From an uncultured Spirochaetales bacterium (GTDB lineage: Bacteria > Spirochaetota > Spirochaetia > Sphaerochaetales > Sphaerochaetaceae): a stretch of DNA of 64,000 nt. The stretch lies in assembly GCA_949283305.1 (NCBI GenBank), contig CASDRU010000010.1:62001-126000 (forward strand), written 5' to 3'. A program made the position numbers and the translations under genes. The notes below the pieces were generated by a model, which made no database searches, was not told the origin of the DNA, and was given only the letters and a program-made list of their open reading frames with translations. This document shows, piece by piece, positions 1-64,000 of this stretch. The stretch's first letter is position 1. The number at the start of each line of letters is the position of its first letter.

Positions 1-2979
1 TCAAGAGCCTTCTTCATACACCAGATAATGCTGAACAACCCTGCAATGATTTCAGCCTGCAGGGCGTTCATAAACCCGGAAGGTCTTGTTTATCCATCAG
101 GGACAGCAAGCCTTGCATCCCTGCTTTCCGCTTACATAAAGGATGAATCGAGAAACGGAAAGGCCCTTGAGGATGAGGATTTCTTCACCCTGCTGACAAA
201 GCCTGCCCGCCTTTACCCGAACTCTCTTTCAGAGCAGATTAAATACATAATCAGAGAGTGGGCACATCTTTTGCCTGACTATCTTATTGACATACTCAAG
301 CAGGCACTCGATTTCATCAGGGAAGAGGAAAAAGACAGAGGAATGCCAGGACCTCCCGGACCGATGCCTGTAACAGACTATTCAGAAGAAATGAATGAGT
401 ACGAGGCTTTCAGTGATGACTCCAACTGGATGCCGCGTGTTGTCATGATGGCAAAGTGCACGCTTGTCTGGCTCGATCAGCTGTCAAAGATGTACAAGAG
501 GGAGATAACCCGTCTTGACCAGATTCCTGACAGGGAACTCGATTTATTGAAAGAGAGAGGATTCACAGCCCTCTGGCTTATCGGACTCTGGGAGAGAAGC
601 GATGCATCAAAGAGAATAAAGAATCTCTGCGGCAATCCGGATGCAGAGGCAAGTGCATACAGCCTAAAGGACTATGACATATCTTCGCAGATCGGAGGAT
701 GGGAAGCCCTTGACAACCTCCGCCAGCGCTGTAAGGCGCGGGGAATACGCCTTGCCTCCGACATGGTCCCGAACCATACAGGTCTTGATGGCAACTGGGT
801 CTATGAGCATCCTGATTACTATATCAGCCAGGACTGGCCTCCATTCCCGTCCTACACATATAACGGCCCGGATCTTTCCAATAATCCGGATTTCGAAGTC
901 AAGATTGAAGACCATTACTATGACCGCACGGATGCGGCTGTAACATTCCGCCTTGTTGACAGGAGAAATGGGAAAGTGCGCTATGTCTTCCACGGAAATG
1001 ACGGTACAAGCATGCCTTGGAATGACACTGCGCAGCTGGATTACCTTAATCCTGAGACAAGGGAAGCTGTTATCCAGAAGATCATCCATGTGGCAAAGAA
1101 CTTCCCTATCATCCGCTTTGATGCAGCAATGACTCTGGCAAAGAGGCATATACAGCGGCTCTGGTATCCGAAGCTCGGTGAGGCTGGAGACATTGCAGGA
1201 AGAGCATCTCACAGCATGTCTAATGAAAACTTCAACGCATCAATTCCAAATGAGTTCTGGCGCGAGGTCGTCGACAGGATTGCTTCTGAGGTCCCCGATA
1301 CTCTCCTTCTTGCAGAAGCTTTCTGGATGATGGAAGGCTATTTTGTCAGGACACTCGGAATGCACAGAGTATACAACTCTGCATTCATGAACATGCTCAA
1401 GAACCAGGAGAATGAGAAATACCGTCTTGGCATAAAGAACACTCTTGTATTCGAGCCGGAAATTTTGAAGCGCTATGTAAACTTCATGAACAACCCTGAT
1501 GAAGAGACTGCAATTGCCCAGTTCGGAGACGGAGACAGGTACTTTGGAGTTGCAACTCTTCTTGCTACCCTTCCGGGCCTTCCGATGGTCGGACATGGCC
1601 AGATTGAAGGATACCACGAAAAATACGGAATGGAATACAAGCGAGCCTACTGGGATGAGAGACCTAATGACTATCTTGTAGGAGAACATTACCGACGTAT
1701 ATTCCCGCTGTTCAAGAGAAGATATCTCTTCAGCAATGTCGAGCATTTCAACATCTACGACTGCTACGACAACGGAAGAGTTGAAGAAAGCGTCTACGCA
1801 TACGTGAACGGAGAAGGAAATGAAAGGACTCTGGTCCTTTATAACAACCGCTATGAACGTGTTTATGGAAACATAAAGACCTCTGCTCCCAAAAAAGTCA
1901 GAGGAAAGGAGAATGAGACCCGTACAATCCAGCTTGCTGACAATCTCGCTCTTTCTTTCCGCGCCAGACGCTATGTCATATTCGAGAACTTCTCTGACGG
2001 ACTGTTCTATCTCATGCCTTCGATCAAGCTGTTTGAAGAAGGTCTTTCCTTCTCTCTCAACGGCTATGAGAGCCGGGTATACTGGAACATAAGAGAAGTT
2101 GAGGACACGGATGGAGCTTATGAGATTCTCTACAACACATACCATGAAAGAGGCATAAGAGACATCAACACAGCAATTGCTCTTATAAGGCTGCGTCCTC
2201 TTTACAGTCTCTTTGACATAATGAGAAGCAGGAACTTCTACCTTGCAATAAAGAAGATTGCTGAGGGAGTAAGCACAATACAGGATGAAAGAGCAATGCT
2301 TCTTACCTGTGCTGAAGTCTACACAAAGATTGCTGAAGTCTATCCTTCTTTTGACGATGTGCTCAAGGCAATGCTTGGAGACTACACTGAAGTGGATGCG
2401 AAGCTCATGATTCAGGATGTGAAGACATTCTCTGCACTGATGAAAAGAAAGAATGCAAATGCTCTGAACATCTGGGCAGATTTTGAAGACGCTCTTTCTT
2501 TCCTCCTTCTTGTATCTGTTGCCCTGCGCCCGTTCAAGATGGAAAGCGTTGCTGACACGATGAAAGTTGCTGATCAGATTCTTCCTGAGCACCTGTTTGA
2601 AGAGGCGGCAAAGGAGGCTGGGCTTGAAAAGGATGATGCAAGGCTTGCTTCTCATGCAGCAGCCATATTCCTTAAAGGCGGAGACATGATCAGCTACAAA
2701 GAGACAAAAGATCCTGTAAAGGTGCTCTCTCTCCTTGCAGAAGATGATGCTATCAAGGATTTTGCCGCGATAAACGAATACCAGGGCATCAGATGGTACA
2801 ACAAGGAAAGGATGCAGCTTCTGATCCTTGTTTCCGCGCTCTCTTTAAAGCTCAAATACCATAAGAGAGGATTTGACAGTGACGCATTTGCATCCATTCT
2901 CCTTAACAGGGAAATGGAGAGCGAATACCAGCTGGACAAGCTCCTGAAAAAAGAAGAAGAGGAAAAAGACGAAAAGTAA
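1..2979 (+). CDS. GH13 alpha-amylase-family enzyme, 5' end outside window
   Basis: Glycoside hydrolase family 13 enzyme acting on alpha-glucans. The reading frame is open back to base 1, so the true start probably lies upstream; the first in-window ATG is at 28. The GH13 conserved regions are visible: DMVPNHTG around 754-780, RFDAAM with the nucleophile Asp around 1111-1131, LLAEAFW with the acid/base Glu around 1306-1326, and FGDGDRYFG around 1521-1545. The catalytic barrel occupies about residues 160-580. A further 350 or so residues follow that I cannot assign to a carbohydrate-binding domain. No signal peptide can be judged because the N-terminus is missing. The total length of over 990 residues is long for an amylase, so the exact activity (hydrolase, glucanotransferase or maltosyltransferase type) is open. 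A strong terminator follows the stop codon. Confidence 0.85.
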   Translation, partial: SRAFFIHQIMLNNPAMISACRAFINPEGLVYPSGTASLASLLSAYIKDESRNGKALEDEDFFTLLTKPARLYPNSLSEQIKYIIREWAHLLPDYLIDILKQALDFIREEEKDRGMPGPPGPMPVTDYSEEMNEYEAFSDDSNWMPRVVMMAKCTLVWLDQLSKMYKREITRLDQIPDRELDLLKERGFTALWLIGLWERSDASKRIKNLCGNPDAEASAYSLKDYDISSQIGGWEALDNLRQRCKARGIRLASDMVPNHTGLDGNWVYEHPDYYISQDWPPFPSYTYNGPDLSNNPDFEVKIEDHYYDRTDAAVTFRLVDRRNGKVRYVFHGNDGTSMPWNDTAQLDYLNPETREAVIQKIIHVAKNFPIIRFDAAMTLAKRHIQRLWYPKLGEAGDIAGRASHSMSNENFNASIPNEFWREVVDRIASEVPDTLLLAEAFWMMEGYFVRTLGMHRVYNSAFMNMLKNQENEKYRLGIKNTLVFEPEILKRYVNFMNNPDEETAIAQFGDGDRYFGVATLLATLPGLPMVGHGQIEGYHEKYGMEYKRAYWDERPNDYLVGEHYRRIFPLFKRRYLFSNVEHFNIYDCYDNGRVEESVYAYVNGEGNERTLVLYNNRYERVYGNIKTSAPKKVRGKENETRTIQLADNLALSFRARRYVIFENFSDGLFYLMPSIKLFEEGLSFSLNGYESRVYWNIREVEDTDGAYEILYNTYHERGIRDINTAIALIRLRPLYSLFDIMRSRNFYLAIKKIAEGVSTIQDERAMLLTCAEVYTKIAEVYPSFDDVLKAMLGDYTEVDAKLMIQDVKTFSALMKRKNANALNIWADFEDALSFLLLVSVALRPFKMESVADTMKVADQILPEHLFEEAAKEAGLEKDDARLASHAAAIFLKGGDMISYKETKDPVKVLSLLAEDDAIKDFAAINEYQGIRWYNKERMQLLILVSALSLKLKYHKRGFDSDAFASILLNREMESEYQLDKLLKKEEEEKDEK

Positions 2980-2985
2980 TCAAGC

Positions 2986-3011
2986 GGGGACCTTGCCTGG
3001 GTCCCCTTTTT
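2986..3011 (+). terminator. Rho-independent terminator after GH13 gene
   Basis: A GGGGACC / GGTCCCC stem with a short loop is followed by a run of T. It sits 6 bases after the GH13 stop codon. Its T tract runs directly into the -35 box of the next promoter. Confidence 0.85.
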
Positions 3012-3012
3012 G

Positions 3013-3041
3013 TTGACCCTCATTTTCAGAGGTACTATAAT
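3013..3041 (+). promoter_or_regulatory. Sigma70 promoter for symporter gene, leaderless
   Basis: TTGACC at 3013-3018, a 17-bp spacer, and a consensus TATAAT at 3036-3041. The ATG of the downstream gene is at 3049, only 7 nt after the -10 box. Transcription would therefore start at or within a base of the start codon, which predicts a leaderless mRNA. Confidence 0.8.
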
Positions 3042-3048
3042 TTTTTCT

Positions 3049-4287
3049 ATGAAAAGCAGTATCACATATATTTTCTCAGTTCTTTTTGCATTTTCAACAG
3101 CGCTACTTTTCCACTCGGCAAATGCCGCTTACGTCTTCTCGGCCCTTTCTGATATAAGCTTCAACCTTTCTCTTTTTGTGCTCATTCCCCTTCTTGTATT
3201 TTCTTTGACTTCTTCTGTCGCTTCTCTAAGAAGGGACAACATGGCTTTTTCCTCTTTCAGGAAGATCTTTGTATGGGCTGCGGCAACTACGCTGCTCTCA
3301 GTGACTGCTGCAGCAGTTCTTTTTGTTCTTCTTCCCTCATCCTTTCCTGTCACCTCGAGTGCAGGAGGAAGCGGGAGCATCTATTCTGATTATGCACTTT
3401 CTTCTCTGATGAGAGCTGTGGACAGTCTTTCTCCTGTAAATCCCTTTTACACGATAGCAGTAAGCGCAAGCTATGTTGTGCCTCTGATTCTCATATGCAT
3501 TTTCTTCGGATATTTCTTCAAGCCTTCTTCTGATGCAGTCCGTCCAGCCTTTGCTGTGATGAACAGCTTTTCTGAAGTCATGATGAAGATATCAAGGGCT
3601 TTCTTTTCTTATGGATACATACCTCTTTATTTCATGAGCGTATCCATGTTCATCTCTCTTTTAAATGATGCGACGGTTCTTGTCCGCCCCTCATTCTTCA
3701 TAAGCCTTGCGCTTCTCTTTTTTGCTGTTCTTGCAGTAGCTGTCATTTCCTTTGCCATATACACAAAAGGAAAAGAAAATCCGTTCAGGATTCTCTACAG
3801 GTGTCTTGCTGTATTCATTTCCAGCCTGATGACAGGATCTAATGTGTTTACGATGCCGCTTTCCTATACTGCAGCAAGAATGAACTGCGGAGTTCAGAAG
3901 AAAACAGGAAATTTCTCTGTCTCTGTATCCTACATTCTCGCAAAAGGCGGAAGCGCCGCTTTTTCTCTCTACACAGCGCTTTCCCTTTACAAGGCAATCG
4001 GAGCTGATGTGAATGCTATTCTCATACTTGAGACAGCCTGCTTTGCATTCCTGTTTTCCTTCATATCTTTCCTGACTCCGTCCCTTGAGGTCCTTTTGAT
4101 ACCGGTTTTGATTGCAACTGTGACGGGAAATTCATTTTTTGGCGCAGAATCCTCCCTCCTTTCTCTCTTGGTGCTTGTAAACGGAATGGCCTGCGCCCTT
4201 GATGCTGTTCTTTCCCTTTTCATCACAAAGGCAATCTCAATCAAAAGCGGGAGCGATATAACTGTAGCAGGAAGGGATACATTATGA
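3049..4287 (+). CDS. Dicarboxylate/amino-acid:cation symporter-like membrane protein
   Basis: Polytopic inner-membrane carrier of about 412 residues with eight or more hydrophobic segments. It is most like the sodium:dicarboxylate (DAACS, GltP-type) family. The TGSNVFTMPLS segment near residue 267 resembles the family's T-x-S-x-x-T-x-P substrate-binding loop. The later NMDG motif is not recognisable (KGGSAAFS occupies its place), so this is a divergent member and its substrate is unknown. I chose the ATG at 3049 because an upstream TTG at 3010 would lie inside the promoter. The stop overlaps the next start by 4 bp (ATGA), indicating translational coupling with the 7-TM protein. Confidence 0.6.
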   Translation: MKSSITYIFSVLFAFSTALLFHSANAAYVFSALSDISFNLSLFVLIPLLVFSLTSSVASLRRDNMAFSSFRKIFVWAAATTLLSVTAAAVLFVLLPSSFPVTSSAGGSGSIYSDYALSSLMRAVDSLSPVNPFYTIAVSASYVVPLILICIFFGYFFKPSSDAVRPAFAVMNSFSEVMMKISRAFFSYGYIPLYFMSVSMFISLLNDATVLVRPSFFISLALLFFAVLAVAVISFAIYTKGKENPFRILYRCLAVFISSLMTGSNVFTMPLSYTAARMNCGVQKKTGNFSVSVSYILAKGGSAAFSLYTALSLYKAIGADVNAILILETACFAFLFSFISFLTPSLEVLLIPVLIATVTGNSFFGAESSLLSLLVLVNGMACALDAVLSLFITKAISIKSGSDITVAGRDTL

Positions 4288-5033
4288 GCAAGACAGCCTC
4301 CAATATAATATCTGTTCTGAATATTCTCTTTGTAATATTCTTCTCTGCAATTCTTTCTCTCTGCTACATGGACAGCCGCGATATTTATCCTGTCATGCTT
4401 GAGACAATGCCTCTTGCTTTTGTCCTTTTCTTCTCCCTTCTTGCAAACATAATCATAAAAGTGAAGCACCATTCACATACCCCGGAGGGAGAGCTACTTC
4501 CACTTTTATTCCTTTTTCTGTCTCTTGAATGCTCAAGCGTGCTTCCATTCTTTTATACCTGCTCCAGGATAATGGTAATGAACCCGCTTGTCATGAATGT
4601 GATCATCAGGTTTTCTTTCATCTCGACTTCCCTTCTTTTCGTATTCTCTTCTCTGATGTATATGGGAAGCAATTTCAAGCAGCTTGTTAATTACCTGATA
4701 ATCTCACTCTGCTTTTCTTTCCTTCTTTCTGTTCTTGCTCCGGGAAGCAACTCCAGTGATGCCAGCAGCATCAATTTTGGGTCTGTATATGATGTATATC
4801 TCAATTATGCAATCTATATGATCAATGTAGTCAGCATAATCTCTTTCATAGTAGCCATAATAAATGACAAGACCAGAAGAAACCTGAAAAGATGCATTAC
4901 ATACATTCTGCTTGTAATCGGGAATGCAGGCATATTCCTCTCTTCTGCAACCCTTGTTAACGTGATCATATTCCCTCTGATTTTTGCAATTGCAAGCATA
5001 ATGCTCATAATCACAAGCAAGGAAAGTCTCTGA
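4284..5033 (+). CDS. Hypothetical 7-TM membrane protein
   Basis: Unrecognised integral membrane protein of 249 residues with about seven hydrophobic helices (around residues 7-28, 36-58, 70-92, 100-123, 132-150, 175-195 and 205-245). It has short charged loops and no catalytic motif that I can see. The start codon overlaps the stop of the upstream symporter-like gene by 4 bp, so the two are almost certainly co-translated and may act together. It could be an accessory subunit of that transporter or an unrelated sensor; the sequence alone does not decide. Confidence 0.6.
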   Translation: MSKTASNIISVLNILFVIFFSAILSLCYMDSRDIYPVMLETMPLAFVLFFSLLANIIIKVKHHSHTPEGELLPLLFLFLSLECSSVLPFFYTCSRIMVMNPLVMNVIIRFSFISTSLLFVFSSLMYMGSNFKQLVNYLIISLCFSFLLSVLAPGSNSSDASSINFGSVYDVYLNYAIYMINVVSIISFIVAIINDKTRRNLKRCITYILLVIGNAGIFLSSATLVNVIIFPLIFAIASIMLIITSKESL

Positions 5034-5046
5034 CTGGAATACAAAA

Positions 5047-5077
5047 AAGGAGCCCCTGCATGGTACAAAGGCTCCTT
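5047..5077 (-). terminator. Terminator of gpmI, likely bidirectional
   Basis: Inverted repeat AAGGAGCC / GGCTCCTT. Read leftward it is followed by six T residues, which fits termination of the leftward gpmI transcript. Read rightward it also closes the 7-TM gene unit with a looser T-rich tail. Confidence 0.75.
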
Positions 5078-5099
5078 ATGCTTTTCTCTTTAGATCAGC

Positions 5100-6749
5100 T
5101 TACTTCAAATTTATCACGCTCTTGTCATAGTCAGCAGGAGCATCGTAACCGAGAAGATTCATCAGCGTTGCCGGAATTGAGGAAATTCCAAGCCCTTCAT
5201 TGAGAGATGTCTCATACTCTCCGCCATAGCATGGATCATAGATGATACATGGAACAGGATTGAGAGAGTGGCTTGTCTTTGCCTTGGGCTCTCCATCTGC
5301 CTTTCTTGAGATTTCTCCCTTCTTGTTGTGCTCATACATATCATCGGCATTGCCGTGGTCCGCTGTGACTACCATCACACCGCCAGCTTTCTCGATAGCC
5401 TCTTTAAGTCTTCCGATCTGAAGATCCATTGCTTCCATCGAGCATACTACAGCCTCGAAGACTCCTGTGTGTCCTACCATATCCCCGTTAGGATAATTGA
5501 GCTTTATAAGGTCCCACTTTCCGCTCTCGATCTCCTCGATGACTCGGTCTGTGATCTCTGCGCACTTCATCCACGGTCTCTGCTCGAAAGGAACCTTATC
5601 TGATTTGATCTCCACATACTCTTCAAGCTTGTCTGAGAACTTGCCGCTCTTGTTTCCGTTGAAGAAATATGTCACGTGTCCGAATTTCTGAGTCTCAGAG
5701 ATGCTGAACTGCTTTACTCCGCTTGCACAGAGATACTCTGCAAGAGTCCTGTCAATCTGCGGAGGAGAAACAAGATACTGAGAAGGGATATGAAGGTCTC
5801 CGTCATATTCCATCATTCCAGCATATTCGACCTTAGGATATCTGACTCTGTCAAACTCTGAGAAATCCTTCTCATCGAATGCTCTGGAAATCTCGATTGC
5901 CCTGTCGCCTCTGAAGTTGAAGAGGATTACGCTGTCATTGTCTTCAATTGTTCCAACCGGCTTGCCATCTTCTGCAATTACAAAAGGAGGAATATCCTGG
6001 TCAATTGCTCCTGTTTCCTTTCTGAGAGTCTCAATTGCCTCATGAGCAGAATCAAAATACCTTCCCTCTCCAAGAACATGTGTCTGCCATCCCTTCTTCA
6101 CCATGTCCCAGTTGGCATTATAGCGGTCCATAGTAATCACCATTCTTCCGCCGCCAGACGCGATCTTTGCATCAAATGTTCCGTCTGCGCTGAGTTTTTT
6201 AAGGAATTCATCAAATGGATCGAAATATTCAAGAGCGCTTGTCTCTCCTACATCCCTTCCGTCAAGAAGGGCATGCACTCTTACCTTCTTCACTCCTTCT
6301 TCCTTTGCCTCAATGATCATCTTCTCAAGGTTGTCGATGTTAGAGTGGACATTTCCATCAGAAAGAAGACCAATGAAATGAAGAGTGCTTCCGTTGTCCT
6401 TGACATTCTTTACAAGCTTCTTCCAGCTCTCTCCGCTGAACATGAGCTTTGAATCGATTGCATTCTTTACAAGCTTTGCGCCCTGGGCAAAAACCCTTCC
6501 GCAGCCCATTGCGTTATGTCCGACCTCGCTGTTTCCCATATCTGCATCAGATGGAAGGCCAACTGCCAGTCCATGTGCCTTGAGCTTTGTATTGGGACAT
6601 GTTGAGAGAAGATTATCAAGATTCTTTGTGACAGCCTGCTTTACTGCATCTCCGTCCTCATATTTTCCATAACCGACACCATCCATGATCACAAGCATCA
6701 CAGGGCCTTTTCGGTTTACCTTTCCGTTTTTCACAAGTGGTTCAAGCAT
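5100..6749 (-). CDS. gpmI: 2,3-bisphosphoglycerate-independent phosphoglycerate mutase
   Basis: Cytosolic glycolytic enzyme interconverting 3- and 2-phosphoglycerate with two metal ions and a phosphoserine intermediate. At 549 residues the length is usual for the family. The N-terminal metal-binding motif VIMDGVGYG (Asp about 23) and the active-site serine in DADMGNSEVGHN (Ser about 74) are intact. The C-terminal VTADHGNADDM and KTSHSLNPVP segments supply the remaining metal ligands. A Shine-Dalgarno AAGGAG precedes the ATG. It is transcribed leftward as its own unit downstream of the peptidase gene. Confidence 0.95.
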   Translation of the reverse strand: MLEPLVKNGKVNRKGPVMLVIMDGVGYGKYEDGDAVKQAVTKNLDNLLSTCPNTKLKAHGLAVGLPSDADMGNSEVGHNAMGCGRVFAQGAKLVKNAIDSKLMFSGESWKKLVKNVKDNGSTLHFIGLLSDGNVHSNIDNLEKMIIEAKEEGVKKVRVHALLDGRDVGETSALEYFDPFDEFLKKLSADGTFDAKIASGGGRMVITMDRYNANWDMVKKGWQTHVLGEGRYFDSAHEAIETLRKETGAIDQDIPPFVIAEDGKPVGTIEDNDSVILFNFRGDRAIEISRAFDEKDFSEFDRVRYPKVEYAGMMEYDGDLHIPSQYLVSPPQIDRTLAEYLCASGVKQFSISETQKFGHVTYFFNGNKSGKFSDKLEEYVEIKSDKVPFEQRPWMKCAEITDRVIEEIESGKWDLIKLNYPNGDMVGHTGVFEAVVCSMEAMDLQIGRLKEAIEKAGGVMVVTADHGNADDMYEHNKKGEISRKADGEPKAKTSHSLNPVPCIIYDPCYGGEYETSLNEGLGISSIPATLMNLLGYDAPADYDKSVINLK

Positions 6750-6780
6750 TGTATTTTCTCCTTGTATCTTTAGATTATAT

Positions 6781-8520
6781 TTACTTTTCCTTCAGTGGAC
6801 TAGTTGCTTTTTCAAGGTATTTGACAGCATCCTTTTCCACATATGGCATCAGAGCCTTTCTCACTCTTTCATGATACATGTCAATCTGAGCCTTCTCAAC
6901 TTCTGTCAGCAGACTCATATCAATAAGTCTCTTTTCATAAGGAACAAGGGTAAGAACTTCAAATGAATAGAATGTACCGAACTCTGTATCCATGTCTTCT
7001 TTGACTGCAATAAGGTTTTCTATCCTTATTCCATGTCTGTTTTCCTTATATAATCCAGGCTCATCTGATATGACCATTCCGGGAAGGAGAGGTACATCCA
7101 CTAATCGTGTCGATATATTCATCGGACCCTCATGGACATTCAGGCGGCATCCAACACCATGCCCTGTTCCGTGAAAATAACTCATTCCCTCGTTCCATAA
7201 AAACTGATGGGCAAGCACATCCAGCTGACATCCTGCAGTTCCTTTTATGAATTTCTGCCTTGAGAGGGCAAGATGTCCCTTCAGAACAAGAGTATAATCT
7301 CTTTTCTCCTCTTCTGTTGCCTCTCCAAAGAGCAGGGTTCTTGTTATGTCTGTAGTCCCGCCTTTATACTGTCCGCCTGTATCAAGGACAAGAAGACCGC
7401 GGGTGATTTTTCTGTTTGACTCCTCGCTTGCACTGTAATGGCACATTGCTCCATTTGAAGCGAATGCTGAAATCGGAGAAAAGGAGCTTTCAAGGTAATC
7501 TTCTCTCTTCTCTCTTTCTCTTTCGAGCATGTCAGATACTGCTATCTCATCCTCAGCACCTTCTCTTTCCAGACGGGAAAGGAAATTGACATAGCTTACA
7601 GCATCATCAAGATGGGCTTTCCTCATTCCTTCCATTTCTATTTCATTCTTCTGAGCCTTCATGTCTGTCGTGACATCCCTGCCGGTAATCAGGCTGTATC
7701 TCTCAAGGAAGGAAAAACTCATGCTGACTCTTTTGTCGTTTATATATCCCGTCCCATCTATATGATTTTCTATATCGCTTACTGCCTCCTCATACGGCCT
7801 GACGGAGAAAGGAAGATCATCAAGGCTCTCAAACCTGTTTTTCTCTGTATAGAGGACAGCTTCTTTCTCTGTAATGAGCATATAGGCATAGAAGACAGGA
7901 TTATGAGGAATATCCGATGCTCTTAAGTTAGTAAGCCATGCTATGTCGTCGAGAGAGGAAATGAATGTCCAGTGCGCTCCTTTCTTTTTTATCTCAGCGC
8001 GCACTCTCTCTATCTTATCCCCGCACGTTTCTCCTGTAATATCATCAGAAAGCATAACCACAGGAGAAAAAGGAACAGGAGATCGGTCTGTCCAGACAAG
8101 AGAAAGGATGTCTTCTGCAGCAATCAGGGACAGAGGAGAGAGAGCTTTTTTCATCTCCCTGTATTCTGAAATCGATATTTCAGATGAATCCACTGCAACT
8201 GTTGCCTTTTCTCCCTCTTCTCTCTTTATGTACTCAACAGGATCCGGATCACTTGTCCCGCTCTTCATCAATATTACGCCATGCTTCTCTATTTCTCTTG
8301 CTGCCTGAATGAAATATCTGCTGTCTGTGAAAAGGGCTGCGCTTTTCTGTGTTATTACCACGCTTCCGCTGGAGCCGGTAAACCCAGTCAGGTACTCTCT
8401 TCCCCTCCACCTGGGAGCGACATATTCACTCTGATGCGCATCGCTTCCCGTGATGTAGAATGCATCAATGTTTCTTTCTTTTAACAGCTTTCTCAGCTTT
8501 TCTATTCTTTCCTTTATCAT
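6781..8520 (-). CDS. pepP: Xaa-Pro aminopeptidase, M24B family
   Basis: Cytosolic metallopeptidase that removes an N-terminal residue preceding proline. The 579-residue protein has the long-form layout of two creatinase-like N-terminal domains followed by a pita-bread catalytic domain. The metal ligands appear in VLDTGGQYKGGTTDITRT (two Asp), HGTGHGVG (His), and DEPGLYKE and GIRIENL (Glu). I place the start at the ATG at 8520, where RIEKLRKLLKERNIDAFYI begins the usual N-terminal domain. An earlier in-frame start exists at 8559. The chosen start overlaps the 3' end of lgt by 56 bp, suggesting coupling. Confidence 0.9.
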   Translation of the reverse strand: MIKERIEKLRKLLKERNIDAFYITGSDAHQSEYVAPRWRGREYLTGFTGSSGSVVITQKSAALFTDSRYFIQAAREIEKHGVILMKSGTSDPDPVEYIKREEGEKATVAVDSSEISISEYREMKKALSPLSLIAAEDILSLVWTDRSPVPFSPVVMLSDDITGETCGDKIERVRAEIKKKGAHWTFISSLDDIAWLTNLRASDIPHNPVFYAYMLITEKEAVLYTEKNRFESLDDLPFSVRPYEEAVSDIENHIDGTGYINDKRVSMSFSFLERYSLITGRDVTTDMKAQKNEIEMEGMRKAHLDDAVSYVNFLSRLEREGAEDEIAVSDMLEREREKREDYLESSFSPISAFASNGAMCHYSASEESNRKITRGLLVLDTGGQYKGGTTDITRTLLFGEATEEEKRDYTLVLKGHLALSRQKFIKGTAGCQLDVLAHQFLWNEGMSYFHGTGHGVGCRLNVHEGPMNISTRLVDVPLLPGMVISDEPGLYKENRHGIRIENLIAVKEDMDTEFGTFYSFEVLTLVPYEKRLIDMSLLTEVEKAQIDMYHERVRKALMPYVEKDAVKYLEKATSPLKEK

Positions 8521-9472
8521 CTTTTCTGCCTCTTTTTTCTGCAAATAATATAATACCAAGTCCCAGAATAATCATCAGGAAGCAGAAAACCTGTCCTTTT
8601 GATATATTCAGCCAGGACGTGAACAGCGCTATATTGTCACTTCCCTCTCCAAGGGACAAAACATAGCCTATATTCCTGTCAGGCTCTCTGAAATATTCGA
8701 TTATAAAACGGAAAAGCCCGTAAAAAAGGAGATATGCTCCTATTATCACACCATCCTTTGTCTTTCCCTTGATCCTGAGGGGTCGGAAAATGAACCAGAG
8801 AATCAGGAAAAGTACTATTCCCTCAAAGAAAGCCTCATAAAGCTGGGCAGGATGACGAGGAAGGTTTATCATATCCCCCGGTGAATAAAGGAGGCCAACC
8901 TTGTCAGCTATCTCCCTTACCCAGGCCTCATTTGTCGAAAATCTTTCTGCTGTAGGGAAAATCATTCCAACAGGAGAATCTGTCACTCTTCCATAGAGCT
9001 CTGCATTTATGAAATTTCCAAGTCTCCCGAATGTGTATCCAAGAGGAATAGATGCGCATACAGCATCTGCTATCTGCAGAAAGCTCTTTTTGTATTTTCT
9101 GGAAAAAATCCATCCTCCCAGGATGCATCCTGCAACTCCTCCATGATAGCTCATGCCGGGAAGGCCTACAAACTGGCCATCCTCAAAAGGCCAGAATATC
9201 ATCCAGGGATGTGTCAGATAGTATGCCGTATCACTGTAGAACAGACAGGAAAAGAGACGTGCTCCGACAAGAAGCAGAAGTATTGCTATGAAATACAGAC
9301 TGTCCCTCTCGTCATTTGTCATTTTGAGGATTCCGTCCCTTTTCATCTCATATGAAAAAAGTATGTATGATATGGCAAAAGCCACAACATACATGAGCGC
9401 ATACCACCTTACAGGAAGGAATGAGAAAACATAAGGACTTATCCATGAGGGGTAATTTATGTACAAAAGCAT
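8465..9472 (-). CDS. lgt: Prolipoprotein diacylglyceryl transferase
   Basis: Inner-membrane enzyme that transfers diacylglycerol from phosphatidylglycerol to the lipobox cysteine of prolipoproteins. About 335 residues with seven hydrophobic segments. Family signatures visible are MSYHGGVAG, GRLGNFINAELYGR and RHPAQLYEAF. The basic C-terminal tail (GRKDDKGKNRKAEKAVKRKKH region) is longer than usual and overlaps the start of the peptidase gene. I use the ATG at 9472 because a consensus TATAAT lies 6 nt upstream; a GTG at 9493 would fall within that promoter. The transcript is predicted to be leaderless. Confidence 0.92.
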   Translation of the reverse strand: MLLYINYPSWISPYVFSFLPVRWYALMYVVAFAISYILFSYEMKRDGILKMTNDERDSLYFIAILLLLVGARLFSCLFYSDTAYYLTHPWMIFWPFEDGQFVGLPGMSYHGGVAGCILGGWIFSRKYKKSFLQIADAVCASIPLGYTFGRLGNFINAELYGRVTDSPVGMIFPTAERFSTNEAWVREIADKVGLLYSPGDMINLPRHPAQLYEAFFEGIVLFLILWFIFRPLRIKGKTKDGVIIGAYLLFYGLFRFIIEYFREPDRNIGYVLSLGEGSDNIALFTSWLNISKGQVFCFLMIILGLGIILFAEKRGRKDDKGKNRKAEKAVKRKKH

Positions 9473-9478
9473 AGATGA

Positions 9479-9507
9479 ATTATAAAATTTCACTCATTTT
9501 CATTCAA
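9479..9507 (-). promoter_or_regulatory. Leaderless-type promoter of lgt
   Basis: Reading leftward: TTGAAT (9507-9502), a 17-bp spacer, TATAAT (9484-9479), then 6 nt to the ATG at 9472. There is no room for a ribosome-binding site between the expected transcription start and the start codon. Confidence 0.8.
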
Positions 9508-9508
9508 C

Positions 9509-9537
9509 TTGATGAAAGAGCGGTGAAAAAGGATTAT
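9509..9537 (+). promoter_or_regulatory. Divergent promoter of the S41 protease gene
   Basis: TTGATG at 9509-9514, a 17-bp spacer, and GATTAT at 9532-9537; the ATG is at 9547, 9 nt after the -10. This promoter is back to back with the lgt promoter and nearly abuts it. The leader, if any, would be only a few bases. Confidence 0.5.
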
Positions 9538-9546
9538 CATCAGAGC

Positions 9547-10953
9547 ATGAAGAAAATATCATGCATGATGCTCGTATTCTCTCTTTTTTCATCGCTCTTT
9601 GCATATGGAGAGAAAGAATCCGCATCCTATCAGAGCACATATTCAGCAAAGGAAGAGAAGAATATAAGCGAGATTCTCTATTCTGTCAGCAACCTGTATT
9701 CTTTTCTTGATAAGAATTTCCTGTATGAAATAGATAATGATGAAGTCAGCGATGCCCTGATTTCTGCTCTCGTGAACAGCCTTGGCGATGAGTACTCTTA
9801 TTTTGTCAAAAGCGATGAAGCTGATGATTTTGAGCAGGATTTAAATGGAGAATACTCGGGAATCGGAACATATGTGTCCAAGATGAATCCCGCTTTCATA
9901 GATGCAAGCAATCCAGAGACATACATGCTCAAGATTGTGTCCCCCTTCCCAGGCGGTCCTGCTGACAGGGCAGGCCTGATGAGCGGAGATATGATCTTCT
10001 CAATAAATGGAGAAGATATTACAGCCATGGATGCAGATGAGGCTGCAAAAATGCTGAGGGGCAAAAAAGGCGAGGAGATGGTCCTCGGAGTCTACCGCAA
10101 CGGCCTCGAGTTCAATCTTACAGTAGTGCCGGAGGATGTTGTCACTCCAAACTCTGCAAGCACTGTTCTTTTTGATGATATAGGATACCTTGCTATCTCG
10201 ACATTCAATGAAATGACCGCAGAGAGCGTGAAAGAGCATCTGAAAAACCTTGAGAAAGCAGGAATATCAGCCCTCATAATAGATTTGAGGAACAACAGCG
10301 GAGGAATTGTTGATGCAGCTCTTGAAATATCTGATTTCTTCCTATCAGAAGGAACGATGGTGAGCCTCCGCTATAAAGACAGCTCCGGCAATCCAGATAT
10401 AAGATACACAGCAAACAAGGAGACCCTTGTTTCTTCATCCACTCCTGTTGTCATTCTTGTGAATGGAGGAACAGCAAGCGCCAGCGAGATAATGACTGCT
10501 TCCCTTGCTGACAACGGAAGGGCAACAGTAATCGGAAGCAATACGTTCGGAAAGGGAATAATGCAGACTGTTATTCCTTACAGCGGTGGATTCGTCCGAT
10601 TCACAAGCGCTGACTATTATACTCCAAATGATGTAAGCATCAACAAAACCGGAATCCGCCCTGATATAGAGATTCCAGAGAAAACTCTCAGCGAAGAAGA
10701 GACAAAAATATATGTGGATATCATAAACAACGGGGAAATCGATGAGTTTATAAAAGAGCATCCTGCATACAGCTTGGAGAATGTAGAGCTTTTCGTATCA
10801 GGCTATAGTGAGGAGATAGACAAGACTTTCCTTTCCCAGCTGATCCAAAGCGAGTATATCTACAGGATGCCTTCTCACGAAAGACCTGTTGTCTCATATG
10901 AGTATGATGATGTGCTGAAGGCGGCACTGAGCTTTCTTGGAAAGGATATATGA
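9547..10953 (+). CDS. C-terminal processing peptidase, S41 family
   Basis: Exported serine protease of the CtpA/Prc type, 468 residues. A signal peptide is evident (KK followed by a hydrophobic stretch to LFAYG, residues 2-20). An N-terminal S41 segment is followed by a PDZ domain around residues 100-190, with GDMIFSINGEDI, and then the protease core. Catalytic residues appear in GGTASASEIMTA (Ser) and GSNTFGKGIMQ (Lys). The start was set at 9547 because this gives the signal peptide; earlier in-frame starts would precede the promoter. The rsmE gene overlaps the stop by 4 bp. Confidence 0.9.
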   Translation: MKKISCMMLVFSLFSSLFAYGEKESASYQSTYSAKEEKNISEILYSVSNLYSFLDKNFLYEIDNDEVSDALISALVNSLGDEYSYFVKSDEADDFEQDLNGEYSGIGTYVSKMNPAFIDASNPETYMLKIVSPFPGGPADRAGLMSGDMIFSINGEDITAMDADEAAKMLRGKKGEEMVLGVYRNGLEFNLTVVPEDVVTPNSASTVLFDDIGYLAISTFNEMTAESVKEHLKNLEKAGISALIIDLRNNSGGIVDAALEISDFFLSEGTMVSLRYKDSSGNPDIRYTANKETLVSSSTPVVILVNGGTASASEIMTASLADNGRATVIGSNTFGKGIMQTVIPYSGGFVRFTSADYYTPNDVSINKTGIRPDIEIPEKTLSEEETKIYVDIINNGEIDEFIKEHPAYSLENVELFVSGYSEEIDKTFLSQLIQSEYIYRMPSHERPVVSYEYDDVLKAALSFLGKDI

Positions 10954-11678
10954 GAATATTTCTTTTGAACGAGAACAAGATTGACGGAAAAGAGTATGTG
11001 CTGAGCGAAAAAGAAAAGAACTATCTCTTTTCTGTCCTCCGCCTTTCACCTGATACAGTCTTCAAGGCAAAGGATGGAAAAGAGAACTACTATGATGCCT
11101 CATTCTCTTCCTCCTCCACTCTGACTCTCACAAAAAGTGATGATATGTCATGCCTGCTTGACAATCTCTCATCATATAAAGGGCGCTTTGTTGATATAGA
11201 TCTGTTCATAGGAAGCCTTAAAGGCAGGAAGAATGAAAGCGTGATCAGAATGGCCCAGGAGGCAGGAGTCAAGAGCATCACTTTTCTCCAAACAGCTTTC
11301 TGTGAGAACAAGAAGATGACAGAACATGAAAAGGAAAGACTTTTTCTGATAAAAAAAGAAGCTGTACAGCAGTCAGGAGCAAGAAGCGCTCTCCTTTTCT
11401 TCTCTTCATTCAATGATGCTGTAAAGAGCGCTGAGGGAAAGAAAATAATCCTTCATCAGGGAATAAGAGCAAAAAGCTGCAACCTTTTTTCTATCCTATC
11501 TGAAGATGACAGCCATATTTCCCTCTTCATCGGACCGGAAGGAGGTTTTTCTGACTCAGAATGCCTTCTTGCTGAGGAAAACGGCTTTTGCCCGGTTTTG
11601 CTCAACACAAATATTCTGAGAAGTGAAACTGCAGCAATCTATGCTCTTGGGGCTATAGAAACCTATCTGAACAAGTGA
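10950..11678 (+). CDS. rsmE: 16S rRNA (uracil-1498-N3)-methyltransferase
   Basis: SPOUT-class RNA methyltransferase that modifies U1498 of 16S rRNA using S-adenosylmethionine. 242 residues, with an N-terminal PUA-like domain (about 1-70) and a C-terminal SPOUT knot. Family motifs LFIGPEGGFSDSE (about 191-203) and ILRSETAAIYALGAIE at the C-terminus form the cofactor-binding knot. It is coupled to the protease gene by an ATGA overlap. No obvious terminator follows; a 360-bp AT-rich gap separates it from the kinase gene. Confidence 0.9.
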   Translation: MRIFLLNENKIDGKEYVLSEKEKNYLFSVLRLSPDTVFKAKDGKENYYDASFSSSSTLTLTKSDDMSCLLDNLSSYKGRFVDIDLFIGSLKGRKNESVIRMAQEAGVKSITFLQTAFCENKKMTEHEKERLFLIKKEAVQQSGARSALLFFSSFNDAVKSAEGKKIILHQGIRAKSCNLFSILSEDDSHISLFIGPEGGFSDSECLLAEENGFCPVLLNTNILRSETAAIYALGAIETYLNK

Positions 11679-11797
11679 CACTAAATATGTACACACTCCT
11701 GCTTATCTAACGGAAACCTAAAGAAAGAAAATATATGGAATTAAATGCAAAATCATACAGATGTCTAAATTTGTGAATAACTCTTGAAAAACTCTCT

Positions 11798-11999
11798 TTT
11801 TTCACAGTTTTCCACCACTATAATTTATATCAGTTTATTATATAGGTTTCATTTAAAACACGACATTGTATCGCTAAGCAAGTTATTATGTTATAAAGAA
11901 TTGACACTATTCTATATTCTGTAATATTCATGAGGAAAAAAGAATCAGGAAAACGCTTTTTGACAGTTTTTCACACTCCTGTGGAAAACCTGTGGAAAA
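11798..11999. promoter_or_regulatory. Cluster of DnaA-box-like repeats upstream of PfkB kinase gene
   Basis: The 360-bp non-coding stretch 11679-12038 contains five close relatives of the boxes found in oriC. TTTTTCACA lies at 11798-11806 and 11967-11975, TTTTCCACC at 11808-11816, and the inverted form TGTGGAAAA at 11980-11988 and 11991-11999. The rest of the gap is AT-rich with no credible reading frame. A possible -10 (TATAGT, 12018-12023) for the kinase gene follows. The boxes may titrate DnaA or regulate the kinase gene. Confidence 0.5.
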
Positions 12000-12038
12000 G
12001 TAGGTGAAAATGCCATATATAGTGCTTTTTTTCCGATT

Positions 12039-13043
12039 ATGGAGTACACTCAGAATATGGCTGTATACGGAATTGGAAATCCGCTGATAGATTACCTTTG
12101 TTATGTTGGCGATGAGGACATCTCATCACTTGGTCTTTTCAAGGGAACAATGAATCTGATTGATTCTGAGAAAAGAAATGAAATTATCGATCACATCAAG
12201 AATCTAGATATCAGGTATTCCTGCGGAGGAAGCTGTCCAAACACCATGATAACTCTTCGTTCTCTCTCTGTTGAGACAACTCTTGCAGGAGGAATCGGAA
12301 GGGATGAGCATGGGAAAATGTATAAAGACAGGCTTGATGAACTTGGTGTCAAAAACGAGCTTGTCGAGAACCAGTGGCCAACAGGCACATCCATCATCCT
12401 GATAACTCCGGACAGGGAAAGGACAATGTGCACATATCTGGGCGCAAACAGGTATTTCTCAAAAGAAAATGTGAATATGGAGAGTGCTCTGAGTGCGGAT
12501 ATCTTCTATTTCACTGGATACATGTGGGATACAGAAAGCCAGAAAGGAGCAATAAAGAGCGTTCTTGACAAAGCAAAAGACAGAAACATGAAGATAGCCT
12601 TTGACATAGCGGACCCTTTTGCTGTCGGAAGAAACAGAAGCACTTTCTATTCCCTTATAAGGGACTATATAGACATTGTGTTTGCAAACAGCGAGGAAGC
12701 CAGATATCTGTTTGACAACTATGATGCATATGAATGCGTCAAGAACATGGGTAAACTTGCTCCTGTTGCTGTTGTGAAAAACGGCAAGAAAGGATCATTC
12801 GTCTCAGACAACGGGAATATCTATTCTATCCCGCTTTATGGAACCACCAGCCCTGTAGATACAACCGGTGCAGGAGATACGTATGCATCAGGCTTTTTAT
12901 ACGGAGTTGAAAAAGGTTTCGATATGAAGACATCTGCCGAAATAGCCTCATACCTTGCAGGAGAGATAATAAGCCAGATGGGAGCACAGTTCTCTAAAGA
13001 AAAAACAGAGGAAGTGAAGAACTACATAGAGAAGAACTTTTAA
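12039..13043 (+). CDS. PfkB-family carbohydrate/nucleoside kinase
   Basis: Cytosolic ribokinase-fold kinase of 334 residues. The N-terminal GIGNPLIDYL, the CGGSCPNTM substrate loop near residue 65, and the C-terminal DTTGAGDTYASGF motif (anion hole plus catalytic Asp, about 274-286) are intact. The layout resembles adenosine kinase-like PfkB proteins more than phosphofructokinase, but the substrate cannot be fixed. The start at 12039 has no Shine-Dalgarno; an alternative ATG at 12057 is possible. It is followed by the Fur/PerR gene after a short gap that holds a promoter. Confidence 0.85.
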   Translation: MEYTQNMAVYGIGNPLIDYLCYVGDEDISSLGLFKGTMNLIDSEKRNEIIDHIKNLDIRYSCGGSCPNTMITLRSLSVETTLAGGIGRDEHGKMYKDRLDELGVKNELVENQWPTGTSIILITPDRERTMCTYLGANRYFSKENVNMESALSADIFYFTGYMWDTESQKGAIKSVLDKAKDRNMKIAFDIADPFAVGRNRSTFYSLIRDYIDIVFANSEEARYLFDNYDAYECVKNMGKLAPVAVVKNGKKGSFVSDNGNIYSIPLYGTTSPVDTTGAGDTYASGFLYGVEKGFDMKTSAEIASYLAGEIISQMGAQFSKEKTEEVKNYIEKNF

Positions 13044-13045
13044 GG

Positions 13046-13095
13046 TTGACAAAGAAAAATAAAACTGATAATTTATTGATAACAATTATTAATAA
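13046..13095 (+). promoter_or_regulatory. Promoter and palindromic operator of the fur/perR gene
   Basis: TTGACA at 13046-13051 and GATAAT at 13067-13072 (15-bp spacing) form a candidate promoter. Immediately downstream, TTATTGATAA (13073-13082) and TTATTAATAA (13086-13095) make an inverted repeat matching at 9 of 10 positions around a CAA centre. It ends one base before the ATG at 13097. The AT-rich dyad is the kind of site bound by Fur/PerR proteins and would support autoregulation. Confidence 0.6.
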
Positions 13096-13096
13096 G

Positions 13097-13486
13097 ATGA
13101 ACAAAAGAAACACTCTACAGAAAGATATAACATTCCAGACTATAAAAGAAATGCATGATCATCCTACTGCAGAGGAAGTGTATTCTGCTGTTCACATCAA
13201 TTATCCCAGCATCTCAAAGGCAACCGTTTACCGCAATCTTGCAGATTTAGAGGAAAGCGGTGCAGTAAAGAGGATAAGAAAGGTTGGAAGCGGCAGCGAC
13301 CGTTATGACTGCAACACTTCCTTCCATTATCATGCAAAATGCTCAGAATGCGGAAAGGTATTTGATGTAAATCTCGATATCAGGGAAAATTTGCTTTCTT
13401 TGGCCAGGTCAATGTATGGGAAAGTGACTTCCTATGATATAATATTCAATGGCATTTGCGCACATTGTGCACAAGAGGAGAAATAA
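13097..13486 (+). CDS. Fur-family metalloregulator, PerR-like
   Basis: DNA-binding repressor responsive to iron or peroxide, about 129 residues. The N-terminal winged helix contains [14 protein letters not shown] and [18 protein letters not shown]. The C-terminal dimerisation domain has two CxxC pairs (CSECG and CAHC) for structural zinc and the HYHAKC metal region. I use the ATG at 13097 because the homologous region starts here and upstream in-frame starts lie within the promoter. The rubrerythrin gene begins 1 base after the stop, which favours a PerR-type oxidative-stress role; a Fur role is not excluded. Confidence 0.85.
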
Positions 13487-13487
13487 A

Positions 13488-14030
13488 ATGGAACTCAAAG
13501 GATCAAAGACAGAGAAAAACCTTGCAACAGCATTTGCAGGTGAGAGCCAGGCAAGAAACAAGTACACTTACTATGCTTCTAAGGCAAAGAAGGAAGGATA
13601 TGAGCAGATTGCAGCTATCTTCCTTGAAACAGCAGAGAACGAAAAAGAGCACGCAAAGCTCTGGTTCAAGCTTCTTCAGGAAGGCGGAGACATCCCTTCA
13701 ACAGCTCAGAATCTCAAGGATGCTGCAAGCGGAGAGAACTATGAGTGGACAGATATGTATGCTCAGTTTGCAAAAGAAGCTGAAGAGGAAGGATTCACAA
13801 AAATCGCAGCTCTCTTCAAAGGTGTTGCAGCAATCGAGAAGCACCACGAGGAAAGATACCTTGCTCTTTTGAAGAATGTTGAGGAAGGACTTGTATTCTC
13901 AAGAGAAGGAGATATGATCTGGAAGTGCAGAAACTGCGGTCATATCCATGTTGGAAAGAAGGCTCCAGGGGTCTGCCCGGTATGTGCTCATCCTCAGGCA
14001 TATTTTGAGCTTGTTGGACAGAACTACTGA
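13488..14030 (+). CDS. rbr: Rubrerythrin
   Basis: Non-haem iron peroxidase that reduces hydrogen peroxide in anaerobes, 180 residues. The N-terminal ferritin-like four-helix bundle carries the di-iron ligands ([29 protein letters not shown]). The C-terminal rubredoxin-like domain has two CxxC knuckles, CRNCGH and CPVCAH. The Shine-Dalgarno AGAGGAG sits before the ATG at 13488. It is the second gene of a fur/perR-rubrerythrin operon and is probably controlled by the palindrome ahead of the regulator. A hairpin with a T run follows. Confidence 0.95.
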
Positions 14031-14050
14031 TAAAGTCTTATCAAAAGCAT

Positions 14051-14073
14051 TGGCTGCACATCGCAGCCATTTT
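14051..14073 (+). terminator. Terminator after rubrerythrin
   Basis: TGGCTGC / GCAGCCA stem with a 5-nt loop followed by TTTT. Confidence 0.8.
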
Positions 14074-14080
14074 CTCTGAC

Positions 14081-14114
14081 AAAAAAAAGCAGGGTGCCAT
14101 TCAGACATCCTGCT
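14081..14114 (-). terminator. Terminator of the rpmH-rnpA-yidC-jag unit
   Basis: Read leftward, AGCAGG pairs with CCTGCT across a 15-nt loop and is followed by eight T residues. It faces the rubrerythrin terminator. Confidence 0.8.
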
Positions 14115-14123
14115 TCTTCTTTT

Positions 14124-14804
14124 TTATTTGACCGGTATTATTCTTACCTGCTTGTAAAGGCCTTCACCCTCGCTCTTTGTATCAACGCCTTCCATCTCAT
14201 TGAGTGCTGTATGCACAAGACGTCGCTCAAACGGGTTCATAGGCTCCAAAAGCTTGCTTCTGCCGCTTCTCTTCACATACTCTGCCTGACGGAGGGCATT
14301 CCTTACAATCTGCTCCTCATGGCGCAGACGGTAGCTCTCGCAGTCAATCACTATCTTTGAATCCTCATCGATATTGCAGGCATAGATGTTGGCAAGAAGC
14401 TGAATCGCATCGAGGTTCCTTCCCTTTCTGCCAATCAATATGCTGCTTGACGGGCTGTCTATGCTGATCTTGATCTTGTTGTCCTTTCTGCTTGTAATCT
14501 TCGCATCAACCTCATAGCCCATCTTCTCTATCATCTGCTTTACAAACTCAAGAGTCTTTCTCTCCAGGTCATTCTCTGCTTCTAGCTCCTCATCCGGCTC
14601 TGCATATGACTCGTTTATATCCTCGACATTCTCTTCGTTATCTGAGCCATAATAAACCCTGACCTTGACATATCCTTTCTTGAAAAGAGTCTTCTTCACC
14701 TCTTCAAGAACCTCTACATAAACTTCCCCGTCTTTCAAATTGAGCTCTTCTTTTGCTTTGCTGAGAGCTTCTTCTTCATTTCTACCTTCAAAATCTTTAT
14801 ACAT
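14124..14804 (-). CDS. jag: Jag/KhpB-type RNA-binding protein
   Basis: Cytosolic RNA-binding protein usually encoded next to yidC, about 226 residues. The Jag N-terminal domain (about 1-50) is followed by an acidic linker (about 65-85). Then come a KH domain with the loop ILIGRKGRNLDAIQ and a C-terminal R3H domain (RRLVHTALNEMEGV, then TKSEGEG). The start at 14804 has the Shine-Dalgarno AGAAGG and lies 4 bases after the yidC stop; an earlier in-frame start at 14837 would overlap yidC. The homologues bind small and messenger RNAs and influence cell-envelope growth. Confidence 0.9.
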   Translation of the reverse strand: MYKDFEGRNEEEALSKAKEELNLKDGEVYVEVLEEVKKTLFKKGYVKVRVYYGSDNEENVEDINESYAEPDEELEAENDLERKTLEFVKQMIEKMGYEVDAKITSRKDNKIKISIDSPSSSILIGRKGRNLDAIQLLANIYACNIDEDSKIVIDCESYRLRHEEQIVRNALRQAEYVKRSGRSKLLEPMNPFERRLVHTALNEMEGVDTKSEGEGLYKQVRIIPVK

Positions 14805-14808
14805 AAGC

Positions 14809-16608
14809 TTACCTTCTGTTTCTCTTTTTTCTTGCAAGTCTCTTCTCTTCCTGCTGCTTCTGGAACTCCTCTTTATACTTTGTTCCCTTCTTTTTGTTCA
14901 CATAAAGCTGTGTTCCCATCGTGATGATGTTCATGACTGTCCAGTAAACAAGAAGTCCGCTCGGAGCATTGTAAAGGATGAAGAAGAATATAATAGGCAT
15001 TCCGTATGTCATGAAATTGAGCATTCCCGAAGACTGTCCTACTCCGCTTGTAGCGCTCTGAGACAGCTTCATGCTGAAAATCATGCTGACTGTGTAGACA
15101 ATCGGCAGAAGATGTATCTCATTTCCAAGAAGAGGTATACGGAAAGGAAGAGTGAATATTGTCTCCGGTGCTGAAAGGTCTGTGATCCAGCCTGGAATGA
15201 ACATAGCGCCACGCAGCTCTATATTCTTTGAAAGAAGTCCGTAGAATGCGATGAGAATCGGGAACTGTATGAGCATTGGCCAGCATGAGCTCATCGGCTT
15301 GATGTTCTCTTCCTTGTAAAGCTTTGCCATTGCTGTATTCTGTGCCTGAGGATCATCGGGATATCTTTCCTTTATCTCATTGATTTTGGGAGCAAGTGCG
15401 CTCATTCTTGCTGTTGAATCCTGGCTTCTCTTTGTAAGAGGATGGATAAGGAGCTTGATTACTATTGTCATCACTATGATTGCAATACCGTAGTTAGGTA
15501 TTACCTTATAGATCACTGACAGGCAGAATCCGAGAATCTTCTCAAGCCAGCTTAGCCAGCTGGAACTCATGCTCTCCTTTAAGCGGTGATCTTTTAGTCC
15601 GAATACGTTTTCATCCTCGCTGTCATAACGGGAAAGCTCGCCTGCATCCTGAGGCCCCATATAGAATGAGTAAACATCTGTTACAGAGGAAGATGAGCTG
15701 GAAGATCTTGTTATGTAGATATCATTTTTCTGAATAATTCCTTCTTCCTTGCTTTCAACTGTTGTTGTATATTCCTTTATGCTCTGCTTGTTCTCAGGAA
15801 TTGCAATCAATGTGAAATATTTTCCTGTAAGGTCAATCCAGTCAAGGTATTCATCCTCTTCCTCAAGATTGTCATAAACATAGGCATTGTCTGAATACTT
15901 TACGTTGCTTACTCCGCCCTTATCAGCTCTGAGAATATTGACTCTTCTGTAATCTCCATAGCTTGTATTTATCTCTTCAAACTCAGGTCCAATCTGCGGT
16001 CCGAAGTAGATTGAATACATGCTGCTGTTTTCGGAAAGAGGAATACTGCTTCCATCAGCTGTTTTGATATTTACAACCATCTGGATCATATATTCATCAT
16101 TTGCAGGAACTGCAAAGATTTTCTCAATTGTGAATTCCTTTCCGTCTGTTGTGATGAAATCACGGTAGAATCTGATCTGTGTTATTTCTGAATTGGCAGA
16201 TTCACTTATTGTGTAATTGAATTCAGGATCAATAGCAGAAGTCCTGTCATCTGCGCTGTAGAGCATGTAAGGATTTACATCCCCTTCTTCCTTATAGATG
16301 AACTGGGAAGGCTCTCCGTTAAGCTTGTGATTCTTTAATATAACACTGGAAACTGTAGCACCTTTTGTATCAAAAGTGATTTTCATGACATCGTTTTCGA
16401 TATCGAAGGTACTGTTTGCAGGATCATTTCCATAAGCTGTGAAATCTACTCCATAACCGGATGGAACATCAGCAACGACTGTCTGTTCAACTTCAGTTTC
16501 TGTAACTGTATTTTCAACCGGAGATGAGAAGAATGTTGCCTGGATGAATGTGCCTGCGATGATTACGATTGTGGCAAGTACTATTGCCAGTACTGTATTC
16601 CTATTCAT
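14809..16608 (-). CDS. yidC: Membrane protein insertase YidC
   Basis: Inner-membrane insertase and chaperone, 599 residues, of the Gram-negative type. An N-terminal transmembrane anchor (about 6-27) is followed by a large periplasmic beta-super-sandwich domain (about 40-340). Five further hydrophobic segments hold the insertase core, including SWLSWLEKILGF, NYGIAIIVMTIVIKLLIHPL and the cytosolic loop YPDDPQAQNTAMAKLYKEENI. The tail is basic (RLARKKRNRR). AAAGGAG precedes the ATG. It lies between rnpA and jag as in most bacteria, but the small yidD gene usual between rnpA and yidC is absent from the 75-bp gap. Confidence 0.95.
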   Translation of the reverse strand: MNRNTVLAIVLATIVIIAGTFIQATFFSSPVENTVTETEVEQTVVADVPSGYGVDFTAYGNDPANSTFDIENDVMKITFDTKGATVSSVILKNHKLNGEPSQFIYKEEGDVNPYMLYSADDRTSAIDPEFNYTISESANSEITQIRFYRDFITTDGKEFTIEKIFAVPANDEYMIQMVVNIKTADGSSIPLSENSSMYSIYFGPQIGPEFEEINTSYGDYRRVNILRADKGGVSNVKYSDNAYVYDNLEEEDEYLDWIDLTGKYFTLIAIPENKQSIKEYTTTVESKEEGIIQKNDIYITRSSSSSSSVTDVYSFYMGPQDAGELSRYDSEDENVFGLKDHRLKESMSSSWLSWLEKILGFCLSVIYKVIPNYGIAIIVMTIVIKLLIHPLTKRSQDSTARMSALAPKINEIKERYPDDPQAQNTAMAKLYKEENIKPMSSCWPMLIQFPILIAFYGLLSKNIELRGAMFIPGWITDLSAPETIFTLPFRIPLLGNEIHLLPIVYTVSMIFSMKLSQSATSGVGQSSGMLNFMTYGMPIIFFFILYNAPSGLLVYWTVMNIITMGTQLYVNKKKGTKYKEEFQKQQEEKRLARKKRNRR

Positions 16609-16683
16609 TATTTCTCCTTTAATAGAAAAACGATGTATACGGGAAAGTAGGAATAGGAACTCTGCATGAAGAGAAAATAGGAA

Positions 16684-17046
16684 CTATTTCCGGATAATCC
16701 TGTCCAATAGAGAATGAAAATCGGACTCAAGCAAGGAAAAACCGGAAACCCTCCCCGGATACACTACTAAGATGATATCAAGTCCATCGCTTTGCTCACC
16801 ATTTAAGTCTGAGTGCCGTTTCTCCCAGTTTCTGAAAATCTCTTTTGCCTGTCTTCTTATCTTGTTTCTCTCAACAGAATTTCCATATTTCTTTGCCGGG
16901 ATAACGATGAACCTGTCATAAGAAAGATTGTTTGAGAGACTAATTAATCGCATTCCATCCAGGTTATATCTTCTTCCCTTGGAAAAAATGCGATTAATGT
17001 CTTCTTTTTTTCTTAATATCTCTATCTTAGTAAGGCTTCTTCTCAT
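16684..17046 (-). CDS. rnpA: Ribonuclease P protein component
   Basis: Protein subunit of RNase P, which matures the 5' ends of tRNAs. About 120 residues. The family RNR motif is clear as [17 protein letters not shown], and the N-terminal [16 protein letters not shown] matches the usual opening. The start at 17046 overlaps the last 20 bases of rpmH; an upstream in-frame start at 17097 would overlap rpmH far more. The tail (about 80-120) is variable. Confidence 0.9.
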
Positions 17047-17194
17047 CACTGACTGTGAGGTTGTGTCTGCCCTTTGCTCTTCTTCTTGCCAACACAAGGC
17101 GTCCGCCCTTTGTTGCCATTCTTGCTCTGAAGCCGAATTTTCTTGTTCTTTTTCTCTTACTCGGCTGGTAAGTTCTCTTGCCTTTGTAACTCAT
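17027..17194 (-). CDS. rpmH: 50S ribosomal protein L34
   Basis: Small, very basic ribosomal protein of 55 residues. The core [20 protein letters not shown] and the following [11 protein letters not shown] are diagnostic, as is the opening [15 protein letters not shown] Shine-Dalgarno lies 7 bases before the ATG. It is the first gene of the leftward rpmH-rnpA-yidC-jag unit, in the usual order next to the origin. The C-terminal KKPY extends a few residues past the common end. Confidence 0.95.
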
Positions 17195-17237
17195 GAGTAT
17201 ACTCCAATTTCATCGCTGTAAAAGCGGTATTTTTCAA

Positions 17238-17298
17238 TTTAAATAAAGACAAAGTAGTCCAGTCAAAGAATTTAGCAAAAATAAGGCGTCCTTGTCAA
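17238..17298 (-). promoter_or_regulatory. Tandem promoters upstream of rpmH
   Basis: Read leftward: TTGACA (17298-17293), an 18-bp spacer, TAAATT (17274-17269). A second set follows: TTGACT (17266-17261), a 17-bp spacer, TTTAAA (17243-17238). The rpmH start with its Shine-Dalgarno is 44 nt further on. Confidence 0.6.
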
Positions 17299-17322
17299 TA
17301 ATCACAGATTTCCATGATTTAT

Positions 17323-17643
17323 TCATCGCTCTGCTATTATCCTGATGTAGCTTACCTTGCTTTCCGGATATTTTTCATTGAATTTTTTTATTATGTTTCT
17401 TTTGTTGATCTCAACAATTGTCCTGACAGAAGAAGAGCTTATGCTGATCAGCAAAGTTTTTTTGTCAACACCGGAAAAGGAGCAGAGCTTTGAGAGGTTC
17501 TCTCCTGCTATGTATTCCCATTCATTCTCTTTCACGCTTCTTCTCTTCTCAATCTTTATATTGAGCTTTTCCATTTCAGATGTGAGAATTTCCTTTATAT
17601 CCTTATAATACTGACTCAAGGCGGTACTCTCCGTTTGATACAT
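17323..17643 (-). CDS. DciA-like (DUF721) protein
   Basis: Short protein of 106 residues of the DUF721 type. Members such as DciA help load the replicative helicase in bacteria lacking DnaC. The central AGENLSKLCSF and C-terminal KYPESKVSYIRI resemble the family, but conservation is low and the call is partly by position after recF. The first start overlaps recF by 41 bases; an internal ATG at 17577 is a shorter option. It ends the dnaA-dnaN-recF transcription unit. Confidence 0.6.
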   Translation of the reverse strand: MYQTESTALSQYYKDIKEILTSEMEKLNIKIEKRRSVKENEWEYIAGENLSKLCSFSGVDKKTLLISISSSSVRTIVEINKRNIIKKFNEKYPESKVSYIRIIAER

Positions 17644-18691
17644 TAAAGTATCTCACATTTTTCTTGTCCTCTGAAAAATAATTCTCACGCGGAAGAAAAG
17701 TAAAAAAAGCCTGTGAATAAGAATCCAGCTCATCAAGGAATCTTGCTCTCTTCTCATCATCAAGTTCAAGAAGGACATCATCCAAGAGAAGAAGCGGCTT
17801 TCTTGAACTCTTTTTTGTGAATATTCTGGCTTCTGCAAGACGGAAAATAAGAGAACAGAGCCTGAGCTGCCCTGTTGATCCGCTCTGTACGAAATTTCCG
17901 TTGCTGTCCTTTACAACAAAGCGGTCACGATGGACTCCTGTTGTGGTTGTGAGCATAAGCTTGTCTGTTTCTCTCTTTTCTTCAAGTATTCTCACAATAT
18001 CATCAGCGCTCTCAGCACTTGACCAGGATGGCATATAGCTTATATACAGATCATTCTTTCCGGCTATCTTTTCAAAAAGAGAAGGAAAAATTTCATTGAA
18101 TTCATCAACAGCCTTCTTTCTCTCACTCATTATTTCAAATCCAAGAGCTGCAAGTTTTCTGTCATATATGCTTAACAGCATGTATTCCTGGCTTTTTATG
18201 GCCATATTCCTTTTAAGCAATATATTTTTGTAGTTTCTCATCAGAGTTAGAAATGATGGAAGATAAAGGCTCATAGTCTGATCAAAAAACCTTCTTCTCT
18301 CACTCATCTCTCCACGGATGAAAGCAAGGTCCTCATGAGAAAATATTATGCATGGAAATGCACTTACAAGCTCTTTTCTGTCCTTTATTTCCTTATCATT
18401 GAGCCTTATGTTTCTTTTTACTCCATCATAGAAAAAGGAAATGTTCTCTTTCAGACCAAGGTCACTGACAAAATCTGCTTTTAAAAAGAAAGAAGGATTT
18501 TTATGCTGTATTGTTTCTTTAAGTGCGCTTGTCTTGAAAGATGAACCATAGCAAAGAGTGTATATTGCTTCAAGGAAATTTGTCTTTCCCATTCCATTTG
18601 ATCCAAGAAGAACAATATCCTCACAGTCAGTGTCTACTTTCTGCGAGGATATGTTTCTGAAATTCATTATTTCTATATTAATAAATCTCAT
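17603..18691 (-). CDS. recF: DNA replication and repair protein RecF
   Basis: SMC-like ATPase that loads RecA at gaps, 362 residues. Walker A GSNGMGKTNFLE is near residue 30, the ABC-type signature STGQLRLCSL near 275, and Walker B LLLLDDVLLELDD near 305. The start codon overlaps the dnaN stop (ATGA), as expected for the dnaA-dnaN-recF cluster. The end overlaps the DciA-like gene. Confidence 0.95.
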   Translation of the reverse strand: MRFINIEIMNFRNISSQKVDTDCEDIVLLGSNGMGKTNFLEAIYTLCYGSSFKTSALKETIQHKNPSFFLKADFVSDLGLKENISFFYDGVKRNIRLNDKEIKDRKELVSAFPCIIFSHEDLAFIRGEMSERRRFFDQTMSLYLPSFLTLMRNYKNILLKRNMAIKSQEYMLLSIYDRKLAALGFEIMSERKKAVDEFNEIFPSLFEKIAGKNDLYISYMPSWSSAESADDIVRILEEKRETDKLMLTTTTGVHRDRFVVKDSNGNFVQSGSTGQLRLCSLIFRLAEARIFTKKSSRKPLLLLDDVLLELDDEKRARFLDELDSYSQAFFTFLPRENYFSEDKKNVRYFNVSNGEYRLESVL

Positions 18692-19797
18692 CAGTTCTGC
18701 ATTGGCATGATTATGTATATATAATCACTTTCCGGTTCACTTATGATTCCTACAGCGCTCTTGTTTGAATTGATCAGCATAGCTATGTTCTTGCTGTCAA
18801 TCTTCTTTATTGATTCAAGAAGAAACTGTGAATTGAAGGATAAAAGCATTTCCTCCCCCTCGTAAGAGCAAGGAACTATGTTCTTTATATCTCCATTTTC
18901 ATCCTCTCCGCTTATCATGATTCCATCAATATTGAGGTTGAAAAGAACTTTCCTGTTCTTAAGCTCAATCATAGCAGAGATAAGAGAAATCGCATTTACA
19001 AGAGCATCCTTTTCGCAAGTGACTGTATACTCAAAGCTTGAAGGAATGACTTTCTGGTAAACAGGATAATTTCCGCTTACAAGAAGAGAATATATATAGT
19101 GCCCTTCAATGTTTGCATAAACACACTGATCCTTTATTGCAATTGACAGTATTCCATCTCCGCTTCCTATGCTTTTCAGATTATTAAGGAATGAAACAGG
19201 AAGAATGGAAGGTGTGAAGGAAGGAATCTCCTGCTCAAAGGCTCTTTTAACACATGCAAGCCTCTTTCCGTCAGTTGCAACCATAACAAGCTTTCCATCT
19301 TCATTTCTTTCCATGAAAACACCTGTAAGGAAATGTCTTGTCTCTTCTTTTCCAACAGCAAACGCAGTCTTGTCTATCATATCGAAGAAAGAGCTCTGTC
19401 CGATATTGAAGAATTCAAGGTCTCCTCTTTCATCAAGAGAAGGGAATTTATCTGCACTTATTGTCCTGATATTCATCAAGAAGCTGTTGTCCTGACTGTT
19501 TTTTACAGAAAGCTTCTCGTTTTCCTCAGATATCTCAAGATCAACTTCTCCGTTAATGAATTTAAGAACATCAAGAAGCTTTTCACAGATTACTGTTGTT
19601 CTTCCAGGGACAATTGTCTCGCATGGAAAAGAAGATATAAATCCGTTTTTCTGGTCAGTTGCCTTGATTGTAAGACAGTTATTGTTGTTATCAAGAAGAA
19701 TATTGCTTGTAATTGAAAGAGCATTTCTTTTTGTTGTGAAGTTAAGAGCATATGAAAGCTCTCTTCTCATGTCTTCGCATTTTGCAAGAAATTTCAT
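18691..19797 (-). CDS. dnaN: DNA polymerase III sliding clamp (beta subunit)
   Basis: Ring-shaped processivity factor, 368 residues in three clamp domains. The N-terminal MKFLAKCEDMRRELSYAL, the central ATDGKRLACV and the C-terminal IMPMQN follow the family pattern. AAGGAG lies 7 bases before the ATG. The gene is directly downstream of the origin and translationally coupled to recF. Confidence 0.95.
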   Translation of the reverse strand: MKFLAKCEDMRRELSYALNFTTKRNALSITSNILLDNNNNCLTIKATDQKNGFISSFPCETIVPGRTTVICEKLLDVLKFINGEVDLEISEENEKLSVKNSQDNSFLMNIRTISADKFPSLDERGDLEFFNIGQSSFFDMIDKTAFAVGKEETRHFLTGVFMERNEDGKLVMVATDGKRLACVKRAFEQEIPSFTPSILPVSFLNNLKSIGSGDGILSIAIKDQCVYANIEGHYIYSLLVSGNYPVYQKVIPSSFEYTVTCEKDALVNAISLISAMIELKNRKVLFNLNIDGIMISGEDENGDIKNIVPCSYEGEEMLLSFNSQFLLESIKKIDSKNIAMLINSNKSAVGIISEPESDYIYIIMPMQN

Positions 19798-19834
19798 TTC
19801 GACTCCTTTTATATCTACTAAGATAGATAATACC

Positions 19835-20071
19835 TAGTAATAGTAGTAGTATATGTGAAATTGGTGGAAAAATGAACTATTTTCTTTAATTTTAATAAAA
19901 TAGGCTGTGGAAAAAATTGTTAATAACTCAAAGATTTTTCACAGTTTTCAACAGCCTGGATTTTAGCTTCGTTAATTCCTTTTAAATTATTAACTTAAAT
20001 GAAGAAGTTATCAACAGGATATAAACAGGTTATCAAACAGTTATCAACAGGTTTTAAACAATTTTTCCACA
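19835..20071. other. oriC: Chromosomal replication origin (oriC) between dnaA and dnaN
   Basis: The 280-bp non-coding gap carries several DnaA-box-like sequences. TTATCAACA lies at 20008-20016 and 20041-20049, TTATCAAAC at 20030-20038, TTTTCCACA at 20063-20071 and inverted at 19906-19914, TTTTTCACA at 19935-19943, TTTTCAACA at 19945-19953, and inverted TTTTCCACC at 19863-19871. At the dnaN edge a DnaA-trio-like repeat TAG-TAA-TAG-TAG-TAG-TAT runs from 19835 to 19852, right beside a weak box. Long A+T-rich runs (19880-19903, 19978-20000) could serve in unwinding. Read toward dnaN, the order box, trio, A+T-rich DNA matches the Bacillus-type unwinding element. Confidence 0.85.
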
Positions 20072-20077
20072 AAAAAT

Positions 20078-21409
20078 CTAGAAAGCCTCTTTTATTTTGT
20101 TTATTGCTTCTTTCAGGCTTTCATCACTCTCTTCCGCACTTTCTATCTTCTTTATTGCATAAACTACTGTGGTATGATCCTTTCCGTTGAAGAAGTTTCC
20201 AATTTCAGAAAGAGAAAGATTTGTGAGTGTGCTTGCAAGATACATTGCAATATGCCTTGCTATGGTGACTGTCTTGTTTCTGCTTTTACCTTTTATCTCA
20301 TACTCAGAAATACTGAAATACCTGGAAGTCTCCCTGATTATCTGGTCAATGGAGACATCATTGTTCTTGATCATCTGAACCGGGATGAAGTTCTTTATAT
20401 GTTCTGCAGCAATTTCTTTTGTTATCTCTTTTCCTACAAGATTAGAAAATGCCTGGAGAGTTGTTATTGCGCCTTCAAGATCCCTTACATTCGTATTTAT
20501 GTTCTGGCATACGAATTCAAGAACCTGATCTGAAATAGAGAAGTTTAGGGCCTGGCACTTCTTCTTTGCAATTGCCATTCTTGTTTCATATTTTGGAGGC
20601 TGCAGGTCGACATTAGTTCCTTTTCTGAATCTTGTGATAAGCCTCTCATTTATTCCTACAAGCTCACTGATTGGTCTGTCACATGTGAAGACAACCTGTT
20701 TGTTCTTGTCTGTAAGCTCATTGAATGTATGGAATATCTCTTCCTGTGTAGATTCCTTTCCTGAAAGAAAGTGTATGTCGTCAATCAGAAGCACATCTGC
20801 AGATCTGTATTTCTGCTTGAACTTATTGTTAGCTGTCTTTGCTGAGATTGCATGAATAAGCTCATTTGTGAAGGTTTCAGCAGTTACATATATGACTTTC
20901 ATTTTAGGATTATGGGAATATATGTAGTTCCCGATTGCCTGGATAAGGTGGGTCTTTCCAAGCCCTACTCCTCCATATATCAGGCATGGGTTGTAGCTTG
21001 TTCCGGGATTTTTTGCAATTACACGTGCCACATTCGCTGCAAAGAGATTGTTCTCTCCGATAATGAAGTTGTCAAATAAATAAGAAGGATTGAGAGTTTC
21101 GTTTTTCTTTGTTTCCTGTTTGACTTCTTCCTTCTTTTCAGGAATGCTTTCAGCCTTTTCCTTTGCCCTGTCCTTGTCTATTGAAAAAGTGCATCTGATA
21201 TGGCGGTCCTCAAATTCGCTGAGAGTGTTCTCGACTTCAGTTTTGCACTGCTTGTCAAAATTGTCCTTGTAGAACTGGCTGGAAAATGACAGTTTTATGC
21301 TGTCATTATCCTCAGAAACATACTCGGCATTCTCTAGCCATCTTTTCTTTGTTCCAGGCAGCGATGCAGAAAGCTGCTCCTTTGTTTTCAACCATGAATC
21401 CTTCAACAT
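20078..21409 (-). CDS. dnaA: Chromosomal replication initiator DnaA
   Basis: AAA+ ATPase that melts oriC, about 443 residues. Domain I is about 1-85, followed by a charged linker (about 90-115). Domain III has Walker A GGVGLGKTHL, Walker B LLIDDIHF and sensor ITRFRKG. Domain IV is the DNA-binding helix-turn-helix with KGKSRNKTVTIARHIAMYL and GKDHTTVVYA. I chose the ATG at 21409 because it follows the promoter; an in-frame TTG at 21451 would start upstream of the predicted transcription start. The gene runs toward oriC and dnaN. Confidence 0.95.
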   Translation of the reverse strand: MLKDSWLKTKEQLSASLPGTKKRWLENAEYVSEDNDSIKLSFSSQFYKDNFDKQCKTEVENTLSEFEDRHIRCTFSIDKDRAKEKAESIPEKKEEVKQETKKNETLNPSYLFDNFIIGENNLFAANVARVIAKNPGTSYNPCLIYGGVGLGKTHLIQAIGNYIYSHNPKMKVIYVTAETFTNELIHAISAKTANNKFKQKYRSADVLLIDDIHFLSGKESTQEEIFHTFNELTDKNKQVVFTCDRPISELVGINERLITRFRKGTNVDLQPPKYETRMAIAKKKCQALNFSISDQVLEFVCQNINTNVRDLEGAITTLQAFSNLVGKEITKEIAAEHIKNFIPVQMIKNNDVSIDQIIRETSRYFSISEYEIKGKSRNKTVTIARHIAMYLASTLTNLSLSEIGNFFNGKDHTTVVYAIKKIESAEESDESLKEAINKIKEAF

Positions 21410-21432
21410 TGTTACTATCTCTGAACAGCTTA

Positions 21433-21461
21433 ATTTTAGACAAGAAATCAAAGGAAAACAA
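21433..21461 (-). promoter_or_regulatory. dnaA promoter
   Basis: Read leftward: TTGTTT (21461-21456), a 17-bp spacer, TAAAAT (21438-21433). Predicted transcription starts about 17 nt before the ATG at 21409, leaving a short leader with AGAGAT as a weak ribosome site. Confidence 0.65.
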
Positions 21462-21545
21462 CATAAAAAGAACAGCTGTGTTGATTTTCTTACTAACTGT
21501 ATCTGATGTAATAAATTATATTATGTTTCTATTTCAGACGTTTCC

Positions 21546-21600
21546 TTGCATTTATTTTTTTAAAATGATAAAATTACATATATTCCGGGTTTTACCCGGA
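21546..21600 (+). promoter_or_regulatory. gyrB promoter and 5' leader hairpin
   Basis: TTGCAT (21546-21551), a 17-bp spacer and TAAAAT (21569-21574) make a good promoter, with transcription expected near 21581. The perfect 7-bp hairpin TCCGGGT-TTT-ACCCGGA (21584-21600) would then sit at the very 5' end of the gyrB mRNA. It could stabilise the message or act as a protein site. Confidence 0.6.
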
Positions 21601-21636
21601 TGTGTTTTTCACAGCAGATAATAAAGGAAAAAAATA

Positions 21637-23646
21637 ATGACAAACAGCGAAGAAATGAAAAAGAAGGCTGCTGAATACACAGGACAGGAAATCAAGGTCC
21701 TGAAGGGGCTTGAACCGGTTAGAGAGCGTCCTGGAATGTATATCGGATCAACTGGTATTGACGGCCTTCATCATCTTGTTTATGAAGTTGTGGACAACTC
21801 CATTGACGAGGCCATGGCTGGCTTCTGTGATATGATTGATGTCTCTCTTTCCTATGATGAGGAAGGAAGGGAAATCTGCTCAGTTCTTGATAATGGCCGC
21901 GGTATTCCTGTAGACATGCATCAGACAGAGAATAAAAGCACTCTTGAAGTTGTTCTTACCCAGCTTCATGCCGGAGGAAAATTCGACAATGATGCGTATA
22001 AGGTCTCTGGAGGACTTCATGGAGTCGGAGTATCATGTGTGAATGCTCTTTCTGACATGCTGGAGGCAACCGTATACAGGGATGGAAAAGCATACAGACA
22101 GACTTTCTCAAGAGGAATACCTGTTACAGATGTGGAGACTGTTGGAGAAGCAGATAAGACAGGAACATTGATCAGATTCACTCCTGATTTCTCAATCATG
22201 GAGAGAAACAGCTTCAGCTATGATACCCTTCTTGCCCGTTTCAGAGAGCTTTCATTCCTCAATAAAGGGATAACGATAAGGATCACAGACAACAGAGGGG
22301 AAGAAGCAAGGACTGATACACTCCACGCCGAAGGCGGACTTGCAAGTTTTGTAAAATATCTCAATGAATACAAGACTACACTCTTTGAGCCTATTTATTT
22401 TGAAGGCAGGAAGATGATTGAGTCTTCAAAGAAAATGGTGGCAGTTGAGATAGCAATCCAGTACAACGACAAGTACGATGAGAAAGTCTATACTTTTGTA
22501 AACAACATCAATACAAGGGAGGGTGGAACCCACCTCATCGGATTCAGGACTGCTTTATCAAGATGCATCAATAATCAGCTGAAAAAGAATCCTAAGTATC
22601 TCAAAAAATATTCAGAGAACCTTGAGGGAAGCGATATAGCAGAAGGTCTTACAGCCATAGTTTCTGTAAAGATACCAAGCCCTCAGTTTGAAGGACAGAC
22701 AAAGATGAAGCTCGGTGATTCTGCTGTAAGAGGAATCGTCGACTCTCTTGTCTATGAGAATCTGAACAATCATTTCGATGAGTTCCCAGATGAGATAGAC
22801 AAGCTTCTTGATAAGGTTACAAGTGCCGCTATCGGAAGAATTGCCGCAAGAAAGGCCCGTGAGAACATAAGAAAGAAAAGCGAGGGCGGCGGACTTCCTG
22901 GAAAGCTTGCAGACTGCTCTGAAAAGGATCCGGCAAAATGTGAGGTGTTCATAGTTGAGGGTGATTCTGCAGGCGGAACAGCAAAACAGGGAAGAGACAG
23001 CCGTTTCCAGGCAATCCTTCCGCTTTGGGGCAAGATGCTCAATGTAGAAAAAGCACAGGAAGCAAAGGTTCTGAACAACGACAAGCTTCATCCTGTGATT
23101 CAGACAATCGGGGCAGGAATTACCAGATACAACGAATCAAAAAGCGATCATGATGAGAAATCTGAAGATGAGAAAACTTTTGATTTAAACAAGGTGCGAT
23201 ATCATAAAATCATCATTATGGCTGATGCTGATGTCGATGGATCCCATATCAGGACATTGCTGCTTACTTTCTTCTTCCGTTACATGAAGCCTCTCATTGA
23301 AGCAGGATATGTGTATTTCGCAATGCCTCCTCTTTATAAGATCACAATCGGAAAGAAAGTGTTCTATGCATATCAGGAAGAGGAAAAGAGAAAGATAATA
23401 GACGAATATGCGCAGGGAGATGAAAACAAGGTATCTACACAGCGCTATAAGGGTCTTGGAGAAATGGAGAAAGAAGAGCTCTGGGAGACAACCATGAATC
23501 CGGAAACAAGAATGATCGGTCAGGTTCATCTTTCAGATGCTGAAGAGGCAGACAGAGTGTTTTCCATGCTTATGGGCGAGGATGTCGAGCCAAGACGAGA
23601 GTTTATCGAGCAGAATGCTACATATGTAAGCGTTCTGGATGTATGA
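21637..23646 (+). CDS. gyrB: DNA gyrase subunit B
   Basis: ATPase subunit of the type II topoisomerase that introduces negative supercoils, 669 residues. GHKL ATPase motifs [22 protein letters not shown] and [15 protein letters not shown] are in the N-terminal domain. The TOPRIM motifs [15 protein letters not shown] and [11 protein letters not shown] follow, and the tail has [14 protein letters not shown] precedes the ATG. gyrA follows within 10 bp. Confidence 0.97.
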
Positions 23647-23656
23647 GGAAGATTAT

Positions 23657-26146
23657 ATGGATGAAAATATTCAGGAAGAACATCTTGGAAAAGTAATACA
23701 GGCAGATCTTTCCACAGAGATGAGGACAAGTTATCTGAATTATGCTATGTCCGTAATCATCAGCCGAGCTCTGCCTGATGTGAGAGACGGTCTTAAACCT
23801 GTACACAGAAGAATTCTTTACGATATGTGGGAAATCGGGCTTAAGGCCGGAGGAGCCACAAAGAAGTGTGCCCGTGTTGTCGGAGACGTTCTGGGTAAGT
23901 ATCACCCGCATGGGGATGCATCCGTTTATGATGCTCTTGTCCGTCTTGGTCAGGATTTTTCCCTCCGCTATCCTGTTGTAAAGCCCCAGGGAAACTTCGG
24001 CTCAATTGACGGAGATCCACCGGCTGCAATGCGATACACAGAGGCAAAACTCAGCCGCCTTGGTGAGGAAATGCTTGCTGATATCGGAAAGGATACGGTC
24101 GATTTCATGCCTAACTATGATGAGTCTACAAAGGAACCGGTAGTGCTTCCATCAGCCTTTCCCTTCCTTCTTGTAAACGGCTCATCCGGTATTGCTGTAG
24201 GTATGGCAACAAACCTTGCACCTCATAACCTTAAAGAGGTTGTTGATGGAGCCTGTGCATTAATTGACAATCCTAACTTAAGCATATTAGAGCTCTCTGA
24301 GTATATAAAAGGCCCTGATTTCCCATCATACGGCATCATTTGCGGTAAAAAAGGAATAATGGATGCTTTTACTACCGGAAAGGGAAAGATAGTAATCAGA
24401 AGCCGTTATGAGATAGAGGAAGCTCATGGAAGAGACAGAATTGTCTTCACAGAGATTCCTTATCAGGTTAACAAGAGCGAGCTTGTAAAGAAAATAGATG
24501 AACTGAGAAAGGATGATGTTATAAAGGGAATTTCCCAGGTACGGGATGAGTCCGGACGCGATGGAATAAGAATCGTTGTAGAGCTCAAGCAGGATGCTGT
24601 AGCAAATATCGTGCTCAATATGCTTTTCTCAAAGACTCAGCTGCAGGCAAACTTCAATGCCTATAATCTTGCACTTGATGGCGGTGTTCCTCGCCTGTTC
24701 AATCTAAAGGACATGCTTTCCTGTTATATCAAGCACAGAGAAGAGGTTGTCACAAGAAGAACAAGGTATGATCTGAAGAAAGCTGAAGAGAGGGCACATA
24801 TACTTGAAGGTCTTAAGATAGGCCTTGATAACATTGATGAAGTGATCAGGATCATCAAGGAAGCTGAGGACAATGCCGTTGCTTCTCTTGAGCTTCAGAA
24901 AGCATTCTCTCTTACTCAGGTTCAGGCAGATGCCATTATCGACATGAAGCTTGGAAGGCTTTCTCATCTTGAGACTGAAAAGATTCTTAATGAACTTGCT
25001 GATCTTGAGCAGAAAATCATCTATTACAAAGATCTTCTTGCTGATGAGAAGAAGATCCTTGCCGTAGTAAAGGATGAGCTGATCAAAATCGGTGAGACAT
25101 ATGGGGACAGAAGAAGGACTGAGATATCAGAAAGAGAGCTTGAAGATTCCTCCCCTGAGGATTTCATCAAGAAGGAAGAGGTTGTAGTCTCTATTACCAA
25201 TAAAGGATTTGCAAAGCGTATTCCTATTGATGAATACAGAGCTCAGAAGAGAGGCGGGAAAGGAACAATCGGAGCAAAGCTTGTTGACAATGACTTTGTC
25301 CAGCATCTCTTCATCTGTTCAAGCCATGATATCATCATGTTTGTCACAAATCTCGGCAAGGCATATTATGTCAAGGCTTTTGATATCCCGGAAAATGCGA
25401 AGACAGCAAAGGGAACAAGCATCAAGAGCATTGTACAGATTGACAACAATGAGAAGGTCACAGCAGTAATTACATTCCCTGAGTTCGATGAGAACGAATA
25501 CATCATGATGCTTACAAGAAATGCAGTGACAAAGAAAGTAAGACTCAATGATTTCATAAATGCAAAGGTAAGAGGCGTCAAGGCAATCATTCTCGATGAG
25601 GGTGATGAGCTTGAAAAAGCAATTTTTGTCAACGAATCAGATGATGTCATGTTCGTGACAAAAGAAGGAAAGGGCCTTAGAACAAGTGCAGATAATGTAA
25701 GAACCATGGGCCGTGGCACTCATGGAGTGAGAGCAATGAAGCTTTCTGATTCTGATGAAATCAGGGGTCTTGTAAAAGTCAGTGATGATAAGGAAATCAT
25801 CATGGTTACAGAAAACGGTAAAGGCAAGAAAGTAAAGTTCTCTGAATTCATGGCACATGGAAGAGGAACAATGGGTCAGAAGATCTATACCATTGAGAAA
25901 GGCGAAAACGGTATTGTTGATGCCTTTGCTGTATCAGATGACGATGATATCATCATTATCACAAAGAAAGGACAGGCTCTAAGAATCCATGCAAAAGATA
26001 TCTCTACTCAGGGAAGGAGCGCCCGCGGAGTAAGAGTAGCTGCTTTCAAGAAAGCAAATGACAGCATAAATGCAATGGCTATAACGAGATATCAGGAAGA
26101 ACAGGAAGAGGATGAAGTCCAAGAAGAGCCTGAGGAAAACAGTTAA
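23657..26146 (+). CDS. gyrA: DNA gyrase subunit A
   Basis: DNA cleavage-rejoining subunit of gyrase, about 829 residues. The active-site tyrosine is in [11 protein letters not shown] gyrase-type box AQKRGGKG in the C-terminal pinwheel supports gyrase rather than topoisomerase IV. The quinolone-determining stretch reads [14 protein letters not shown], so the position equivalent to E. coli Ser83 is alanine. The ATG at 23657 follows GAGGAA; an in-frame ATG at 23639 would overlap gyrB. The C-terminus is strongly acidic. Confidence 0.97.
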
Positions 26147-26153
26147 ATCAAAC

Positions 26154-26177
26154 GGGGCCTGAAAAAGGCCCCTTTTT
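26154..26177 (+). terminator. Terminator of gyrBA
   Basis: GGGGCC / GGCCCC stem with a 7-nt loop followed by TTTTT, 8 bases after the gyrA stop. Confidence 0.9.
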
Positions 26178-26424
26178 AAGCAGAAAAAAACAACAAAAAT
26201 ATACCCTATTCTATAGTAGAAAATAAGAAAATTTTTCAAATATTTTTGTATCTATATATAGTAATTTTAAACAAAAACCTTCATTTAAACCTATTTAAAT
26301 GCATATTTTGGAAAAAAGATATTAAGATGTGAATTTAAACCGGAAAATGGCAGACCTGAAAGGAAAATTGTCAATTTTAGTTCGCATAAATATAGACAAA
26401 TTTGCCAAAAGAAAAATAAGAGAC

Positions 26425-26440
26425 CGTTCCACGTGAAACA
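26425..26440. promoter_or_regulatory. parS: parS site 1
   Basis: CGTTCCACGTGAAACA, one base-pair class away from the near-universal 16-bp ParB site. It lies in the A+T-rich gap 26178-26558 upstream of parAB. Confidence 0.85.
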
Positions 26441-26500
26441 TTGCTAATTTAAGAAGATATAAAGATTTTGTTTTTGTGAAAAATAAATTGAAGTTAAAAT

Positions 26501-26516
26501 TGTTTCACGTGAAACA
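26501..26516. promoter_or_regulatory. parS: parS site 2
   Basis: TGTTTCACGTGAAACA, a perfect palindromic match to the consensus ParB-binding site. Confidence 0.95.
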
Positions 26517-26536
26517 TGTATGTGTGATAGAGATTT

Positions 26537-26552
26537 TGTTTCACGTGAAACA
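26537..26552. promoter_or_regulatory. parS: parS site 3
   Basis: A second perfect TGTTTCACGTGAAACA, 36 bp from site 2 and ending 6 bases before the stop codon of the NifU-domain gene. Confidence 0.95.
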
Positions 26553-26558
26553 TCTGGC

Positions 26559-26783
26559 TTATTCTGCTGCGTTGATTACAGTCAGATCTGGGTCTACTGC
26601 TTCTCTGAGATATCTCTGTACTCCATTTGAGAGTGTGATCTGGCTCATTGGACATCCGGCGCATGCTCCCACAAGGCGTACATAGACATTTTTGTCTTCT
26701 ACTCTGAGAAACTCGATATCTCCCCCGTCATTCTGCAATGCGGGTCTGATTGCATTTATTGCTTCTTTTATCTTTTCTACCAT
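26559..26783 (-). CDS. NifU C-terminal-domain iron-sulfur scaffold protein
   Basis: Small scaffold protein of 74 residues that carries or transfers iron-sulfur clusters. The cluster-binding CxxC is in GACAGCPMSQITLSNGV, and NDGGDIEFLRVED is the usual upstream segment. AGGAG precedes the ATG at 26783; an upstream in-frame start at 26819 has no ribosome site. It stands alone, convergent on gyrA and divergent from parA, and is embedded next to the parS sites. Confidence 0.88.
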   Translation of the reverse strand: MVEKIKEAINAIRPALQNDGGDIEFLRVEDKNVYVRLVGACAGCPMSQITLSNGVQRYLREAVDPDLTVINAAE

Positions 26784-26830
26784 TGTTTTCTCCTGTGTAT
26801 ACTTTATATTATTCCACATACTCTTTCAAG

Positions 26831-26858
26831 TTGTGTATCGACAAATATATTTTATTAA
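26831..26858 (+). promoter_or_regulatory. Possible parA promoter
   Basis: TTGTGT (26831-26836), a 16-bp spacer and TATTAA (26853-26858), 6 nt before the ATG at 26865. There is no Shine-Dalgarno, so this is a weaker example of the leaderless arrangement seen elsewhere. Confidence 0.4.
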
Positions 26859-26864
26859 ATTAAA

Positions 26865-27635
26865 ATGAATTACATGAAAGCTCATAAGATTATATTCTTT
26901 AACCAGAAAGGAGGAGTCGGCAAGACGACTGTATGTGTCAATATAGGGTCATCTCTTGCTGAAATGGGTTATAAAGTTCTTCTTATAGACTTTGATTCTC
27001 AAACTAATCTTACAAGCTCTGTTTCTGGAGATGGTAGAAAAACAACGATTTATCAGATTATATCTGGAGAGAAGAATGCTAAGGATGGTATTCAGTCTAC
27101 AATATGCAATAATCTTTATCTCATTCCTGGCTCTGTTGATACAGCAGGGCTGTCTGTAGAACTGGTCAATGAGAATGAAAGAGAATATTATCTAAAGCAT
27201 GCGCTGCGTGAGCTAGATGATATGTTTGATTTCATTTTGCTTGACTGCCCCCCTGCATTGGGTCTTGAGACCATGAATGCCTTGGCATGGTGTGAATATG
27301 TGATTATTCCATTACAGTGCGAATATCTTGCAATGGAAGGCTTGAATCTTCTTATGAAGACAATAAACAGTGTAAAGAAGACATTCAATCAGGATCTTAA
27401 AATCATGGGAATTGTTTTCAATATGTACTCGAGAAGAAATCTTCTTGATCAGGATGTTGTAGATGACGTTTCCTCTTATTTTAAGGATCTTGTGTTCACT
27501 ACTATTATCCCCAGAAGTGTCAGACTCTCAGAGGCTCCAAGCCACGGGCTGCCGATAAATGTCTATGAAAAGAGCAATAATGCAGCAAAAGCATTCAGAG
27601 CTCTGTCAAAGGAGGTTGTTGATCGTGCAAAATGA
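26865..27635 (+). CDS. parA: Chromosome-partitioning ATPase ParA (Soj)
   Basis: Walker-type ATPase that moves ParB-parS complexes over the nucleoid, 256 residues. The deviant Walker A KGGVGKTT, the A' motif DFDSQTN and the B motif FILLDCPPALG are intact. It is short, without an N-terminal HTH, which is the chromosomal Soj form. A second ATG at 26874 is an alternative start. It overlaps parB by 11 bp. Confidence 0.95.
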   Translation: MNYMKAHKIIFFNQKGGVGKTTVCVNIGSSLAEMGYKVLLIDFDSQTNLTSSVSGDGRKTTIYQIISGEKNAKDGIQSTICNNLYLIPGSVDTAGLSVELVNENEREYYLKHALRELDDMFDFILLDCPPALGLETMNALAWCEYVIIPLQCEYLAMEGLNLLMKTINSVKKTFNQDLKIMGIVFNMYSRRNLLDQDVVDDVSSYFKDLVFTTIIPRSVRLSEAPSHGLPINVYEKSNNAAKAFRALSKEVVDRAK

Positions 27636-28620
27636 GAAAAAACATGGACTCGGAAGAGGAATGAAATCCCTTATATCCGGATATGATGTCGATACACAGA
27701 TAAATAATATTATCAACAGGGTTGCAGAGAAGCCTTCTGATGATGTGAAGGTGGAAGCAGCAGAAAGAAAAGAGAAAAAGGAAACAGAGACAAGCGTTAC
27801 TATAGATAGTAACAAAGATAAAATACTTCTCCTTCCTCTTTCTCTGGTTTCTCCTAATCTGAATCAGCCAAGAAAGAACTTTGATGAGGAAAGCCTCAAC
27901 GAGCTTGCGCAGAGCATAAAAAACCATGGAGTCGTTCAGCCTATCATAGTTGATGAATATGCTCCAGGAAAATATTCAATTATTGCTGGTGAAAGAAGAT
28001 ACAGAGCTTCTTTGCTTGCCGGGCTTGAAAAGATTCCTGCAATTGTGAAGAGTTTTACTGAGCTTGAGAGAATAGAGGTCTCACTGATTGAGAATGTTCA
28101 GAGAGAAAGTCTGAATCCCATAGAGGAGGCATGTGCATATCAGTATCTTGTTCAGAAAAGCGGATATACACAGGAAGAGGTAGCAGCAAAGGTCGGTAAA
28201 TCCAGATCAGCAGTTGCCAACTCCATGAGGCTTCTTTCTCTTCCTGACAGCATAAAGGATGATGTTATCAGCTCTCTCCTGACTCCAGGACATGCAAGGG
28301 CAATACTTTCTTTGCAGAATCCTGCAGATCAGGTCCTTTTGAGAAACAAGATTGTGCAGAAGGAGCTTTCTGTAAGAGAGGCTGAGGCTCTTGCTGAAGA
28401 GTATAACAAAGGCAGGAAAATCATACAGAAGAAGAAAGAGACCAAAAAGGACAGCGAGGTCTCTTTTGTTGAAGAGAAGTTCATCACAGCTCTTGGCGCA
28501 AAGGTCGAGATAAAGGGAAGCCTCAACAGAGGCAAGATTCTTGTAAGATTCAGAAGCCAGAAAGAGCTGGAGAGAATATATTCGTTCCTTGCAGATGGCG
28601 AGGAACTCTTTGAGGAGTAA
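27625..28620 (+). CDS. parB: Chromosome-partitioning protein ParB (Spo0J)
   Basis: CTP-dependent clamp that loads at parS, 331 residues. The N-terminal [10 protein letters not shown] is the ParA-interacting type. The CTPase motifs GERRYRAS and [14 protein letters not shown] and the central helix-turn-helix ([23 protein letters not shown]) are clear. I start it at GTG 27625, preceded by GGAGG inside the end of parA. The frame is open further upstream but that would duplicate parA. Confidence 0.95.
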
Positions 28621-28624
28621 TGTT

Positions 28625-29575
28625 TTGGATAAGGAAAAACTTGAAAACGGAATTTATGCAAAGATCGAGACAGAAAAAGGGGACATACTCCTGTCTCTTG
28701 AGTATAAGAAATGTCCTATGACAGTATGCAATTTCATAGGACTGGCAGAAGGAGAGCTCAACGTTGAGGAGAAGGGAGAGCCTTTTTATGATGGGCTGTC
28801 TTTCCATCGTGTAATCAAGGATTTCATGATTCAGGGGGGCTGTCCTAAAGGAAATGGCACAGGTGGCCCTGGCTACAGATTCCCGGATGAGTTTGATTCA
28901 TCACTCCGTCATACAGGGCCAGGCATTCTTTCCATGGCTAATGCTGGACCTAATACAAACGGGAGCCAGTTCTTCATAACACATGTTGCAACTCCATGGC
29001 TTGATGGCAAGCACACAGTCTTTGGACATGTTGTTGAAGGGCAGGATGTTGTCAATGCAATTGAACAGGGCGACAGAATAAACCATGTTGAGATTATCAG
29101 AGTCGGAGAAGAGGCTAATGCCTTTGATACAAGCGGAGAAGCATTCAGCAATTATGTTGAGCAGGTTGAAAGCGCACAGGCAGAGCTTGTAAGAAAAGAA
29201 AGAGAGAAGATTCTGAAAGAAATTGATAACCGATATCCTGATAAGACAACTACAGCATCTGGCCTGATGTATGTTGTCAACAAAGAAGGTGATGGAAAAG
29301 GATGTCCTAAATATGGACAGAGCGTTACTGTGCATTATCAGGGAATGCTTCTTAACGGAAAGATTTTTGACTCTTCAATTGCGAGAGAAGAACCTGCTGT
29401 ATTTAGAATCGGGCAGGTGATTGAAGGCTGGAATGAAGCCTTGCAGACAATGAGCAAAGGCGAAAAGAGAACCCTGATCATTCCACCAGAGCTCGGATAC
29501 GGAGAGTATGGCTATCCTGGTATCATTCCACCAAATTCATACCTTGTTTTTGATGTGGAGCTTCTTGATTTCTGA
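28625..29575 (+). CDS. Cyclophilin-FKBP dual-domain peptidyl-prolyl isomerase
   Basis: Two prolyl isomerase families in one chain of 316 residues. The cyclophilin domain is about 8-165, with [30 protein letters not shown] and FGHVVEG. A charged helical linker (about 170-210, rich in E/K/R) joins it to a C-terminal FKBP domain (about 215-316, with [23 protein letters not shown] and IPPELGYG). Cyclophilin-first fusions have been described in Treponema. I start it at TTG 28625 after GAGGAG; in-frame starts at 28589 and 28595 fall inside parB. No signal peptide, so cytosolic. It overlaps radA by 1 base. Confidence 0.88.
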
Positions 29576-30918
29576 TGAAGAATAAGAATCTGAGATACAT
29601 TTGCTCGTCTTGTGGACATGTTGAATCAAAATGGATGGGACGCTGCCCTGAATGCGGGCAGTGGAACTCCTTTGAAGAGGAAGTTATTGTCAAAGAAGTA
29701 AAAAACAAGAGCAATGATGTAATAGATCAGAGTCTGAGAAAACTTTCAGATGTATCCTCCTCTTCTTCAATTCGACTCTCTTCCGGCTTTGATGAGCTTG
29801 ACAGGGTGCTGGGAGGCGGCATCATGCTTCCTTCCTCTGTAATTGTCGGAGGTGAGCCGGGAATTGGAAAATCAACACTCATGCTTGAGAGTCTTGCCCG
29901 TATATCAGAAAAGGATTCTGTTCTATATGTCTCTGGGGAGGAATCTCCTGTACAGGTGAAAAGCCGTGCAGAGCGTCTTGATCTTGATTGCGAGAATATC
30001 TATATATACAGCAATACAAACCTTGAATCTGTTGTTTCTCAGATAGAGAAAATAAAACCAGCTGTTGTCGTGATAGATTCAATCCAGACACTGTTTTCTT
30101 CTGAAGTGGAATCAATCCAGGGAACAATAACTCAGATAAGAGCCTGTGCTTTGTCGCTTTCTCTTCTGGCTAAAAAGCTGAATTTCTGTGTGTTCTTCAT
30201 AGCCCATGTGACAAAGGATGGAAACATAGCAGGCCCGAAGATTATTGAGCACATGGTGGATACTGTGCTTTATTTTGAGAGTGCTGAAAACGGAATCAGG
30301 CTTTTAAGGACATCAAAGAACAGATTCGGCTCTGTGGATGAGATTGGCTTCTTCTCTATGGATTCAAAAGGTTTGCATGGAATAAAGAATCCTAATGAAA
30401 TTTTTATCATGAACCGGGAAGAAGATAATCTGCCTCCTGGAATTGCCTTTACAGCCGCAGTTGAAGGTACAAGAACTTTCATAATAGAGCTCCAGGCTCT
30501 GGTTGTTCCTGCAAAATCAGGATTGCAGAGAATATATTCAGATAAAATAGATATTTCACGCGTATCCCGTGTCGCTGCAATTCTTGAACGACACATCGGT
30601 CTTCATCTTTCTGATAAAGATATTTATGTGAATATTGCCGGGGGAGTAAAGGTCAAGGATGTTTCACTTGAGCTCCCGCTTGCTCTTGCAATATACAGTT
30701 CAGCTTTTAACAGAAGCCTCAGTGAGAAGACAATATCCTTTGGAGAGCTGTCTCTTGCAGCTGAAGTCAGAAACACTGCCTCTTCTTCACGCATGATAAA
30801 AACAGCCAAGGATGCGGGATTTGAAAATATAATATGTCCTTACGAAAATAAAAAAGATGGCAATCTGAGAGTCAAAACCCTCAAGACTGCCATTAAGACG
30901 GCTTTTGCCTTAAGATAG
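29575..30918 (+). CDS. radA: DNA repair protein RadA (Sms)
   Basis: RecA-like hexameric helicase that extends branches in recombination, 447 residues. An N-terminal C4 zinc finger (CSSCG, CPECG), Walker A GEPGIGKST near residue 97, the KNRFG motif near 245 and a Lon-like C-terminal domain are all present. The start overlaps the isomerase stop (TGATG). The last 9 bases overlap the convergent TraB-family gene. Confidence 0.95.
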   Translation: MKNKNLRYICSSCGHVESKWMGRCPECGQWNSFEEEVIVKEVKNKSNDVIDQSLRKLSDVSSSSSIRLSSGFDELDRVLGGGIMLPSSVIVGGEPGIGKSTLMLESLARISEKDSVLYVSGEESPVQVKSRAERLDLDCENIYIYSNTNLESVVSQIEKIKPAVVVIDSIQTLFSSEVESIQGTITQIRACALSLSLLAKKLNFCVFFIAHVTKDGNIAGPKIIEHMVDTVLYFESAENGIRLLRTSKNRFGSVDEIGFFSMDSKGLHGIKNPNEIFIMNREEDNLPPGIAFTAAVEGTRTFIIELQALVVPAKSGLQRIYSDKIDISRVSRVAAILERHIGLHLSDKDIYVNIAGGVKVKDVSLELPLALAIYSSAFNRSLSEKTISFGELSLAAEVRNTASSSRMIKTAKDAGFENIICPYENKKDGNLRVKTLKTAIKTAFALR

Positions 30919-32103
30919 ATGAGATATAAGGAAAGGAAAAGCTACAAAGGATCCTATAACGCTTCCAACGCTTGAAAGCAGGAATACAGTGAGAACGTGA
31001 AGGATTCTGTTCTTATACCACCCCCTCAGCTTTGCCGCATCATCGTTCATGTTCTCAAAGTCCTGAACTTTCGGCTTTTTGAAAGTTGCTTCCAGAACGC
31101 CTGCAAACATTCCTACTCCCAGCACAGGATTAAGAGCAAAGAAAGGTGCGGTTATTGCACTCAGCAGAGCATTGAGTGGATGAGCTAAAGCAAGAACAGA
31201 GAATATGAATGTCATTCCAGCACATGCAATCATCCAGTATACGAACATCATCAGGCCCTGCTGCCATCCGGTGCTTATTATTCCTGCAATGACTATGATG
31301 ACTATGATGGCAGGAATGATGTAAGAGAGAGCCTTTGTATATGTTTTTTTAGGTGGAACTTTACTGATCTCTTCAAGATTGTCAGAAATCTCGTTTTTCT
31401 CCAGAGCTTCCAGTGTCTTTATGAATCCTCCTGTGTGTCCAGCTCCAATTACCGCAACTTTATTCTCTCCCTCTGCCTTGTACACGCTGGTTGCAAGGTA
31501 TCTGTCTCTTTCATCTATAAGCACTTCTTTTACAGAAGGAAGCTCTTTTGCAATCTCCTTCATCATTGATTCAAGGGAATCCTGTTTTTTCAGAGTCTCG
31601 AGCTCCTCCTCTGTCAGAGCCTCATTTGAGAATGCGGCAGAAAGAAGGGAAGAAAGGAGCTTTATCTTGTTCCAGAGACTGCTTTTTGCCCAGGCTCTTT
31701 TGAAAGTCACCTGAATGTCCCTGTCGGCAAGTGTGAGAGGAATATCATTTTCCTTTGCATATTTTACAGCCGTAAGAAGCTCTTCTCCCGGTTTTATTCC
31801 AGTCTGTGCTCCCATTCTCTTTTGAAAGGATGCAAGGGCCGTGTTTGCCAGAAGGAAAAAGCCTTTTCCTTCTTTTAGGACTTTTCTGATATCCATGCTC
31901 TTGTAGTCCTTTTCCTCACTCTTGCTTTTAAGTCTTGATGAGTCTATTTCAACACAGATCCTGTCCGGCTTTATTTCTTCTATTGTGCTTTCAACGAGGT
32001 TTACGCTTTCTGAGGAGACATGTGCTGTCCCGATCAGTGTAAGGCGTCTTCCATCATTGAAAGTTATCTTATGGAGCGTATCGCTAATTTTCTCAACAGT
32101 CAT
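30910..32103 (-). CDS. TraB/PrgY-family membrane protein
   Basis: Member of the TraB determinant family, about 397 residues. Known relatives reduce peptide pheromone activity in enterococci, but the biochemical role elsewhere is unclear. Family motifs LIGTAHVS near the N-terminus, VEIDSSRL and VAVIGAGHTGG are intact; the conserved His and Glu suggest a Tiki-like metalloprotease fold. Four hydrophobic segments fill the C-terminal third (about 255-397). The start is ATG 32103 or 32106, overlapping the upstream hypothetical gene. It is convergent with radA. Confidence 0.8.
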   Translation of the reverse strand: MTVEKISDTLHKITFNDGRRLTLIGTAHVSSESVNLVESTIEEIKPDRICVEIDSSRLKSKSEEKDYKSMDIRKVLKEGKGFFLLANTALASFQKRMGAQTGIKPGEELLTAVKYAKENDIPLTLADRDIQVTFKRAWAKSSLWNKIKLLSSLLSAAFSNEALTEEELETLKKQDSLESMMKEIAKELPSVKEVLIDERDRYLATSVYKAEGENKVAVIGAGHTGGFIKTLEALEKNEISDNLEEISKVPPKKTYTKALSYIIPAIIVIIVIAGIISTGWQQGLMMFVYWMIACAGMTFIFSVLALAHPLNALLSAITAPFFALNPVLGVGMFAGVLEATFKKPKVQDFENMNDDAAKLRGWYKNRILHVLTVFLLSSVGSVIGSFVAFPFLISHLS

Positions 32104-32548
32104 CATTTTCCTTTATTGGGAGGAAGGCCTGCAATACAGTTTCAAGCACGCTTTCCTTGAAAAATCTTATATAAATATAATTGATATCGGGATTTTGAGA
32201 AAGAAGAGGGGCAATCAAAGTAAAAAGATCCTTTTCCTCGGGGATGAAAAGAAACTGTTCGAAGTAATAGGACCCTTCTTTTATCCCTGTTTCTTCATCT
32301 TTTCTTTTTATTTCAGCTTCTCCTTTTTCTACCCTGGCTTTTTCTTCTTCATCCAAAGGCGTCTTTTTACCGGAGCTCTTTACACTAAGATCTGCTCCAT
32401 AGTCCTTGTATTCTACATTAAGACATAGGAATATGTCTGTTCCCCGCTCTGCTTTTATGATCTCCTGAAGAGCAGAAGAGTATGTATAGTCCTCCTTTTT
32501 ATAATAAAGAGGAGTGATCAAGGTGAGTTTGTTTATTCTTCCGCTCAT
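32093..32548 (-). CDS. Hypothetical protein, 151 aa
   Basis: I do not recognise this protein. It is soluble-looking, has a charged Lys/Glu-rich middle (about 65-95) and no cysteine motif or signal peptide. It overlaps the TraB-family gene by a few bases, so the two are co-transcribed and probably translationally coupled. AAGGA lies 12 bases before the ATG, a long spacing. A small hairpin separates it from pepD downstream of that gene. Confidence 0.55.
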   Translation of the reverse strand: MSGRINKLTLITPLYYKKEDYTYSSALQEIIKAERGTDIFLCLNVEYKDYGADLSVKSSGKKTPLDEEEKARVEKGEAEIKRKDEETGIKEGSYYFEQFLFIPEEKDLFTLIAPLLSQNPDINYIYIRFFKESVLETVLQAFLPIKENDDC

Positions 32549-32597
32549 TTAGTTAGTATTCCTTTCTTTTTGTTTTTAGCTTTTATCGGCATAAATC

Positions 32598-32617
32598 AGC
32601 ACCCCTGAAGGGGTGCT
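32598..32617 (-). terminator. Hairpin after pepD
   Basis: AGCACCCC / GGGGTGCT stem with a 4-nt loop, 8 bp, just left of the pepD stop codon at 32625. The T tract is poor, so this may be an inefficient terminator. Confidence 0.5.
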
Positions 32618-32624
32618 TGTGTGT

Positions 32625-34049
32625 TTATTTTCTTTCTGCGATGTATTTCTTTAAAAAAGCAACCATGCGTTCTGCCGATTTTGCTTCGAGCTTCTCGTTC
32701 ACAGAATGGACATCAAAGAGGTTAGGGCCTATGGAAACAGACTCCATCCCTTTCTTCCTCTTGTTGATTATTCCGCATTCAAGGCCGGCATGAATTGCTG
32801 TAACAACAGGTTTTTTCTTTGTTATCGCCTGATATTCCTTCACAAAATTCTTTATAAAGGCACTCTTCCTGTTTACTTCCCACTCCGGATACCCGTCATC
32901 AGTTACGCATTTGAAGCCGAAAGAAGAATAGTAATATTCCAGAGCTTTCACATGAAGGGCCTTCCTGCTTTCTGTGTTGCTTCTGACTGAGTTGATAACT
33001 GTAATACTCTTCCTGTCTGTTGTCACGATAGCAAGATTGTTTGATGTGTCGACAATTCCTTTTATCGCAGTGCTCATGTATCTTACACCGAAAGGAGCAG
33101 CATAGAGGGCTTTAATTATCTTCATGCCCTTCTTTTTCTGTATCACGGCTTCTGCTTTTTCAATTTCTCTGAAAGAGATGCATACATCAGGATCACTTGC
33201 CAGAAGCTCTCCTTTCACTTTGCTGTTTATCTTCTCAATCTTTTTTGAGATATCAGAATTTGTAGCAATGACAGCTTTTGCAGAGGATGGAATGACATTC
33301 CTTCTTGTACCGCCTTCAATTGAGACAAGGGAGAATTTTCCGCATTCCATAACAGCGCGGGCAAGAATGTTGGTGGCATTTCCTCTTTCCTTATGAATCT
33401 CCCCGCCGCTATGCCCGCCAAGGAGGCCGGATACACTTATCTCATATGTGTGCAGCGCCTTGTTCTCCTCTCTTTTGAAAGAGATGGTGCTTTCAAGATC
33501 TATTCCTCCTGCGCAACCTATGTAAATGACATTTTCTTCTTCGCTGTCGAGATTGATCATTTCTTTTGCTTCAACCTTGTCTGGATCAAGATTGAAAGCA
33601 CCGGTAAGGCCGGTCTCTTCGCTTACCGTGCAGATCAGCTCGATCTTTCCGCTCTTGATGCTCTTGTCTGTCATGACTTCAAGCGCCATGGCAAGAGCAA
33701 TCCCGTTATCAGCTCCAAGCGATGTGTCTTTTGCCATGACATATTTGCCGTCAGTAACGATCTCAATCGGATCTGTGTCAAAGTTATGAGAGCTTCCTTC
33801 TTTCTTGACGCAGACCATGTCCATGTGTCCCTGAAGAGCAAGCGGTTTTACTTTTTCATAGCCTGTATCTGCCTTTTTTGTTATGAAAACGTTTCCAATA
33901 TCATCTGTTGTGCTGTCAAGACCGTTTTCTCTGGCAAAGGAAAGAAGATATTCCCTTATTTTCTCTTCCTTTCCGCTTTCACGGGGAACAGAGGATATCT
34001 TCTCAAATATTTCCCAGAGTCTTTTATTCGCAAAGTTATCGTACCACAT
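32625..34049 (-). CDS. pepD: Aminoacyl-histidine dipeptidase, M20C
   Basis: Zinc dipeptidase of broad specificity (carnosinase-type), 474 residues, cytosolic. Metal ligands appear in LQGHMDMVCV, LGADNGIALA and VSEETGLTGA, with the lid domain between about 190 and 360. The C-terminal TAIHAGLECG is also typical. The start codon overlaps the nagA stop by 1 base, so the pair forms an operon. Confidence 0.93.
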   Translation of the reverse strand: MWYDNFANKRLWEIFEKISSVPRESGKEEKIREYLLSFARENGLDSTTDDIGNVFITKKADTGYEKVKPLALQGHMDMVCVKKEGSSHNFDTDPIEIVTDGKYVMAKDTSLGADNGIALAMALEVMTDKSIKSGKIELICTVSEETGLTGAFNLDPDKVEAKEMINLDSEEENVIYIGCAGGIDLESTISFKREENKALHTYEISVSGLLGGHSGGEIHKERGNATNILARAVMECGKFSLVSIEGGTRRNVIPSSAKAVIATNSDISKKIEKINSKVKGELLASDPDVCISFREIEKAEAVIQKKKGMKIIKALYAAPFGVRYMSTAIKGIVDTSNNLAIVTTDRKSITVINSVRSNTESRKALHVKALEYYYSSFGFKCVTDDGYPEWEVNRKSAFIKNFVKEYQAITKKKPVVTAIHAGLECGIINKRKKGMESVSIGPNLFDVHSVNEKLEAKSAERMVAFLKKYIAERK

Positions 34050-35146
34050 CAGAACACCACCCTCTTTATCTGCATTGTTTTCTCATCAAGAAGCACAAGA
34101 TCTGCCTTGTATCCGATTTCTATCTTTCCTTTGTTTTTAAGGTCATAGATTCTTGCAGGAGTAGTGCTTGTCATCTTTGAAGCATCATATACAGAGCATC
34201 CCCAGTCAAGTGCGTTTATAAAGCCTTTGTACATGGTGAGACTTGAACCCTGAATAAGCTCCGGTCTTCCTTTTGTCACCCAGAGACCATTGTCTATCTC
34301 GACTTCGACATCGTTTGCATAAAACGGACCTTCTTCCTGCTCTGTCGGTTTGAGCGAGTCTGTTATGATGCAGACCTTTTCGCTGGTCTTTGTATCAAAG
34401 ATGTATTTTGTAAGCTGTGGATTGACATGAAGGCCGTCTGCGATGATTTCGCAAGTCATGTCTGTTGTAAGAACAGCTCCAACTGTTCCCGGCTCTCTGT
34501 GAGACAGCCCTCTCATGGCATTGAAAAGGTGTGTGGCATGAGTAATGCCAGAGTTGTAGCCGTGAATGGCCTCAGCATATTTGCAGTTTGTATGTCCCAT
34601 GAGAAGCACGACACCCTGTCTTTTTGCCTCTAAAGCAACCTCCTCGATACCGGGAAGCTCTGGGGCAATGGTCATTGCTTTTACAAGGCCATCTCCTGCA
34701 TCTAGATATTTAAGCAGCCATTCAACGCTCGGATCCTTTCTCCCAAGAGGATTCTGTGCGCCGATTTTATCCGGAGAGATGAAAGGCCCCTCGATATGTA
34801 TTCCGGCAATCTCTGCTCCCTTTTCCTTTCCTTTTGCCTCACTGACTGCTCTTATGCTCCGGATCATCTTTTCTTCTGTGTCTGTATATATGGTGGGGAA
34901 GAATGATGTTATACCGAATCTGATGAGATTCTCGCTCATCTTCAAGATGGAGTCTGCGCTGCAGTCCTCGGTACCGTATCCTCCAAAGCCGTGGATGTGC
35001 GTGTCTATGAAGCCCGGCAGGACCACAGTTCCGCAGCTTTCTGCAGAATTCTTTATATCGGATATGACCCCGTCTTCAATTGTAATGTCAAACAATGACT
35101 TACCCGTTTTAGTATAAACTGTTAATCCTTTTAGTATTTCTCTCAT
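34049..35146 (-). CDS. nagA: N-acetylglucosamine-6-phosphate deacetylase
   Basis: Amidohydrolase converting N-acetylglucosamine-6-phosphate to glucosamine-6-phosphate and acetate, 365 residues. The opening metal motif GFIDTHIHGFGG, the ligand Glu in HIEGPFI, GHTNCKY, HATHLFNAM and the catalytic Asp in ITDSL are intact. It supplies amino sugars released from mucin or peptidoglycan to glycolysis. nagB is not in the window. The ATG is 7 nt from an extended -10 promoter, which predicts a leaderless mRNA. Confidence 0.93.
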   Translation of the reverse strand: MREILKGLTVYTKTGKSLFDITIEDGVISDIKNSAESCGTVVLPGFIDTHIHGFGGYGTEDCSADSILKMSENLIRFGITSFFPTIYTDTEEKMIRSIRAVSEAKGKEKGAEIAGIHIEGPFISPDKIGAQNPLGRKDPSVEWLLKYLDAGDGLVKAMTIAPELPGIEEVALEAKRQGVVLLMGHTNCKYAEAIHGYNSGITHATHLFNAMRGLSHREPGTVGAVLTTDMTCEIIADGLHVNPQLTKYIFDTKTSEKVCIITDSLKPTEQEEGPFYANDVEVEIDNGLWVTKGRPELIQGSSLTMYKGFINALDWGCSVYDASKMTSTTPARIYDLKNKGKIEIGYKADLVLLDEKTMQIKRVVF

Positions 35147-35153
35147 AGAGAGA

Positions 35154-35162
35154 AGTATATCA
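35154..35162 (-). promoter_or_regulatory. Extended -10 promoter of nagA, leaderless
   Basis: Read leftward, TGA-TATACT ends at 35154 and the nagA ATG at 35146 is 7 nt on. No good -35 is seen, but the TGn extension compensates for that in sigma70 promoters. Confidence 0.65.
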
Positions 35163-35192
35163 CATAAAAAGGAGAAGTAGAAATGAAACAGA

Positions 35193-35222
35193 TTGTTGTA
35201 TCTCGCACTTTTGTTTTAAACT
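35193..35222 (+). promoter_or_regulatory. Promoter of the lipid kinase gene, leaderless
   Basis: TTGTTG (35193-35198), an 18-bp spacer and TAAACT (35217-35222), exactly 7 nt before the ATG at 35230. No Shine-Dalgarno is present. Confidence 0.55.
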
Positions 35223-35229
35223 GAATTTT

Positions 35230-36147
35230 ATGGAAGAGAAAATACTGCTTATCATAAATCCGAATGCATCAAAGGGGAAAGCCAGGACTAAGGCAGAAGA
35301 GATAAAGGATTTCTTCAAGAGCAACAATAAAGACATCCATACAATATTTACAGAGCATGCCGGGCATGCGGAGACTCTTGCCTATGAGGGCTCTCTCTCC
35401 GGCTATGACACAATTATCGCCGCAGGTGGAGACGGGTGTATAAACGAAGTTGCTAACGGCATCATGAAAGCCGGCGGAAAAGCTAAGATGGGTATAATTC
35501 CCATCGGAAGAGGAAATGATTATGCCTTTGCGCTGAATATTCCATCAGATGTAAAAAAGGCATGCAGCCTAATAGCAGAAAGAAGAGGCAAAAGAGTGGA
35601 TGTCGGCCTTGTAAAAGGAGGCATGTTTGATGAAGGCAGATATTTTCTGAACGGTACAGGCTTTGGTTTTGAGCCTCTTGTAAATTTCAAGGCGATGGAA
35701 TACAGGCACATAAACGGAATGCCAAGCTATGTACTTGCTTTCATTTGCATACTGCTGAAATGTCCTCGTCCTTATGACATTGAACTCGAGACTGACAGAG
35801 AAAAGATAAGGCTCAATACCCAGCAGGTTTCTGTATGCATAGGACGCCGCATGGGATCTTCCTTCATGCTGGCTCCTTCTGCTCTTGTTGATGATGGATA
35901 TTTTGACATTTTGTATACAAAGCATCCTTTCCGCTCTTTCGGCCTTATAAAAGCCGCTCTCGCGTTCATAACAGGAAAGCATGTGAATATGAAGAGAGAC
36001 TTTGAAGTATACAGGGCAAAGGAAGTGAAAATAAGAAGCGAAAGAAGCGATATTGCCTGTCATGCAGACGGAGAAATAGTTGCAAAAGGGAATGGAAAAG
36101 ACTTTGATGTATCGCTGCTTGCGAATGCTCTTTTCGTATACTGTTAG
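35230..36147 (+). CDS. Diacylglycerol kinase-fold lipid kinase (YegS/DagK family)
   Basis: Soluble or membrane-associated lipid kinase of 305 residues with the DAGK catalytic fold. The N-terminal IINPNASKGKA, the nucleotide loop IIAAGGDGCINEVANG and PIGRGNDYAFAL are diagnostic, and the C-terminal beta-sandwich holds CHADGE. Family members phosphorylate diacylglycerol, recycling it for phospholipid synthesis, or related lipids. It is a single-gene unit divergent from nagA. Confidence 0.88.
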   Translation: MEEKILLIINPNASKGKARTKAEEIKDFFKSNNKDIHTIFTEHAGHAETLAYEGSLSGYDTIIAAGGDGCINEVANGIMKAGGKAKMGIIPIGRGNDYAFALNIPSDVKKACSLIAERRGKRVDVGLVKGGMFDEGRYFLNGTGFGFEPLVNFKAMEYRHINGMPSYVLAFICILLKCPRPYDIELETDREKIRLNTQQVSVCIGRRMGSSFMLAPSALVDDGYFDILYTKHPFRSFGLIKAALAFITGKHVNMKRDFEVYRAKEVKIRSERSDIACHADGEIVAKGNGKDFDVSLLANALFVYC

Positions 36148-36250
36148 GAAACAAAGAAAAAATTTCATATAAATTCTTTATTTGCTTATATTGCAACATT
36201 TAGTCTTAAATAAATTTTAATTGACTTTCCCCCTTTCGTAGTTTATTCTA

Positions 36251-36290
36251 TATAATGCGATTTTAGGACAAAAATTTCAGCTTTTTGTCC
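36251..36290 (+). promoter_or_regulatory. -10 element and 5' leader hairpin of the toroid glycosidase gene
   Basis: TATAAT at 36251-36256 is a likely -10, with no matching -35 at normal spacing. The leader then carries the perfect 9-bp inverted repeat GGACAAAAA / TTTTTGTCC with a 7-nt loop (36266-36290), about 18 nt before the GTG start. It could be a repressor site or a leader hairpin. The rest of the gap 36148-36250 is A+T-rich and empty. Confidence 0.45.
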
Positions 36291-36307
36291 GTTTTCGGGA
36301 GCTTTTT

Positions 36308-37717
36308 GTGGTTAAAGATTTTGTTCCAAAAGTGCATTTTTATGACCAGGACTTTGTTGATATGTATGACCGTACATGGGTCTGGCTTGATGAAGTCTGG
36401 AAGACCCGGGAAGAGAATGCAAAGTTTGAAGAAGGCTTCTTCACACATGACGGAGAAAGGATAAGTCTTTTCGATACGCTGCTTTCTTCTCTGTTCCTTG
36501 TATACAGCAATCAGACATACAGTCCGTATTCCATGGTTGATTATTTCTATTCGCGGCAGGAAGCAGATGGCGCTATCAGAAGCTGTTATGACATCGCAGA
36601 TGACAGTGCTGTGGATATCCCGGACAATCCTGAGGGGCTTTCCCTTCCTCTTTTCCCTTATGTCGAATATCTTTTCTATCACAAAATCGGAAACAAGAAG
36701 AGACTCAAGGACATTGTCCCTTATTTGGAAAAATACTTCACATGGATGAAGAGATTCCAGGATGAAAACGGTCTTTTTGCAGTTCCTCCTGCTGCAAGCG
36801 AGATGCGCAATTTAGAGCGAGAAGGTGCAAAATATTTTGTAGATTATAATGCTTTCATGGCTCTCAGTGCGCTCTATATGTCGAATATCGGAGATGTTCT
36901 TAACGACAAGGAGCTTGCTTTCAAGTATAAGAGAATTTATTTCTCTCTTAAAACCAGAATCAACTCGCTGATGTGGGATAGTGAGGACGGCATTTACTAC
37001 GATCTTGATGAAAACGGGCAGAGGGTCAAGAACATGCATATCGGTGCATATATGACGATGCTTGCTGAAATTCCTAATGTCGAATATGCAACAAAGATGA
37101 TTGCAAAGCTCAAGGATGAAAATGTTTTCGGTCTTGATAATCCGTTCCCTACTGTACCAAGAACAAGCAGATACTTTACTGAAGAAGGAGAGGGATACCG
37201 TTCTTCTGTTGCATCCTGGATCACATTCTTCGTAATAAAGGGATTGATTAACTACGATTCATATATCTTTGCGCGCGAGTGTGCATTGAGGCATATGTAT
37301 TATATTCTTGACACTCTTCATCCGGATCAGGAAGAGCTTGGGGATACGTTTGAGTTCTATAGGCCATCAAGCGAGGGAGAAGCTAAAAGTCCGGTTGGAA
37401 ACAGGAAGCGATTCCTCCCGTCTCTTGGACTTATAACGATAACGCTGATGATAGAAAACATAATAGGGCTCAATATATCGCTACCTAAGAAGACTGTAGA
37501 CTGGACTCTTCCTGTTCTTGAAGAGATGGGAATTGAGAAGCTCTCCTTGAAGAAGAACAACATCACGATTCTGGCAAACAAGAATATCAGGGGATGGGAG
37601 ATAAGGCTAGAGAGCGAGAAGCTTTATTATTTCACAATAGAGATTCTGGAGGAGAACAAGAAGAAAACTCTTCCGATTCCTTCTGGAAAATGTTCGATGC
37701 TTATAGATAAGCTTTAA
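36308..37717 (+). CDS. Alpha/alpha-toroid glycosidase, MGH1/GH63-like
   Basis: Cytosolic (alpha/alpha)6-barrel glycosidase-like protein of 469 residues. It resembles the mannosylglycerate hydrolase MGH1, GH63 and trehalase group. WVWLDEVW, WMKRFQDENGLF, SLMWDSEDGIYYDLDE and SSVASWITFFVIKGL fit the alternating helices. I cannot settle the substrate; glucosylglycerate, trehalose or a short alpha-glucoside are possible. The start is GTG 36308, preceded by GGGAG at 6 bases. It is followed by its own terminator. Confidence 0.7.
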   Translation: MVKDFVPKVHFYDQDFVDMYDRTWVWLDEVWKTREENAKFEEGFFTHDGERISLFDTLLSSLFLVYSNQTYSPYSMVDYFYSRQEADGAIRSCYDIADDSAVDIPDNPEGLSLPLFPYVEYLFYHKIGNKKRLKDIVPYLEKYFTWMKRFQDENGLFAVPPAASEMRNLEREGAKYFVDYNAFMALSALYMSNIGDVLNDKELAFKYKRIYFSLKTRINSLMWDSEDGIYYDLDENGQRVKNMHIGAYMTMLAEIPNVEYATKMIAKLKDENVFGLDNPFPTVPRTSRYFTEEGEGYRSSVASWITFFVIKGLINYDSYIFARECALRHMYYILDTLHPDQEELGDTFEFYRPSSEGEAKSPVGNRKRFLPSLGLITITLMIENIIGLNISLPKKTVDWTLPVLEEMGIEKLSLKKNNITILANKNIRGWEIRLESEKLYYFTIEILEENKKKTLPIPSGKCSMLIDKL

Positions 37718-37722
37718 CAGAT

Positions 37723-37749
37723 TGCCTCCACCCGGAGGCATATTCTTTT
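37723..37749 (+). terminator. Terminator of the toroid glycosidase gene
   Basis: TGCCTCC / GGAGGCA stem with a 4-nt loop followed by a T-rich tail, 6 bases after the stop. Confidence 0.8.
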
Positions 37750-37835
37750 CAACGATAGCAGGAGAACTTTCCATAGGTTGAGGTTTTTGCAGAATCCGCA
37801 GAATCGATACATGACCAATTATGATTAATAAAAAA

Positions 37836-37857
37836 GAGCAGGCTTTTAATCCTGCTC
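37836..37857 (-). terminator. Terminator of the gntR-kduI-kduD operon
   Basis: Read leftward, GAGCAGG / CCTGCTC with an 8-nt loop is followed by six T residues. It lies about 20 bases after the kduD stop. The gap 37750-37835 shows nothing else. Confidence 0.85.
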
Positions 37858-37878
37858 TCTGTTTTTCGTTTGAAACGA

Positions 37879-38664
37879 TTACTGCGGCTGCTTTCCGATA
37901 TAAGCAAGGATACCGCCATCAACATAAAGAACGTGTCCGTTGACGAAGTTTGATGCATCGCTTGCGAGGAATACAGCTGGTCCCTGAAGATCTTCTGGCT
38001 TGCCCCAGCGGTTTGCAGGAGTCTTTGCAAGGATGAACTCATTGAAAGGATGACCAGGAGTTCTCAGCGGTGCTGTCTGCGGTGTCTCGATATATCCAGG
38101 TCCGATACCGTTGCACTGGATGTTGTACTGACCGTATTCAGATGCGATGTTCCTTGTGAGCATTTTCAGTCCGCCCTTTGCAGCAGCATATGCGCTGACT
38201 GTTTCTCTTCCGAGCTCGCTCATCATTGAGCAGATGTTGATAATCTTTCCATGTCCTTTTTCGATCATGTATGGAATACATGCTTTTGATACGATGAAAG
38301 GAGCGTTGAGGTCAACATCAATCACCTGACGGAATTCACTTGCTTTCATCTCTAGCATAGGAATTCTCTTGATAATTCCTGCGTTGTTGACAAGAATGTC
38401 AATGCTTCCCATTGTCTTTACAATGTCAGCGGCTGTTTCATTCACAGCATCTTCATTTGTGACATCGCATACATAGCCCTTTGCTTCAATACCTGCTTCC
38501 TTGTAAGCAGCGATTCCTTTGTCAACGAGCTCCTGCTTGATGTCGTTGAAGACAATTTTAGCTCCAGCCTTTGCAAATGCAGAAGCAATTGCAAATCCGA
38601 TTCCGTAAGATGCACCTGTAACCCATGCAACTTTTCCCTCAAGGGAGAAATCTTTCATTTCCAT
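37879..38664 (-). CDS. kduD: 2-dehydro-3-deoxygluconate dehydrogenase-type SDR
   Basis: NAD(P)-dependent short-chain dehydrogenase of 261 residues, next after kduI. In the unsaturated-uronate pathway KduD reduces 3-deoxy-D-glycero-2,5-hexodiulosonate to 2-keto-3-deoxygluconate. The cofactor motif GASYGIGFA, NNAG, and catalytic YAAAK are intact. GGAGG precedes the ATG. By sequence alone a gluconate 5-dehydrogenase is equally likely; the kduI neighbour favours KduD. Confidence 0.82.
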   Translation of the reverse strand: MEMKDFSLEGKVAWVTGASYGIGFAIASAFAKAGAKIVFNDIKQELVDKGIAAYKEAGIEAKGYVCDVTNEDAVNETAADIVKTMGSIDILVNNAGIIKRIPMLEMKASEFRQVIDVDLNAPFIVSKACIPYMIEKGHGKIINICSMMSELGRETVSAYAAAKGGLKMLTRNIASEYGQYNIQCNGIGPGYIETPQTAPLRTPGHPFNEFILAKTPANRWGKPEDLQGPAVFLASDASNFVNGHVLYVDGGILAYIGKQPQ

Positions 38665-38689
38665 ATTATTATGCCTCCAGTTGGTTTTG

Positions 38690-39532
38690 TTATCTCAGAT
38701 CTTCTGTCTTGATCCAATCCTGATCATCATAAGCTCTGTTCTCACCGCACATTGCCCAGATGAATGTGTAGTTTGATGTTCCGCATCCAGAGTGGATTGA
38801 CCAGCTTGGGTTGATTACTGCCTCATCATTGTGCATGACGATATGTCTTGTCTGGTTTGGTTCACCCATGAAATGGAATACGACATTATCATTCTCAAGA
38901 TCGAAGTAGAAGTAGACTTCCATTCTTCTTTCGTGAGTGTGAACCGGCATTGTGTTCCATACACTGCCTGTCTCAAGGTGTGTAAGGCCCATTGAAAGCT
39001 GGCAAGTATCAAGGACATCCGGATGAATGTACTGATTGATTGTTCTCTCGTTGCTTGTCTCCTGTGCTCCGAGATGCTTGTGAATGGCATTCTCAAACGG
39101 GATGTGCTTGATAGGATAAGCACGGTGAGCCGGAGTTGTGCAGATATAGAACTTTGCCGGCTTTGCAGAGTCAGCACTTCTGAATGTCACCTTCTTGCAG
39201 CCCATTGGAACGTAGATGCAGTCAAAGTGATTCATCTCGTAATCCTGACCGTCAACATTGACATATCCCTTTTCTCCGATGTTTATTGTTCCAAGCTCTC
39301 TTCTTTCAAGAAGGTACTTGACGCCGAAATTCTTCCATGGGTCGATATTCTTCTCAATATCTAGAGTTTCCTTTACCGGCATAGCTCCCATGACAACGAT
39401 TCTGTCGACATGTGAATAAACGCATGAAACATCATCTGCGCGGAAGATGTTCTGAATGAGGAACTCATCTCTGAGCTCTTCTGTTGTCATTCTCTTGAAA
39501 GGCTCCTTGCCTGTTGAATAACGAATGTCCAT
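38690..39532 (-). CDS. kduI: 5-keto-4-deoxyuronate isomerase
   Basis: Zinc cupin that isomerises 5-keto-4-deoxyuronate from lyase-cleaved pectin or glycosaminoglycans, 280 residues. The metal-binding MPVHTHERRMEVYFYF and the later HSGCGTSNYTFIWAM are clear. The ATG at 39532 follows AGGAG, whereas an in-frame upstream start at 39580 would overlap gntR. Second gene of the operon. Confidence 0.93.
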   Translation of the reverse strand: MDIRYSTGKEPFKRMTTEELRDEFLIQNIFRADDVSCVYSHVDRIVVMGAMPVKETLDIEKNIDPWKNFGVKYLLERRELGTINIGEKGYVNVDGQDYEMNHFDCIYVPMGCKKVTFRSADSAKPAKFYICTTPAHRAYPIKHIPFENAIHKHLGAQETSNERTINQYIHPDVLDTCQLSMGLTHLETGSVWNTMPVHTHERRMEVYFYFDLENDNVVFHFMGEPNQTRHIVMHNDEAVINPSWSIHSGCGTSNYTFIWAMCGENRAYDDQDWIKTEDLR

Positions 39533-39542
39533 ATTTTTTCTC

Positions 39543-40232
39543 CTATTTGAAATTCCTGAAGTATTTATCATAATCTCCATTGCTTCTTTCGTGTATTCTT
39601 CTCACACCTCCGTTAAGGTGTGCAGAAAGAAGCGCAGGAAGATCCTTTTTATCCATGGTCTTTATTATTCCGAGCATTTTGACATGTTCTTCGTAAATGG
39701 ATATGAAATCCTTGACCTCGACTATGTCCAGCATTCTCAGCCTCGTATAATGTACGGAATCCTGAATCATGTTCCAGATATACAGGCAGTTCATGTCACG
39801 GAAAAAGAGGGAGTGAAAAGCTGTATCCAGATTGTAAAAGTCCGAAGCATTGAAGGAAGAAGAGGAAAGAAGAATCTCCTGCTTCCTCAAAATATGTTCC
39901 AGATCCTCTATCAGGAACAAATCTGCCTTGTTTATGAATTCTGAAATCACCCTTTCTTCCATTACAGAGCGGAGGAATATCATCTGGCGGGCAATGGAGT
40001 AGTCAATCAGGGATACCTTTGTATACTGATAAGGCGCAATGTCAATGAGATCCATATCTGCAAGGCGCTGGATTGCTGTTCTTACAGGTGTGCGTGAAGC
40101 GTTGAAGCGTTTTGTAAGCATGTTTTCTGATACTTCCTCGCCCGGTTTGAGAGTGAGGTCCAGAATCTCCTTTTTCAGCGTATCGAAGATAATGCTGGCT
40201 GTATCCTTGTTTATGTCTGCCCTGATGTTCAT
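39543..40232 (-). CDS. GntR-family regulator, FCD (FadR) subgroup
   Basis: DNA-binding regulator of about 229 residues. The N-terminal winged helix contains LKPGEEVSENMLTKRFNASRTPVRTAIQRL. An FCD-type helical ligand domain (about 85-220) follows, with the conserved metal His residues around DTAFHSLFF and EEHVKMLGI. Such proteins commonly bind hexuronates or their breakdown products, so it likely controls kduI-kduD. The ATG at 40232 has no strong Shine-Dalgarno; TACACT lies 9 nt upstream. Confidence 0.88.
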   Translation of the reverse strand: MNIRADINKDTASIIFDTLKKEILDLTLKPGEEVSENMLTKRFNASRTPVRTAIQRLADMDLIDIAPYQYTKVSLIDYSIARQMIFLRSVMEERVISEFINKADLFLIEDLEHILRKQEILLSSSSFNASDFYNLDTAFHSLFFRDMNCLYIWNMIQDSVHYTRLRMLDIVEVKDFISIYEEHVKMLGIIKTMDKKDLPALLSAHLNGGVRRIHERSNGDYDKYFRNFK

Positions 40233-40276
40233 CTTGACTATAGTGTAAGTCAGGAAGAGAGAGTTGTAAAGAAAAA

Positions 40277-40306
40277 TTTTATACAAATTTTAATTTTGTA
40301 TACAAA
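40277..40306. promoter_or_regulatory. Candidate GntR operator pair
   Basis: TTTGTATACAAA at 40295-40306 is a perfect 12-bp palindrome. A second, imperfect copy (TTTTATACAAA, 40277-40287) lies 19 bp away, about two helical turns. Both are just upstream of the gntR promoter region. The TGTATACA core fits the usual GntR pattern of a dyad with a TA-rich centre. The remainder of 40307-40394 is A+T-rich and shows nothing else. Confidence 0.55.
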
Positions 40307-40394
40307 TTTAAATAAAGTATTCATTTTTTCAGATGCATTATTTCTTGACGAGAAAGGACTTATAGAGGCGGTCTTAGAAAAATATTACACTCTC

Positions 40395-40423
40395 TTGACA
40401 ATACTTTGTAATATAGGTACAGT
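40395..40423 (+). promoter_or_regulatory. Promoter of initiator tRNA
   Basis: TTGACA (40395-40400), a 17-bp spacer and TACAGT (40418-40423), 15 nt before the tRNA 5' end. Confidence 0.8.
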
Positions 40424-40437
40424 GTTAAAGCAATCGA

Positions 40438-40510
40438 CGCAGGGTAGAGCAGTTGGCAGCTCGTCGGGCTCATAACCCGGAGGCCGTAGGTTCGAGTCCT
40501 ACCCCTGCTA
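40438..40510 (+). tRNA. tRNA-fMet (CAT), initiator
   Basis: A 73-nt cloverleaf with anticodon CAT in the loop CTCATAA. Initiator features are present. The first base pair is a C-T mismatch (C1 against T72), while the rest of the acceptor pairs (GCAGGG with CCCTGC). The anticodon stem has three G:C pairs, GGG facing CCC. The T arm reads GTAGG TTCGAGT CCTAC. CCA is not encoded. Confidence 0.93.
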
Positions 40511-40538
40511 TATCACAAATTTGTGTTCATATATTCAG

Positions 40539-40562
40539 GCTGACGGAAAGTCAGCTTTTTTA
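40539..40562 (+). terminator. Terminator after initiator tRNA
   Basis: GCTGAC / GTCAGC stem with GGAAA loop followed by a run of T. Confidence 0.85.
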
Positions 40563-40598
40563 TTTTCTTTTTTCTTCTTTTTAATGTAGACTTTCCCT

Positions 40599-42080
40599 GT
40601 GAGAAAAATAGCAGTTCTTCTTTTTGTCTTGGTGTTCCTCTTTTCTTCCTGCTCTTCAGAGAAAGAAGAGGAGAAGACCTTTACTGCAGCGTATGCCGAA
40701 AGCGTGAGTTATATTGACCCTCATAAGAATTCCTCAAGGATGATGAGGGATATCTATATGCATATATATGAGACGCTTTTTTCCCTTGAAGGGGAAAATC
40801 TTGAAATGAACATAGCAGAAAGCATCTCTTTTTCAGATGATGGGAAAAGCCTGGAAATTGCAATAAGAGACGGTATCCTCTTTTCCGACGGGACTCCTCT
40901 TGAGCCATCTGATGTTGCTTTTTCTCTTAACAGATGGGCAGAAAACAACGCCAATGCTCTTTCTCTTTTAGGAGACAGCCGTTTTCTTTACGATGATGAC
41001 ACTGTATACGTAACATCTTCAAAACCCTTATACAATATTGTTTACATGATGTCTTCAGGGACTTCTTTGGCTGTGATAAGCAAAGAAGAGGCGCTTAGTG
41101 AAAACAGGTATTTGCTGCTTGATGAGATAACAGGAAGCGGTCCTTATGTCCTTTCTTCTCTCGAGCCGGGGATATCGTGCACTCTTGAGAAGAATGAGAA
41201 TTACAGGAACAAAGATGATGTGTTTTTTGACAGGATAGAATTTCTTTCTGTAAGCGACAGCAACATGCGCCGCTCAGGCCTTGAAAGAGGCGAATATGAT
41301 TTCATTACAGAGGTGATGAGTGAGGATATTTCCTCTCTTGAGGAGAATGAGGATGTTGTCCTCATCAAAGGCGAGGAGAGCGAGAGCATTGCTCTGGTGT
41401 ACAACAAGAAAAGAGGGATAGCCAGAGAAAAACCTTTCAGGCAGATGATCTCCCTTTTGGTAAACAAGAGCGATGTGATGAATGCCATTTATGGGAAATA
41501 CGGATGGAGGGCGGATTCTGCTTATATGGAAAAACAGCAGACGTCCTTTGTCTTTTCCGGAGATCCTTATTATGAGAAGAACATAGAAGAAGCGGTTAAA
41601 ATCCGTGATGAGCATGGCTATGAGAATGAAAAAGTCAGGATTCTTGTAAGCAATCTTTCGAATCTGGATAAAGCCGCTCTTGTCATAAAGCAAAGCCTTG
41701 AAGAGATAGGCCTTGTTGCAGAGATAGAGGTTCTGGACTGGACGGGCTTTCTTTCAAGAAGGAATGATGAGAACAGCTTTGATCTTTTCATCTCTGCCTT
41801 CTCCACAGTTGCGCTTCCTCAGATGAAGCAGTATCTGAACCCCTCATATGCAGGATGGCTTGAAGATGAATATCTTGCATCTCTTATTGAGGAGATGAAC
41901 AGGGCAGAGGACATGGCATCTCTTTCTATGATATGGGAGGAGGCTCAGCGCTATTTATGGGAAAACTGCTATGTCACAGTATGTGGACACTACAGCACAA
42001 TAAACGCTCAGAGAAGCAGTATCGACGGTGTGATAATAAGTGAGGGTAACAGATTCTACGGTGCCAGCTCTGATTCTTAA
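40599..42080 (+). CDS. ABC transporter substrate-binding lipoprotein, family 5
   Basis: Exported lipoprotein of 493 residues resembling dipeptide/oligopeptide/nickel binding proteins (SBP_bac_5). The signal peptide ends in the lipobox FLFSSCSS. The N-terminal SYIDPHKNSSRMM and ISFSDDGKSLEIAIRDGILFSDG segment match the family, and the ligand could be a peptide or an oligosaccharide. It starts at GTG 40599; TAGACT (40587-40592) ends 6 nt upstream, so it may be leaderless. It overlaps the first permease. Confidence 0.82.
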   Translation: MRKIAVLLFVLVFLFSSCSSEKEEEKTFTAAYAESVSYIDPHKNSSRMMRDIYMHIYETLFSLEGENLEMNIAESISFSDDGKSLEIAIRDGILFSDGTPLEPSDVAFSLNRWAENNANALSLLGDSRFLYDDDTVYVTSSKPLYNIVYMMSSGTSLAVISKEEALSENRYLLLDEITGSGPYVLSSLEPGISCTLEKNENYRNKDDVFFDRIEFLSVSDSNMRRSGLERGEYDFITEVMSEDISSLEENEDVVLIKGEESESIALVYNKKRGIAREKPFRQMISLLVNKSDVMNAIYGKYGWRADSAYMEKQQTSFVFSGDPYYEKNIEEAVKIRDEHGYENEKVRILVSNLSNLDKAALVIKQSLEEIGLVAEIEVLDWTGFLSRRNDENSFDLFISAFSTVALPQMKQYLNPSYAGWLEDEYLASLIEEMNRAEDMASLSMIWEEAQRYLWENCYVTVCGHYSTINAQRSSIDGVIISEGNRFYGASSDS

Positions 42081-42957
42081 GAATGTCCTGAAGATAATAA
42101 CGGCTCTTCTAATTGTCTCTTTTCTTGTGTTCCTCCTGCTGGATCTATCCGGTGCGGATGCGGCTGTATATATCAGCGGAGACAGAATTGCCGCAGGGGA
42201 AGAAGCAATAAGGGAGAACCTTCTTCTGGACCGGAATATCTTTTACCGCTATTTCATCTTTCTTTTGAACTTTGTGTCATTCAGCTGGGGCGAAAGCATA
42301 TACGCTGAGGATATAGCAAGTCTGATTTTCTCCCGCCTTCCACTTACTCTTTTTTTATCACTCTCCTCTCTTTTTGTTTCTCTTGTGATCTCGATACTGC
42401 TTGCTCTTTTTCTTGCCCGTAGCAGAGCCTCCCGTGCTCTTGATGTATATTCTCTTATAATCTTCTCTCTTCCTCCGATGGTTCTTGCTCTTTTTCTTGC
42501 ACTCCTTTTCTCTATACGCTTTCCGCTTCTCCCGATTTCTGGAAACACAGCAATACCAGTTGCCGTTCTTTCTCTTATGCACTCAGCTCTCTTTATGAGG
42601 ATATTCAAGAAAGAGGTCCTTTCAGAGCTTGATAAGGATTATGTAAGAACAGCTTTGAGCTATGGCAAAAGCTGGAAGAAAATAATGAGTACAGATGTTT
42701 TCAAAAATGCATCGAGAACTCTTTTCCCCCTCTCCTTTTCTTCTTTCTCATCAATGCTTCTTGGTTCTGCTGTTCTTGAAACGATGTTCTCTTTGCCTGG
42801 TTTTGGCTCTCTTATTGTATCTTCTGCTATGGCCAGGGATGTCAATCTCGTTGCAACTGCAGTGATGCTGATTTCTCTTTTTGTAAGCATCCTTTCCCTT
42901 CTTTCCGATATCTGCCTTTTTTTTCTGGATCCTCAGAGCAGGAGGAATGATGAATAA
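42040..42957 (+). CDS. ABC transporter permease, DppB-type
   Basis: Inner-membrane permease of up to 305 residues with about six helices. It matches the first permease of peptide-type importers: a first TM (about 15-35), then a small periplasmic region, then the permease core. LKDYVRTALSYGKSWKKI is the cytosolic coupling loop. Start is uncertain: GTG 42040 overlaps the binding-protein gene by 41 bp, GTG 42061 by 20 bp. No matching ATPase gene is nearby. Confidence 0.82.
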   Translation: MRVTDSTVPALILKNVLKIITALLIVSFLVFLLLDLSGADAAVYISGDRIAAGEEAIRENLLLDRNIFYRYFIFLLNFVSFSWGESIYAEDIASLIFSRLPLTLFLSLSSLFVSLVISILLALFLARSRASRALDVYSLIIFSLPPMVLALFLALLFSIRFPLLPISGNTAIPVAVLSLMHSALFMRIFKKEVLSELDKDYVRTALSYGKSWKKIMSTDVFKNASRTLFPLSFSSFSSMLLGSAVLETMFSLPGFGSLIVSSAMARDVNLVATAVMLISLFVSILSLLSDICLFFLDPQSRRNDE

Positions 42958-43699
42958 GAAGAGAGCTTTTTCAGTTGCAATCCTCATTTTCCTGCTTCTT
43001 TTTTCCATGTTTTTCTCAAAGGAAGAAGGGATAGATTTCTCAAGGAGCTTTGCCCCCTTTTCTTTTTCTCATCCATTCGGGTGCGACGATATGGGGCGTG
43101 ATTATGCTTCTCTTGTTGCTCTTGCCTTGAGGAACACATTCGTGTTCTCTTTTTCTGTTACGCTTTTTTCCCTTGTTTTCTCTTTTATCGTGGCTCTTGC
43201 TGTCCTTCGTTTTCCATCTTTTCTTGTTTTTCTCAATGCTCTCAAAAGCATTCCGAAGGTGCTTCTTGTCCTGTTCTTTGTCTCCCTCTGGGGCAATGGG
43301 GTTGCTCCGCTTTTCATAGCAATAGCGGCAGCGGAGATAACGGACAATTCTAGAGTCCTTTATACGAAGATGCAGAATATCAGAGAGAAGGAGTACATAA
43401 AGGCTGAGCATATGCTTGGAATAAGAGGGAAGAACATAGCTTTAAAGCACTATCTTCCCTCCCTACTTCCCATTATGGGTGAGCTTGCACTGACGGTTTT
43501 CTCCGCTGCAATTGCAGCAGAAGCATCGCTTTCTTTTTTATCCCTTGGACTTCCTGCTGAATATGTAAGTCTAGGAAAGCTCATGAGCAGCGGTTACAGG
43601 TATATATTCTCACATCCTTCTTTGATAGTGCTTCCATCTCTTTTCATATTCATGCTTTCTCTTTCTTTATACCTGGCCAGGGAAAGCCTTAAAGGCTGA
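42950..43699 (+). CDS. ABC transporter permease, DppC-type
   Basis: Second peptide-type permease, about 249 residues, six predicted helices. YTKMQNIREKEYIKAEHMLG and KNIALKHYLPSLLPIM form the EAA-like coupling loop that contacts the ATPase. GGAGG lies 4 bases before ATG 42950; the adjacent ATG at 42947 is less well spaced. The last 11 bases overlap the convergent recR. The two ATPases of a complete importer must be elsewhere. Confidence 0.82.
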   Translation: MNKKRAFSVAILIFLLLFSMFFSKEEGIDFSRSFAPFSFSHPFGCDDMGRDYASLVALALRNTFVFSFSVTLFSLVFSFIVALAVLRFPSFLVFLNALKSIPKVLLVLFFVSLWGNGVAPLFIAIAAAEITDNSRVLYTKMQNIREKEYIKAEHMLGIRGKNIALKHYLPSLLPIMGELALTVFSAAIAAEASLSFLSLGLPAEYVSLGKLMSSGYRYIFSHPSLIVLPSLFIFMLSLSLYLARESLKG

Positions 43700-44279
43700 C
43701 CCTGCCTTTGAGAGAGCGTGAAAGAGTTGTCTTGTCCACATAGCCAAGATCCCCGCCGATCGGCAGGCCGCTGGAAGGGCGGGTGATTTTCAGGTCTTCA
43801 AATTTCTTCAGTGCTTCCTTGATGAAAAGGGCGGTGGTATCTCCTTCTTCTGTGGGATTAGTCGCAATTATGACTTCTGAAAAGGAGCCGTTTTCAATTC
43901 TGCTTACAAGTTCTCTTATCCTAAGCTTGTCCGGCGTTATGCCCTTAAGAGGATTTATGGCTCCTCCAAGTACATGGAAAAGGCCGGAATATGCTCCGCT
44001 GGATGCTATTGTCAGTACATCCTGAGGCTCCTCGACTATGCAAATTATGCTCTTATCCCTTCCTTCATCAGAGCAGAAAGGACATTCTTCTTCTATATAT
44101 GCTCCGCAAACAGGGCATGGATGAATTTTATCTTTAAGAGTCCCAATTGCCTCAGACAGTGCCTTGTTGTAGCTTTCATCGCTTTTTATGAGAAAATATG
44201 CAAGGCGCTGGGCAGATTTCTCTCCCATTCCGGGAAGTCTCTTTAAAAGAGATGTGAGGTTAGAAACAGCATCCATCAT
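43689..44279 (-). CDS. recR: Recombination mediator RecR
   Basis: DNA-binding mediator that acts with RecF and RecO to load RecA, 196 residues. The N-terminal helix-hairpin-helix LTSLLKRLPGMGEKSAQRLA, a C4 zinc motif (CPVCG then CPFC) and the TOPRIM domain with IVEEPQDV are clear. It overlaps ybaB by 4 bases. With recF it gives the window two parts of the RecFOR pathway. Confidence 0.95.
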   Translation of the reverse strand: MMDAVSNLTSLLKRLPGMGEKSAQRLAYFLIKSDESYNKALSEAIGTLKDKIHPCPVCGAYIEEECPFCSDEGRDKSIICIVEEPQDVLTIASSGAYSGLFHVLGGAINPLKGITPDKLRIRELVSRIENGSFSEVIIATNPTEEGDTTALFIKEALKKFEDLKITRPSSGLPIGGDLGYVDKTTLSRSLKGRVSL

Positions 44280-44560
44280 AAGAGTGCACTCTGTGCCTGA
44301 GTCTGAAGCTCGGCCCTCACTTTCTCGACAGCATCGTTGAAAGCGCTTTTAAGCAGGGTAGGAAGTGATGATATGACATCTTCCTTATACAGTCCTTCGT
44401 CTATCTTTATGCTGCTTACAAGGAAATTTCCCTTTATTGTCACTTCAACCAGGCCGGCAGCTGCAGATCCCGTGACTTCAATTTTCTCCACCATCTCCTG
44501 CACTGATTTCATTTTCGCCTGCATTTGACCCAGGTTTTTCATCATTTCGAATGGGTTCAC
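44276..44560 (-). CDS. ybaB: YbaB/EbfC nucleoid-associated protein
   Basis: Small DNA-binding protein of 94 residues that forms homodimers, first described in Borrelia as EbfC. The core GLVEVTIKGNFLVSSIKIDEGLY is characteristic. I start it at GTG 44560, giving the usual MNPFEMMKNLGQMQ opening. This overlaps the dnaX coding end by 83 bases in another frame. Operon dnaX-ybaB-recR is the common bacterial order. Confidence 0.9.
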   Translation of the reverse strand: MNPFEMMKNLGQMQAKMKSVQEMVEKIEVTGSAAAGLVEVTIKGNFLVSSIKIDEGLYKEDVISSLPTLLKSAFNDAVEKVRAELQTQAQSALL

Positions 44561-46193
44561 TTTTTATAATCTCCTCTTCTTTCATCTCAACTGCTTCTCC
44601 TGATCTAAAGACATCCAGGACAAAGCGTGTGTCGTTTCCTGTTTTTCTCTCTTCTTTCTCGAGGGCTTCAAGACGCATGCTGATGCTCCTAGCCAAAAGG
44701 TCAGAGAGGATTTTTTCTATCATCCTTCTGCTTTTCTCCACAGCCTGAAGGGCAAGTGTGGAAGAGAAGGTGAATGTGACTGTGTTTTCCTGTTGAGAAA
44801 AGGATGCAAGTTTCTGAGAAAAGAATCTTGCCTCTGCATTCATTGCCTCTTCTCTCAGCGTTTCTATAAGAGAGGACAGAGCAGCTTCATCAAAGACCTT
44901 TTCTCCTCTTTCTTCTTCCTTCACCACATTTGCTTCTTTTGAAGACAGGAAATGAGAATCTTCATTTTCCGTGCTGCTGTCAGCTATCTTTTTTTTTACT
45001 TCAGGAAAAGCCTTTTCAGCAGGTTTTTTCTCAACAGTGATTCTGTTCTCGCTTTCTATGCTCTTTCTTATCTGGTCAAGTCTTGATAAAAGACTTTCTT
45101 TTGTTGTGAGATATCTGATGGAAGAAAGCCTTGATACAAATAGCTCAATCTCCATTTTGGGAGAAAGGGAGTATCTTATATCCCTGTAAAGGTCAAGCAG
45201 AGCCTTGAGAACAGCCTCAAGCATCTCTTTTGAGTAGAGATCCACCAGATTCCTGTCTATCTCTTCTTCTGTACACGAAAGGACATCAGCTCTCCTTATC
45301 CCTGCTTTGTAAAACAGCAGACTCTTGACATATTCTGCCATGTCCTTGATTATCTGGGTCTCTGAGGTGCCGGATGAAAAGAGTTTTTCAAGGATATCAA
45401 GAGCCTCTTCTGTTCTTTCCTCAAACGAGAGAGAAAGAATTGCGGCAATATCTTCTACTGAAGCAAGGAAAAGCTTTTCCTTGATTTTCCTGAGCGTGAT
45501 ATGTCCTTCTGAAAAAGAAGCCACCTGGTCAAAGAGGGTGTATGAATCCCTCATTGATCCTGCTCCCTCTTTTGCTATCCAGTAAAGGGCATCCTCATCC
45601 GCTTCAATTTTCATCTCTGCTGCGGCGCTTTCAAGACATTTCACGATATCATTCTGGCTTATGAGCTGGAAATGGAACTGCTGGCAGCGGCTCCTTATCG
45701 TCTGAGGGACCTTCTGGATCTCTGTTGTTGCGAAGATGAAAACAATATACTCTGGAGGTTCCTCAATGGTCTTCAAAAGCGCATTGAATGCGCTTATTGA
45801 CAGCATGTGGACTTCATCGATTATGTAAATCTTGTATCTTGAACTCTGTGGAGGAAAAAGAACTTCTTCCTTGATAGCCCTCACAGCATCAACTCCGTTG
45901 TTTGATGCTCCGTCTATTTCAATTACATCAACGCTTTCTCCTGCGGCAATTGCTCTGCAGCTGGAGCATTTTCCGCAGGGCTCGCTGGTCGGGCCTATCT
46001 CACAGTTGAGAGCCTTTGCAAGCAGTCTGGCAGAGCTTGTCTTTCCGACTCCGCGTGGACCGGAGAAAAGATAGGCGTGTGCGATTCTGTTTTCCTTGAT
46101 GGCGCTTTCCAGAGTTGAGACGACAAATTCCTGTCCTATTAGGGAAGAAAAGCTCTGAGGTCTCTTTCTTGTTGCCGTTACTTCGTATGCCAT
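44478..46193 (-). CDS. dnaX: DNA polymerase III subunit gamma/tau
   Basis: Clamp-loader ATPase, 571 residues. Walker A GPRGVGKTSSARLL is near residue 46, followed by the zinc-binding PCGKCSSC. Walker B region IDEVHMLS and the arginine-finger motif RSRCQQF follow. Domains IV-V are degenerate, and the tail is acidic and unusually runs 83 bases into ybaB. The Shine-Dalgarno GGAG precedes the ATG. It follows the SRP RNA gene. Confidence 0.93.
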   Translation of the reverse strand: MAYEVTATRKRPQSFSSLIGQEFVVSTLESAIKENRIAHAYLFSGPRGVGKTSSARLLAKALNCEIGPTSEPCGKCSSCRAIAAGESVDVIEIDGASNNGVDAVRAIKEEVLFPPQSSRYKIYIIDEVHMLSISAFNALLKTIEEPPEYIVFIFATTEIQKVPQTIRSRCQQFHFQLISQNDIVKCLESAAAEMKIEADEDALYWIAKEGAGSMRDSYTLFDQVASFSEGHITLRKIKEKLFLASVEDIAAILSLSFEERTEEALDILEKLFSSGTSETQIIKDMAEYVKSLLFYKAGIRRADVLSCTEEEIDRNLVDLYSKEMLEAVLKALLDLYRDIRYSLSPKMEIELFVSRLSSIRYLTTKESLLSRLDQIRKSIESENRITVEKKPAEKAFPEVKKKIADSSTENEDSHFLSSKEANVVKEEERGEKVFDEAALSSLIETLREEAMNAEARFFSQKLASFSQQENTVTFTFSSTLALQAVEKSRRMIEKILSDLLARSISMRLEALEKEERKTGNDTRFVLDVFRSGEAVEMKEEEIIKSEPIRNDEKPGSNAGENEISAGDGGEN

Positions 46194-46231
46194 ATTGTAT
46201 CTCCGTGTGATTATAGCATGAATGAAAAGAG

Positions 46232-46339
46232 AAAAAAAGGCGACAAATGCACCAGGTCACATATGCTTACTAACTATGGCTGCTAGGTTCCCCTCCTGAC
46301 CAGGTTCGCTAGGGCATATTGCCTGGGATCTGTCGCCCG
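46232..46339 (-). ncRNA. ffs: Bacterial SRP RNA, small type (4.5S)
   Basis: About 108 nt. The signal-recognition core is present on this strand: CTGGTCAGG, then AGG-GGAA-CCT, then AGCAGCC, i.e. the symmetric loop and GNRA-capped apical hairpin bound by Ffh. The ends pair through GGCGACA and TGTCGCC, the latter directly followed by seven T residues, so the closing helix doubles as the terminator. It is encoded just upstream of dnaX. Confidence 0.9.
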
Positions 46340-46340
46340 A

Positions 46341-46426
<86 letters not shown>

Positions 46427-46438
46427 TTATCCGGGATA

Positions 46439-46467
46439 ACTTTAAGGAAAAAAGCATCAAGTGTCAA
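46439..46467 (-). promoter_or_regulatory. Promoter of tRNA-Ser and SRP RNA
   Basis: Read leftward: TTGACA (46467-46462), a 17-bp spacer, TAAAGT (46444-46439), 12 nt before the tRNA. Confidence 0.8.
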
Positions 46468-46469
46468 TA

Positions 46470-47921
46470 TTAGAAGGGTTTGTCTAAAAGCGGCTCATAA
46501 GGTCTTCCCGCAACAAGCCCTCCTTCTTTTACAAAGCCTTCAGGCCTGCCTTCAAGCTCTTTTATAAGAGCCTGCCGCATCTTTGCGACCCTCTCTTTGT
46601 TCTCCTTTGATGCCTCGTGAAGTTCCCTCGGGTCTTTCTCAAGATCAAAGTATTCTTCTTTCCCGTCATTCGTGTTCCAGATGTATTTGTCCTTTTCTGT
46701 GACAATCCACTGAGAAGAGTGCTCCATGTATGCATGTTCGCAGTGAAGGTAGTCCCTGACCTTTTTATTCGGATCTGAAAGCATTTCTACAAGGCTCTTT
46801 CCGTCAACACCTTCGGCTTTTTCTGCTCCGATGAGGTCCAGAACTGTCGGCATTATGTCCATCAGCTCAACAACACCTTCTGCCTTAGCGCCTCTCTTGA
46901 TGCCTTTTACAAGGTGTTCCGGTGCACTGATTATAAGAGGTATATGGCAGGAGCCCTCGTATGCGCGGCTCTTTCTGAAAAGATGATGGTCTCCAAGCTC
47001 TTCTCCGTGGTCTGCCGTGAATATTATGATTGTGTTGTCATACACTTCATGCTCGACAAGAGCCTGGATGAGCTTTCCTATCTGATGGTCCAGATGCGTA
47101 ATCAGGCCATAGTATCCTGCCATCATCTGTTTGATCATGAACTTGTCTTTCGGACCTGTCTTTGAGTCAAAGACTCTGCCAAGCTTGTTTATCTCATCCT
47201 CTTTTTCCCAGTCTCCGATTGCCGGGTCTCTGAGGTCCATGTTCATATACATATTGTAGTAATACTCTGGCGGGTCCAGCGGCGGATGCGGCTTCAAATA
47301 TGAGGCAAAGAGAAGGAAAGGCTTTCCCGGGTCTCTTGTCCTTAAAAAATCCATTGCCTTATTTGTCACCCAGTTTGTCGGATGGAGCTGCTCATCATAG
47401 CACCATGGACGGGCAACCCAGCTGTTGCATTCCAGACCAGTGTCTATTGTATCTGCATCAATTCCTTTCTCGTTTCTCAGATAGTAGAAATAATCATCGT
47501 TTATTCTCTGCTGGTATCTGTATTCATTGCTCTGGTATCTGACGTAATGCAGATAGCCGTCATGAAGGTCTATGTGATTGAAACCGGCAAGAGTACGCGT
47601 GGGGTGAATATGCATCTTCCCGCATGCCTTTGTATAATAGCCGTTTTTTGCACATTCGCTTGCAATTGTCCTGTCAAACTCCCATTTCTCTCCATCCACA
47701 TAGCCCACACGGCGATGGTGTGAAGGCTTGTAGCCTGTTAAAAAGCCTGCACGGGCGGGGACACAGCTGGGGCAGGCTGAATATGCGTTTGTGAATGCGA
47801 CTCCTCTTGCTGCAAGAGTGTCCAGATACGGGGTCTTCACATCAGGGTGACCCATAAATCCCATGCAGTCGCCTCTGAACTGATCAGACATTATTATCAG
47901 GATATTGGGTTTCTTTTCCAT
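46470..47921 (-). CDS. Sulfatase, formylglycine-dependent type
   Basis: Type I sulfatase of 483 residues that removes sulfate esters. The modification site CPSCVPARAG gives the CxPxR motif whose cysteine is converted to formylglycine. Metal ligands are in IIMSDQFRGD and FTADHGEELGDHH. No signal peptide is visible, so it acts in the cytosol on imported oligosaccharides, unlike exported sulfatases. The maturase gene is not in the window. The promoter of this gene overlaps the araC stop codon. Confidence 0.88.
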   Translation of the reverse strand: MEKKPNILIIMSDQFRGDCMGFMGHPDVKTPYLDTLAARGVAFTNAYSACPSCVPARAGFLTGYKPSHHRRVGYVDGEKWEFDRTIASECAKNGYYTKACGKMHIHPTRTLAGFNHIDLHDGYLHYVRYQSNEYRYQQRINDDYFYYLRNEKGIDADTIDTGLECNSWVARPWCYDEQLHPTNWVTNKAMDFLRTRDPGKPFLLFASYLKPHPPLDPPEYYYNMYMNMDLRDPAIGDWEKEDEINKLGRVFDSKTGPKDKFMIKQMMAGYYGLITHLDHQIGKLIQALVEHEVYDNTIIIFTADHGEELGDHHLFRKSRAYEGSCHIPLIISAPEHLVKGIKRGAKAEGVVELMDIMPTVLDLIGAEKAEGVDGKSLVEMLSDPNKKVRDYLHCEHAYMEHSSQWIVTEKDKYIWNTNDGKEEYFDLEKDPRELHEASKENKERVAKMRQALIKELEGRPEGFVKEGGLVAGRPYEPLLDKPF

Positions 47922-47927
47922 AGATAA

Positions 47928-47956
47928 AGCATAAGACTAAAAGAGGGGTTAATCAA
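47928..47956 (-). promoter_or_regulatory. Sulfatase gene promoter, leaderless
   Basis: Read leftward: TTGATT (47956-47951), a 17-bp spacer, TATGCT (47933-47928), then 6 nt to the ATG at 47921. It lies in the 27-bp gap after the AraC-type gene. Confidence 0.55.
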
Positions 47957-48791
47957 TTGAGTTTTTCTCTTCTTTGCTGTTTCTGTATTTTACCGGGGTC
48001 ATTCCCACAGAGCGCTTGAAGCGCTGGGCAAAATAGGATGGGGAAGAGAAGCCAAGAGAAGAAGAGATGTCCAGAATGCTCATTTCCGTTGAGGAAAGAA
48101 GGAGCTTAGCCTCCTGTATCCTCATGAAGATAAGGTACTCAATCGGTGTATAGCCTGTCTCTTTCTTGAATTCCCGCACAAGATGGAATTTGCTCTTGTA
48201 TGAAAGGAGAGCAAGAGTATCAAGCGATATGCTGTCGCTGTAATGCTCATCGATATATTGCTTTACAGTAGCCACATCTCTTTTTATGTTGTCTCCACGC
48301 TCAAGCTGTATGTCTATCTTCTTTCTCCTGACAAGAAGGACTGTAAGCTGATTGAATAGGCTCTTTGCCATTATCTCATACCCGGGCTCCTGCTTCTTTA
48401 TTTCCCTGTATATCGAGTAAATGTAATCCCTTACAAGATCATGGCTGCTTGTCAGGGATATCACCGGCTTGAAATCCTCTTCGCTGCCAAGGCCCTTTGG
48501 AATGATGTTTCTCACTCCGAGAACATAGTATTCCAGCCTGTTTTCCCTGCTTGATTTCTCTGTATGCAGAAAGTGCGGAGGGATTATCAGAAAATCTCCT
48601 GTGCTTATGAAATGCGTGCCGTTTGCAGTCACAAGCTCCCCGCTTCCGGAGATTATATATAGAAGCTCTGTTGTCGTGTGCGAATGTAGGACGCTTATCC
48701 AGTCCTCTCCGTATACAGCATGTGATACATAAATGAGGTCAGGTTCTATTGCAAGAGAATGGATTTTCAGGCGATATCTTTCGTTAGGCAT
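47949..48791 (-). CDS. AraC-family regulator with cupin sensor
   Basis: Transcription activator of 280 residues. The N-terminal cupin-like ligand-binding domain (about 20-150, with HSHTTTELLYIISGSGEL) is followed by two C-terminal helix-turn-helix motifs (about 180-275, with LVREFKKETGYTPIEYLI and FSSPSYFAQRFKRSVGMTPVKYR). It sits between the sulfatase gene and the divergent sugar importer and most likely controls both. The start at 48791 is 6 nt from a consensus TATAAT. Confidence 0.9.
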   Translation of the reverse strand: MPNERYRLKIHSLAIEPDLIYVSHAVYGEDWISVLHSHTTTELLYIISGSGELVTANGTHFISTGDFLIIPPHFLHTEKSSRENRLEYYVLGVRNIIPKGLGSEEDFKPVISLTSSHDLVRDYIYSIYREIKKQEPGYEIMAKSLFNQLTVLLVRRKKIDIQLERGDNIKRDVATVKQYIDEHYSDSISLDTLALLSYKSKFHLVREFKKETGYTPIEYLIFMRIQEAKLLLSSTEMSILDISSSLGFSSPSYFAQRFKRSVGMTPVKYRNSKEEKNSID

Positions 48792-48797
48792 GTATTA

Positions 48798-48826
48798 ATT
48801 ATATTTGCTGAATGTAAAAATAACAA
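48798..48826 (-). promoter_or_regulatory. araC-type gene promoter, leaderless
   Basis: Read leftward: TTGTTA (48826-48821), a 17-bp spacer, TATAAT (48803-48798), then 6 nt to the ATG at 48791. Confidence 0.75.
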
Positions 48827-48855
48827 TAAACATAAGATTTTGAGCAATTTTTTGC

Positions 48856-48884
48856 TTGTTAATCTACAATTTCACCTTTAGACT
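48856..48884 (+). promoter_or_regulatory. Promoter of the sugar ABC importer operon
   Basis: TTGTTA (48856-48861), a 17-bp spacer, TAGACT (48879-48884). The leader is about 38 nt and carries GGAGG before the ATG, so this highly translated gene does not use the leaderless mode. Confidence 0.65.
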
Positions 48885-48928
48885 TAAATTACCACAGTTA
48901 TGTGGGTAAAGTTTATGGAGGTTTTTTC

Positions 48929-50224
48929 ATGAAAAAAATTCTAGCAGTTTTACTTGCTCTTGCAGTAGTTTTCTCCTTCGCATCCTGCTCAAAGGACGAA
49001 GCTGCAACAACTACTACTACAACAGCAACAACTACTACATCAACTACAGCTTCAGATTTAAAGTATGATGGCGTAGAAATTACAATGTGGTCCATGTGGC
49101 TTCCTAACGAGCCTCAGGGAAAGGTTCTTCAGGAAGCAGCAGAGGCTTTCGAGGCTGAGACAGGATGTAAGGTCACTATCGAGTTCAGAGGAAGAGACCT
49201 CAGCACAATCATCATGACAGCTCTCGAGGCTAACGAGAAGGTTGACCTCTTTGAAGAAGACTCAATGAGAATCGCAAACACATATGCTCCTTACTGCCTC
49301 GATCTTACAGAGATGGCAGAAGCTGCAGGCTATGCAGATCAGAGCTATGCAGTATTTGCAAATGACTCAATCGCAAGATGCGGATACCTTGTTGCAATTG
49401 CAGAGCAGCCGCAGGTTGGCGGTATCTGGTACAACAAAGACCTCTTCGAGAAGGCAGGAATCACAGAGCTTCCGACAACTTGGGATGAGTTCATGGATAT
49501 GTGTCAGCAGCTTCTTGATGCAGGAATCGCACCAATGGCTCTTGACAGCACATATGCAGACTTCAACTTCGGTTATCACCTTGACAGATATATCGGCCAG
49601 GCAAAGACAAAAGAGCTTTCACTCAATGGCGGATGGAGCAAGGAGCCAGGAGTTGCAGCAGCAGCTGAGACAATCATCGATTTCGTAGAAGCTGGATATC
49701 TTGCACCGGGCGCTCCGGATGAGTATCCTTCTGGCCAGAACAAGCTCGCATTCGAGCAGGCAGCAATGGTCGTATGTGCTAACTACGTAACAACAGAGGT
49801 TGACGGAGTTGCAGCAGAGCCTCTTAACTGGGGACTCATGAACTATCCGGTTGTTCCAGAAGAGCAGGGCGGAAGCGGATCAGCTAACGCATATGCTGGT
49901 GCAAACTCAATTGCAGTTGTCAAGAACAGCAAGAACCCACAGGCAGCATTTGACTTTGCTCTCTACCTCACAAGCGGTGAATGGGATCAGAAGATGGCAA
50001 CAGAGGCTCAGCAGGTTCCTGCAGATCCAAGAAACGAAGAGCCAGCTAAGCTTTCCGGATCAATTGATGCTCTTCTTGCTTCCACAGAGCCTCTTTCATG
50101 GACAGGTGGAATCAACGAGAACAGCACTCTCAAGACAATGCTCAAGGAAGTCATCATCCAGCTCTTTGAAGGTCAGTATGCTACAGGCGCTGAATTCGCA
50201 GCAGCTATGGATGCTCTTTACTGA
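48929..50224 (+). CDS. Sugar ABC transporter binding lipoprotein, family 1
   Basis: Exported sugar-binding lipoprotein, 431 residues. Signal peptide with lipobox FSFASCSK, then a tether of about 15 residues that is nearly all threonine. The mature domain starts VEITMWSMW and includes GGIWYNKDLFEKAGI, typical of family 1 sugar binders. The setting beside a GH112 phosphorylase suggests galacto-N-biose or lacto-N-biose as ligand. GGAGG precedes the ATG at 48929. Codon use is of the highly expressed type. Confidence 0.92.
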   Translation: MKKILAVLLALAVVFSFASCSKDEAATTTTTTATTTTSTTASDLKYDGVEITMWSMWLPNEPQGKVLQEAAEAFEAETGCKVTIEFRGRDLSTIIMTALEANEKVDLFEEDSMRIANTYAPYCLDLTEMAEAAGYADQSYAVFANDSIARCGYLVAIAEQPQVGGIWYNKDLFEKAGITELPTTWDEFMDMCQQLLDAGIAPMALDSTYADFNFGYHLDRYIGQAKTKELSLNGGWSKEPGVAAAAETIIDFVEAGYLAPGAPDEYPSGQNKLAFEQAAMVVCANYVTTEVDGVAAEPLNWGLMNYPVVPEEQGGSGSANAYAGANSIAVVKNSKNPQAAFDFALYLTSGEWDQKMATEAQQVPADPRNEEPAKLSGSIDALLASTEPLSWTGGINENSTLKTMLKEVIIQLFEGQYATGAEFAAAMDALY

Positions 50225-50237
50225 GACTTATACTGAA

Positions 50238-50259
50238 AAGGGGGAAGAAATTCCCCCTT
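50238..50259 (+). terminator. Intercistronic stem-loop after binding-protein gene
   Basis: Perfect 9-bp AAGGGGGAA / TTCCCCCTT stem with GAAA tetraloop, no T run. Such structures often stabilise upstream mRNA or cause partial termination, giving more binding protein than permease. Confidence 0.65.
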
Positions 50260-50325
50260 CTATACAGCCTTCCTGTAAGGTTGTTTTTGTTTAAAAGGAT
50301 GGAGTAAAAAAAGAAGGAGGTAGTT

Positions 50326-51267
50326 ATGGCTCAGACAAAGACTTTGAAAAAGAAAAGAGCTAATAATTTTGTACCGTCCTCTCTCATAGCAGCTTTTGTA
50401 CTACCAAGCGTGATCTGTCTCCTGATAATGTATCTTTATCCGGTATGCAGAACAGTGTTGATGAGTTTCTTTGAGACAGGAAGCGTTACAGCCCCTATGT
50501 CCGATTGGTCTTTCGCGGGCTTAGGCAAATATTTTGATATATTCAGCGCACCTGCATTCCGCCTGGGTATGACACACATGATCCAGATATGGTTATTCGG
50601 TGGAATACTCACACTTGCGATAGCGCTTTTGTTTGCAGTTATCCTCACAAGCGGAATAAAGGGTAAGAAATTCTTCAGAGCTGCAATATATCTGCCGAAC
50701 GTTATTTCAGCAGTTGCTCTTGCAACAATGTGGATCCAGTTCGTTTTCCAGCAGGACTATGGTCTGCTTAATTCATTCCTAAGATTTATTACTGGCAATC
50801 CTGCAGCCGGAACAAACTGGATGAGCACAGGAATGAAATTCTGGTCAATGCTTTTTGCCTTCATATTCGGTGCCGTAGGTTACTACATGCTCATATTCAT
50901 GAGCGGTATTGAAAAGATTCCTCAGGACATCTATGAGGCAGCTACAATTGATGGTGCAAGCAAGGTCCAGCAGGCCTTCAAGATCACATTCCCTCTTTTA
51001 AAGGGTGTGACAAAGACAAACCTGACTTTCTGGACTGTAAATACAGCAACATTCTATCTCTGGTCGAAGATGTTCAGCCCGATTGACAGTGAGGCCGCAA
51101 CGATGGTTCCTGTCATTTACCTTTATGATATCGTATTCGGAAGCAAGGGTAATGCAGCCCGTGATGCAGGAGCCGGTGCCGCTGTCGGCGTTGTTCTTGC
51201 TCTCATCATTCTTGCCGTGTACTTCATCATGAACAGACTGATCAAAGATGATGATCTTGAATATTGA
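50326..51267 (+). CDS. Sugar ABC transporter permease, MalF/LacF type
   Basis: Inner-membrane permease of 313 residues with six predicted helices. The cytosolic coupling loop EKIPQDIYEAATIDGASKVQQAF is the EAA motif that contacts the ATPase. GGAGG precedes the ATG. It is followed 15 bases later by its partner permease. No ATPase gene is in the operon, so a shared MsmK-like ATPase encoded elsewhere is likely. Confidence 0.92.
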   Translation: MAQTKTLKKKRANNFVPSSLIAAFVLPSVICLLIMYLYPVCRTVLMSFFETGSVTAPMSDWSFAGLGKYFDIFSAPAFRLGMTHMIQIWLFGGILTLAIALLFAVILTSGIKGKKFFRAAIYLPNVISAVALATMWIQFVFQQDYGLLNSFLRFITGNPAAGTNWMSTGMKFWSMLFAFIFGAVGYYMLIFMSGIEKIPQDIYEAATIDGASKVQQAFKITFPLLKGVTKTNLTFWTVNTATFYLWSKMFSPIDSEAATMVPVIYLYDIVFGSKGNAARDAGAGAAVGVVLALIILAVYFIMNRLIKDDDLEY

Positions 51268-51282
51268 TAAGGAGGAGGCGAT

Positions 51283-52149
51283 ATGAGTGAAAAAGAAGTA
51301 AAAGTTCGTTCTTCTCTTGGAAAGAACATATTGGGACATCTTCCCGGATACATTCTCGTATTCATCTGGGTTGCTTTCACTGCAGTGATCCTTTTCTGGA
51401 TTCTCGGAGCAAGCCTCTCGACAACCCGTGAGATTTTCTCAGGCAGTGTATTGAAATTTGAAAGTGGATTGCATTTTGAGAACTATGCGAACGCATGGAG
51501 CGTGTTCAATGTCTCCGTATACTTTGCGAACTCTCTATTGTATTCAATTGTGACATGCGTGGTCGTAATCATAATAGCCGCTCCTGCAGCATATGCCATC
51601 TCCCGCTACAAATTCCCGGGAAACAAAGCTCTCAAAACAGCTTTGATCGTGTGTATGTCTGTTCCGGCAATCATGGTCATACTTCCGCTCTATTCACTTA
51701 CAGCAAAGATAGGATTCAGAGGAAGACTCCTTCTGATATTCCTCTATATCTTCTCTCATGTTCCTTATACCACAGTGTTCCTCTTGAATTTCTTTGGAAC
51801 CCTGTCAAGGACATATGAGGAGGCTGCTGCAATCGACGGATGCCCTGCAGGAAGGACATTCTGGCAGATCATGCTCCCGCTTACACAGCCAGCTATCATA
51901 ACTGTATCAATCTTCACATTCCTCGGTGTCTGGAATGAGTTCTTCATGGCAATGATCTTTGCCACAAGCTCATCTTCAATGCCTGTAGGAGTCGGATTGC
52001 TTCAGATTGTCAACTCAATGAAATACACAATGGATTACGGCGGACTGTTTGCAGCCGTCATCATTGTATTCCTTCCGACATTCCTGCTTTATGTCTTCCT
52101 TTCCGAGAAGATCATAAGCGGAGTCACCGGAGGCGGTATCAAGGGTTGA
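51283..52149 (+). CDS. Sugar ABC transporter permease, MalG/LacG type
   Basis: Second permease, 288 residues, six helices. TYEEAAAIDGCPAGRTFWQIMLPL is its EAA loop. GGAGG precedes the ATG. Together with the preceding permease it forms the heterodimeric membrane channel of the sugar importer. Confidence 0.92.
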   Translation: MSEKEVKVRSSLGKNILGHLPGYILVFIWVAFTAVILFWILGASLSTTREIFSGSVLKFESGLHFENYANAWSVFNVSVYFANSLLYSIVTCVVVIIIAAPAAYAISRYKFPGNKALKTALIVCMSVPAIMVILPLYSLTAKIGFRGRLLLIFLYIFSHVPYTTVFLLNFFGTLSRTYEEAAAIDGCPAGRTFWQIMLPLTQPAIITVSIFTFLGVWNEFFMAMIFATSSSSMPVGVGLLQIVNSMKYTMDYGGLFAAVIIVFLPTFLLYVFLSEKIISGVTGGGIKG

Positions 52150-52160
52150 TGTTTTCCTTG

Positions 52161-52180
52161 CCCACAGTGTAAACTGTGGG
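52161..52180 (+). terminator. Intercistronic stem-loop before GH112 gene
   Basis: Perfect 8-bp CCCACAGT / ACTGTGGG stem with GTAA loop, followed by a weak T-rich stretch. It probably tunes read-through into the phosphorylase gene. Confidence 0.55.
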
Positions 52181-52205
52181 TCATCTTTTAATTATGGAGA
52201 TTTAA

Positions 52206-54371
52206 ATGAGTGATGAACTGAAAAAGGGAAGGGTCACTATCCCGACAGATCTTGATGTTGTTCCAGAGACAATAGAAATTCTCAACAAGTGGGGAGCTGA
52301 TGCAATCAGAGACTGTGATGGAACAGATTTTCCTGCAGAGCTCAAGAGTGTGGATGCAAAGATCTACTCTACATATTATACTACAAGAAAGGACAACGAT
52401 TGGGCAAAGAAGAACCCTGATGAGATTCAGCAGATGTATCTCATGACACCTTTCTATTCATCTGATACAAATACTCTCAAAATAAATCTCATGAAGGGTC
52501 TTTATCCCGAGATGCTCAAAGTCAACAGCAAGGACAATAAGAGATGGTGGGAAGTAATTGACAGAACAACAGGAGAAGTTGTTTCTCCTTCTTCATGGTC
52601 ATACAGTGATGAAAGCGGGGAAATAGAGATAGAAGTAAAGCCGTTCCATGACTACACAGTCTCTTTCCTGGCTTTCATCATGTGGGATCCTGTTCATATG
52701 TACAATGCTGTTGTAAACGGCTGGAAAGGAGTTGAGCATCAGATTACATTTGATGTCAGACAGCCTAAGACGCATGAATACACGATGAAGAGGCTCAGAA
52801 AGTTCATTTCTGACCACCCGTATGTCAATGTCATCAGATATACGACATTCTTCCATCAGTTCACTCTTGTCTTCGATGAGCTTGCCAGAGAGAAATTCGT
52901 TGACTGGTATGGATACTCTGCAAGCGTATCCCCGTATATTCTTGAGAAGTTTGAGAAGGAAGTGGGGTATAAGTTCCGTCCTGAGTTCATAATAGATCAG
53001 GGTTATCATAACAACCAGTACAGGATCCCAAGCAAGGAGTACAAGGATTTCATGGCTTTCCAGACAAGAGAAGTCCGCGCTCTTGCAAAGGAAATGGTCG
53101 ATATCACGCATGAGTGCGGAAAAGAGGCTATGATGTTCCTTGGCGACCACTGGATTGGAATGGAGCCATGGCTGGATGGTTTTGAATCAGTCGGTCTTGA
53201 TGCAGTTGTCGGCAGTGTCGGAAACGGAAGCACGCTGCGCCTTATAAGTGACATTGAAGGAGTCAAATACACAGAAGGAAGATTCCTTCCGTATTTCTTC
53301 CCTGACACATTCCATGAAGGCGGGGATCCGGTTAAGGAAGCAAAGGTGAACTGGGTTACAGCAAGAAGGGCAATACTCAGAAAGCCTATAGACAGAATAG
53401 GATACGGCGGATATTTGAAGCTCGCCCTTGATTTCCCTCCGTTCATTGAATATGTGAAGAGCGTCTGCGATGAATTCAGGACACTTTATCAGAACATCAA
53501 GGGAACAACAGCATTCTGCATCAAGCGGGTTGCTGTGCTCAATTGCTGGGGCAAGGCAAGGAAGTGGGGTGCCCATATGGTGCATCATGCGCTTTATCAG
53601 AAGCAGAATTACAGCTATGCCGGAGTCATCGAGGCTCTCTCCGGAGCTCCTTTTGATGTGTCCTTCATCTCTTTTGATGACATCATCCGCGATGAGAAGC
53701 TTCTTGACAGCATCGATGTGATAATCAATGTAGGAGATGCTGACACAGCTCACACAGGCGGAGAGATGTGGTGCAATCCGACAGTTGTCGAACGTGTCAA
53801 AGCTTTCATCTATAACGGCGGAGGTTTCATCGGAATCGGAGAGCCTACAGGACATCAGAGCCAGGGCAAGTTCATTCAGCTGAAAAATGTTCTCGGAGTT
53901 GAGAAGGAAACCGGCTTTACTCTCAATTATGACAAGTATAACTGGCAGGAGCATAAAGATCACTTCATCCTTGAGGATGTGAAGAGTGATGTTGACTTTG
54001 GAGAAGGCAAGAAGAGCATGTACGCTCTTGAAGGAGCTGAAGTGCTGATTGAAAGGGACAAGGAAGTCCAGATGGCGGTCAACAGCTATGGAAAAGGCAG
54101 ATGTGTCTACATCAGCGGTCTTCCGTATTCTTTTGAGAACAACAGAATTCTTCATAGGGCAGTGCTCTGGTCGACGAACAGCGAGAGTGAGCTTAAAACA
54201 TGGTTCAGTTCAAACTACAATGTCGAGGTTCATGCATATGTCAAGAACAGGAAGTACTGTGTTGTAAACAACACATATGAAAAGCAGAGTACGAGAGTAT
54301 ACAGGGGAGACGGATCTACCTTTGATCTTGATCTTGATGCAAATGAAATCAAGTGGTACTCGATTGATTAG
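52206..54371 (+). CDS. lnpA: 1,3-beta-galactosyl-N-acetylhexosamine phosphorylase, GH112
   Basis: Cytosolic phosphorylase of 721 residues that cleaves galacto-N-biose or lacto-N-biose with phosphate to galactose-1-phosphate and N-acetylhexosamine. GRVTIPTDLDVVP, WGADAIRDCDGTDFP and the catalytic region GDHWIGMEPW match GH112. A central Rossmann-like domain and a C-terminal beta domain follow. It ends the importer operon, which suggests use of mucin O-glycan cores or milk oligosaccharides. The symbol follows the bifidobacterial gene. Confidence 0.92.
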   Translation: MSDELKKGRVTIPTDLDVVPETIEILNKWGADAIRDCDGTDFPAELKSVDAKIYSTYYTTRKDNDWAKKNPDEIQQMYLMTPFYSSDTNTLKINLMKGLYPEMLKVNSKDNKRWWEVIDRTTGEVVSPSSWSYSDESGEIEIEVKPFHDYTVSFLAFIMWDPVHMYNAVVNGWKGVEHQITFDVRQPKTHEYTMKRLRKFISDHPYVNVIRYTTFFHQFTLVFDELAREKFVDWYGYSASVSPYILEKFEKEVGYKFRPEFIIDQGYHNNQYRIPSKEYKDFMAFQTREVRALAKEMVDITHECGKEAMMFLGDHWIGMEPWLDGFESVGLDAVVGSVGNGSTLRLISDIEGVKYTEGRFLPYFFPDTFHEGGDPVKEAKVNWVTARRAILRKPIDRIGYGGYLKLALDFPPFIEYVKSVCDEFRTLYQNIKGTTAFCIKRVAVLNCWGKARKWGAHMVHHALYQKQNYSYAGVIEALSGAPFDVSFISFDDIIRDEKLLDSIDVIINVGDADTAHTGGEMWCNPTVVERVKAFIYNGGGFIGIGEPTGHQSQGKFIQLKNVLGVEKETGFTLNYDKYNWQEHKDHFILEDVKSDVDFGEGKKSMYALEGAEVLIERDKEVQMAVNSYGKGRCVYISGLPYSFENNRILHRAVLWSTNSESELKTWFSSNYNVEVHAYVKNRKYCVVNNTYEKQSTRVYRGDGSTFDLDLDANEIKWYSID

Positions 54372-54379
54372 CAAGACAA

Positions 54380-54412
54380 GCCTCTGGGCAAAGCGCTCAG
54401 AGGTTTATTTTT
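54380..54412 (+). terminator. Terminator after GH112 operon
   Basis: CCTCTG / CAGAGG stem then a T-rich run. It also ends the convergent macrodomain gene. Confidence 0.75.
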
Positions 54413-54921
54413 TCTACATACATAGAAAGTTCAGCTTCCATGTTTTCTGCCAGATTGATGAGTTCCTCATCAAACAGCACAATATATGCTTTCATATCAG
54501 AAGAGAGGCCTGCTGAGATCGTGCGTGCTGCAATGAGCAATGCTTCCTTTTTGGGATAGCCATATACGCCGGCAGAAATCAGGGGAAAGGCGATAGATTT
54601 AACATTCCTTTTCTTAGCTTCTTCAATGCATCTCTTGTAGCAGGATGTCAAAAGGGCCTCCTCATTATGTTTTCCCCCTCTCCAGACAGGTCCGACTGTG
54701 TGAATAATATATCTTGATAAGAGATTATATCCTGCTGTCACTTTAGCATCCCCTGTCTCGCAGCCGGAGAGAGCAATGCATTCTTTCAGCAGCTCTGGCC
54801 CAGCTGCCCTGTGTATCGCACCGTCAACACCTCCTCCGCCAAGAAGAGAATTGTTTGCTGCGTTGACAACAGCATCCACTTCCATTTTTGTAATATCTGC
54901 TTTAATTATCTCAAGACTCAT
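54397..54921 (-). CDS. Macrodomain protein, ADP-ribosyl hydrolase/O-acetyl-ADP-ribose deacetylase type
   Basis: Stand-alone macrodomain of 174 residues. ADITKMEVDAVVNAANNSLLGGGGVDGAIH at the start and ISAGVYGYPKKEALLIA form the ADP-ribose pocket. Homologues remove ADP-ribose or the acetyl group of O-acetyl-ADP-ribose. The gene is single, convergent on the GH112 gene, with an extended -10 promoter 6 nt from its ATG. Confidence 0.9.
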   Translation of the reverse strand: MSLEIIKADITKMEVDAVVNAANNSLLGGGGVDGAIHRAAGPELLKECIALSGCETGDAKVTAGYNLLSRYIIHTVGPVWRGGKHNEEALLTSCYKRCIEEAKKRNVKSIAFPLISAGVYGYPKKEALLIAARTISAGLSSDMKAYIVLFDEELINLAENMEAELSMYVEKINL

Positions 54922-54927
54922 ATTCTG

Positions 54928-54936
54928 ATTCTAGCA
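54928..54936 (-). promoter_or_regulatory. Extended -10 promoter of macrodomain gene, leaderless
   Basis: Read leftward, TGC-TAGAAT ends at 54928, 6 nt before the ATG at 54921. No convincing -35; the TGn extension is present. Confidence 0.6.
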
Positions 54937-54954
54937 CAGGGAAAACTGAAAGGA

Positions 54955-55160
54955 AGCGGAGAAGTATACTGACTGCTCCCACAGGCAAGCCTGTGGGGTT
55001 CAGGTGAATAGGCTTATACCATATCCGTGCATCATTTTCAGACTTTGGGACTAAGGCTGCCACCCAGAGCACCTAAACTGCCGGACAAGCACCGCACTCA
55101 GCACATTAGCGCCCGGCTTCTGCCCTCTCGAACAGGGAGAGACAGTCAGCTCCCCCATAT
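54955..55160 (-). ncRNA. Candidate guide (omega-like) RNA downstream of the TnpB-like gene
   Basis: The 200-bp non-coding stretch after the nuclease stop is more GC-rich than nearby gaps and full of self-complementarity on the nuclease strand. Elements include a CTCTC/GAGAG hairpin (55125-55141) and a GCCGG/CCGGC helix pairing 55080-55084 with 55113-55117. A perfect 9-bp hairpin CCCACAGGC/GCCTGTGGG lies at 54978-54997. CTGACTG (55143-55149) and CAGTCAG (54969-54975) could close the whole RNA. TnpB omega RNAs arise from exactly this place, but ends and function are inferred. Confidence 0.55.
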
Positions 55161-55167
55161 TGTTTTT

Positions 55168-56784
55168 TTACTTCAAGTTCTGTTTTTCTCCTCCTCGAGC
55201 TCTTATTCCGCTGTTAAGCACCTTCCTTCCTGAAAGCCTTATCCTCTCAATCTCTTCATCATGCATCCTTCTGATGCATGAGAAACTTTCATTGCACTTC
55301 ATGCCATCTATCATCATCTTACCATCACCATCCATGCATGCATTGTATAGAAGGAACGACGAATAGAGGTCCCGCTGCACCATCGTCCCATCTGAAAGGG
55401 TGAACATCCTCTCAGACAGCTTCCTTTTCTCATACTCTCCATTTGTGTGATCATATTGCGAAGCCCTGTAGTCATAAGGGACTTCAAAGTACTTTCCTCC
55501 GGTTGAAAGGAAAACTTCTTCCACATGTCTCTGAAAGTATCCGGGACAACGGTTCCTTATCGACTTGCCGAATCTCTTCTTCCTGCCTGTCTTCCCATTG
55601 ACTGCTGTCTCCTTTGTACGGAGCATCAGCTTCTTCGCATTCCTAGGCTCCGTTATGAAGACATCTCCAAGGCTCCTTATATGGTTTACATCCTCCCTTA
55701 TTGCCAGATGGCGGTTTATGGAGTTCTTTCTCTGAAGAGAGGAAAGTCCTTTTCTGTTCTCAATGTAGTTCTTTGAGAAGGTCCATTTCTTAAACCCTTT
55801 TCTTATTGTTCCATCCTCATTGAAATTCCGGGGATTCATCTCTCTTCTTGAGCGGTCAAGCTTCCTTAAGAGGATTCTCTCAATCCTTTCGCTCTTTGAG
55901 ATTGCATCGCCTCTTTCGGCAAGATTCCTGAGGCCGCACTCTTTATCAGAAGTATAGGCAATCGTCTGGGTGCCGATGTCGCAGCCGATTACACCCCTTT
56001 CATATTTGTGACGAGGGGAGCCATCCTTATTGAACTTTGACTTCGCCTTCCCTTCAATCGTGAGATGGATGAAGACTCTGAGCTTCCCTCTTATCTCCTC
56101 GCATTTTAGCGCGGCATAGCATGGACGGTATGTGTCAGAGATTTCCCCGGTCTTCGCATCACCCTCTTCTCTGTGAGCCAGATAATCGAGTACCGCATCA
56201 ACCTCATCCCTCTCGAACCTGTCCCTTATTATCGGGGAGAAGGTGATGCAATCACAGGATAGGACTAGACGGTTGGCAATGTTCTTCACTGTGATGATTC
56301 TCTCAATCTGCTTGGCCCTTAGGATGGGGAGATTACCTCTTCTTTGGAAATGGATTATTCGCCCATCCTCAAAGAGTACTTTCTCCACACCTCTCCAGAT
56401 GTCTTCGGCACGGGTGAGTGCGAACACGCTGGGAAGGCCGTATTTCTTTCCAATCGGAATCATGGCTTTCCTGAAGAAGTCCCAGCTCACGCCATATTCG
56501 GCCTGCATGGCCTTCATCTGTGATGAAAGATGGGACCTCATCGCCTTGTCATTGTTCTCAGAAGCCTTGCCGTAAAGCGTTTTCAGTTTCCTGTACCTTT
56601 TTGTCCTAAGAAGCTGGGAGATGCTGTTCTTCATCAATGCTGTAAGCTCGTTGCCGGCAAGGCGGAGACGGTCCGCCATGCCGAAGATGCTCCTCTTCGA
56701 CTTCTCATCCATATCAGCCTCAAGCACGAGGACATGCCTTGGGCTCTTCTTTCTTAAGGATTTCATGTCATCATCCAATGGCAC
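55168..56784 (-). CDS. TnpB-like RuvC nuclease lacking the zinc ribbon
   Basis: Up to 538 residues with a RuvC-type nuclease core like TnpB of IS200/IS605 elements. Putative catalytic residues are Asp about 269 in GVIGCDIGTQT, Glu about 379 in DVFITEPRNAKKL and Asp about 472 in VQRDLYSSFLLYN, with TnpB-like spacing. The zinc-ribbon CxxC pairs normally between the last two are absent: ASQYDHTNGEYEKRKLSER stands there instead. The N-terminal half is basic and helical. Start is uncertain among GTG 56784, TTG 56778 (7 nt after GGAGG) and ATG 56766. No TnpA transposase is nearby. A fallback reading is a transposase-like protein of the same fold. Confidence 0.72.
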   Translation of the reverse strand: MPLDDDMKSLRKKSPRHVLVLEADMDEKSKRSIFGMADRLRLAGNELTALMKNSISQLLRTKRYRKLKTLYGKASENNDKAMRSHLSSQMKAMQAEYGVSWDFFRKAMIPIGKKYGLPSVFALTRAEDIWRGVEKVLFEDGRIIHFQRRGNLPILRAKQIERIITVKNIANRLVLSCDCITFSPIIRDRFERDEVDAVLDYLAHREEGDAKTGEISDTYRPCYAALKCEEIRGKLRVFIHLTIEGKAKSKFNKDGSPRHKYERGVIGCDIGTQTIAYTSDKECGLRNLAERGDAISKSERIERILLRKLDRSRREMNPRNFNEDGTIRKGFKKWTFSKNYIENRKGLSSLQRKNSINRHLAIREDVNHIRSLGDVFITEPRNAKKLMLRTKETAVNGKTGRKKRFGKSIRNRCPGYFQRHVEEVFLSTGGKYFEVPYDYRASQYDHTNGEYEKRKLSERMFTLSDGTMVQRDLYSSFLLYNACMDGDGKMMIDGMKCNESFSCIRRMHDEEIERIRLSGRKVLNSGIRARGGEKQNLK

Positions 56785-56808
56785 ACCTCCTTGTTCTTCC
56801 TTGATTAC

Positions 56809-56817
56809 ATTATACCA
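56809..56817 (-). promoter_or_regulatory. Extended -10 promoter of the TnpB-like gene
   Basis: Read leftward, TGG-TATAAT is a perfect extended -10 about 25 nt before the GTG start; GGAGG lies in between. The stretch 56818-57035 beyond it has no gene I can recognise. Confidence 0.6.
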
Positions 56818-57035
56818 TATATCGTGATATTTTCATATAGCAGAATGAGATATTCTGATTATTCATGGCATTTCAGGTGCCGGCTGTGGCAGAACGGGAG
56901 GAAGGGACGGAAGTATGCATGTTAAGGTTTGTCCTACTTCTCCAATTCCATATTCTGTTGCTTACATCCCATATGCAACCATACGGGTTTTACGCAACTG
57001 GCTTATAACATGATTTTATGGCAGAGATTTTTTTT

Positions 57036-58250
57036 TCAGGTCCAGTCCTTCATCAAGAGGAAGTCCCGGATGTTCTTGTGTATTATTCCATTTCGGCTAA
57101 AGTCAAATTCGTCGAGCGAAACAACAAACTTTGGAAAGTTGTCGCGTATGGAATAAAAAGCGCCAAACTCCCTTTCAATAGTTTCCTCCGATGCAAGAAG
57201 GTAGGCTACCTGCACATAAAGCTTCTCTCCTCCTTTGCGGCATACAAAGTCAATTTCTTTGTTTCCATATTTTCCAACAGTTATTTTATATCCTCTTCTC
57301 AACAGTTCCATATAGACAATGTTTTCAAGGATAAGATTGATGTCCTTTGTGTTGCCTCCGAATACCGCTTCGCGGATACCGTGGTCTGCAATGTAGTACT
57401 TTTCGTTGGAAGCGAGAATCTGCTTGCCTTGAAGGTCCTCCCGCTTTACCTGATAGATCAGATAGGCATCGCAGCAGTATTTGATGTAGTTTAGAATTGT
57501 CTCTGGTGCTACTGTGCGTTTCTCGCTTTTCAGAAACTTTGTCAGAGATGTCGCTGAAAATGTTGTGCCGACATTTGACATGACATAGGCGATGATTCGC
57601 TCCAGCAAGTCCACATCCCTAATCTTGTTTCTTCTCACGATGTCTTTCAGCTGTACTGAGGTGAACAGGTCCTGGAGATACTGTTTTGACGGTTCCTCGG
57701 CAAAACGGAGATTGGCAAGGTAGGGCATGCCCCCGAACAAAAGATACTTCTGGAAAACATTTTGCATTATTTCATCAGGCGCACTCAGATAGTACAGCTC
57801 TGAAAACTCAGCAAAGGAGAATGGATATATTATAAATTCGACATAGCGCCCTCCCAGATAGGTTGAAAGCTCGCTGGACAGAAGCTTGGCATTCGATCCG
57901 CTGATATAGATGTCGCAGTCAAGAGAAATACGCAGGGAATTGATGCATTTTTCCCATTCTTTCACCTCTTGTATCTCATCAAAGAAGAGATAGACCTTGC
58001 CATCTATTGATTCAGCTCTTGCTGTAATCTCATCGTGCAAGGCTCTTGCAGTCTGCAAATGCGAATAACACAAATTTTCAAAATTAATTGAAATAAACTG
58101 AGATGGATTGACGCCAGAGTTTATGATTTCCTTTTTTATAAGTTCCATCATGACCGATTTTCCAGAGCGTCGGATACCAGTGATGACTTTAATCAAATCT
58201 GATCCGATGAAAGGGCGGATTCGGCTCATATACAGTTCGCGTTTAATCAT
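57036..58250 (-). CDS. DUF4143-type AAA ATPase
   Basis: ATPase of about 404 residues of the AAA/DUF4143 group common in anaerobes. Walker A GIRRSGKSVMM, Walker B VYLFFDEIQEV and ISGSNAKLLSSELSTYLGGRY make up the N-terminal ATPase. The C-terminal DUF4143 region ends with a nuclease-like EIDFVCRKGG motif. Function is unknown; frequent horizontal spread suggests an accessory role. The ATG at 58250 follows GGAG; 58280 is an earlier in-frame option. A -10 TATAAT lies at 58287-58292 on this strand. The gap 58293-58514 shows no convincing gene. Confidence 0.8.
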   Translation of the reverse strand: MIKRELYMSRIRPFIGSDLIKVITGIRRSGKSVMMELIKKEIINSGVNPSQFISINFENLCYSHLQTARALHDEITARAESIDGKVYLFFDEIQEVKEWEKCINSLRISLDCDIYISGSNAKLLSSELSTYLGGRYVEFIIYPFSFAEFSELYYLSAPDEIMQNVFQKYLLFGGMPYLANLRFAEEPSKQYLQDLFTSVQLKDIVRRNKIRDVDLLERIIAYVMSNVGTTFSATSLTKFLKSEKRTVAPETILNYIKYCCDAYLIYQVKREDLQGKQILASNEKYYIADHGIREAVFGGNTKDINLILENIVYMELLRRGYKITVGKYGNKEIDFVCRKGGEKLYVQVAYLLASEETIEREFGAFYSIRDNFPKFVVSLDEFDFSRNGIIHKNIRDFLLMKDWT

Positions 58251-58514
58251 GGAGTCAGCTCCTTGCAAGTAATTAATCATATCTCAATTATATCTGAAAA
58301 TCCAAGGAACAAAATAGAATTTATTCGATATAACTTATAAAAACTGTGGTAAAATACAATTTGTAGAGACCAGCTGAAAGAAAAGTGCATGTTTTTTGAA
58401 AATAGAATGGATTAATATGAAAGCTGTAAAAAAACGACAGAGCACTGAGGAAGATGAATAAGCCTCCTGCTCGGAAAAGATAAGGCGCATGAGGATCAGC
58501 TGTTTAGAAGAATG

Positions 58515-58600
58515 CGGAGACGGGGGGATTCGAACCCCCGTGCCCTTGCGGACAACTTGATTTCGAGTCAAGCTCGTTACGACCACTTCGATACGTCTCC
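58515..58600 (-). tRNA. tRNA-Ser (CGA)
   Basis: An 86-nt class II cloverleaf with anticodon CGA in the loop CTCGAAA, long variable arm and T arm CGGGG TTCGAAT CCCCC. The acceptor GGAGACG pairs with CGTCTCC; discriminator G. Last of a four-tRNA leftward cluster. Confidence 0.93.
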
Positions 58601-58635
58601 GTAAAAAAATATCCAGGCCATTCAGCCTGGATGAG

Positions 58636-58709
58636 CGAGACTAAGAGGATTCGAACCTCCGACCCTCAGTTCCGCAAACTGATGCTCTATCCAGCTGAGC
58701 TATAGTCTC
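58636..58709 (-). tRNA. tRNA-Arg (GCG)
   Basis: A 74-nt cloverleaf. The acceptor GAGACTA pairs with TAGTCTC, the anticodon stem TCAGT pairs with ACTGA, and the loop TTGCGGA gives anticodon GCG with T33 in place. The usual bacterial tRNA for CGU/CGC/CGA carries ACG, so GCG is unusual. Confidence 0.88.
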
Positions 58710-58723
58710 AAGAAATAAAAAAA

Positions 58724-58813
58724 CGGAAAGGGGGGGATTCGAACCCCCGGACCCGTGTTTGACAGGTCAACTCCTTAGCAGGGAGCCCGATTCGGCCTCT
58801 CTCGCACCTTTCC
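58724..58813 (-). tRNA. tRNA-Ser (GCT)
   Basis: A 90-nt class II cloverleaf with loop CTGCTAA, anticodon GCT, for AGC/AGU codons. The acceptor GGAAAGG pairs with CCTTTCC; discriminator G; long variable arm. Confidence 0.93.
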
Positions 58814-58825
58814 ATTTTTGTTTAG

Positions 58826-58910
58826 CGGAGAGAGAGGGATTCGAACCCCCGGTGAGTTTCCCCACAGCAGTTTTCAAGACTGCCACCATCGACCACTCGG
58901 ACATCTCTCC
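58826..58910 (-). tRNA. tRNA-Ser (TGA)
   Basis: An 85-nt class II cloverleaf with loop CTTGAAA, anticodon TGA. The acceptor GGAGAGA pairs with TCTCTCC; discriminator G. First gene of the leftward tRNA cluster. Confidence 0.93.
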
Positions 58911-58924
58911 TTGCAAGCTTTTTC

Positions 58925-58953
58925 ATAGTATGAAAGAGAGGAGCATTTGTCAA
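58925..58953 (-). promoter_or_regulatory. Promoter of the four-tRNA cluster
   Basis: Read leftward: TTGACA (58953-58948), a 17-bp spacer, TACTAT (58930-58925), 14 nt before tRNA-Ser (TGA). Confidence 0.8.
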
Positions 58954-58981
58954 GTACTGCACTCAAATACAGTTACTTCTC

Positions 58982-59010
58982 TTTAAAAGATGCTGGATTT
59001 TCCGTAGAAT
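58982..59010 (+). promoter_or_regulatory. Promoter of the M28 peptidase gene, leaderless
   Basis: TTTAAA (58982-58987), a 17-bp spacer, TAGAAT (59005-59010), exactly 7 nt before the ATG at 59018. It is back to back with the tRNA cluster promoter. Confidence 0.6.
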
Positions 59011-59017
59011 CATATGT

Positions 59018-60343
59018 ATGAAATTCAGATTCTCCCTGCCTTTTCTGAAAAAGAAAAGCAAGAGCATAGAGATAAAAAGTGAGAAGAAGGAAAGAGATGA
59101 GCTTAACAGCCATAATCTTGCCTTATATGCCCATTCTCTGATAGAGCGGCTTTCATCCGGCGGAGGCAGGAGAAGCTTTTCCAAAGAGTCCAGAAAGTGT
59201 GCGTCAAACATACTTTCCATCTTTGAGGAAAACGGAGTTGAAGGAAAGCTTGAAGAATTCAGCGCCTTTTCTTCTTTTGGCACTCTATGGATGAAGGTAT
59301 TTCCTGCTGTCCTTCCTCTGTCAATTCTCATTGGTGCAATCGGGCTTCCATACATCTCTTTTTTGATTCTTGTTCTCTGCGTTCTTTTGTCTTTTTCTGA
59401 TTTGAAAAGAAGATCTCCTCTTGTAAAAAAACTGTATAAAAGTGCAAAAGGTGCGAATGTAAGTGCGCAGATAGAGGCTTTGGAAGAAAAGGAGAAAAGG
59501 GTTGTCATCACAGCCCATCATGATTCTGCACGGATCATGAAGAGCGGGATGAAGAGAGATTTCATTGTGCTGCTGTCTTCTTTTGCTCTTGTTCTCCTTC
59601 TTTCCTTTTTCCAGATAGTAATCGAGATATTTTCTTCAAGTCTTCTTATGCCGAACATACCCCCGATTGTTTTTCTGATTTTGTACATAATTCTTCTTGT
59701 TCTTTCTTTCTATACTGCAAGATGCCTTTTCCCTTATACGGAAATGGTTTCTCCAGGATCTGGAGATAATCTTTCCGGTGTTGCAATTATTCTTGCTCTC
59801 TCCCGTTATTTCTCCAAAAACAGAACAGAGCATGTAGCTCTCACATTTGCATCCTTTGATGGGGAAGAAGAAGCGCAGCAGGGCTCTAAAGCCTTCTTTT
59901 CATCCTTTTCTGACAGGAACAGCTATGTCATAAACATTGATGGGATTTTCAAGAAAGAGAGTCTTGCTGTCCTGACAACGGATGGCTACGGATTTTATTC
60001 TCTTGATGAGGCTCTTGCAAGAAAGCTTGCAATGGCTGCAACTGCAATGGGATACAGGATGAAGAGCGGGAAAAGCAGTATTCTCACTGGATCAACAGAT
60101 GCATTGAGTGCTGCAGAAAATGCATTCAAGGCAGTGAGCCTGACTACAATTGCTGAGGGAAAAAGTGTTGCCCATAGTGAAAAGGATACTCCAGATGCGG
60201 TTGATAAAGAGGCCCTTGAAGAGGTGATAGCAATCCTGATCAAGTTCATAGAGAGTCTTGACAGGAAAAAGGAGAAAGCATTGAAAGAGGAGAGAAGGCT
60301 CTTTGATGAAAACAAGCGTTACCGTCTCAGTCCAGTAGACTGA
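59018..60343 (+). CDS. Membrane-embedded M28-family zinc aminopeptidase
   Basis: 441-residue M28-type metallopeptidase with hydrophobic segments at about 95-130 and 185-240. Metal ligands and catalytic Glu are visible in VVITAHHDSA, SGDNLSGVA, FDGEEEAQQGSKAF, INIDGIF and a final AHSEKDTPD. The TM hairpin inserted between the first His and the Asp suggests an enzyme anchored to the inner membrane. Substrate unknown. Its last 17 bases overlap the convergent yigZ-type gene. Confidence 0.82.
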   Translation: MKFRFSLPFLKKKSKSIEIKSEKKERDELNSHNLALYAHSLIERLSSGGGRRSFSKESRKCASNILSIFEENGVEGKLEEFSAFSSFGTLWMKVFPAVLPLSILIGAIGLPYISFLILVLCVLLSFSDLKRRSPLVKKLYKSAKGANVSAQIEALEEKEKRVVITAHHDSARIMKSGMKRDFIVLLSSFALVLLLSFFQIVIEIFSSSLLMPNIPPIVFLILYIILLVLSFYTARCLFPYTEMVSPGSGDNLSGVAIILALSRYFSKNRTEHVALTFASFDGEEEAQQGSKAFFSSFSDRNSYVINIDGIFKKESLAVLTTDGYGFYSLDEALARKLAMAATAMGYRMKSGKSSILTGSTDALSAAENAFKAVSLTTIAEGKSVAHSEKDTPDAVDKEALEEVIAILIKFIESLDRKKEKALKEERRLFDENKRYRLSPVD

Positions 60344-60923
60344 TATCTATCCTTCCCTGACCAAGATCATTCACATCTTTTTTAAAACCGTCAAATCTGT
60401 CAGACCTTATGAGCACTGCCACGCTGATGTTTATGTCAAAGTTCTCTTCCTCAATGCTTGCCCCGTGCTTTTCGAAGATCCTTTTCAGCTGAGTATACAG
60501 GTCATAGCTGAGAATAAGGTTAACTCTTTTCTTTTCAATCAGCTCTTCTGTCTCAAGAAGGGGAAGAACTGCCTTCACGGCATCTCCATAGGCCTTGACA
60601 AGTCCTCCTGTTCCTAAGAGTGTGCCTCCAAAGTAACGGACGATGCATACGAGGATGTTTGTTATCCCGCTTCCTTTGAGGACTTCGAGGGCAGGCCGGC
60701 CTGCAGTATTCTTGGGCTCCCTGTCATCGCTTGATGAATATATCGTTCCCATTTGGCCTAAAACAGCCGCATGGACAACATGATTTGCCCCCTCATGCTC
60801 TTTTCTTACGCTCTGCACAAGCGCCTTCACATCCTCACTTCTTTGGCATGGAAGGGCAATTGATACAAAGCGTGATTTCTTTACTATGATTTCTGTCTCA
60901 GCACGTCTGATCAGAGAAAGCAT
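60327..60923 (-). CDS. YigZ/IMPACT-family protein (UPF0029)
   Basis: About 198 residues. The N-terminal UPF0029 domain has VKKSRFVSIA, AGRPALEVLKGSGI and VRYFGGTLLGTGGLVKAYGDA, and the DUF1949-type C-terminal domain follows. Homologues relate to the eukaryotic IMPACT translation regulator; bacterial function is unclear. The ATG at 60923 overlaps the Nudix stop (TGATG); a GTG at 60926 is the alternative. Confidence 0.88.
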   Translation of the reverse strand: MLSLIRRAETEIIVKKSRFVSIALPCQRSEDVKALVQSVRKEHEGANHVVHAAVLGQMGTIYSSSDDREPKNTAGRPALEVLKGSGITNILVCIVRYFGGTLLGTGGLVKAYGDAVKAVLPLLETEELIEKKRVNLILSYDLYTQLKRIFEKHGASIEEENFDINISVAVLIRSDRFDGFKKDVNDLGQGRIDISLLD

Positions 60924-61870
60924 CACACATCCTCTTCCTGGGATGGAGGGTAGAATTCTATCCTGCTGTCAATCATCTTCCTGTCATCGAAGATGAAATA
61001 GCCGTCAAACTCATCGCCTTTTATTGCTCTTTCAAGCCAGAGCCTGTCATCTTCCCACATCAATGAGTAGTCAAGATTGTCCAGGCTCTCCCAGAAAGGA
61101 ATAGTCTCATCTGTCTTATCAAGAAGAGTTCCGGAGTATGAATAGGAGAAAAACACATAGCCAAGCATGCGGATTCCGTCCTTGAACTGGAAGTGAAGAC
61201 GGCCACGGAGAAGGAGAGAGTCAGGAAGAACAGTCAGTCCTGTTTCCTCTTTCACTTCCCTTACAGCAGCTTCCTTGTTTGTCTCCTCATCCTCTATATG
61301 CCCTCCGGGAGCATTTAAATATCCTTCTCCCATTCCTCTCAGCTTTTTAATCAGGAGCACTTCATTCCTGCTCTTGTCTATGATATAGCAAAGAGTGCAT
61401 CGCTCTGTAGGATCCCAGATGTCCCAGTCAATGTCATCAACTTTATTAGCATTCCTGAAGTTTTCGTTGATCTCTTCCTCTGTAAGAGGTTTTTCCTTCT
61501 CTTTAGGCTTTAAATCCGGGTATTTTTCATAAAAGCAGTCCTCGCACAGATTCTCATCACATCCAAGCCACTGGTCAAATGAGAGCTTTTTCCCGCATTT
61601 GACGCATTTTCGCTTAAATGGAAGAGAAAATTTTCTTGTCAGAACAGCTAGAAGGATGACAAGGACAAGGGATACCCATTCACACCATGATGGAAGGGAG
61701 AGGGTATCGACGAGGATCAAAAGGATGAAGAAGAGAAGATAGTAGGAGGCAAGAATCAGGAATGCCATTCTCTTTCTCTGTCCTTTTTTATATTTCCTTT
61801 GCTGGAAATTGGTGAAAAGCAGAAGAAGCATTACAAATGTAAAGCTCTGGTTAACAAAATTCAAAAGCAT
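60923..61870 (-). CDS. Membrane-anchored Nudix hydrolase with zinc ribbon
   Basis: 315 residues in three parts. Two to three N-terminal hydrophobic segments (about 5-80) are followed by a short zinc ribbon (CVKCGKKLSF...CDENLCEDC, about 88-112). A C-terminal Nudix domain has the box GGHIEDEE...REVKEETGL (about 190-215), resembling 8-oxo-dGTP or mRNA-cap type hydrolases. Substrate unknown; membrane anchoring is unusual for this family. The start at 61870 is 6 nt from a -10. Confidence 0.82.
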   Translation of the reverse strand: MLLNFVNQSFTFVMLLLLFTNFQQRKYKKGQRKRMAFLILASYYLLFFILLILVDTLSLPSWCEWVSLVLVILLAVLTRKFSLPFKRKCVKCGKKLSFDQWLGCDENLCEDCFYEKYPDLKPKEKEKPLTEEEINENFRNANKVDDIDWDIWDPTERCTLCYIIDKSRNEVLLIKKLRGMGEGYLNAPGGHIEDEETNKEAAVREVKEETGLTVLPDSLLLRGRLHFQFKDGIRMLGYVFFSYSYSGTLLDKTDETIPFWESLDNLDYSLMWEDDRLWLERAIKGDEFDGYFIFDDRKMIDSRIEFYPPSQEEDV

Positions 61871-61876
61871 ATGTGA

Positions 61877-61905
61877 AGAATAAAATGAAAAGAAATCTCT
61901 TTCAA
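61877..61905 (-). promoter_or_regulatory. Nudix gene promoter, leaderless
   Basis: Read leftward: TTGAAA (61905-61900), a 17-bp spacer, TATTCT (61882-61877), then 6 nt to the ATG at 61870. Confidence 0.65.
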
Positions 61906-61945
61906 TATTCAGTTGCTATAGGCTATGATGAAAGCGGAGGAAATT

Positions 61946-62608
61946 ATGAAACTTTCAAAATATATCGATCATACTCTTTTGAAGGCGGACAGCCGGAGAG
62001 AAGATATCATAAAGATCTGCCAGGAGGCAAGGAAATATGACTTTGCTTCTGTGTGTGTCAATTCATACTGGGTGTCTCTGGCAAAAGAAGAGCTTAGGGG
62101 AACTGACGTTAAGGTTTGCACAGTCGTTGGCTTTCCTCTTGGTGCGATGAGCACAAAAGCAAAGGCTTTTGAAGCAGAGAATGCCGTAAAGGACGGAGCC
62201 GATGAGATTGACATGGTGATAAACATCGGAGAGGTTAAAGAAAAGAATGATGAAGCTGTCTATAACGATATTCTCGCTGTAAGAAAGGCCTGTGAAGGAA
62301 AAGTGCTGAAAGTCATCATCGAGACATGTCTTCTTGATGATGAGGAAAAGGTAAGGGCCTGCCTCTTGTCAGAAAAGGCCGGGGCGGATTTTGTCAAGAC
62401 AAGCACAGGGTTTTCCACGGGCGGAGCAACGGCAGAAGATGTAGCCCTTATGAGAAAGACCGTGTCTGACAAAGTGAAAGTGAAAGCATCCGGAGGAGTA
62501 AGAAGCTATGAGGATGCAATTAAGATGATTGATGCGGGAGCAAGCCGCCTGGGAGCTTCAAGCGGAGTCAAGATCATGATGCATGAGGTGTCAGATGCCG
62601 CGTATTGA
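61946..62608 (+). CDS. deoC: Deoxyribose-phosphate aldolase
   Basis: Class I aldolase splitting 2-deoxyribose-5-phosphate to glyceraldehyde-3-phosphate and acetaldehyde, 220 residues. [12 protein letters not shown] opens the barrel; the Schiff-base lysine is in [11 protein letters not shown] and the second active lysine in [14 protein letters not shown]. The ATG at 61946 with GGAGG is preferred over ATGs at 61925 and 61928. It ends inside the next gene by 14 bp. Confidence 0.95.
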
Positions 62609-63737
62609 GACCAAGAGGGACAGCGAGGATTTTCTCAAGTCCCTCGGTTTTCCGACAATTGATGTCCATGAGACATTCACACATTTTGATTTCACTCTTC
62701 CTGGCCGCCGTGTACTCCTGATTGGCCCTATGGGAAGCGGAAAGACAGAGTTTGCCGCACGCGTATGGCGTGATGCGGCCATTGCCCAGAAAAAGAGCGA
62801 CAAGGTCAAAGCTCTCACAAGCACAGGACTTCTGGACAGGAGAAATGTATTCTTCATTCGCAGCCAGATAGACGGCGTGCGCTTTACTGAGTATCCGGAA
62901 GATGCCCTCTGCTACAGAAGCGGATATGTCAGATGCGGAGAAAACATTGCCAGGATAAAGGATTCCTTCGGTCTTGAGGAAGTAATCCGTGACAATCCTA
63001 CAGTCGGAACATTCATCATCGATGAGGCTTCCTTTTTTGATGAGCGCCTTGCATATGTGGTGAGAAACTATTCTCTTGAGAAAGGATGCATGTTCATATT
63101 CCCGACTCTGATTCTTAATTTCAGGAGGGATATATTCAACTCCACTGCAAGGCTGATGCTTGATATCGCAACGGATGTGATTCCCCTTACTGCTTACTGT
63201 GAGCATCCTGACTGCATGGATTCTGCATTCTATACATACCGCTATTACAGCGTGGACGGGCAGGAGTGTCCCGCGCTCTATTTTGATCCGCTTATCATAG
63301 TAGGGGGAGACAGGGAGAAGGATGGCTCTCTTGAGCCCAACTATGCCTCCAGATGTGACCGCCATCACTATCTTCCTGGAAAGGAATACACGTTCTTCAC
63401 TCTCAAGCCTCTTGGAGAGGAGGCGGGAAGGGGAAATGTGAAACCTCTTTATAACGAAATAGAAGCTCTTTGCTACAACATTCAGGCTTCAGCTCTTGCA
63501 AAGAACCTTACCCAGCGTTACAGGTGTGAGGATGAAGGAGAGAAATATCTCAATTCCCTCCGTCCGAAATATATTGCTGAAAAGGCTCTGTGCTATCTCT
63601 TCAGTGAGCAGAACCTGATTTCCGAGACCCTGCTGCAGAAAATCGTATTTGATCTCAAGCTTGACTGCGCTTATATGGAGAAGACCCTTTGCGACAACAG
63701 GCATCCTGTGTCCTTTGATCAGGGCCTGCTTCTCTGA
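62595..63737 (+). CDS. Oversized thymidine kinase-like protein
   Basis: About 380 residues. Walker [11 protein letters not shown] near 40 and [11 protein letters not shown] near 140 resemble the P-loop and lasso-adjacent regions of type II thymidine kinase. Zinc-type [18 protein letters not shown] and [11 protein letters not shown] resemble its C-terminal zinc domain. Ordinary thymidine kinases are about 190-200 residues, so the N-terminal and C-terminal extensions are unexplained. Position after deoC supports deoxynucleoside salvage. GAGGTG precedes ATG 62595. Confidence 0.65.
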
Positions 63738-63744
63738 CAAAAAA

Positions 63745-63772
63745 ACCGGAGACTTGAAAATCTCCGGTCTGA
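63745..63772 (+). terminator. Bidirectional terminator
   Basis: ACCGGAGA / TCTCCGGT stem with 8-nt loop, flanked by a run of A on the left and a T-rich tail on the right, so it can serve both the thymidine kinase-like gene and the leftward gene at the window end. Confidence 0.8.
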
Positions 63773-63789
63773 CTTTGTCTTGCAATCTC

Positions 63790-64000
63790 TTATTTCACCA
63801 GATGGAAAGCAAAGCCTGCAAGTTCTTCATTGAAATATGCGACTTTTGTGTTTCCTTTGGCATCTTTGGAAACAGTTGACTCGTTGACAGTAAAGCCCTT
63901 GTTCTTGAGGAAGTATATTGTCCTGTCGACATCATAGCAGCGGAATGCGATATGACCGTTGGTACCAAGATACATCTTCTTCATAAGCTCAACGTCCTTG
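63790..64000 (-). CDS. VOC-like C-terminal part of an aldolase-type protein, 5' end outside window
   Basis: The frame is open beyond base 64000, so only the last 70 residues are present. GTNGHIAFRCYDVDRTIYFLKNKG and the ending AGFAFHLVK resemble the glyoxalase-like tail found on some bacterial keto-deoxy-phosphogluconate aldolases. If that is right, this gene would supply the last step of the KduI-KduD uronate route. Without the N-terminal domain the call is tentative. Confidence 0.5.
   Translation of the reverse strand, partial: KDVELMKKMYLGTNGHIAFRCYDVDRTIYFLKNKGFTVNESTVSKDAKGNTKVAYFNEELAGFAFHLVK

What the first reader, a model, noticed from the sequence alone, without database searches (positions are those of the whole stretch)
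54955..55160. Structured non-coding RNA candidate at the nuclease 3' side
About 200 bp after the stop codon holds three local hairpins and a 7-bp complementarity (55143-55149 with 54969-54975) that could close the whole segment. A perfect 9-bp hairpin sits near the far end. TnpB guide RNAs are made from this position and end in a guide copied from flanking DNA, so bases left of about 54968 could be the guide.
Basis: partly seen in the sequence, partly recalled or inferred. Interest (0 to 1): 0.7.

Follow-up and report, generated by a model that had tools for sequence, protein, structure and literature searches.

The report
Guide RNA of a TnpB transposon
The sequence just after this nuclease gene encodes a real, conserved structured RNA whose 3' end is exactly the end of a jumping gene, so the next ~16-20 bases of host DNA would serve as its guide; it is a new, unusually divergent member of the known TnpB/omega-RNA systems, the ancestors of CRISPR-Cas12.

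Summary
On the minus strand, 55160->54969 is a ~192-nt RNA scaffold immediately 3' of a divergent TnpB gene (55168-56784). Folding gives a four-way junction closed by pairing CUGACUG (55143-55149) with the terminal CAGUCAG (54969-54975); the + strand does not fold better than chance. A covariance model recovers the same RNA in 30 of 139 family genomes and right behind tnpB relatives only 47-56% identical, with strong covariation on a structure-naive alignment. The closing helix itself shows compensatory changes (CTGAGTGC:GCACTCAG, CTGACAGC:GCTGTCAG, CTGACTAT:GTAGTCAG). Conservation stops exactly at CAGTCAG, the transposon right end; 53 distinct flanks show no consensus. Elements start 3' of GTTAT. 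Four empty sites in related genomes run through the GTTAT/right-flank junction. Relatives carry a Y1 TnpA. So it is an IS200/IS605 omega-RNA (reRNA), with guide from 54968 downward and inferred TAM GTTAT. New relative to the libraries searched: no Rfam, Pfam or NCBIfam match for window RNA or protein, zinc finger lost, RuvC-III QRD motif, and ORF-less omega-RNA mini-elements. Transcription and cleavage are not shown.

The parts
54969..57004 (-). Whole insertion sequence (2036 bp, IS200/IS605 superfamily, tnpB-only copy): left end at 57004, right end at 54969
   Evidence: LE follows GTTAT and RE ends CAGTCAG in complete copies; boundaries fixed by four empty sites of homologous copies
57005..57009 (-). 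GTTAT target motif left of the element (inferred TAM)
   Evidence: GTTAT next to 28 of 29 distinct left ends; 1.9% of random windows
56963..56990 (-). Left-end subterminal hairpin (CCCGTATGGTTGCATATGGG)
55168..56784 (-). Divergent TnpB (538 aa, GTG start), RuvC D269/E379/D472, no CCCC zinc finger
   Evidence: PHROG 506 transposase E 1.3e-19; AF2 model pLDDT 87 with best PDB matches TnpB 8h1j Z 16.6 and 8iaz Z 15.8; triad 37/37; dN/dS 0.09-0.13 against genus copies
54969..55160 (-). omega-RNA (reRNA) scaffold; 5' end approximate, 3' end exact
55142..55149 (-). 5' arm of closing helix, CUGACUGU
   Evidence: pairs with 54969-54976; compensatory changes in L188, L176, L096, L098, L131
54969..54976 (-). 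3' arm of closing helix, GCAGUCAG, also the transposon right terminus
55120..55135 (-). Hairpin I (variable length)
55080..55117 (-). Stem-loop II, strongest covariation
54999..55078 (-). Long arm III with the near-invariant CCAAAGYCUGARAAUGRUGYACGG segment
54978..54998 (-). Stem-loop IV, the right-end subterminal hairpin (9 bp)
54949..54968 (-). Presumed guide (20 nt shown, UAUACUUCUCCGCUUCCUUU), host DNA flanking the element
   Evidence: 53 distinct right flanks carry no consensus (about 0 bits) while the end is fixed; position as in ISDra2 reRNA (PMC8612924)

Best explanation
The segment encodes the omega-RNA (reRNA) of an IS200/IS605-superfamily insertion sequence. tnpB and the RNA lie on one strand and would be transcribed together, reading out through the right end into host DNA (inferred). 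The scaffold folds into a four-way junction closed by pairing its 5' CUGACUGU with its last eight nucleotides GCAGUCAG (shown by covariation); the next ~16-20 nt, copied from the flank, are the guide (boundary shown, use as guide inferred). TnpB bound to this RNA would recognise GTTAT followed by the guide sequence, which is exactly the empty site left when the element is excised, cut it, and so let repair from the sister copy restore the element (inferred from ISDra2). The window copy lacks tnpA and would be moved, if at all, by a TnpA in trans.
For: Fold and strand specificity. Covariation on a model-fitted and on a structure-naive alignment, far above shuffles and slid controls. Compensatory changes in the closing helix. 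The same RNA lies directly behind tnpB relatives 47-56% identical in Bacillota and viral contigs. The RNA 3' end equals the transposon end at 53 distinct sites, with the flank at about 0 bits. GTTAT stands next to 28 of 29 left ends. Four empty sites are continuous across the left-flank/right-flank junction, and two interrupted reading frames are restored (L175, L197). Y1 TnpA is adjacent in four relatives. TnpB fold and intact RuvC triad; purifying selection.
Against: No transcript data. The window copy's own empty site was not found: close species G001 lacks the whole neighbourhood. Nuclease activity, guide length and the TAM are inferred. The zinc finger present in characterised TnpBs is missing. 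Some genus copies have stop codons. The alignment rows are not fully independent.
Confidence: 0.93

Rival explanations
1. The structure is only DNA: subterminal palindromes and ends recognised by the TnpA transposase, with no functional RNA.
For: The right-end hairpin and terminal CAGTCAG must be recognised by TnpA in any IS200/IS605 element; ORF-less elements keep both ends.
Against: Covariation extends over ~190 nt, mostly outside the terminal hairpin. The terminal heptamer covaries with a partner 170 nt away. The minus strand folds better than the plus strand.
Confidence: 0.03
2. The TnpB is a domesticated, nuclease-dead RNA-guided repressor (TldR-like) and the RNA guides repression rather than cleavage.
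For: The window copy has no tnpA, sits between host genes, and the zinc finger is lost.
Against: The RuvC triad D/E/D is intact in 37 of 37 relatives. The flanks differ from copy to copy and are transposon insertion sites, not a conserved promoter. Relatives are mobile with TnpA.
Confidence: 0.03
3. It is a cis-regulatory leader (riboswitch or attenuator) of the macro-domain gene 54397-54921 on the same strand.
For: The RNA ends 47 nt upstream of that gene's start and on its strand.
Against: The RNA travels with the element into many unrelated contexts; close species G001 has the macro gene without the RNA; no Rfam match.
Confidence: 0.01

Closest known systems
ISDra2 TnpB-reRNA/omega-RNA (Deinococcus radiodurans; PMC8612924, PMC10097598)
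   Same: RNA from the right end of an IS200/IS605 element, 3' guide from flanking DNA, target pentanucleotide (TTGAT) left of the element, RuvC D/E/D. In its structure the last nucleotides before the guide (-2 to -6) pair with -102 to -106, the same topology as the closing helix here.
   Different: Here the guide-proximal helix is 8 bp and closes a four-way junction, the scaffold is ~192 nt and lies wholly after the tnpB stop codon, the motif is GTTAT, and TnpB lacks the CCCC zinc finger (C331/C334/C351/C354 in ISDra2) and is 538 aa instead of 408.
Typical and Derived TnpB clades of Nety et al. 2023 (PMC10278001)
   Same: A 3' stem-loop within 10 nt of the guide, omega-RNA length within 79-466 nt, an AT-rich motif of at most 5 nt.
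   Different: RuvC-III reads QRDLYS rather than DRDXN or NADXN; the conserved structure covers the whole scaffold instead of only the 3' stem-loop (Typical) or that plus two 5' stem-loops (Derived).
IS605-orfB-I RNA (RF03065) and RAGATH-18-derived reRNAs (PMC11701678, PMC11061315)
   Same: Structured RNAs next to tnpB genes.
   Different: No Rfam family matches the segment at the gathering threshold, and nothing related up to E 10.
Cas12f and TranC (PDB 7wju, 8j3r, 9jfq)
   Same: Shared fold in the structure search.
   Different: No regularly spaced repeats other than tRNA genes were seen around the element and the RNA is a single-locus transposon RNA; TnpB structures rank above them on Z.

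Membership tests
TnpB omega-RNA / reRNA | Structured non-coding RNA encoded at the right end of an IS200/IS605 (or IS607) element, same strand as tnpB | tested here: met
TnpB omega-RNA / reRNA | 3' end of the scaffold coincides with the transposon end, followed by flanking DNA (guide) | tested here: met
   53 distinct ends, flank about 0 bits; four empty sites of homologous copies
TnpB omega-RNA / reRNA | Subterminal hairpin within 10 nt of the guide | tested here: met
   Hairpin 54978-54998, 9 nt from the guide
TnpB omega-RNA / reRNA | RNA bound and 5'-processed by TnpB | not testable with these tools
   needs small-RNA sequencing of the complex
TnpB nuclease | WED/REC + RuvC fold of TnpB | tested here: met
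   8h1j Z 16.6 over 342 residues, 8iaz Z 15.8; PHROG 506 E 1.3e-19; 28 of 37 aligned members match NF040570 guided_TnpB, the window protein itself does not
TnpB nuclease | Catalytic D/E/D of RuvC | tested here: met
   D269, E379, D472 in 37/37
TnpB nuclease | CCCC zinc finger in the TNB domain (usual in characterised TnpBs; not treated here as a requirement for membership) | tested here: not met
   Cysteines absent in the window protein and in 34 of 37 aligned members; kept in L129, L153, L154
TnpB nuclease | RNA-guided DNA cleavage | not testable with these tools
   biochemical
IS200/IS605 insertion sequence | Y1 TnpA in the element or in relatives sharing its ends | tested here: met
   Absent from the window copy; directly upstream of tnpB in L006, L007, L008, L011
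IS200/IS605 insertion sequence | Insertion 3' of a fixed short motif without target duplication, subterminal hairpins at both ends | tested here: met
   GTTAT at 28/29 left ends; gapless empty-site junctions; LE and RE hairpins
TldR (nuclease-dead TnpB repressor) | Inactivated RuvC and immobile locus with a conserved guide | tested here: not met
   Triad intact, flanks all different

The most novel reading that the evidence does not exclude
Besides tnpB-bearing copies, the family genomes carry ORF-less mini-elements (243-387 bp) consisting of little more than left end, omega-RNA and right end. If one TnpB charges all of these RNAs in trans, the genome holds a dispersed, self-extending guide bank: each new insertion adds a guide against its own empty site, a scattered analogue of a CRISPR array maintained by transposition, and using a TnpB that has dispensed with its zinc finger.
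Probability: 0.25. Interest if true: 0.65.

Novelty: new variant of a known kind. Interest (0 to 1): 0.5.

Why it matters
It adds a covariation-supported omega-RNA family, tied to a TnpB branch that Pfam and NCBIfam models miss for the window protein, that has lost the zinc finger, and that uses a different RuvC-III motif (QRD). The guide-proximal helix seen as a short pseudoknot in the ISDra2 structure is here an 8-bp helix whose pairing is supported by compensatory changes even though one arm is also the transposon's DNA end, a natural separation of RNA from DNA constraints. With end, motif and empty sites known, the system is directly testable.

Tried and rejected
Rfam search at gathering and permissive thresholds: no related family. 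Pfam, NCBIfam and PDB sequence searches with the window TnpB alone: nothing; PHROGs, relatives and fold search resolved it. Empty site of the window copy: joined flanks found only separately in the own genome; G001 matches only the right side because the neighbourhood there lacks an ATPase gene as well. L032 versus G046 and L099 versus G063 are not clean empty sites (GNAT gene between flanks; deletion around the junction). Short right-end-only hits (L027, L030, L031, L038) have no scaffold; an idea that they belong to another TnpB was not supported by any upstream tnpB ORF. A 13/15 match of the presumed guide to left-end DNA (56935-56949) is no better than other inverted matches in the region. 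Apparent double changes in L025/L179, L178, L180, L181 look like decay or misalignment and are not counted as evidence for the closing helix. Riboswitch for the macro gene: rejected, the RNA moves with the element.

Full report
What is there. On the minus strand of the window lies an open reading frame of 538 codons (55168-56784) followed, 7 nt after its stop codon, by a segment that a covariance model delimits at 55160->54969. Folded as the minus-strand RNA, the minimum-free-energy structure equals the centroid (-79.2 kcal/mol, z -2.46, 4/200 shuffles as good); the + strand is unremarkable (z -0.70). The structure is a four-way junction type: closing helix 55142-55149/54969-54976, enclosing hairpin I, stem-loop II, long arm III, and the right-end hairpin IV.

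Conservation. The window belongs to an uncultured Spirochaetaceae/Spirochaetales genome: its nearest relatives among named records are such MAGs. BLAST finds the RNA in 17 of 48 genomes of the genus. A covariance model built from ten copies finds it in 30 of 139 genomes of the family, and immediately 3' of tnpB relatives 47-56% identical to the window protein from Bacillota/Erysipelotrichaceae MAGs and viral contigs (L096, L098, L132-L135; e.g. L132 ORF ends 4584, RNA 4594-4787), as well as in Holdemanella biformis (L131).

Covariation. On the model-fitted alignment, 43 of 57 pairs show changes on both sides (shuffled mean 24.2; slid controls at most 20) and 319 cells (97.3; at most 54). Because that alignment leans towards the structure, the count was repeated on a MAFFT alignment of 41 sequences: 42 pairs (24.0; at most 23), 243 cells (82.6; at most 68), covariation score 0.353 (0.186; at most 0.119), 0/500 shuffles as high. 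The rows are related and counts are not independent events, but the slid controls keep relatedness. The closing helix: L188 has CTGAGTGC with GCACTCAG, L176 CTGACAGC with GCTGTCAG, and L096/L098/L131 [CT]TGACTAT with GTAGTCAG. These are two-sided changes that keep the pairing, although one arm is also the transposon's DNA end.

Transposon boundaries and guide. At 53 distinct right ends conservation stops at AGTCAG and the following 25 positions carry about 0 bits (the pattern itself imposes the last six letters, but the BLAST hits, found without any pattern, end at or within a few bases of the same place). At 29 distinct left ends, found by the hairpin, 28 have GTTAT close before it; random windows contain it in 1.9%. 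For the window this sets the element at 54969-57004 (2036 bp) with GTTAT at 57005-57009. Joined flanks of four copies were found unoccupied in other species: L190 (G063) in G060, L201 (G048) in G054, L193 (G048) in G054, and L175 (G054) in G048. The alignments pass through the left-flank/right-flank junction without a gap at the junction itself. GTTAT itself is kept in G054 (L201) and altered in the others (e.g. GGTAT). In L175 and L197 joining the flanks restores an interrupted reading frame. The bases after the right end are therefore native target DNA that in the empty site lie directly 3' of the motif, as required of a TnpB guide; for the window copy this is by homology.

The protein. The window protein has no significant Pfam or NCBIfam match and no PDB sequence match, but matches PHROG 506 transposase (E 1.3e-19), and 28 of 37 aligned members match NCBIfam guided_TnpB. 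An AlphaFold2 model from the 37-sequence alignment (mean pLDDT 87, pTM 0.63) has TnpB structures as its three best matches by Z (8h1j 16.6, 8iaz 15.8, 8exa 14.8), then Cas12f. The RuvC triad D269/E379/D472 is invariant in 37/37. The CCCC zinc finger is absent in 34/37 and retained in L129, L153 and L154, so it was probably lost. RuvC-III reads QRD[LMW]Y rather than DRDXN (clades as defined in PMC10278001). dN/dS among genus copies is 0.08-0.14 (dS is near saturation, so only the direction is meant).

The mobile element. Four relatives (L006, L007, L008, L011) carry a Y1 TnpA directly upstream of tnpB with a small RHH-like ORF before it. The window copy is tnpB-only. Several copies have no long ORF: 243 bp (L032), 254 bp (L190), 296 bp (L175), 311 bp (L196), 316 bp (L197), 387 bp (L194), consisting of left end, RNA and right end.

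How it most likely works. Shown: conserved RNA structure, strand, 3' boundary, insertion motif, empty sites, TnpB fold. Inferred from ISDra2 (PMC8612924): co-transcription and read-through into the flank, a guide of ~16 nt, GTTAT as TAM, cleavage of the empty site left by excision, repair from the sister copy. In the ISDra2 structure nucleotides -6 to -2 before the guide pair with -102 to -106, a guide-proximal pseudoknot described as shared by all Cas12 guide RNAs (PMC10097598).

Known or new. The working principle is that of TnpB/omega-RNA (OMEGA) systems. The RNA has no Rfam match, the protein branch is missed by standard family models for the window copy, and zinc-finger loss, the RuvC-III motif, the fully conserved closed scaffold and the omega-RNA-only mini-elements make it a variant. 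Whether this branch has been described in literature outside the open-access library could not be checked. No experiment was available, so expression and activity remain open.

Noticed in passing
L006:3798-4373 (+), also the left-end region of L011, L044, L046-L052, L057: The autonomous relatives carry a divergent passenger gene just inside the left end: a 191-aa zinc-ribbon plus pyridoxamine-phosphate-oxidase-like flavin protein (PF12674, PF16242), unusual cargo for an IS605-type element.
   Followed up: partly
L006:3522-3704 (-), L007, L008, L011: A conserved ~60-aa RHH-like small protein is encoded directly before tnpA, possibly a regulator of the element; no significant family match.
   Followed up: partly
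G000 contigs C1, C2 (L050, L057) and C12, C10 end (L002, L003): Two contig ends carry left ends and two carry right ends with an RNA 91% identical to the window's, so the own genome probably holds at least two more, unassembled, copies of a related autonomous element.
   Followed up: partly
window 54962-58513: Close species G001 has tRNA-Ser directly followed by the macro-domain gene; in the window an AAA/DUF4143 gene plus this element lie between, and TCTCCGCTT of the tRNA 3' end recurs at about 54955, suggesting an att-like duplication of a tRNA-targeted insertion.
   Followed up: partly
L027, L030, L031, L038: Short (~33-49 nt) copies of only the right-end hairpin plus CAGTCAG lie in intergenic DNA without the RNA scaffold.
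   Followed up: partly
RNA positions about 112-135, window 55026-55049 (-): CCAAAGYCUGARAAUGRUGYACGG is nearly invariant from Spirochaetes to Bacillota and is largely unpaired, so it is a likely protein contact or tertiary core.
   Followed up: no
L005, L007-L010: Several genus tnpB copies contain one to three in-frame stop codons while their RNA stays conserved.
   Followed up: no
Alignment A4 members (relatives L092-L154): Ten of 37 aligned members match NCBIfam V_cas_c2c8 (type V C2c8), hinting that this TnpB branch overlaps what was once filed as a CRISPR-associated V-U type.
   Followed up: no
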